Positions 1 through 34,615 of a stretch of 34,615 nt of DNA are shown here, piece by piece. The stretch comes from Desulfuromonadaceae bacterium (lineage in GTDB: Bacteria; Desulfobacterota; Desulfuromonadia; Desulfuromonadales; Geopsychrobacteraceae), in NCBI GenBank assembly GCA_016744555.1, contig JADGED010000002.1, positions 1-34,615 on the forward strand. The letters are read 5' to 3'. Under the pieces are notes generated by a model. The model worked only from the letters and a program-made list of their open reading frames with translations, was not told the origin of the DNA and ran no database searches. Position 1 is the first letter of the stretch. The number at the start of each line of letters is the position of its first letter. The position numbers and the translations under genes were made by a program.

Positions 1-1911
1 ATAGAAGCAATCCATTCTGGTGCCTGGAATTATCTCCTCAAGCCGATAGCAGACATGAGTGTCTTACTCCATGCAATAAATCAATCAATGGAAAGATCTC
101 GCTTAATAGTTGAAAACCGTACTTATCAGGAACACTTAGAGCATGAAGTCACCAAAAGAACTCAGGCACTACAAAAAGCAGTTACCGATTTAAACCAATC
201 TAATGCAAAGCTAAAAGCAAGCGAACAAAAATACCGTGTTATTTTTGACAATTTACAAGATATTTATATCGAGATTGCTGTTGATGGTAAGATTATTGAA
301 ATCAGTCCTTCAATTTCTCACATTTCACAGTATAGCCGAGAAGATGTAATAGATCTTAATATTGGTGAAATTTTTCCCAACATTTGGGGTAGAGATCACC
401 TTTTTGCCCTATTAAGAGAAGAAAATAGCATTTCTGATTTTGAGCTACAGCTACAAGACAAAGACAAGAGCATGGTTCCGTGCTCCCTCAATGCTAGCTA
501 TCAGGCTGGGAGCGGAAACACTACCGATAAAATTTGTGCAACAATTCGTGACGTAACAGAGCGAAAAGGTGCCGAAGCCAAAATTGAACGGTTAGCATTT
601 TACGATGCATTAACTGATCTACCTAATCGTCGCTTGCTCTTAGATCGCCTAGAGCAAGACATTTTTCGCGCCAGACGTACCGGTAGTTTTGGTGCCATGC
701 TATTCCTCGACTTAGATCGTTTTAAAAACATAAACGACTCACTTGGGCACCCAGTTGGTGATGCTCTACTACAAGAGGTGGCTAAGCGATTACTTTGTGA
801 ACTTAGAGCAGAAGACACCGTTTCTCGCTTGGGGGGAGATGAATTTGTTATTCTCTTGTCAGAGCTTGAGAAAAGCCCAACCGATGCAGCGACAATAGCA
901 CAACAAAAAGCAGAAGAGATCAGTAGCAAACTAGCAGAAAAGTACCATATCGATGGTCATGAACTTCACATAACGCCAAGTATCGGCGTGGCAATGTTTC
1001 CATCAGATAGCAATAGCACCGAAACCGGTGACGATATCCTACGTTTTGCAGATACTGCTATGTACCGGGCAAAAGATGATGGCCGTGATACTATCAGATT
1101 CTTCTTACCAAGTATGCAGGCTGCAGCAGACACCAGGTTAGCGGTTGAAAAAGAACTTCGCCACGCATTAGAACGCAATGAACTAACCCTATTTTTCCAA
1201 CCACAAGTCAATAGTAAAGGGGACATTCTTGGTGCAGAAACCTTAGCTCGCTGGCAACATCCAGAAAAAGGGTTTATCTCACCAGCAACATTCATCCCTA
1301 TCGCAGAAGCGACGGGACTCATACTACCAATCGGTGAATGGGTTCTACGTACAGCTTGTGAAAATTTAAAACAATGGGAAGATCAGGGATTAACTGTCCA
1401 CCACCTTGCAGTCAATGTTAGTCCGCGACAATTTCGTCAACCAGACTTTGTTAATCAAGTAAAAAATATGCTTCAGCAAACAGGTGCAAACCCAGCACAC
1501 CTTGGGCTTGAACTGACTGAGGGCATAGTTATTGATAATATTTTTGATACCATAAAAAAAATGGACGCACTTAAAGAGATTGGGATTGAACTGTCTATTG
1601 ATGATTTCGGCACCGGCTACTCCTCTTTGACCTATCTAAAAAAGATGCCTTTGGACATTTTAAAAATTGACCAATCCTTCGTCCGTGACATCCATACAGA
1701 CAGTAACGATGCAGCCATTGTTGAAACTATCATTTCTATGGCTAACCACTTGGACCTAAAAGTAATTGCCGAGGGTGTTGAAACTGAGCTCGAGCTCGAT
1801 TTCCTCGAGAATAAAGGCTGTCCAATCTATCAAGGCTACTTGTTCAGCAAACCACTCCCGCTCGAACAATTTATTACATTGCTACGAACTGGGTCTACAG
1901 ATAAGCAATAA
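1..1911 (+). CDS. Response regulator receiver (C-terminal part)-PAS-GGDEF-EAL protein, 5' truncated by window edge
   Basis: The frame is open from base 1 (IEAIHSGAWNYLLKPIADMSVLLHAINQSMER, typical end of a REC domain). PAS, GGDEF (SRLGGDEFVILL, with RAED I-site 5 aa upstream) and EAL-domain motifs (GAETLARW, LELTEG, IDDFGTGYSSL, KIDQSFV, IAEGVET) follow. Confidence 0.93.
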   Translation: MEAIHSGAWNYLLKPIADMSVLLHAINQSMERSRLIVENRTYQEHLEHEVTKRTQALQKAVTDLNQSNAKLKASEQKYRVIFDNLQDIYIEIAVDGKIIEISPSISHISQYSREDVIDLNIGEIFPNIWGRDHLFALLREENSISDFELQLQDKDKSMVPCSLNASYQAGSGNTTDKICATIRDVTERKGAEAKIERLAFYDALTDLPNRRLLLDRLEQDIFRARRTGSFGAMLFLDLDRFKNINDSLGHPVGDALLQEVAKRLLCELRAEDTVSRLGGDEFVILLSELEKSPTDAATIAQQKAEEISSKLAEKYHIDGHELHITPSIGVAMFPSDSNSTETGDDILRFADTAMYRAKDDGRDTIRFFLPSMQAAADTRLAVEKELRHALERNELTLFFQPQVNSKGDILGAETLARWQHPEKGFISPATFIPIAEATGLILPIGEWVLRTACENLKQWEDQGLTVHHLAVNVSPRQFRQPDFVNQVKNMLQQTGANPAHLGLELTEGIVIDNIFDTIKKMDALKEIGIELSIDDFGTGYSSLTYLKKMPLDILKIDQSFVRDIHTDSNDAAIVETIISMANHLDLKVIAEGVETELELDFLENKGCPIYQGYLFSKPLPLEQFITLLRTGSTDKQ

Positions 1912-2029
1912 GTTCCCAACGACTGCATTAACTAAACTTTTGTTCCATTCTTCCTTGTTTTTGTCGTAATATATTTCCACATTAACTACTACAATTATTA
2001 ATTTAATCGCTACCAATAAGGAGAACACG

Positions 2030-2542
2030 ATGAGTGCACAACCGATTGTAAAAATGGAAACCAACAAGGGCACGATTACCATTGAGCTAGACGCTGAAAA
2101 CGCCCCAATAAGTACCGATAATTTTCTTAATTATGTTAGTAGCGAGTTCTACAACCAAACAATCTTTCACCGTGTCATACCTAACTTCATGATTCAAGGT
2201 GGTGGTTTTACGACTGAAATGGCGCAAAAAAAGACTAATGCTGAGATTAAAAATGAAGCGGACAATGGTCTTAAGAATTCACGTGGCAGCCTAGCTATGG
2301 CCAGGACACAAGTCGTAGACAGTGCGAGCAGTCAATTTTTTATTAATTTAACCGATAATGATTTCCTTAACCACCAAGGGAAAACACCCAACGGTTATGG
2401 TTATGCAGTGTTCGGAAAAGTTATTGATGGAATGGATATTGTAGATGAAATTGCTAAGGTAGCTACAGGAAACAAGGACTACCACCAAGATGTGCCGGTA
2501 GACGATATAATTATTGAAAGTACTACTATCATAACCGATTAG
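2030..2542 (+). CDS. ppiB: Peptidyl-prolyl cis-trans isomerase, cyclophilin type
   Basis: [52 protein letters not shown]-like AAGGAG upstream of ATG. Confidence 0.95.
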
Positions 2543-2584
2543 GTTATGAATCTTATAAATGGCTTAGGCCTCTAAAATAAAGAC

Positions 2585-2628
2585 AAATAAATGGGGGGCA
2601 CGCAACAAATGCATGCCCCCATTTATTT
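2585..2628. terminator. Bidirectional intrinsic terminator between convergent ppiB and metK
   Basis: Perfect 13-bp inverted repeat AAATAAATGGGGG (2585-2597) / CCCCCATTTATTT (2616-2628) between convergent genes. Confidence 0.8.
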
Positions 2629-3796
2629 ACAATCCAGCTCTTGATTTCAATGAATCTACACGATCAGTAACTTCCCAAGTAAATCCAGGCAACTCTCTAC
2701 CAAAATGACCATAAGCAGCGGTTTGCCGATATATAGGGCGCAACAAGTCTAATTGTTCAATTATTGCTGCTGGGCGCATATCAAATTCAGCTTGTACTAT
2801 TTTAGCAATTTGATCGGACGGAATCACACCGGTACCAAAAGTATTAATCATTACCGAAACAGGGTCAGCGACCCCAATAGCATAAGCCAATTGCACCTCA
2901 CATTTACTTGCTAATCCGGCAGCAACAATATTCTTGGCAACATACCGCGCCATATATGAAGCGCTGCGGTCTACCTTAGATGGATCCTTTCCACTAAAAG
3001 CGCCACCGCCATGGGAGCCATGCCCACCATAAGTATCAACAATAATTTTACGCCCGGTCAGTCCACAGTCACCCATCGGGCCACCAACGACGAAACGACC
3101 AGTAGGATTAATTAGATAACGGGTATCATTGCTAAGCAACTCTACTGGAAGGATTGGCTTAATAACTTCCTCAATCACTGCATCTTTCAAATCATCGTAG
3201 CTTACATCAGCGCTATGTTGGGTAGAGATAACGACGGTATCAATATGAGTAGGTTTATCATCGATATACTGAATTGACACCTGAGACTTACTATCTGGAC
3301 GCAAGAAATTCAATTTACCATTCTTACGTACCGTAGCAAGTTGCTGGGTAAGTTTATGGGCAAAAGTTATCGGCATTGGCATAAGCTCGGGGGTTTCATC
3401 GCAAGCAAAACCAAACATCAAGCCTTGGTCCCCTGCCCCCTGCTCCTTAAACATCCCTTCACCAGCACTAACCCCCTGTGAGATATCTGCAGATTGACGG
3501 TCAATCGAAGTCATAACTGCACAGGTTTTATAGTCAAAACCGATAGATGAATCGTCATAACCAATTTCTTTAATTGTTTGGCGTACAATTGCGGGTAAAT
3601 CGGCATACCCACTAGTAGTTATTTCACCAGCAATAATAGCCATACCAGTAGTAACCATGGTTTCACATGCCACTCTTGCCTGCGGGTCTTGCTCAAGAAT
3701 TGCATCAAGAACTGCATCGGAAATTTGATCTGCAACCTTATCTGGGTGCCCTTCACCTACTGATTCTGAAGTAAACAAAAAGTCTGTCATTGCCAT
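2627..3796 (-). CDS. metK: S-adenosylmethionine synthetase
   Basis: [66 protein letters not shown]. Confidence 0.98.
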
Positions 3797-3844
3797 TTTT
3801 TAAATCCTCATTAAGTTGTATTTTTAAGTTAAACTATAAACAAT

Positions 3845-5626
3845 TTATATTAAAGGTTGCGCAAAAATGTCTGGTAACCGGTTGCGCATTTCTTGCTCTA
3901 TCACAATTGAAACTTCCTTACTTGTAGACAATTCCAACAATTTATCAACTAGTAACTCACCATCTGCCTTAGATATTTGTCGCAATACGCGCTTCACTCG
4001 TGGGACACATGCAGGATTCATCGACAAAGCATGCAGCCCTAAGCCGGCTAGCACTTGAGTATAAAGTGGCTCACCTGCCATTTCACCACACATACAAACA
4101 TTGATACCAGCATCATTTGCCGCATCGCAAATAGCTTTTAATGCCCGTAATATTGCAGGATGAAGTGGATCATACAAATAAGCGACATGCTCATTACCAC
4201 GATCGACAGCCAGAAAGTATTGGATTAAATCATTGGTACCAATAGAGAAAAAATCTACTTCTTGGGCAAGCAATGGAGCAATCATTACCGCTGCTGGTGT
4301 TTCGATCATTATCCCTATGCGAAGATTGTGATCGTAAGGAATACCTTCACGATCCAAATCGCCTTTAATTTCATTTAGTATCCGCTTACACGCCCTTATC
4401 TCCGCTACACCACTAATCATCGGAAACATAATTTGTACTTTACCACAATTTGAAGCTCGCAAGATAGCGCGAAGCTGGATTCGAAATAAGCGATCTTCCT
4501 GTAATGAGAAACGAATTGCCCGTAACCCCATAGCTGGGTTTGCTTCATCAGCCAAATTCAATTCTGGGACAAACTTATCTCCGCCAATATCCAGAGTTCT
4601 AATGGTGACAGAATGACCGTCTACTTGCTGAACTATTTCACAATATGAGCGATATTGCAATTCTTCATCAGGTGGTTCACTCCTCCCCAAGTACAGGAAT
4701 TCAGTCCTATATAGACCAATTCCTTCCGCACCATGGTTTTTGACCTGCTCAACATCACTGCTTATTTCTAAGTTTCCTCGTAATGAGATCCGCTCCAGAT
4801 CAGTAGTTATTGGCTGCAGATCGTGATAACTTCTTAAGTCACGCTCAAGAAATTCAAACGTCTGTTTTCGTTCTAAATATTCCTTAAATGTATGTTCCGA
4901 CGGATTGAGAATTACTACCCCAGTCGACCCATCAATAATTACTGGGACACGGTCAAAAACCATCGTCGTGATATTTTCTAATCCCACTACTGCCGGTATA
5001 TTAAGGGAGCGTGCCAAGATTGCGGTATGAGATGTTCTCCCACCCCGATCGGTAATGAACCCTAACACCCTGGATTTATCCATTTGCATAGTTTCGGCAG
5101 GTGACAACTCATGGGCGACTACCAACGATTTGCGTCCGATATTTCCAATTGTGCGTTCACCAACGCCGGTCAAAATTCGAAGCAATCGCTCCCCTACGGC
5201 ATCAACATCAGAACGGCGTTCACGTAAATATTCATCATCAATAGTATCAAATAGTGACCGCAATTCATCCAGAACCCGGCTCAAAGCACCTTCTGCGTTC
5301 ATTCGCTCTTGAATACCTTTTTCGGTCCCACTAACTAACATTTCATCTTCAAGAATTAGTAAGTGGGTATCAAGAATATACACATGATCACGCAAATGCG
5401 GTTGTTTTGATACGGTATGATTTATTTTTTGTAGCTGCTGCTTAGCTAAATCAAGAGCCCCTCTAAAACGAAGTAATTCTGACTCAATCTCAGAAACATC
5501 AATTAATGACTTATCTATCAGCGGTCGCTGATCAACAAGACTTACTTCACCGATTCCTATTCCGGGAGAGACACCAATACCAATCAGATATGTATCTTCA
5601 GCGACTTTATTCTTCACCGAACCCAT
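3845..5626 (-). CDS. ptsI: PTS enzyme I (phosphoenolpyruvate-protein phosphotransferase), no GAF domain
   Basis: GGRTSHTAILARSLNIPAVVGL active-site His region, YRTEFLYL, FFSIGTNDLIQYFLAVDRGN, CMCGEMAG. Confidence 0.97.
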   Translation of the reverse strand: MGSVKNKVAEDTYLIGIGVSPGIGIGEVSLVDQRPLIDKSLIDVSEIESELLRFRGALDLAKQQLQKINHTVSKQPHLRDHVYILDTHLLILEDEMLVSGTEKGIQERMNAEGALSRVLDELRSLFDTIDDEYLRERRSDVDAVGERLLRILTGVGERTIGNIGRKSLVVAHELSPAETMQMDKSRVLGFITDRGGRTSHTAILARSLNIPAVVGLENITTMVFDRVPVIIDGSTGVVILNPSEHTFKEYLERKQTFEFLERDLRSYHDLQPITTDLERISLRGNLEISSDVEQVKNHGAEGIGLYRTEFLYLGRSEPPDEELQYRSYCEIVQQVDGHSVTIRTLDIGGDKFVPELNLADEANPAMGLRAIRFSLQEDRLFRIQLRAILRASNCGKVQIMFPMISGVAEIRACKRILNEIKGDLDREGIPYDHNLRIGIMIETPAAVMIAPLLAQEVDFFSIGTNDLIQYFLAVDRGNEHVAYLYDPLHPAILRALKAICDAANDAGINVCMCGEMAGEPLYTQVLAGLGLHALSMNPACVPRVKRVLRQISKADGELLVDKLLELSTSKEVSIVIEQEMRNRLPDIFAQPLI

Positions 5627-5873
5627 CCTCTATAAGAGCACCAATAGCAGACATTGCTTCTTCCTCGTCACCACCTTCTATGGTTATCGCAATTTCGGTA
5701 CCGCGTGGAGCGGCCAGCAATAAAATCCCCATAATACTTTTGCCATTAACTTCGATATCTTCTTTAACTATTGTTACTTCAGCATTAAACTTATTTGCTG
5801 TCTGCACAAATTGTGCAGCCGCTCTAGCATGCAAGCCAAGCCGGTTAACTATTGTAAAATTATTATTTTGCAT
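5607..5873 (-). CDS. ptsH: Phosphocarrier protein HPr
   Basis: GLHARAAAQFV (His-P site) and NGKSIMGILLLAA (regulatory Ser site). The track start at 5921 is probably too long; MQNNNFTIVNRLGLHARAA at 5873 fits HPr. Confidence 0.95.
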   Translation of the reverse strand: MQNNNFTIVNRLGLHARAAAQFVQTANKFNAEVTIVKEDIEVNGKSIMGILLLAAPRGTEIAITIEGGDEEEAMSAIGALIEDGFGEE

Positions 5874-6661
5874 TATAAATCCATCCCCAACATGATAAAC
5901 AACTGCGTCATATCGACCCAAAACAATCCAAGTAAAAAAATGCTGCCAACAGTTATAAATATCAGCAAAAGGGTAGAAACCCCTTTACGAGCAACTAAGC
6001 CCAACATAACCATAGGAATCAACGTTAGCATTCCCAGCCAACTAGGTAATTGCAATTCAGTTAAATGGGAAAAAACCATAAAGGCACTTAGCCCACCCAA
6101 GACAACTATTGCTGCCTCTTTGGTGTGGATAGCCCAATCAGGTAATTTATGTTGCTGAATAAATTCAACCGACTTTATCCCTCGTCGATAACCATGAACA
6201 AAAAACACGGTACGAAACCATGCGGGAACCAAGTTGTAACCAACAACAAAAATTACTGCGGCCCACAAAATCCCTTTTACCGCAAAAAACAAAGCTATCG
6301 CTGCTGCTAATGGTCGCAAGCCTCCCCAAAACAGAGCATCACCAATTGCAGCGTAAGGGGCAGCAACCATCTCCTTAAAATCTTTAATATCAACCTGCTG
6401 CTCAAGTTTACCCGCAGCATGATCTTCCTCAAGCTTCAATACAGCTCCAGCAACTAATGGTGCTAAATAAACATGGGTATTAAAATAACCTGTATACTTC
6501 CGACTTACTGCAAGTAACTCTTCCTTCGCATAAACTTTTCTTAATCCCGGCAATAGGGCATAAAAGAAACCGACCCCCTGAAAACGTTCATAATTCCAAC
6601 TAGCCTGCAATAAAAGTAAGCGAAACCATATATACACCCGAGTTTTCCGTGGAATCACCAT
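5873..6661 (-). CDS. PTS mannose/fructose/sorbose-family EIID component
   Basis: RLLLLQASWNYERFQGVGFFYALLPGLRK, FNTHVYLAPLVAGAVLKLEE, APYAAIGDALFWGGLRPL. Start chosen at MVIPRKTRVY rather than 6709. Confidence 0.92.
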   Translation of the reverse strand: MVIPRKTRVYIWFRLLLLQASWNYERFQGVGFFYALLPGLRKVYAKEELLAVSRKYTGYFNTHVYLAPLVAGAVLKLEEDHAAGKLEQQVDIKDFKEMVAAPYAAIGDALFWGGLRPLAAAIALFFAVKGILWAAVIFVVGYNLVPAWFRTVFFVHGYRRGIKSVEFIQQHKLPDWAIHTKEAAIVVLGGLSAFMVFSHLTELQLPSWLGMLTLIPMVMLGLVARKGVSTLLLIFITVGSIFLLGLFWVDMTQLFIMLGMDL

Positions 6662-6663
6662 AA

Positions 6664-7353
6664 CTACACCAACCACATCAGCAAGAATGCCATTCCAAAA
6701 GAGGCACAAAAAAGGGTAATTGCTCTACTTACATTTACTGTTCCCAAGATTACCGCGACACCAACTAATGGCAGTGCCAACTCTATCCAGCTAGATGAAT
6801 AACTCAATGGTTGCTGAATTAGCGGAAGTAATATTGGTATAATTAATAGACCACCTGTTATAATGGTTATATACGTCCCGAGTGCGGCAAGGGAAAAACT
6901 ACCTAGCCCACGAAGGTGCTGCAGCTCAGCCATCAGCAAAGAACCACTATCAAGAGCAGCATCTACCTTTTGGGCCAAACGAACGTTATGTTGCCGGGCA
7001 AAATGATCAAAGTATTGCCCAACCTTGCCTAACAAAATTGCGACCAATAAACATAACAACACTAACTCTAGCCCTGCGTTACCTAATCGCTCTCCCAAAA
7101 TAATTGCCAATGTCGTCCCACCAATTGCGACTTGCGTGTCATCTGGAGGTACTGCTGCGCCAACTGGCAACCGTGCTAGCCACAACAATTCTACCATCAC
7201 GCCAACCTGCAACCCAACCATGGCATCCCCAAGAAAAAATGCCGTCAAAGGTGCAGCAACAATGGGGCGGGAAACCATAACTTGCAGTATGGCAACTCGG
7301 TCCAACCCACAGATCAGTGAAATCACTGCCCCTATGAAGAGACCGCTGACCAT
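6664..7353 (-). CDS. PTS mannose/sorbose-family EIIC component
   Basis: RPIVAAPLTAFFLGDAMVGLQVGVMVELLWLARLPVGAAVPPDDTQVAIGGTTLA; hydrophobic; 1-nt overlap with the EIIB stop codon. Confidence 0.93.
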   Translation of the reverse strand: MVSGLFIGAVISLICGLDRVAILQVMVSRPIVAAPLTAFFLGDAMVGLQVGVMVELLWLARLPVGAAVPPDDTQVAIGGTTLAIILGERLGNAGLELVLLCLLVAILLGKVGQYFDHFARQHNVRLAQKVDAALDSGSLLMAELQHLRGLGSFSLAALGTYITIITGGLLIIPILLPLIQQPLSYSSSWIELALPLVGVAVILGTVNVSRAITLFCASFGMAFLLMWLV

Positions 7354-7847
7354 TAAGCCTTACCCTTTGCTGCAGGTATAAGCTTACGCCAAGACCGCTC
7401 GCCATCTGCAGGGATACAGCGTGCAGTGATTTTCACCCCAGCATGATCAAGTAGCTCCAAGTCAACCAAGTCAACAGTACTTAAAAATAACGTGCAACTT
7501 AGCTGTGCCTGCCATTCATCAGCATGTAAGTTACCAAGGTTTAAGTTAGTAAATTCAAGCCCTGCACGATGAGCACGAACGGCATCTGCCGGCGTACCAA
7601 ACAATAACAAGGTCCTACATTTGTCCAACTGCGGTGATTTTAGCAACGCTACACAGTCGTCAACAGTACCAATCTCCACCCTCATTCTACTTGGAACAGA
7701 AGCCTGCATCATCATTTTTTTCAATTGATTTCCGGCAATTTCATCATTAGCAACGACAATACAATCTGCCCCCACAAAAGGTACCCACGTTTCCAAAACC
7801 TGGCCATGAATTAAGCGATTGTCGATACGGATTAAAACAAGATTCAT
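7353..7847 (-). CDS. PTS mannose/sorbose-family EIIB component
   Basis: IRIDNRLIHGQVLETWVPFVGADCIVVANDEIA (conserved active-site His region). Confidence 0.95.
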   Translation of the reverse strand: MNLVLIRIDNRLIHGQVLETWVPFVGADCIVVANDEIAGNQLKKMMMQASVPSRMRVEIGTVDDCVALLKSPQLDKCRTLLLFGTPADAVRAHRAGLEFTNLNLGNLHADEWQAQLSCTLFLSTVDLVDLELLDHAGVKITARCIPADGERSWRKLIPAAKGKA

Positions 7848-7866
7848 CTCAATAAATTGCTTTCTC

Positions 7867-8271
7867 TCAAACCAAACCCAAAATTTCGGCAGGACGCATT
7901 ATTGCATTTTTCCCATATTCTTTTAGCAGTCCAGTTAAACCATCAAGGTCGTAACTAAGCCTAGCGCTAGCACTTTTAATCACCATTGGCAAATTTACCC
8001 CTGCAAGGATTTCGACCTTCCCCGGAGCTAAAAATTCTGCGCTAATGTTGGTAGGGGTGCCGCCAAAAAGGTCGGTTAAAATTAGGACGCCTGCCCCTGT
8101 ACCACCAACATTAATTATGGCTTGCTGAAGCTGATCCTTTGCAATATCTACCGACATATCTCGATCAATGCTTACCGCATCTACTTTCTCTAGGGGGCCA
8201 AGAATCAATTCAGCCGCCTGTAGTAATTCACGAGCAAGACCTGCGTGGGTAACAACCACAATACCTATCAT
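7867..8271 (-). CDS. PTS mannose-family EIIA component
   Basis: MIGIVVVTHAGLARELLQAAELILG; LTDLFGGTPTNIS. Confidence 0.95.
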   Translation of the reverse strand: MIGIVVVTHAGLARELLQAAELILGPLEKVDAVSIDRDMSVDIAKDQLQQAIINVGGTGAGVLILTDLFGGTPTNISAEFLAPGKVEILAGVNLPMVIKSASARLSYDLDGLTGLLKEYGKNAIMRPAEILGLV

Positions 8272-8274
8272 ATA

Positions 8275-9135
8275 TTACCCCTTATCAACATCTCGATGGT
8301 TAACCCGTAACAATACTTCTTGATCCGGGAAGCTACGATAAAGGTCCTCAACAATAGTCACACTCCTATGCCTTCCTCCAGTACAACCTATAGCAACCGT
8401 CAGATAACTTTTACCCTCAATTCGATAATGGTGGATTAAAAAACCAAGGAAACTGTCAAGGCGATTGCGAAACTCACAGCAAGAGGGTTGCGACAAAACA
8501 TACTCTTGTAACTTCGGGACCAATCCAGTCAGTGGTCTTAGAGCATCAATATAATATGGGTTTTGCAAAAACCTAACATCAAAAACCAAATCTGCGGCTG
8601 GTGGCAGACCAAAACGATAACCAAATGACTCAAGGTTTACAATAAGCATTGATTGATGCTTCTCGCCAATAAAATCGAGCATCAAATCATGCAATTGGCG
8701 AGAATTAAGGTTACTACTGTCGACAATCCTCGTCGCAATTTCTCGCAAGACATGTAACTGTTGTCGTTCCCTTGCTATCCCACTTTGTAACGTTTCGGCG
8801 ACAGCCAAAGGGTGCAAACGTCGAGTTTCCGAAAAGCGCCGCTGCAATACAGGATCTGATGCCTCAAAAAAGAGAATATCAAGCCGATAACCTTCTCGCT
8901 TAAGTTGTGCGAAAATTTCTTTATAATTGGTCAGAAAACCACGATTACGGACATCAACAACCACTGCGATAGCAGAATCTGAGCTTAAGCTTTCAGCCGC
9001 TCGTTGCATAAAATCTGACAACATGACCAAAGGGAGATTATCTACAACAAAAAAACCTTGATCCTCTAAAGCTCTTGCAGCGGTACTTTTACCCGAACCG
9101 GACAAACCAGTTATAATCAACAACCGACGACTCAT
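8275..9135 (-). CDS. rapZ: RNase adapter/nucleotide-binding protein RapZ (YvcJ family)
   Basis: IITGLSGSGKSTAARALEDQGFFVVDNLP; FVFDVRFLQNPYY-like region; IGCTGGRHRSV. Confidence 0.96.
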   Translation of the reverse strand: MSRRLLIITGLSGSGKSTAARALEDQGFFVVDNLPLVMLSDFMQRAAESLSSDSAIAVVVDVRNRGFLTNYKEIFAQLKREGYRLDILFFEASDPVLQRRFSETRRLHPLAVAETLQSGIARERQQLHVLREIATRIVDSSNLNSRQLHDLMLDFIGEKHQSMLIVNLESFGYRFGLPPAADLVFDVRFLQNPYYIDALRPLTGLVPKLQEYVLSQPSCCEFRNRLDSFLGFLIHHYRIEGKSYLTVAIGCTGGRHRSVTIVEDLYRSFPDQEVLLRVNHRDVDKG

Positions 9136-10106
9136 TCAAGGTTTTCCCCGATAATCGAATGGGAATGCAGATGTGCAGCAGCGGCCATCCGTTTTTCTAA
9201 TAATTCTTGGAACTCTCTAGCACTGTGGTACCCCATCCCTTTCAACAATTGGTTCCGCGCAGCAACCTCTATTATTGTCCCCATATTTCGACCGGGAGCA
9301 ACAGGGATTTGGGCAAATGGCAATTCAACACCATGAAGATTATAGGTATGATCTTCCAACCCCAAACGGTCATACTCTTTGCCGTGCTCCCACTTCACTA
9401 GTTCAATAACCAAATCGATTTTCTTACGCTCACGGATGGCAGCAACCCCAAACAAATGCTTGATATTAAGAATCCCCAAGCCCCTAATTTCCATATGATA
9501 ATGAAGCAGATCCATCCCTTCGCCAAAAACTACCGATGGTAATTTAAAGCGGACTTTTATAATATCATCTGCAACTAACCGATAACCACGGAGAATCAAA
9601 TCGAGAGCACATTCACTCTTCCCTACCCCACTTTTGCCTTGCAGTAAAACACCAATACCAAGAATATCCATCAACACCCCATGGAGGGTCGATGTAGGCA
9701 ACAAACGTTCCTCTAAAAAACGGGTGATGAGAGATATAAAGCTTGAACTCAGATGTGTAGTTCGTAGCAACGGGATATTACACGCTTCGGTCTGTGCGAC
9801 TAAGTAATCAGGTGCTGGTTGGTTTTTTGTAATAATTAAACAGGAAAGATTGCTACTGCAGAGTGTCCTAACTTTTTCAATGGCATCTAAAGTTGGCACC
9901 GTACCTAAATAATTTAATTCTGTTGCACCGATTATCTGGATCCTATCGGGGTGTAGACTATCGACATATCCAGCTAAAGCAAGTCCAGGCTTTTGTATTC
10001 TGGGAACCGAAATTGAACGCGACAAACCACCAGCACCAGAAAGTATTTCCAAATCCAGTCCAGCTTCTTTTTCGTCAAGAATTTCTTGGATAGTAAGTTT
10101 CACCAT
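9132..10106 (-). CDS. hprK: HPr kinase/phosphorylase
   Basis: P-loop GKSGVGKSECALDLILRGYRLVADD and MEIRGLGILNIKHLFGVAAIRERK signature. Start MVKLTIQEIL preferred over 10121; overlaps the rapZ start by 4 nt. Confidence 0.95.
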   Translation of the reverse strand: MVKLTIQEILDEKEAGLDLEILSGAGGLSRSISVPRIQKPGLALAGYVDSLHPDRIQIIGATELNYLGTVPTLDAIEKVRTLCSSNLSCLIITKNQPAPDYLVAQTEACNIPLLRTTHLSSSFISLITRFLEERLLPTSTLHGVLMDILGIGVLLQGKSGVGKSECALDLILRGYRLVADDIIKVRFKLPSVVFGEGMDLLHYHMEIRGLGILNIKHLFGVAAIRERKKIDLVIELVKWEHGKEYDRLGLEDHTYNLHGVELPFAQIPVAPGRNMGTIIEVAARNQLLKGMGYHSAREFQELLEKRMAAAAHLHSHSIIGENLE

Positions 10107-10168
10107 AGTACCAACCCTCAATTATCTCACTGCCATACCAGACCAAGACAAAACACTAAAAACCGGGA

Positions 10169-10624
10169 TTACCCCTCTTCTTCAGAAACAATTTGATAAA
10201 TAGCTTGCGGGTCAGCTGCATCTAGCAACTTTTTTCTTACCGCCGCATCTTTAAGAAGTTTTGATATCCTAGCCAAAGTCTTAAGGTGGACACCTACCGA
10301 CTCTTCAGGAGCGATCAGCAAAAAGAACAAGTACGCTGGTTGCCCATCCATTGATTCAAAATCAACTCCTGTGTGACTCCGCCCAAACACCAATTTCAAC
10401 TCAGGAATACCAGCTAACTTGCCGTGTGGGATTGCTACCCCATCACCAATCCCGGTACTACCAAGCTTTTCCCGTTCTTGCAGAACAGCAATCACCGAGC
10501 CCCGGTCAAGAGATGGTTCACATGAGATTAATGCATCGGTGAGTTCTGCCAAGGCTTTTTCTTTATCTTTTGCCTGCAGATCAGCGACGATAGCTTCCGG
10601 ATTCAACAGTTCAGAAATTTTCAT
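10169..10624 (-). CDS. ptsN: PTS IIA-Ntr-like protein
   Basis: MKISELLNPEAIVADLQAKDKEKALAEL, GIGDGVAIPHGKL, LFFLLIAPEESVGVHLKTLARISKLL. Start refined from 10681, which lies in a terminator hairpin. Confidence 0.95.
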   Translation of the reverse strand: MKISELLNPEAIVADLQAKDKEKALAELTDALISCEPSLDRGSVIAVLQEREKLGSTGIGDGVAIPHGKLAGIPELKLVFGRSHTGVDFESMDGQPAYLFFLLIAPEESVGVHLKTLARISKLLKDAAVRKKLLDAADPQAIYQIVSEEEG

Positions 10625-10659
10625 AATCACATTCTTATTTATGTCAGAAATAAATAAAT

Positions 10660-10692
10660 GCGGGTCTTTTTTGAACACCAAAAAAGACCCGC
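10660..10692 (-). terminator. Strong hairpin between hpf and ptsN, probable (partial) terminator
   Basis: Perfect 14-bp inverted repeat GCGGGTCTTTTTTG (10660-10673) / CAAAAAAGACCCGC (10679-10692) with a 5-nt loop, then an AU-rich tract on the minus transcript. Confidence 0.75.
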
Positions 10693-10703
10693 GTCATAAG
10701 CAG

Positions 10704-11252
10704 TTAACTTCCCTGCGGTACTATTAATCCGTAGTTACCATCCTTACGGCGATAAACTACATTCATCTCTTCGGTGCGATCATCGGTAAAAGCTAGAAAA
10801 TCTTTATGCAACAAATCCATCTGCATTACCGCCTCTTCAACCGACATCGGCTTTACAAAAAAGGAGTGGCTCCGAACAATTTCTGGTTCATCACTACCAG
10901 CGTCAACACTTTCGGCGGAAAAAATGGTCTTTTCAATCCGACGATTACCGCCAGATCCACCTTTATGTTTTTTCAATTTATCTTTATATTTTTTTAGCTG
11001 CCGCTCTATTTTATCTACCATTAAATCGATAGCAGCATACATATCTTCTTTGGTCTCAGTGCTTTTCATGGTCAATCCCTTAGCGACCATAATTACTTCA
11101 GCACGATGATTGATCTTTTTTTGTACCGACAAAACTACTTGAGCATCAATTGGCTCGTCGATATATTTTTTTACTCTGGTCAGTTTCTCTTCCACATAAC
11201 TACGAACAGCAGCACTACTCTCCATATGACGGAAGGTAACGGCAATTTGCAT
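10704..11252 (-). CDS. hpf: Ribosome hibernation-promoting factor, long form
   Basis: MQIAVTFRHMESSAAVRSYVEEKLTRVKKYID plus C-terminal long-HPF domain (PMSVEEAVMQMDLLHKDFLAFTDDRTEEMNVVYRRKDGNYGLIVP). AAGGAGG SD lies inside the longer track ORF, so the start is at 11252. Confidence 0.96.
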   Translation of the reverse strand: MQIAVTFRHMESSAAVRSYVEEKLTRVKKYIDEPIDAQVVLSVQKKINHRAEVIMVAKGLTMKSTETKEDMYAAIDLMVDKIERQLKKYKDKLKKHKGGSGGNRRIEKTIFSAESVDAGSDEPEIVRSHSFFVKPMSVEEAVMQMDLLHKDFLAFTDDRTEEMNVVYRRKDGNYGLIVPQGS

Positions 11253-11273
11253 AGATAAACCTCCTTGATTCAT

Positions 11274-11294
11274 CAGGTTCCGGCATGGAACCTG
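11274..11294 (-). promoter_or_regulatory. 5'-leader hairpin upstream of the hpf ribosome-binding site
   Basis: Perfect 8-bp inverted repeat CAGGTTCC (11274-11281) / GGAACCTG (11287-11294), 5-nt loop, in the rpoN-hpf intergenic region. Confidence 0.5.
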
Positions 11295-11355
11295 GATTGT
11301 TTAATTATAACGTAAGTTTGTTCCATATGCACCAGTTGCTTAACTACAGACAAGA

Positions 11356-12807
11356 TTAAAATAACCGTTTTCTCTCCGTTGACGACCCCAATCCTAACAT
11401 TTCACGATATTTTGTTACCGTCCGACGGGCGATATTAATGTCTTGTTCCGCTAGCAGAGTAACAATCTTTTGATCAGAATAGGGTTTTTTCGGGTCCTCA
11501 GCGGCAACTATTTCCTTAATTCTACTTTTAACACTTTCTGACGCTATAGCATCACCATCAGCTGTATTAATACCACTATTAAAGAAATACTTGAGTTCAA
11601 ATAACCCTTGCGGGGTCTGTACATATTTGTTGGTTGTAACCCGACTAACGGTTGATTCGTGCATTTCAATGTCATCGGCAACATCACGCAAAACCAAAGG
11701 TTTCAAATGTTCAATGCCATGATCGAAAAATTCTCGCTGAAATTTAACAATACTTTTAGTAACTTTATAAATTGTACGCTGGCGCTGATGAATACTTTTA
11801 ATTAACCATACGGCACTACGCATTTTATCTTGGATATATTCTCCAGCCTTCTTATCTACACCTTTATTGTCGGTCAAAGCATTACGATAAAAAGAATTAA
11901 TCCGCAAGCTAGGCAAGCCATCATCATTTTGGGTGACTTCATACTCATTGCCAACTTTACGCACAAAAATATCTGGGGTTATATAATGCGCATCCTCTTC
12001 GTTATAAGCACGTCCAGGTCTGGGATCAAGCTCAGAAATAAACTTTGCTGCCTCCAAAACGTCATCCAAGGATATTTTCTCCCCCTTAGCTATAACGTTG
12101 TACTTTCGCCCTTCAAGCTCGTGCAGATAGTCACGTAAAATTGTTGCTGCTAATGAATCAGACAGCTCCAAACGCTGCAATTGCAGTAGCAGACATTCCT
12201 GTAGGTCTTTGCTCGCAACGCCAGGCGGGTCAAACTGCTGCACTCGAGCTAAAACATCCTCAAACAGAGCGATATCGTACTCTGACTGCGTCGACATATC
12301 GTCAAGGCTGGCTCGAAGGTAGCCAATTTCATCTAAATTCCCAATAATTTCAGCAGCAACATGTTGCTCTGTAGAAGTAAATGAAGAGAGCCTTAATTGC
12401 CACATCATGTGGTCGTACAGCTTCTCTTTTTTAGTTAGTAAACTCTCAAAAGAAGGGCGATCTTCTTGGCTTTCATAGTTATTGCGGCTATCACTACTAT
12501 TTAAGCTATAGCCCTCAAGATATGTCTGCCAATCAATATCTTCCATCCCTTCCGATTCACCCTTAACTTCTTGCTCTGGAGCAGCGGGAGAATCGGTAGA
12601 AGTTTCTGCGATACTGGCAGGGGCATCAATTGGCTCGTCTTTTGTTTCGACCACCTCTTCGAGCAAAGGATTTTCGGTTAGCTCTTCAGTAACAACTTCG
12701 GCTAACTCCATACGCGACAGTTGCAATAACTTGATTGCCTGCTGTAGCTGTGGAGTCATTACCAGTTGTTGACTAAGTTTTACCTGTAACCGAAGATCAA
12801 GAGCCAT
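11356..12807 (-). CDS. rpoN: RNA polymerase sigma-54 factor
   Basis: LRLQVKLSQQLVMTPQLQQAIKLLQLSRMEL N-terminus; RpoN box IARRTVTKYREMLGL. Confidence 0.98.
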   Translation of the reverse strand: MALDLRLQVKLSQQLVMTPQLQQAIKLLQLSRMELAEVVTEELTENPLLEEVVETKDEPIDAPASIAETSTDSPAAPEQEVKGESEGMEDIDWQTYLEGYSLNSSDSRNNYESQEDRPSFESLLTKKEKLYDHMMWQLRLSSFTSTEQHVAAEIIGNLDEIGYLRASLDDMSTQSEYDIALFEDVLARVQQFDPPGVASKDLQECLLLQLQRLELSDSLAATILRDYLHELEGRKYNVIAKGEKISLDDVLEAAKFISELDPRPGRAYNEEDAHYITPDIFVRKVGNEYEVTQNDDGLPSLRINSFYRNALTDNKGVDKKAGEYIQDKMRSAVWLIKSIHQRQRTIYKVTKSIVKFQREFFDHGIEHLKPLVLRDVADDIEMHESTVSRVTTNKYVQTPQGLFELKYFFNSGINTADGDAIASESVKSRIKEIVAAEDPKKPYSDQKIVTLLAEQDINIARRTVTKYREMLGLGSSTERKRLF

Positions 12808-12839
12808 ATAATTATTAATCCCAATAGCAGTGAAACTGC

Positions 12840-13565
12840 TTAAAGTCTAAATTTTTCTCCCAAATAAATTTCCCGTGCGACTGGACTGGCGGCAATTTCT
12901 TCCGGAGTCCCAAATTCAAGCAATTCACCGCGGTTCAAAATATATGCACAATCACAGACACCTAGAGTCTCACGAACATTATGGTCGGAAATCAATATAC
13001 CTATGCCGCGTTCCTTAAGCTGCGAAATTATATTTTGAATATCTATAACTGCGATTGGATCTATCCCAGCAAAGGGTTCATCAAGTAATAAGAATGCCGG
13101 ATCAAGAACTAGAGAACGGGCAATTTCAACTCGCCTTCGCTCTCCCCCAGAGAGGGCATAGCCTTTTGAATCCCTTATGTGGGTAATATTCAGATCATTC
13201 AACAGCTGTTCCAACTGCTGTTGCTGCTCACCCTTGGTTAGCTTCAAGGTTTCGATAATTGCCAGTAAATTTTCAGCAACCGTTAATTTTCTAAATACTG
13301 AAGCCTCCTGCGGCAAGTATGATATTCCGGACCTAGCCCGCAAATACATGGGTAGATCAGTGATATCTTCATCATCCAGCAACACCCGCCCCTGGTCAGG
13401 CGTTGCCAAGCCCACAACCATGTAAAAACTAGTAGTTTTTCCAGCCCCATTGGGACCAAGCAAACCAACCACTTGACCAGAAGACACTTCAAGGTTAACC
13501 CCTGAAACAACTTCACGCCCAGCATAAACTTTATGCAAATTGGTTGCTTTAAGAACTTTACTCAC
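12840..13565 (-). CDS. lptB: LPS export ABC transporter ATP-binding protein
   Basis: [67 protein letters not shown]. Confidence 0.97.
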
Positions 13566-14071
13566 TACTGTCCCATTTGTTGTGCAGGAATGATAACCGC
13601 TTTAACTCTACCAGTTTTTGAACTTTTAATAACACTTCTATTCTCTTGCAAATAGAGAGTTATCTCTTCACCAGTTATTTTATTTTGCCCTTGAACTACC
13701 ACAGCATTGCCAACCAAAACTAAACGCTCGTCAACTTGATAATAAATTGCCTTTGTCGAGGTTGCAATGCGATCTAGATACGTTACCCGCACCCCTCCAT
13801 CCGCGACTAACCGTTCAACTTCATCTTGTTCTTGCTGCAAAAACATATTTAAAGTTGCCGCAGTCATAGTCATCTCGCCCTGCACCACAACAACATCACC
13901 AGTAAAAATCGATCGCCTTTGCTCTTGTAGTACTTCCAGCTGTTTAGCAGTAACCTCAACTGGTTGCTTGCTATCATATTTGGGGACAGAAGCAGCTGTC
14001 GTTGGCTCTGCCGCCAAACAACAAAGAGGCAAAAATAACAGTGCAATAAACAACAATAATACTCTCAACAT
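13565..14071 (-). CDS. lptA: LPS transport periplasmic protein LptA (OstA family)
   Basis: Signal peptide; [42 protein letters not shown]; position next to lptB/lptC. Confidence 0.9.
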
Positions 14072-14644
14072 CTACTGATTCTCCCTGCCAGATGGATACA
14101 ATACGAGCCTTACTTGCTTTTTTAGCAACAACCGGCCTTTATCAATTTCGACTACCATTCCTACCCCAGTCAATTCAAACCTGGGTGAGCGTATCAGAAC
14201 ATTTTTTTCACTACTTATTTGCCGGATATTATCATCATAATGGAGCCGATCAGTAAATAATTGTTCGCCATTTGTAGCGGTTATCACAACATTGTCCCAA
14301 AGATCAACTTGGCGAGTATCCTGCTCCAGTTGCCCCTTATCAGCCTGCAGGACAACCGCATCAAACTTTTCTGTTTTAAACAACTGTAATTTAACCGTAT
14401 CTAGCTTGGCCAAGTTACGGTCACGTATGTATTCAGCCTTATCAGCATCAAGAGTCCAACTTCGCTGCCCATTTTCATTTTGCGTATAGTGCAAGTCCTG
14501 CAATGCAAGTTCAACATCGTCAGGCAGCAAATTTAAAATTTCCTCCGGCGCCAACTGTTGCATATTGCGATAAATCACTGTCGTCACAATAACAACAGAA
14601 ACAATGATTATAAATGCCAATATACGTCGAAAATTAAGCATCAA
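14072..14644 (-). CDS. lptC: LPS export protein LptC
   Basis: N-terminal TM, LQDLHYTQNENGQRSWTLDADKAEYIRDRNLAKLDTVKLQLF; position between kdsC and lptA. Confidence 0.88.
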   Translation of the reverse strand: MMLNFRRILAFIIIVSVVIVTTVIYRNMQQLAPEEILNLLPDDVELALQDLHYTQNENGQRSWTLDADKAEYIRDRNLAKLDTVKLQLFKTEKFDAVVLQADKGQLEQDTRQVDLWDNVVITATNGEQLFTDRLHYDDNIRQISSEKNVLIRSPRFELTGVGMVVEIDKGRLLLKKQVRLVLYPSGRENQ

Positions 14645-15171
14645 TCGTCTTCAGCAACAAAATATCTCTTGGTCAATTCGTCCCATTGCCCGGAAGCATG
14701 TACCAAGAGATCACAGATTTCTCTAACCGCACCGCGTCCACCGCAACGCTGGGTAACATAATCGACAAATGGAGCCACATCGGGAACAGCATCAGCTACC
14801 GTTGCACTAAATCCAACCCGGCGCAAAATCGGCAAATCAACAACATCATCTCCAACATAAGCTACCTGTTCGTCGGTTAAACCTTCTTGTGCTAAAATTT
14901 CAAAGTAAGGCTCTAGCTTTTTCAGTGCCCCTTGATAGAGAATTTCAATCCCTAGCTCAGCAGCTCGACGACTAACAACCGTTGATGATCGACCAGTAAT
15001 AATTCCAACCTTAATCCCCGCACGCTGAATTAGCTTCAAGCCGTGGCCATCCTTAACATCAAAGGCTTTCAATTCATTCCCTTCGGCATCGTAAATTATC
15101 CGGCCATCGGTCAAAACACCATCGACATCAAGAAGCAATAATTTGATTTTTGCTAGTTTTTTATCCATCAA
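14641..15171 (-). CDS. kdsC: 3-deoxy-D-manno-octulosonate 8-phosphate phosphatase
   Basis: LLLLDVDGVLTDGRIIYDAEGNELKAFDVKDGHGLKLIQRAGIKVGIITGR; YVGDDVVDLPILRRVGFS. Confidence 0.95.
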   Translation of the reverse strand: MMDKKLAKIKLLLLDVDGVLTDGRIIYDAEGNELKAFDVKDGHGLKLIQRAGIKVGIITGRSSTVVSRRAAELGIEILYQGALKKLEPYFEILAQEGLTDEQVAYVGDDVVDLPILRRVGFSATVADAVPDVAPFVDYVTQRCGGRGAVREICDLLVHASGQWDELTKRYFVAEDD

Positions 15172-16130
15172 ACAACTCCAGATTTTAGCAGATCATGAAG
15201 ATGGACAATACCAACTGGTATCGTGCTCTCCTCATCGGCAAAAACAAACAATGAGGTAATAGAATGGGTTTCCATGATTTGCAAAGCTTTAGCCGCCAGG
15301 TTATGCCGCAGTATCCGTTTAGGTGCAGTGGACATCACCTGTTTAATTGGCTGCTGTAAGCTTTCCAAACCTTGACCCATTATCCGCCGTAAATCACCAT
15401 CGGTAAAAACACCAAGAAGTTCGCCTTGGGCGGCGGCAACACCAGTAACTCCGAGTTTTTTACTAGTTATTTCGAACAAAGCCTCACGCAAAAGTGTCTC
15501 TGGGGCAACCATTGGGATTTCATCACCAACGTGCATTAAATCTTCGACCCGTAGTAATAATTTTTTCCCCAAAGCACCGCCAGGATGAAACATAGCAAAA
15601 TCTTCTGCTTTAAATCCCCGTTCTTCAAGTAAAACAACAGCTAAAGCATCACCCATGGCTAACGTAGCAGTAGTACTTGCCGTCGGCGCTAAACCTAACG
15701 GGCACGCCTCCTCGGCAACACTAACATCAAGATGGACATCACCCGCAATTGCCAACGTACTTTGCGGATTCCCCGACACAGCTATCAGCGGCAATCCCAT
15801 CCGCTTAATCACGGGCAATATTCTGCAAACCTCTTCTGTTTCACCTGAGTAAGATGCTGCGACGACAACATCGCCACGAGATAACATACCAAGGTCACCA
15901 TGAATACCTTCAGCAGGGTGGAGAAAAAAGGTCGGAGTCCCGGTGGATGCCATGGTTGCCGCAATTTTCTGACAAATCAAACCAGACTTTCCCATCCCCG
16001 TTACGACTACTTTGCCTTCACAGGCAATTATCATTTTCACCGCTTGGCAAAAATCGTCGTCAAGGCGCGACTGAAGAGCTAATACCGCATCAGCTTCAAT
16101 CTGCAATACTCGCTTTGCAACTTCAATCAT
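15168..16130 (-). CDS. kdsD: D-arabinose 5-phosphate isomerase (KpsF/GutQ family; SIS + CBS domains)
   Basis: VVTGMGKSGLICQKIAATMASTGTPTFFLHPAEGIHGDLGML; CBS C-terminus. Confidence 0.95.
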   Translation of the reverse strand: MIEVAKRVLQIEADAVLALQSRLDDDFCQAVKMIIACEGKVVVTGMGKSGLICQKIAATMASTGTPTFFLHPAEGIHGDLGMLSRGDVVVAASYSGETEEVCRILPVIKRMGLPLIAVSGNPQSTLAIAGDVHLDVSVAEEACPLGLAPTASTTATLAMGDALAVVLLEERGFKAEDFAMFHPGGALGKKLLLRVEDLMHVGDEIPMVAPETLLREALFEITSKKLGVTGVAAAQGELLGVFTDGDLRRIMGQGLESLQQPIKQVMSTAPKRILRHNLAAKALQIMETHSITSLFVFADEESTIPVGIVHLHDLLKSGVV

Positions 16131-16969
16131 TAGCTTAAACTCCCAGCATCACCTTGCTTAAAAGTGGCATCAAAGTCGAGAATTTGCTGTAACAAGGCTT
16201 TAACTTGTGACAAAGGCAAAGAGTTAGCTCCATCGCACAATGCCTTATCGGGATTTTCGTGAACCTCCCAAAATAAACCATCAATGCCAGTTGCCGCAGC
16301 TGCCCTCGATAAAGCCCCAACATATTGCCGCTGACCTGAAGATGATCCACCAGCACCACCGGGCAATTGCACCGAATGGGTTGCATCAAACACTACCGGG
16401 TAGCCAAGTTCACGCATAATGACTAGCGAACGCATATCAACTACAAGATTGTTATAGCCAAAAGTAACGCCACGCTCGGTCAGTAAAATATTTTTGTTAC
16501 CGGTCGAAGCAATCTTGTTAACCCCATGCTCAATATCCCAAGGAGCGAGAAATTGTCCTTTTTTTAAATTAATTGCCTTACCACTATTACCAGCAGCAAC
16601 TAAAAGGTCGGTTTGTCGACTCAAAAATGCCGGAATCTGTAAGACATCTAAAACTTCTGCGGCAGCCTCAATCTGGCTAACGTCGTGAATATCAGAGATA
16701 ATAGGCAGTTCAAATTCTCTTTTGATCCGCTCTAGTAGGCGCAGCCCACGATCCATTCCCAAACCTCGAAAAGAGGTTACGGAAGTGCGATTAGCCTTAT
16801 CGTAAGAAGCCTTAAAAATAAGTTCACAGTTGAGCTCAGTAGCGATTTCCTTTAATCCGTCTGCTATTCGCAGCGTTAAATCTTCATCTTCAATTGCGCA
16901 CGGGCCCGCAATCAAAACAAGTTGCTTAGAACCACCAAAGCTGGTCGAACCAACCTCCACTTGAGACAT
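16130..16969 (-). CDS. kdsA: 3-deoxy-8-phosphooctulonate synthase
   Basis: LIAGPCAIEDEDLTLRIADGLKEI, FKASYDKANRTS, FLSRQTDLLVAAG, DATHSVQLPGG. Confidence 0.97.
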   Translation of the reverse strand: MSQVEVGSTSFGGSKQLVLIAGPCAIEDEDLTLRIADGLKEIATELNCELIFKASYDKANRTSVTSFRGLGMDRGLRLLERIKREFELPIISDIHDVSQIEAAAEVLDVLQIPAFLSRQTDLLVAAGNSGKAINLKKGQFLAPWDIEHGVNKIASTGNKNILLTERGVTFGYNNLVVDMRSLVIMRELGYPVVFDATHSVQLPGGAGGSSSGQRQYVGALSRAAAATGIDGLFWEVHENPDKALCDGANSLPLSQVKALLQQILDFDATFKQGDAGSLS

Positions 16970-18574
<1,605 letters not shown>

Positions 18575-18726
18575 TTATCTAGTCCATCCTTATTCAAAAA
18601 CTATGACGTTAATTGTTGCCAATACTAACAACCCTAAAAGAAGATACTACACAGATTTTCAAGCGAAAGAAAGCCCGTTATGCAAAAAACCATCCACATC
18701 AACAAAAAAGAAACAAACTGCCGATA

Positions 18727-19488
18727 TTACAGGTTTTCTACGTTCATAAGTTTTGCGACTCGATCCAAGTCTGCCGGGGTATCTACACCATGGCAACTGA
18801 ATTGGGTTTCTGCTACATATAGACCAATTCCCCGCTCTAAAGCCCGCAACTGTTCCAAATTTTCTAAATTTTCTAGCGGCGTTTTGGGCCAGGTCGGGTA
18901 ATCAAGTAATAATTTCCGGCGATATACATAGAGGCCAATGTGTCGCAATACCCCTAACTGCGGCAACTCTATCGCCAGTTGTTCAGAGTTTAAATCACGC
19001 GGCCAGGGAATCGGAGCACGGGAAAAATAGAGAGCTAGCCCAGACTGAGACTTAACCACCTTAACCACATTTGGATTATGAAAATCATCCACTTGATCAA
19101 TAGGTGCAGCCAATGTCCCCATCTCAATCTGCCGATTTTCTAGTAGTGGTGCAATCGCCTGATCTACCATTCGTGGATCAATTAATGGTTCATCGCCTTG
19201 CACATTAACAATCAATTCTGCATCAATTTTCTCTGCGACTTCTGCCAAGCGATCAGTCCCAGTAGGATGGTCAGCGCGGGTCAACATTACTTCACCACCA
19301 AAACCTTCAACAACTGCCGCTATACGTTCGTCATCGGTTGCAACAATAACCCGGTTTACCATTACTGCCTTAGCAACTCGTTGACAAACGTGTTGAATCA
19401 TCGGCAAGCCATTTATCAACGCTAATGGTTTACCCGGAAACCGAGTAGAACCATAACGAGCTGGAATTATTGCAGTTACATTTGCCAT
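18727..19488 (-). CDS. kdsB: 3-deoxy-manno-octulosonate cytidylyltransferase
   Basis: IIPARYGSTRFPGKPLALINGLPMIQHV; VNVQGDEPLIDP. Confidence 0.96.
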   Translation of the reverse strand: MANVTAIIPARYGSTRFPGKPLALINGLPMIQHVCQRVAKAVMVNRVIVATDDERIAAVVEGFGGEVMLTRADHPTGTDRLAEVAEKIDAELIVNVQGDEPLIDPRMVDQAIAPLLENRQIEMGTLAAPIDQVDDFHNPNVVKVVKSQSGLALYFSRAPIPWPRDLNSEQLAIELPQLGVLRHIGLYVYRRKLLLDYPTWPKTPLENLENLEQLRALERGIGLYVAETQFSCHGVDTPADLDRVAKLMNVENL

Positions 19489-19521
19489 TTTAAAACCTTT
19501 CCACCCGAGAAACTAAAAACA

Positions 19522-21039
19522 TTAGTTTTGTTTTCTCTGTGACCATACAACGATTACAAATCCAAACGTAATTAGGAGACAAAACTGGGCAAAGACATCC
19601 CCATGTCTAGTATAAAAAGTACCTTCAGCCCCTAACCCAACCTGCCCACTCAAGTGCAAAGATTCAAATATCGGTCCGGCCAACGTCACTTTTCCGGCAG
19701 GAGAAATCAACGCCGAAACACCAGTATTTGCAGCTCTAGCAAGCCAAATGCGATTCTCAATTGCTCGAAATCGGGTCATTGCCAACAGTTGATAAGGTGC
19801 CGAACTACGCCCAAACCAAGCATCATTGGTTAAATTAACCAATAAACTGCTGCCTTCCTGAACATACTTGCGTGCTAAATCTGGGAAAATTGCTTCATAA
19901 CAAATCAAAACGCCCAGACTATGTCCATTCAATAACAACGGGTGCACTTCCCCCGGAGTAAAGTCACCGACCCCAACGACCATTTTCTTTATAAAGGTTA
20001 AAAACCGCCCAAAAGGGACATATTCACCAAACGGCACCAGATGAATTTTATCCGAATAACCGAGCGTTCTACCGGTGGTAGAAAGTAGGTAAGCACGATT
20101 ATAGTATTGATATTTATTAGCTGCAATTTTGCTGTAAGCTGGACTACCAAGCAACAACGGAACCTGTAATTTCTCTGGCAAACCTTTTACTTTTACAGCC
20201 AAAGCTGAACTATCTTGCAAGAAAAATGGCGTTGCTGCCTCTGGCCAAATCAATAAATCGGGATTACCTGATGCTGCATTAGTCGACAATTTTGTATATT
20301 GATCGATCGTAGCTTCCCGATACTCTGGGCTCCACTTTTGTTCCTGGGCAATATTCCCTTGGATAAGGGCAACCTTAAGTTGCTCACTACGAATATCTAA
20401 TGGTTGCCAATGCCGCCAAACTCCATAACCAAAATGACTAATCGAGATCGCCATTACTATAATCACACCTAAGCGTGCTAGACGACTCTTGGGTTCAGCG
20501 ATAATCCCGGCAATAGCGCAGTTAACTGCTACCAACATCAGGCTTACCCCATACACTCCGGTAACATCTGAACTTTGGATGGCTAAAGAAAAGTTTTGCT
20601 GCGAATAACCTATAGTTGCCCATGGGAACCCGGTAAACAGCCAGCCACGAAGATATTCTAACGCCACCCAAACTGGAGGGAGAACAAACAGAGATGGTAT
20701 TTTTAGCAGCTGCTCAAGTCGCCATGACAACCAAGTGGCCAAACCAAAATAAGTGGCTAAATAGGTAATTAAAAAAAGATATGCAAGCAAGGAAAAGATG
20801 GGCAAAAGACCACCGTAAGTGGTCATAACGTTATTTAACCAATAAAGGACTGCAGCAAAAAAAAACAATCCTGCTGCGAAACCTGCAGCAAATGGGCGCT
20901 GTCGTACAACTAAAAAAAGAGGGATTAAGACAATCCAAGAGCGAAAAAACAGATGGGGAAACGCAAATGGCACCGCTAATAACAAACCAGAGCCGGCGGC
21001 AATAATTAAATTCCGGTCAAATTTGAGCAACCGCATCAA
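19522..21039 (-). CDS. lnt: Apolipoprotein N-acyltransferase
   Basis: Multiple TM helices; catalytic regions LIWPEAATPF, YSDKIHLVPFGEYVPFG, GVLICYEAIFPDL. Confidence 0.95.
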   Translation of the reverse strand: MMRLLKFDRNLIIAAGSGLLLAVPFAFPHLFFRSWIVLIPLFLVVRQRPFAAGFAAGLFFFAAVLYWLNNVMTTYGGLLPIFSLLAYLFLITYLATYFGLATWLSWRLEQLLKIPSLFVLPPVWVALEYLRGWLFTGFPWATIGYSQQNFSLAIQSSDVTGVYGVSLMLVAVNCAIAGIIAEPKSRLARLGVIIVMAISISHFGYGVWRHWQPLDIRSEQLKVALIQGNIAQEQKWSPEYREATIDQYTKLSTNAASGNPDLLIWPEAATPFFLQDSSALAVKVKGLPEKLQVPLLLGSPAYSKIAANKYQYYNRAYLLSTTGRTLGYSDKIHLVPFGEYVPFGRFLTFIKKMVVGVGDFTPGEVHPLLLNGHSLGVLICYEAIFPDLARKYVQEGSSLLVNLTNDAWFGRSSAPYQLLAMTRFRAIENRIWLARAANTGVSALISPAGKVTLAGPIFESLHLSGQVGLGAEGTFYTRHGDVFAQFCLLITFGFVIVVWSQRKQN

Positions 21040-21896
21040 TGCTCGTCACCAATTACTTTAGTGGCTACCAATGGCATAATTCGCAGTTGCCGGATAACAC
21101 GTTGATCGCCTTTGATAATTTCCATGTCGACATCACCAACTCGTACTCGTTCTCCAACTATAGGAACTCGACCGAACTGCTCAATAACATAGCCACCGAC
21201 GGTATCAAACTTTTCCCGCTCTACCTCAATATCAAAATATTCTTCATATTCTTCAATACTTAACCGGCCATCTACTAACAGAGTCCCATCAGCTTGCTCG
21301 ATCAATAATTTTTCTTCCAGATCGTACTCATCTTGTATTTCACCAACAATTTCTTCGATCAAATCTTCGATAGTAACCAAGCCTGAAGTACCACCATACT
21401 CGTCAATGACAATCGCCATATGCACTCGAGCAGACTGAAACTCCTTAAGCATTACATTGACCTGCTTTGATTCTGGGATCAAAAACGGTTGGCGCATTAT
21501 GTTATCAAGCGAAAGGGTCTCTAAAGGTTGCCCCCAATAGTGAAGCAAATCCTTGGCATATACCAAACCAATTATATTATCGATATTATTTTTGTAGATA
21601 GGGATACGTGAATGGCCAGAATCAAGAATTATCTGCAAAACAGAACTAAATGGAGCTTCGGCATCAGCACATACAATTTCAGTCCTTGGCACCATGATCT
21701 CGCGAACGATGGTTTCATCGAGCTCAAGGATGGATTGCAACATATCACCCTCTTCTTCGTCGATAATCCCGTGTTGCTCAGATGCGTCAATTAGCTCCTG
21801 TAATTCTTCTTCGCTTGTTGCTTGCGGTTGCAGACTTATCCGTTTGCGAACTTTTTGCCACCAACCGACCGGCTTAACTGAATGATCATGACCCAC
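21036..21896 (-). CDS. CorC/HlyC-type CBS-pair protein with CorC_HlyC domain
   Basis: MLQSILELDETIVREIMVPRTEIVCAD, HSRIPIYKNNIDNIIGLVYAKDLL, IVIDEYGGTSGLVTIEDLIEEIVGEIQDEYD. Confidence 0.94.
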   Translation of the reverse strand: MGHDHSVKPVGWWQKVRKRISLQPQATSEEELQELIDASEQHGIIDEEEGDMLQSILELDETIVREIMVPRTEIVCADAEAPFSSVLQIILDSGHSRIPIYKNNIDNIIGLVYAKDLLHYWGQPLETLSLDNIMRQPFLIPESKQVNVMLKEFQSARVHMAIVIDEYGGTSGLVTIEDLIEEIVGEIQDEYDLEEKLLIEQADGTLLVDGRLSIEEYEEYFDIEVEREKFDTVGGYVIEQFGRVPIVGERVRVGDVDMEIIKGDQRVIRQLRIMPLVATKVIGDEH

Positions 21897-21917
21897 TACA
21901 ACGTTACTCCTATGTTA

Positions 21918-22382
21918 TCAACATTCCACTTCAAGAGAAAATTCCTGCAGCAAAAGGGCAAAAACTTCGGCCTCTTTAGCTTCCATCAGGTCCGCTTCAG
22001 CAGCAGTACCACGTTCGTGATCGTAACCAACTAGATGCAAAATACCATGCAGCAACAAAAACCAAATTTCATGGAGAAATGGGATATCAGCTTCTACAGC
22101 ATCGCTTGCTGCCCTTTCTGCCGAGATAACAACGTCACCTAACAGTAACGGCACTAAACCAGCACCTTCGCCCTCTTGCATAGCAAAGGATATGACATTT
22201 GTTGGCCGATCACGCTGCAAATATTCACAATTTATCTGCTGAATTCCAGCATTGTCAAGGAACACAATTGACAATTCAGCATCAGGATATCCCAAGACGC
22301 TTAAGATCTTCTGAGCTATCCTTCGCAGTTGCAGCTTCGGGATCTTGTGCTGCTTCTGGCGGTTTTCTATCTGAATTTGCAC
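21918..22382 (-). CDS. ybeY: Endoribonuclease YbeY (rRNA maturation)
   Basis: H3XH5XH motif HGILHLVGYDHE; PTNVISFAM; GTG start at 22382, so the N-terminus overlaps the upstream gene's 3' end. Confidence 0.95.
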   Translation of the reverse strand: MQIQIENRQKQHKIPKLQLRRIAQKILSVLGYPDAELSIVFLDNAGIQQINCEYLQRDRPTNVISFAMQEGEGAGLVPLLLGDVVISAERAASDAVEADIPFLHEIWFLLLHGILHLVGYDHERGTAAEADLMEAKEAEVFALLLQEFSLEVEC

Positions 22383-24693
22383 TTTTAGTCCTCACCTTTT
22401 CTTTAACTACACCGGGCTCACTGTTACCATTTTTTTCCCGCACAATATGTACAGGTTCAGGATAATCGACTCGGTGGTGGAAAGAGCCAGATAAAATTCG
22501 GTTAAAACTTTTAGCAATTAAATTTAAATCTTTCAGCGTCAAATCACATTCATTCAACTGGCCATCGATAAAAATATTATTTATAAGTTTTTGCACCATC
22601 CCCTGAATCCTCGCCGGAGTTGGGTCGGTCAAAGTGCGACTGGCTGCTTCAACTGCATCGGCTAACATAATAAGAGCTGCTTCACGGGTTTGTGGTTTTG
22701 GACCATGGTAGCGATAATCGCGCTCATCGACCTGCTGTACTCCTGGGTCAGATTGGTTTTTTGCCCGCTCATAAAAAAACTTAATCAAACCAGTACCATG
22801 ATGTTGCTGAATAATCTCAATTATCTCTGAGCCAAGGCGGTGTTCGCGCGCCAAATCAATTCCGTCTTTTACGTGAGATGTCAAAATCAAAGCACTCATA
22901 GAGGGGGTCAACTTATCGTGCTTATTACGTTGCCCGCCTGAGTTTTCAATAAAATAGAGGGGTTTTTTAATTTTGCCAATATCATGATAATAAGCCGCAA
23001 CCCGAGTTAATAATGGATTTGCATTTACCGCCTCGGCAGCTGCTTCGGCCAAATTACCAACTAAAATTGAATGGTGATAAGTCCCCGGAGCTTCTATCAT
23101 TAGCTCGCGCAGAATCGGAGCATTCATATTAGCCAATTCTAGCAATTTAATATCGGTAGTATACTTAAATAACAGTTCAACTAGCGGAATGGTGCCATTC
23201 ACTATGACAGCACTACTGATTCCGCCCAGCATACCAAAACCAAGCTTCCACAGAAGCTGCAACTCAAAGTTACGTCCGCTCAAAAGATGGATGCCAATGA
23301 TCATCGCTACATTGATCAAGCCAATCCATAGGCCAGCACGGTAAAGAGTCGTACGGCGCTGACAATGACGGACCCCATGCGCACCGACTAGACTTGAGGT
23401 CAAAACATAGAAAGCCATAAGCAGGCTATTACCAAACAAAACACCGGCTAAAATAGCGCAACAAACAGAGAACAAAAAGGCTGTTTCAGAATTAAGGACA
23501 ATGCGCACCAGCATCGCCCCAAGGGCAAAAGGAATGGCATAAAGGTAAGCGGATGATTCAATATAAGCGAAATTCGTACCAACCCCAGCCGCAATAAAAA
23601 TGGATATTTTTATCAACACAAACAGAGAAACGGCAACTCCAGCCAAAAACAACAAATCTCTCAAATCAGGGCAAAACTTACTGATATTTCGTTTAGCAAA
23701 ATAAAAGCCAACATAAATCAACAATAGCGAACAAATGATCAAGCCAGCTGCGGTTTGAATGCTGCGATTATCGCGGCCAGAATCTCTAATTTCCTGCAGT
23801 TTGACAATTTGCTCAGCGGTAACCCTCGCCCCTTCACGGACTACCATTTCGCCTTTTTTAACTTGAAATAATACTGGCGCTACCTGCTCTCTGGCCAATG
23901 CTTGTCGCTGATCAGTTTCCAGTTGATCAAAAACCAAGCTCGGACTTAGTTGCTGTGTTACCAGCTCCAGTAGCAATTGCTGTTGCGCAGTTGTCACCTC
24001 AGGTATCTGTAATAATTTCTCATTAGCCAGGCTCAGAGCATCGTTAAGACCTATGGTTCCAGTAAATAACCGTTGGTCAAGGTCCCGTTCGTCCTGCGTA
24101 TCAATAACTACTATGCCGCTATCACGATCAACTTTAAACTTTTGCAAATTAGCCACAATTGGCAAAGCAAACACTGGGTGCAACAGTTTATCGGCGAGAA
24201 TAGTGACATTTTGATTAGCAAAAAAACTGAGAGTTTCCTGAAAATCAGCGGCGATCAACGAGATACCCAATTCATCTTCAAGCTGAGATAAAAATTCGTC
24301 GTAATCAATACTTTCAACACCGCTTTGCCTGACGGTAAAAAGGTGAAACGTTTCACCGACTTGCTCCAGTGAGCGCGCACCTGCAGTTGCATCAAAACGA
24401 TAGATAATTGGCGAATTGTCTGCTGCCTCAGCTCGCTTTGCTTCAGTTAAAGGGGCATCTTCGATCAGCAAATCTCGAGGAGATTTAATATCACGAGTCG
24501 CAATATCACCGGGGATATAATAGTTTGGAATCAATCCCCCTTTAGGGACAATAATCAAGGCCAATAACACCACAACAACTGCCAATAACCAAAGCTCAAA
24601 ACGGTTCTGTCTTTGGTTGCGCAACCCCTGCAGACCGCCAGCAAACAAAGTGGCACGGTTTAATTGTGATTGTTTTTTTTCTTCTTTAGTCAT
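22282..24693 (-). CDS. pgpH: 7TM receptor-HD domain phosphodiesterase, PgpH family
   Basis: N-terminal TM and extracytoplasmic domain, 7TM block, HD domain HHSILVGNLAEAAAEAVNANPLLTRVAAYYHDIGKIKKPLYFIENSGG. Confidence 0.92.
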   Translation of the reverse strand: MTKEEKKQSQLNRATLFAGGLQGLRNQRQNRFELWLLAVVVVLLALIIVPKGGLIPNYYIPGDIATRDIKSPRDLLIEDAPLTEAKRAEAADNSPIIYRFDATAGARSLEQVGETFHLFTVRQSGVESIDYDEFLSQLEDELGISLIAADFQETLSFFANQNVTILADKLLHPVFALPIVANLQKFKVDRDSGIVVIDTQDERDLDQRLFTGTIGLNDALSLANEKLLQIPEVTTAQQQLLLELVTQQLSPSLVFDQLETDQRQALAREQVAPVLFQVKKGEMVVREGARVTAEQIVKLQEIRDSGRDNRSIQTAAGLIICSLLLIYVGFYFAKRNISKFCPDLRDLLFLAGVAVSLFVLIKISIFIAAGVGTNFAYIESSAYLYAIPFALGAMLVRIVLNSETAFLFSVCCAILAGVLFGNSLLMAFYVLTSSLVGAHGVRHCQRRTTLYRAGLWIGLINVAMIIGIHLLSGRNFELQLLWKLGFGMLGGISSAVIVNGTIPLVELLFKYTTDIKLLELANMNAPILRELMIEAPGTYHHSILVGNLAEAAAEAVNANPLLTRVAAYYHDIGKIKKPLYFIENSGGQRNKHDKLTPSMSALILTSHVKDGIDLAREHRLGSEIIEIIQQHHGTGLIKFFYERAKNQSDPGVQQVDERDYRYHGPKPQTREAALIMLADAVEAASRTLTDPTPARIQGMVQKLINNIFIDGQLNECDLTLKDLNLIAKSFNRILSGSFHHRVDYPEPVHIVREKNGNSEPGVVKEKVRTKSANSDRKPPEAAQDPEAATAKDSSEDLKRLGIS

Positions 24694-24729
24694 AAATCCT
24701 CAATACCATAAATAAATAATGGTACACGG

Positions 24730-25686
24730 TTATTTTTTATCTGCCGCCTGATATGCCCTAACAATAGCCTGGACAATTGGATGGCGTACAACGTCTACAT
24801 CACTAAAATGGGTAAAAGATATTCCCTCTACACCATCTAAAACATTTACCGCATGTAACAATCCAGACTGCTTATCTCTGGGCAAATCAATCTGAGTAAC
24901 ATCACCTGTTATAACTGCCTGGCTCCCGAATCCAAGCCGAGTCAAAAACATTTTCATCTGCTCAACAGTTGTATTTTGCCCTTCATCAAGTATGATAAAG
25001 GCATCATTCAACGTTCTTCCACGCATAAATGCCAATGGGGCAACCTCAACAACACCTTTTTCGAGCAATGCCTGCCCTTTTTCCAATTCTATCATGTCGT
25101 AAAAGGCATCGTAGAGTGGGCGTAGATAAGGATTAACTTTTTCCGCTAGATCGCCGGGTAAAAACCCCAATTTTTCACCAGCTTCTACCGCTGGGCGCAC
25201 CAATATAATGCGACTCACTTCCTTGCGCATTAAAGCAGCAACTCCCATCGCCATAGCGAGGTAAGTCTTGCCGGTGCCGGCGGGACCAACACCAAACACA
25301 ACGTGATTATTCCTAATACTATCTATATAGTTTTTTTGCGCCAAACTTTTGGGAGAGATAAGCTTATTGCGCGCTGAAATAAAGACAGTGTCACAAAATA
25401 TGTCGCGCAAAGAGGTCGTTGAATCGGCAGATAAAATGCGGATTGCATAATCAATATCGGGGGGATAAATAGGCATATCCGCCTGCAATAGCAGCGTTAA
25501 TTCCTCGAGCAGGCGGGAGCCAACATGAACCTGAGCTGCATCACCAGAGATATGGACAACGGTCCCCTGACTGCCAAGGCGAATGCCGAGTTTTTTTTCT
25601 ATTAGTTTAAGATATTTATTCTGCTGACCGAACAGTTGAGCGGCTAAAGCCGCTTCGCCAACATCAAACTTTTTATTGGAGTTCAT
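24730..25686 (-). CDS. phoH: PhoH-family ATPase
   Basis: VFGVGPAGTGKTYLAMAMGVAAL, LVRPAVEAGEKLGFLPGDLAEKVNPYLRPLYDAFYDM, ILDEGQNTTVEQMKMFLTRLGFGS. Confidence 0.96.
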   Translation of the reverse strand: MNSNKKFDVGEAALAAQLFGQQNKYLKLIEKKLGIRLGSQGTVVHISGDAAQVHVGSRLLEELTLLLQADMPIYPPDIDYAIRILSADSTTSLRDIFCDTVFISARNKLISPKSLAQKNYIDSIRNNHVVFGVGPAGTGKTYLAMAMGVAALMRKEVSRIILVRPAVEAGEKLGFLPGDLAEKVNPYLRPLYDAFYDMIELEKGQALLEKGVVEVAPLAFMRGRTLNDAFIILDEGQNTTVEQMKMFLTRLGFGSQAVITGDVTQIDLPRDKQSGLLHAVNVLDGVEGISFTHFSDVDVVRHPIVQAIVRAYQAADKK

Positions 25687-25864
25687 AGGCAGATATTTGT
25701 TGATATGTTATATATTTTCACGTCGCAGAAGTTACCACCAACGCCAAACAAATGCAACAAATTGACCACACGTAGGAACAGCAGTTATCATCACCTTTTA
25801 CCTAGAGTATCTGCTATAGTTATCAAACATCTACGATTAATCTTAATGACTATTTGAGGGAATT

Positions 25865-28033
25865 GTGAATCATCACGCTACCGGAAATCAGGACAAACCT
25901 CTACTAACAACCTTTTTGCAGCAGCTAAACGTGTCCAGACGTCAGCTGTCACTGTACCCCGACGACCATCCACAAATCGCTGCCAGCATTAACAGAACCC
26001 TCGACACCATCAATGAACTATTTCAAGTCAGCCCCACCATTACCCTAGGCATAGCACCAGACGCTATTTTTTATGAAGAATTATGGCTCGATAAAAACGA
26101 TAGGGTTAACCAAGAGTTTGCTGCCTACTTTTCATCTCTTGGGATAGCATCAATCAGCTTTGAAGCTGGTCTCCAAGGGACAGAATTAGTCCGTTTCAAT
26201 CAGCTTCTACGCTCAGACCGCAACACCATTGAATCTTTTGGGGGATTTGACAAACTTCTCGAACAGCAACAAATAAACCACATTTCGGTGGTACCCATAG
26301 ACTACGATGCATTCCAAGCAAGCCACAGTAGCTTCGAAGAGACCGTCTCAAACGGGGAACAATTATGGGAGAATTTCCTCAATGGGCTCCATCAAGGGAT
26401 TCTCGACTTCGGCGACAGCAACTCAACTTGTGATCTCGATTCGGTGGTTGAAATATTTAATGAGAAGTTGGTTGGTAACGAGGTTGAGCGAGCACAATCG
26501 GCACAATCGATCGTCAACTTTATTGATAACAGCATACAAGCAATCGGTAATCATCAAACAACCACAACTATCGACAATAAGCTTATTTCCCTACTAAACA
26601 ATTTATCTGACGAAGCGCAACAAGAATTCCTACACAATGCATTTCAAGCACTCGAACACCATCGTCATGCCGCTCCCGAGATGCTGCAAAAAATCCCATC
26701 ACACCTGCTACAAAACACTATTGCAGGTAAAAACCGACAAGAGCTTAACCTATCGTCAAGGCTATTTGGCTTAATAACAAATCTGGCAGATACATCTAAC
26801 CCTGAACATAATCATAATATAAAAATAAAAACTGCCCCTCTCGCAGAAGATATGATTCGTGCGCGGCTAGATGTTTTATTTAGAGAAGAACAACACGAAT
26901 GCTTCATGCCGAACAACTATCAGGCAGCACTGCAGAGTCTTCTAAATATAGATGCCATCAGTACCATCCCCGATGATGAAAAAGAAAAATTAAAACAGCA
27001 GATTGAACATCAATCAGTTGAACATAATTGTGCTGCTATTATTTTTGAGTTATTGGAAGATAAAATCGATCCTGACCAAGAAGTTTCAATCCAACAAAAC
27101 TTGCTTGACCTCTCGAGATTCTTTCTCGATATCGGTGACTTTATAAGTTTGGTAAAAATATACAGCAATTGGCAGAAATACCTTTATAGCGGTACTGCTA
27201 CAGTCTCTATTTTTGATGAAAAAGTTTTAGCAAACCACTGCCAACTAACTTTTTTAACCGAAGTGCTGGATGCTACGGACATCTGGGAAGAAGATAAGCA
27301 ACCTGATATTGCAGCGTATATAACTTGCGTTGGGGAGCCCTATAGTGACCTGCTAATCGAACGTCTTGGACTTGCTTCAACTTGGGAAGAAAGAAAGTTT
27401 TGGATGCAAACACTTGAAGGGATCGGCTGTGATGCTAAGCAAATGATAATTAACTCCCTTGGTGATGAACGTTGGTACCTAGTGCGTAACCTACTAAGTA
27501 TTATTGGTAAAAATGTCGATCAGCAGAGCATGAAAAGAATACAAAAACTAACTACACATGAACATCCAAAAGTACGCATTGAAGCCATTAATTGCCTCTT
27601 TTTTTGTAACCCAGCAACAGCTAACCGGTTGCTTCACAACGAACTACAAAGCGACGACCCAGAAGCGCTGTTGGCTGCAGTAGCCATAGCAGACCGAAGT
27701 CAAAGCTTAGAGATTCTCGCTATTCTCCACAAAAATCTAGCTAGTGAACCAGCAGATGCCACCGATCTTGAGATTAAGCGCCAAACAGTCCAAACCTTAA
27801 CCAAGATTAGTCATCGTGACAGCCTACCTATTTTCCGCCGGATCTTATCAAAACAAGGACTATTACCATCAAAACGACGCAAACAATTACAAGTTGATAT
27901 AATTAACCATTTAGCGCTATTTTCTGACCCTGCTGCTGCCAAATTGCTACAAGAGCTAACTACTGGCAAACATAAACGCCTAGCCCTAACAGCACTAGAA
28001 CTTCGAAATAAACAGCTACGAGGGGTACAATGA
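25865..28033 (+). CDS. HEAT-repeat-containing protein with an N-terminal domain resembling that of the downstream HD-GYP-like protein
   Basis: GTG start with TGAGGGA-like SD. C-terminal HEAT-like helical repeats (THEHPKVRIEAINCLFFCNPATANRLL, DPEALLAAVAIADRSQSLEIL). Confidence 0.75.
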   Translation: MNHHATGNQDKPLLTTFLQQLNVSRRQLSLYPDDHPQIAASINRTLDTINELFQVSPTITLGIAPDAIFYEELWLDKNDRVNQEFAAYFSSLGIASISFEAGLQGTELVRFNQLLRSDRNTIESFGGFDKLLEQQQINHISVVPIDYDAFQASHSSFEETVSNGEQLWENFLNGLHQGILDFGDSNSTCDLDSVVEIFNEKLVGNEVERAQSAQSIVNFIDNSIQAIGNHQTTTTIDNKLISLLNNLSDEAQQEFLHNAFQALEHHRHAAPEMLQKIPSHLLQNTIAGKNRQELNLSSRLFGLITNLADTSNPEHNHNIKIKTAPLAEDMIRARLDVLFREEQHECFMPNNYQAALQSLLNIDAISTIPDDEKEKLKQQIEHQSVEHNCAAIIFELLEDKIDPDQEVSIQQNLLDLSRFFLDIGDFISLVKIYSNWQKYLYSGTATVSIFDEKVLANHCQLTFLTEVLDATDIWEEDKQPDIAAYITCVGEPYSDLLIERLGLASTWEERKFWMQTLEGIGCDAKQMIINSLGDERWYLVRNLLSIIGKNVDQQSMKRIQKLTTHEHPKVRIEAINCLFFCNPATANRLLHNELQSDDPEALLAAVAIADRSQSLEILAILHKNLASEPADATDLEIKRQTVQTLTKISHRDSLPIFRRILSKQGLLPSKRRKQLQVDIINHLALFSDPAAAKLLQELTTGKHKRLALTALELRNKQLRGVQ

Positions 28034-29184
28034 TAGTTGACCGCCAAGATCAATTACAAAAGCTAATCAGGCTACTGACTACCGCCGCCGCTAACGCCTC
28101 GCTCTATCACCCTGAACACAGACAGGTTTTGCGTTTAGGTCGTCAAGCACTGAGTGCTCTCCAATTACTATTTAACGTCCATACCGACATCACCATCAAA
28201 GTAATTGACGGGCAACTGATTTTTTCCAACCAACCAGTTGCAGACAACCTAGCCGTTACTCGCTTACTCCAAGCACTAGAACGTAACGGCATAAGTTTTC
28301 TCAAGATCACCCCCGATGTTTATGCCGAGGAACTACTTGGTCTGATAAGTATTTTAAGTAAATCACCAGACAAACAAATCGAATTAAAAGATAGTGAAAA
28401 TATCCATTTTGATCAGGTAGCAATCCGCTTTACCACACCAATAAACCAACAGCTAAGCGGGTTAAATTTAAACGACATTGCTGCCTCCGAAGCTGACCGC
28501 TTCATGGATATTTATCAAACAGTGCGCAGCAGGCAGAAGCTTGAGATAACCGGCATCAATGAAATAGTCAACGGCTTTGTTAATGCGTTTAATTGTCAAA
28601 GCGATGCATTTATGGCAATTGCTCCGCTACGCTCAATGGATGAATATACCTATACTCACTCAACCAACATCTGCATGCTCAACTTGGCTCAAGCTAAAGC
28701 ACTTGGAGTCGAAGGGCAGCTACTTAACGATATTGGTATCGCCGCCATGCTGCACGACGTCGGCAAAATGTTTATTTCTCCTGACATTCTTAGTAAATCA
28801 GCTGAACTAGATGCAGATGAGTGGGAAATTATGCAGCAACACCCACGCCTTGGTGCCGAATACCTTCTTAACACCCCTGGGGTTCCACGCTTAGCCGTTG
28901 TTACTGCCTTTGAGCACCATATGCGTTACGACAACAACGGCTATCCAAAAACTAAAAACAACTGGCAACAACATATATGTTCATACATGACTGCCATTTC
29001 CGATACCTACGACGCTATGCGAACTCATCGTAGCTACGAAGAATCTCTTGATACTAACCAAATCTTTTCCATCATGCTCGAGCTCGCAGGCAACAAACTA
29101 CACCCCCGCTTAACCTATAATTTTTTGCAAATTCTGAGCGAACGGGATATAACCAGCGGGCCTAGCAATTATTCAGCAGTGTAA
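28030..29184 (+). CDS. HD-GYP-like domain phosphodiesterase
   Basis: [76 protein letters not shown] 4-nt overlap with the upstream gene. Confidence 0.9.
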
Positions 29185-29246
29185 AACTAAACGTTAAATC
29201 ATCGATTTGCATTTTAAATCAGACCCACAACAAGGATTTATATCTA

Positions 29247-30923
29247 ATGAGTGAAGATACAAAAAAAATCATCTATTCGATGATGCGAGTCAGCAAAAGC
29301 TACAACAAGCAACCCATTATCAAAGATATTTCCCTCTCCTATTTTTACGGGGCCAAAATCGGAGTCCTTGGCCTTAACGGTTCAGGTAAATCGACCCTGT
29401 TAAAAATTATGGCTGGGGTGGATAAAGATTTCAACGGTGAGGCGGCACTATCAGAAGGGTACAGTGTTGGCTACCTAGAACAGGAACCACAGCTTGACGA
29501 CAGTAAAACTGTTCGTGAAACGGTCAAAGAAGGGGTGCAAGAGACGGTAGACCTCCTCGCCGAATTCGAAGAGATCAACAACGCCTTTGCCGATCCAGAT
29601 TGCGACATGGACAAGCTTTTGGCACGCCAAGCAATAGTGCAAGACAAACTTGATGCCAGCGATGCGTGGGACCTTGATTCTCGCCTTGAGCTGGCCGAAG
29701 AAGCTTTGCGTTGTCCTCCACCAGAGACATCCATCAAGTTTCTTTCTGGCGGTGAAAAAAGGCGGGTCGCACTATGTCGCCTCTTGCTGCGTAAACCAGA
29801 TATTCTTCTTCTGGATGAGCCAACTAACCACCTCGACGCCGAAACGGTTGCTTGGTTGGAACAACACCTACAGCGCTACCCAGGTACCGTTATTGCGGTA
29901 ACTCACGATCGTTACTTTCTCGACAATGTTGCCGGATGGATTTTAGAGCTTGACCGTGGCCACGGCATTCCATGGCAAGGGAACTACTCCAGTTGGTTGG
30001 AGCAAAAACAAGAACGGCTTCGCCAAGAGGAAAAATCGGAGAGTAAACGGCAACAAACACTGCAGCGTGAGCTTGAGTGGATTAAGATGTCACCCAAAGG
30101 GCGACGGACAAAATCGCAAGCAAGAATTAACTCTTACGAAGAATTACTCGGTAATGCTGGACTAGAAAAAGAAAAAACGTTGGAACTCTACATCCCAGCA
30201 GGTCCACGCCTGGGTGGAGTTGTCATTGAAGCACAAGGGGTAAGTAAAGGTTTTGAGGATCGGCTACTTATTGACAACCTCGACTTCAACCTTCCAGCCG
30301 GTGGTATCGTAGGGGTTATTGGTCCTAACGGAGCGGGTAAATCGACCCTATTTAATATGATTACCGGCAAAGAAAAGGCTGACAGTGGTGATTTCAAGGT
30401 AGGTGAGACAGTTCAGCTTGGATACGTCGATCAAAGCCGTACCTTAGATGGTGATAAAACAATTTGGGAAGAGGTCACCAATGGGCAAGACATGCTACAA
30501 GTTGGCGGACAATCGGTAAATTCACGTGCCTATGTCGCCCGGTTTAATTTTTCTGGCAGCGATCAACAGAAAAAAGTTGGGGTTCTCTCCGGTGGCGAAC
30601 GCAACCGAGTTCATTTGGCCAAAATGTTACGTGAAGAGGCTAATGTCCTCCTCCTTGATGAGCCAACCAATGACCTTGATGTTAATACCATGCGCGCCCT
30701 TGAAGAGGGTCTGGAAAACTTTGGTGGTTGCGCCGTAGTCATAAGTCACGACCGCTGGTTCCTAGATCGCATCGCCACCCACATTATCGCTTTTGAAGGT
30801 GATTCACAGGTAGTTTGGTTTACCGGTAACTATTCAGAATATGAAGAAGACCGCAAACGCCGCCTAGGTAAAGTTGCCGACCAACCACACAGAATTAGAT
30901 ACCGGTCACTAACCCGACAGTAG
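29247..30923 (+). CDS. ettA: Energy-dependent translational throttle protein EttA (ABC-F ATPase)
   Basis: Two ABC domains ([89 protein letters not shown]) and linker [35 protein letters not shown]. Confidence 0.96.
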
Positions 30924-30982
30924 CAATATATCGAAGCTGGGTGATTTTGACTTTTATCCCGTGTGACGCTGCCGAAATGAAA

Positions 30983-31055
30983 CAACTGATTTGAGAATAA
31001 GAGCGGCAAATGTTTGAGGCGTTAGCCGAGTTTTTGCCGCTCCTCAAAGCAGTTG
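30983..31055. repeat. Nested imperfect palindrome (hairpin A of a composite intergenic element)
   Basis: Outer arms CAACTGATTTGAG (30983-30995) / CTCAAAGCAGTTG (31043-31055), one mismatch. Inner arms GAGCGGCAAA (31001-31010) / TTTGCCGCTC (31033-31042), perfect. Confidence 0.8.
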
Positions 31056-31069
31056 TGTAATGGAGGGAA

Positions 31070-31165
31070 TCCGCCAACGGCGGACAAGGAGGTCGGGCAC
31101 CTTTTTCTGCATACTCTTTTGTGGTGTACAAAAGAGTATGACGACGTGCGGGGGCGTAACCCCGC
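31070..31165. repeat. Three successive hairpins (B, C, D) of the same composite intergenic element
   Basis: B: TCCGCC AAC GGCGGA (31070-31084). C: CATACTCTTTTGT GGTGT ACAAAAGAGTATG (31110-31140, perfect 13 bp). D: GCGGGG GCGTAA CCCCGC (31148-31165). Confidence 0.8.
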
Positions 31166-31224
31166 GACCTTATTGGTTACAAACCAGCATTACGAATACA
31201 CGCAACACAGTACAGTCCCATAGA

Positions 31225-32283
31225 TCAATCATCTTCCACCATTCTCCACGCTTCCGCAACCAAGGCATCAGCTAACTCACTTTGCGGCACTTTACGCACC
31301 ACTTCTCCATGACGGAACAAAATACCCTGCCCCACCCCGCCAGCAATACCGAGATCTGCTTCTCGCGCTTCACCGGGGCCATTTACCACACAACCCATAA
31401 CAGCAATAGTCAACGGCTGTGGTAAATCTTGCAAGCGCTGTTCAACCTCTTCGGCAACAGCGATTAACTCAATTTGGCAGCGGCCGCAAGTAGGACAACT
31501 TATAAAAACCGGCCCTTTTTCCCGCAGCTGTAAACTTTTTAGGATCTCCCAACCAACACGGACTTCATCCACCGGATCGCCGGTCAACGAAACCCGCAAA
31601 GTGTCACCAATGCCGTCGTACAGCAGCGCCCCAAGACCTATGGCACTTTTTATCGTACCGCTCCAAGTTGTTCCCGCCTCGGTAACCCCAATATGCAATG
31701 GATAATCTACCTGCTCTGCCAACAACCTATAAGCATCAACCGTTCTGCCAATATCTGAAGCTTTCAAGCTAACTTTTATCGCATTATAATTGAGATCTTC
31801 GAGAATCCGAATATGTCCCAACGCACTTTCTACCATCGCTTCAGCTGTCGGATGACCATACTTCTGCAGCAACTCTCGCTCTAACGAACCAGCATTAACC
31901 CCAATCCTAATTGGTATCTGCTGCTCCGAACAAGCCTTCACAACCTCTTCCACTTTCCAGCGTTCCCCGATGTTCCCGGGATTTAAACGTAATCCATCTA
32001 CACCATGATCAACAGCGGTTAAAGCAAGTTGATAATCAAAATGGATATCGGCAATCAAGGGGATATGACACCCTTGCTTGATTTTACCCAACGCCATTGC
32101 CGCATCCATATCTGGCACGGCACAACGGATAATTTCACATTTAGCCTCTTCCAAAGCGGCTATCTGTGCCAAGGTAGCAGTAACATCACGAGTATCGGTA
32201 CTACACATGGACTGCACCCTAACAGGAGCATCGCCGCCAATAGTAAGATTGCCCAATTTTATTTGTCTAGTTTTATGACGCAA
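31225..32283 (-). CDS. ispG: (E)-4-hydroxy-3-methylbut-2-enyl-diphosphate synthase
   Basis: MRHKTRQIKLGNLTIGGDAPVRVQSMCSTDTRDV, LRLNPGNIG, FISCPTCGRCQIEL, MGCVVNGPGEAREADLGIAGG. Confidence 0.97.
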   Translation of the reverse strand: MRHKTRQIKLGNLTIGGDAPVRVQSMCSTDTRDVTATLAQIAALEEAKCEIIRCAVPDMDAAMALGKIKQGCHIPLIADIHFDYQLALTAVDHGVDGLRLNPGNIGERWKVEEVVKACSEQQIPIRIGVNAGSLERELLQKYGHPTAEAMVESALGHIRILEDLNYNAIKVSLKASDIGRTVDAYRLLAEQVDYPLHIGVTEAGTTWSGTIKSAIGLGALLYDGIGDTLRVSLTGDPVDEVRVGWEILKSLQLREKGPVFISCPTCGRCQIELIAVAEEVEQRLQDLPQPLTIAVMGCVVNGPGEAREADLGIAGGVGQGILFRHGEVVRKVPQSELADALVAEAWRMVEDD

Positions 32284-32503
32284 GAGTTTCTCTCCTTGGC
32301 ATTATTTATTTTAAATTTCTCTGCCGCAGTCTAGCCAAGTTTATGGTTATGGGCAAGCTTCGTTCAAACAGTAAAAATAGATAATCATATCTGGTTTGAC
32401 ACAGTCTTCGAGCAAGGGTACTCTGCGCAACAAATTCACTCAACTTTCTATAATCGATAAACTTGATTATAAAATACTACTTATATAGATAAAGAATATA
32501 AAT

Positions 32504-33886
32504 ATGAAAAAGCAGCAAAAAAAGAAATCCCTACCTAAGCAACAAGCTGAAACCCTAAAATTAACCATCGATTCCCTCGACAATGATGGAATTGGCTTGG
32601 CTCCGCACGAAAAACATACCGCGGTGATCCAAGGAGCCTTTCCCGGCGAAACAGTTATTGCCGAAGTTGAACATACAGGCAGAACCCATATGTTCACTAA
32701 ACTGCGCAAAGTTCTACGTAATGCCCCGCAGCGGACAACCAATATTGCCTGCAAGGTTGAGCGTGATTGCCTTGGTTGTCCATTAATCGGCATGAAATAT
32801 GGAGATCAACTATTATTCAAACAGCAACGGGTAGCTAACGCACTAAAAGAGCAAGGTTTACTTGATGAGGTAACCGTACCACCGGTGCTCCCTGCAGAAG
32901 CACCATTTGGTTATCGCGCCAGCGCAAAGCTTACCTTTGCACGCAATAGAGATAAAGTCCTTATCGGTCTATATAAGCGTGGCACCCACGAAGTTATTGA
33001 TAGCCCAGACTGTCCGGTTCACCATCCACTAATAAATAAAATTGTTGCGGTTGTACGTGACGAGGTCCAACGACAGGGAATCTCAGTATACAACCCTAAA
33101 CATCAGCGCGGACTCCTGCGTTACTTGTTGGTTCGTGTGAGCCCAACCAGTGGGAAAGCATTAGTAACATTTGTAAGTAACTTTTACGATTTACAACAAC
33201 TGCCCAAGCTAGCAAAATGGCTAACTCGTAAAGTTCCAGAAGTAATTGGGGTTCATCAAAATATCAATAGCTCTACCGGCAACGTTATTATGGGGGACAA
33301 AACCGTCAAACTTCTTGGGCTACCAGACCTCATAGAAACTTGCGGAGCAGTACGCTTAAGAATTGCACCAGAATCTTTTTTTCAAATCAACACCCTGCAA
33401 GCAGCGAACATTTATGCACTGGTTCGCAAGTGGGCAAATTTGAGCAAGCAAGATGCAGCCATTGATCTCTATTGTGGAATTGGGGGTATTGCCTTACATT
33501 TAGGCAAAGATGCTTGGCAGGTTGAGGGTATTGAATATGTAAAGGAAGCCGTACGCAATGCGGCAGAAAATGCGCAACTAAATAAAATCAATAACTGCCG
33601 TTTCTTTGCTGGCGACGCAGCAGAAGAGCTACAAAAGCATGCGGGACAAAAACCGTTAGCACTGGTAACCGTAAATCCCCCCCGCAAAGGCTGTGAAGAA
33701 GAAGTATTACAAACCCTTAGTGAGCTCAGGCCCAAGCAAATTATTTACGTCTCGTGTGATCCAGACAGCTTGTGCCGAGATTTAAAAATATTGATCAACA
33801 ATGGCTATAAAATAAAACAATTACAACCCGTCGATATGTTCCCACAAACGTCACACATAGAAACAGTAGTACAACTAAGCCGCTAA
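32504..33886 (+). CDS. rlmD: TrmA/RlmC/RlmD-family 23S rRNA (uracil-5-)-methyltransferase
   Basis: N-terminal TRAM-like region, Fe-S cysteines CKVERDCLGC and SPDCPVHHP, AIDLYCGIGGIALHL, NPPRKGCEEEV, IIYVSCDPDSLCRDL. Exact family member (RlmC/D/CD) not resolvable by eye. Confidence 0.9.
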   Translation: MKKQQKKKSLPKQQAETLKLTIDSLDNDGIGLAPHEKHTAVIQGAFPGETVIAEVEHTGRTHMFTKLRKVLRNAPQRTTNIACKVERDCLGCPLIGMKYGDQLLFKQQRVANALKEQGLLDEVTVPPVLPAEAPFGYRASAKLTFARNRDKVLIGLYKRGTHEVIDSPDCPVHHPLINKIVAVVRDEVQRQGISVYNPKHQRGLLRYLLVRVSPTSGKALVTFVSNFYDLQQLPKLAKWLTRKVPEVIGVHQNINSSTGNVIMGDKTVKLLGLPDLIETCGAVRLRIAPESFFQINTLQAANIYALVRKWANLSKQDAAIDLYCGIGGIALHLGKDAWQVEGIEYVKEAVRNAAENAQLNKINNCRFFAGDAAEELQKHAGQKPLALVTVNPPRKGCEEEVLQTLSELRPKQIIYVSCDPDSLCRDLKILINNGYKIKQLQPVDMFPQTSHIETVVQLSR

Positions 33887-33948
33887 GGAAGGAAAACTAT
33901 TCCTTATCTTTATCACATGGAAAACCACCAAAATTAAAAATTCTTACA

Positions 33949-33987
33949 AAAAACGGGATCCCTGTTCTTACAGGAGATCCCGTTTTT
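33949..33987. terminator. Bidirectional intrinsic terminator between convergent rlmD-family gene and LysR-type regulator
   Basis: AAAAACGGGATC CCTG (33949-33964) / CAGG-A-GATCCCGTTTTT (33971-33987), 6-nt loop, flanking A and T tracts on both strands. Confidence 0.85.
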
Positions 33988-34038
33988 AAATAAACGACAC
34001 TTACTAAGCTATCGCCTAAACCTTTAAAACTGTATCTA

Positions 34039-34615
34039 TCAACTAAACAGAGGTGGTTCAACACCCATTATATGGTGAATACAGCTAACAGCACCTATCA
34101 ACATCTCTTCTTTTTCTCGCCCCTTTTCTAGTACAATCTTTCGCTGCCGACTATGGGGGAAATTGACAATCTCATGGGAAACCATCTGCCCAGATTCGAC
34201 ATATTCCTTTACTAAACTTTTTGAGATAAGCGATATTCCGCCACCTGAAAGGACCATTTCACAGGTCAATTTTAAATCGTCAGAAGTTACAACCGAAGGA
34301 AAATCGTTTAACCCTTTTCCATGCTCTTCCAACCCAGTCAATAATAATTCTCTGGAGCTACAACCGTCTTCACGAATAAACAAGTTAAACTTAAACAAAT
34401 CGTCGACAGTACATGGGTTGTCGTTGAAATTTAATTTAGGAGAAGTAACAAAAACTAGATCGTCATCCGGCAATGGAAAGGTGGTAAACATGCTTACATC
34501 GGTCTTTCGACAATGCTCAATAACTGAAACATCAAATTCTTTATTCATAATTCCGACCAAAGCTTGATCTGAGTTATGGAATGAAAAGTTAAGATCGATA
34601 TGAGCATTGCTACTG
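34039..34615 (-). CDS. LysR-type transcriptional regulator, C-terminal substrate-binding domain; N-terminus beyond window edge
   Basis: Frame open to the right edge (SSNAHIDLNFSFHNSDQALVGIMNKEFDVSVIEH), then DDLKLTCEMVLSGGGISLISKSLVKEYVESGQMV, as in LysR substrate domains. The track's start at 34560 is a TTG inside the open frame. Confidence 0.8.
   Translation of the reverse strand, partial: SSNAHIDLNFSFHNSDQALVGIMNKEFDVSVIEHCRKTDVSMFTTFPLPDDDLVFVTSPKLNFNDNPCTVDDLFKFNLFIREDGCSSRELLLTGLEEHGKGLNDFPSVVTSDDLKLTCEMVLSGGGISLISKSLVKEYVESGQMVSHEIVNFPHSRQRKIVLEKGREKEEMLIGAVSCIHHIMGVEPPLFS

Follow-up and report, generated by a model that had tools for sequence, protein, structure and literature searches.

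The window, a stretch of 34,615 nucleotides at the start of contig JADGED010000002.1 from a Desulfuromonadaceae bacterium (assembly GCA_016744555.1), carries two overlapping genes whose products begin with copies of one domain, here called the N domain (Table 1). The first gene encodes a HEAT-repeat protein (N-HEAT) and the second a protein with an HD-GYP domain (N-HD-GYP). Both open reading frames and their ATGA overlap had been described in a sequence-only reading of this DNA, and were found where that reading had placed them. The overlap of the HEAT and HD genes suggests translational coupling. In Pfam searches, the HEAT protein matched HEAT_2 with 35.6 bits (cut-off 27.7) and the HD protein matched HD_5/HD with 52.5 bits (cut-off 27.2). 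The HEAT-repeat assignment is borne out by this score together with the helical repeats at residues 454–721 of the AF2 model, and Foldseek matched the solenoid to alphaRep, the PP2A A subunit and importins. The middle region of the HEAT protein (residues ~163–440) returned no family in the Pfam search.

Table 1. Features of the N-HEAT/N-HD-GYP gene pair, with positions in the window.
Feature	Position	Strand	Description and basis
GAGGGA, ribosome-binding-site-like	25856-25861	+	3 nt 5' of the HEAT gene GTG; read directly
N-HEAT gene	25865-28033	+	ORF, 722 aa, GTG start; HEAT_2; AF2 mean pLDDT 84.2
N domain, HEAT copy	25886-26314	+	Residues ~8-150; motif Y31-P32-x-x-H35-P36; hhalign, AF2
Middle region of HEAT protein, all-helical	26351-27184	+	Residues ~163-440; partly low confidence in AF2
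HEAT-repeat alpha-solenoid	27224-28027	+	Residues ~454-721; HEAT_2; AF2 helices, pLDDT mostly 92-97; Foldseek
GAGGGG, ribosome-binding-site-like	28020-28025	+	Within the HEAT gene, 4 nt 5' of the HD gene ATG; read directly
ATGA start/stop overlap of HEAT and HD genes	28030-28033	+	Read directly; same 4-nt overlap in 56/77 homologous pairs
N-HD-GYP gene	28030-29184	+	ORF, 384 aa, ATG start; HD_5 + HD; AF2 mean pLDDT 86.8
N domain, HD copy	28036-28419	+	Residues ~3-130; Y26, H30; hhalign, AF2
HD-GYP catalytic domain	28612-29154	+	Residues ~195-375; conservation in 67 long-pair and 58 short-pair proteins; PDB matches
HD dyad H242-D243	28753-28758	+	Conservation
HHExxDGxGYP motif, 11 residues, Glu replaced by Met	28915-28947	+	Conservation

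The N-terminal similarity of the two proteins, which the sequence-only reading had aligned by eye, is real. A single-sequence BLASTP comparison of the pair was marginal (E 0.008, 26% identity over 50 aa), and a similarity of this size could by itself be a chance or composition effect of helical N-termini. Profiles of HEAT-N and HD-N, built from 27 and 26 homologues, were aligned by hhalign over 113 columns with 98.2% probability and an E-value of 4.9e-14, against a best E-value of 0.011 among 50 column-shuffled profiles, 0.29 for a reversed profile and 0.08–0.16 for the HD-C and HEAT-C profiles. Reciprocally, the HEAT-N HMM found the window HD protein (1.7e-10) and the HD-N HMM found the window HEAT protein (1.7e-9). 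These matches, together with the equal order of structural elements described below, refute the chance explanation, the probability of which is now practically nil. These profile comparisons show that the HEAT and HD-GYP proteins are homologous over their N-terminal ~120 residues, and the profile–profile check that the earlier reading had proposed gave a significant result.

AF2 models of both full-length proteins were made separately, with alignments of 67 and 73 homologues. Compared by element order, both N copies are predicted to run helix-helix-strand-strand-helix-strand-helix-strand, as a shared fold would have it. The domain is an alpha/beta module of ~120 residues, in which the first two helices are long and the strand pair forms a beta hairpin; pLDDT is mostly above 90. 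In the HEAT copy, helices span residues 10–30, 36–53, 80–91, 105–114, 119–124 and 128–134, and strands span 58–64, 67–70, 94–100 and 140–144, including two extra short helices before the last strand. Similarly, the HD copy has helices at 3–25, 31–48, 74–85 and 99–110 and strands at 54–59, 62–65, 90–93 and 125–128. Y31, P32 and H35 of the HEAT copy are invariant in 73 sequences, and Y31 and H35 correspond to the invariant Y26 and H30 of the HD copy. Pfam matched nothing in the N-terminus of either window protein. When 26 members of the N domain were searched against it, no match was better than E 0.025 and no family recurred from one member to another, and NCBIfam gave no N-terminal match. Profile searches against PDB sequences returned short, repeat-like top matches without meaning (Octarellin, a cytochrome trimer), and the whole-chain Foldseek matches of both proteins were dominated by their HD-GYP and HEAT parts. 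The N domain thus appears to be an undescribed one, absent from Pfam, NCBIfam and PDB sequences.

GTDB genomes were scanned with the HEAT alignment, which gave 76 loci of Desulfuromonadales and Nitrospirota with 82 N-HEAT genes, in Desulfuromusa, Malonomonas, Geobacter, Geomonas, Geomobilimonas, Geothermobacter, Syntrophus and several Nitrospirota; the distribution beyond Desulfobacterota is read only from these named Nitrospirota loci. By mechanical ORF calling, an N-HD-GYP gene follows the N-HEAT gene in 77 of the 82 cases, most with the exact overlap given in Table 1, so that the co-occurrence in relatives named as a check in the earlier reading is upheld. In the five exceptions the HD gene is split into two ORFs, the pair is disrupted or the contig ends. 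No single ORF fusing N-HEAT to N-HD was found in the sample, which counts against the physical partnership proposed below.

It might be argued that the two genes are ordinary operon neighbours, held together by general synteny without any functional partnership. Within the family of the window the region is indeed wholly syntenic, with ybeY, a 7TM-HD gene, phoH, the pair and an ABC-F gene; the pair lies between the ABC-F gene and a divergent phoH, behind which stands the 7TM-HD gene. Outside this family, the surroundings vary at the 48 loci, where the most frequent other neighbour is shared in only eight, and the pair persists. Paralogous pairs, including a short form of ~530 and ~445 aa, always have the HEAT gene first, and this order is unchanged in short pairs at unrelated loci. 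General synteny is therefore largely refuted as an explanation and is very improbable.

The 7TM-HD gene (window 22282-24693), two genes away from the pair, divergent and kept in the family, encodes a PgpH-type 7TM-HD (7TMR-HDED) protein and is a candidate c-di-AMP phosphodiesterase. Beside short pairs, a small HEAT-only gene was also observed. It codes for ~190–220 aa and is convergent to the short N-HEAT/N-HD pair (L218:2032-2601, L220:8768-9439, L221:2784-3350, L222:3860-4441, L223:3160-3747 and L224:3968-4552). Its occurrence near short pairs in several families makes it a possible third component.

The metal ligands common to both groups of HD-GYP proteins are, in PmGH, H189, H221, D222, H250, H276, H277 and D305 (PMC4159591). 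The corresponding residues of the window protein are H210, H242, D243, H271, H296, H297 and D325; K246, D328 and R334 are also present. All seven ligands, the equivalents of K225 (the catalytic lysine of PmGH) and GYP are kept in 67 of 67 long-pair proteins, the window protein included, and in 58 of 58 short-pair proteins, and the GYP of the window protein is G304-Y305-P306. The protein that the earlier reading had called HD-GYP-like can accordingly be recognized as a genuine HD-GYP protein. The full HHExxDGxGYP consensus is not preserved, as its glutamate is replaced by Met, Leu, Ile or Ala in 67 of 67 long-pair proteins. Since this glutamate is not among the listed metal ligands (PMC4159591), the window protein is regarded as a divergent member of the HD-GYP group. 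The position of PmGH E185, the eighth and variable ligand, is occupied by Tyr206 in 125 of 125 proteins, within a Y206-T207-Y208 cluster in the window protein. A Y/F subgroup of HD-GYP proteins has been described (PMC4159591), and the window HD-GYP is assigned by its residues to this Y/F (Y-T-Y) subfamily, with a predicted two-metal site. Because the seven ligands and GYP are intact in all 125 proteins, the window HD protein is expected to be an active HD-GYP phosphodiesterase of the Y type, although conserved ligands are no proof of activity. Its PDB matches, PmGH, V-cGAP3 and PA4781, are all HD-GYP enzymes, one of them cGAMP-specific; V-cGAP3 ranks second among the PDB sequence matches, a position from which specificity cannot be read. 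A role in anti-phage defence was considered and rejected, as PADLOC found no specific model and its only matches, to the Cas10 and Cas3 models, were weak and of a generic HD kind.

A different role for the HD-GYP protein would be that of a nucleotide receptor or regulatory subunit, with the HEAT protein as its effector and hydrolysis not the point. A receptor-only HD-GYP, DvhD, is known in a sulphate reducer (PMC13090378), its structure 9rbz is among the structural matches of the window HD protein, and the replaced HHExxD glutamate of the long-pair enzymes would fit such a role. However, neither the HD dyad nor the His pair remains in DvhD, whereas both are kept here in 125 of 125 proteins, and a receptor role is considered quite improbable.

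The history of the pair was traced through its paralogues. Several genera in the window's family have two pairs in tandem, in the order HEAT-HD-HEAT-HD, which was found in sister genera at L061, L062, L063, L064, L065, L066 and L067. For both genes, the window pair is the orthologue of copy 1 in seven of the seven tandem loci compared. The nearest-copy relation was concordant between HEAT and HD in 36 of 42 comparisons, and the distance matrices of the HEAT and HD N domains gave a Mantel r of 0.856 (permuted maximum 0.105), a correlation that, like the adjacency, reflects shared descent too. From these comparisons the pairs are seen to duplicate as units. In the Desulfuromusa loci examined there is one pair only, the orthologue of copy 1, which makes a loss of copy 2 at these loci probable.

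An N-domain tree was calculated from 122 domains and 137 columns, with many forks left open. One well-supported group (54 rows, 97/95) unites the HEAT-type domains from both long and short pairs and excludes those of HD type, and a few HEAT-type domains from distant families are placed elsewhere. The HEAT-type and HD-type copies most likely split before the pairs diversified, which would make the pair an ancient two-gene module. A profile search of the host genome with the N domain finds only the pair's two copies. The domain duplication proposed in the sequence-only reading therefore stands as regards shared descent and not as a recent event: the tree rules out a recent duplication within this genome and places HEAT-N and HD-N in ancient lineages that diversified in parallel.

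Among 118 Desulfobacterota genomes sampled, the N-domain profile had matches in 53. Mechanical ORF calling in this sample gave 126 N-domain ORFs, 65 with HEAT repeats, 51 with HD-GYP and 10 with neither. N-HEAT stands directly upstream of 48 of the 51 N-HD genes. Of the 65 N-HEAT proteins, 16 have no adjoining HD partner, among them fusions to GGDEF and PilZ, which indicates that the N domain can work without HD-GYP. In other Desulfobacterota the fusions include GGDEF-AAA-N-N-HEAT (1414 aa), GGDEF-AAA-N-HEAT (~1190 aa) and N-HEAT-cNMP-PilZ proteins of 918, 1458 and 1680 aa. Also, six of the ten ORFs with neither HEAT nor HD-GYP are ~740 aa long and have a degenerate GGDEF-like C-terminus (hhalign E 2e-8 to GGDEF). 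These fusions and the HD-GYP pairing give the N domain as its partners HEAT repeats and the enzymes and receptors of cyclic dinucleotides. The GGDEF, CRP-PilZ and degenerate GGDEF fusions link it to cyclic-dinucleotide signalling, and suggest that it is a docking or regulatory module of such signalling that has yet to be named. The pair, which the earlier reading had tentatively explained as a scaffold and a phosphodiesterase joined by their common domain, is a conserved overlapping unit; the domain itself is not private to it, as these other fusions carry it as well.

Individual fusion loci were recorded as follows. GGDEF-AAA_16-N(-N)-HEAT proteins of 1180–1414 aa (L207:1530-5774, L208:367-4611, L209:1640-5227, L210:1483-5076 and L211:570-4112) combine a predicted cyclase, a STAND/AAA-like ATPase, one or two N copies and HEAT repeats. 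At L212:3920-6676, L213:6014-11056 and L214:2080-6456, the encoded N-HEAT proteins have a cyclic-nucleotide-binding (CRP-like) and a PilZ domain at the C-terminal end. The ~740-aa proteins with a degenerate GGDEF-like part (L253:3404-5629, L256:2683-4902, L261:3829-6057, L268:3441-5645, L275:3623-5878 and L219:3225-5450) have a long helical-looking region between it and the N domain, and apparently form an uncatalogued family. The host genome of the window itself has 24 GGDEF matches, 8 PilZ matches, 2 further HD_5 genes and 3 c-di-GMP-I riboswitches. A PAS-GGDEF-EAL protein encoded at 55-1911 of the window is another c-di-GMP gene of this genome.

With somewhat better than even confidence, the two genes are proposed to encode one cyclic-dinucleotide control unit, in which a HEAT scaffold and an HD-GYP enzyme are joined through their N domains and act on a local pool. 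The N domain would serve as a docking and dimerisation module, and the HEAT protein would assemble with the HD-GYP protein by HEAT-N:HD-N contacts, perhaps also like-with-like. The HEAT solenoid would bind a client, at which the phosphodiesterase would either be placed or have its activity gated, so that c-di-GMP (or 3',3'-cGAMP) would be removed locally. Coupled translation of the genes would keep their products at a constant ratio. Physical association of the two proteins via the shared domain is considered likely.

HD-GYP proteins usually have N-terminal sensory domains, and the N domain could likewise be a ligand sensor, each protein sensing the same small molecule alone while the operon merely co-regulates them without a complex. 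Its occurrence in proteins without an adjoining HD-GYP agrees with this, and an alpha/beta core with an invariant tyrosine and histidine could form a pocket. However, HEAT-N and HD-N diverged long ago and the overlapping pair has been kept with almost no other neighbour, which fits obligate partners better; sensing by separate proteins is therefore held to be rather unlikely. Sensing and docking would be reconciled in an N:N dimer with bound ligand. A broader form of the docking proposal, plausible but held with less than even confidence, is that the N domain is a docking code, so far undescribed, in cyclic-dinucleotide signalling, by which HEAT scaffolds are joined either in trans to HD-GYP enzymes, as in the operon pair, or in cis to GGDEF cyclases or PilZ receptors. 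HEAT-organised local complexes, often several per genome, would then extend from Desulfobacterota into Nitrospirota.

Many bacteria have c-di-GMP enzymes by the dozen, which raises the question of how each of them can act locally. In Geobacter-type metal reducers, cyclic dinucleotides are known to influence extracellular electron transfer and growth on surfaces. A predicted phosphodiesterase with a dedicated, nearly inseparable HEAT partner would offer a handle on the placing or gating of such an enzyme in these organisms. In addition, an uncatalogued domain is common to the partner, the enzyme and, by fusion, to cyclases and receptors, and it would add a family missing from Pfam. Because both genes start with its copies and are almost never apart, the N domain seems to be a piece that was missing from the toolkit of bacterial cyclic-di-GMP signalling.

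In the open-access literature searched, no description of the pair and no link between HEAT repeats and HD-GYP in Geobacter was found. A HEAT-like-repeat gene, KN400_2162, was among the mutated genes of a long-term evolution study, and might belong to this family. The window HD protein has the HD-GYP fold, HD dyad, metal ligands and GYP in common with PmGH (4mcw), PA4781 (4r8z) and V-cGAP3 of V. cholerae (5z7c), and its profile matches PmGH with an E-value of 1.4e-36 and V-cGAP3 with 1.5e-30. Unlike PmGH, it has a tyrosine at the E185 position, as in the Y/F subfamily. It also differs from known HD-GYP phosphodiesterases in an N-terminal domain new to Pfam and PDB sequences, in the replaced glutamate of HHExxDGxGYP and in its nearly inseparable HEAT-protein partner. 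DvhD of Desulfovibrio vulgaris (9rbz) is a receptor-type HD-GYP without metal ligands and has dCache and PAS domains (PMC13090378), whereas the window protein has its ligands intact and no such sensor was found in it. Bd1817 of Bdellovibrio (3tm8), an HD-GYP-type protein with an N-terminal domain, aligned by Foldseek over ~325–330 columns with a TMq of 0.49 and is a lead only; its sequence match to the window HD protein covers only the linker and HD part. Bd1817 has no GYP tyrosine and is inactive (PMC4159591), whereas the GYP of the window protein is intact. Although the enzyme, the domain of life and the proposed docking mode differ, and no ancestry closer than that of generic HEAT repeats is claimed, the Foldseek matches of the HEAT part offer a works-like analogy in the PP2A A subunit (2iae), a HEAT solenoid that scaffolds a hydrolase.
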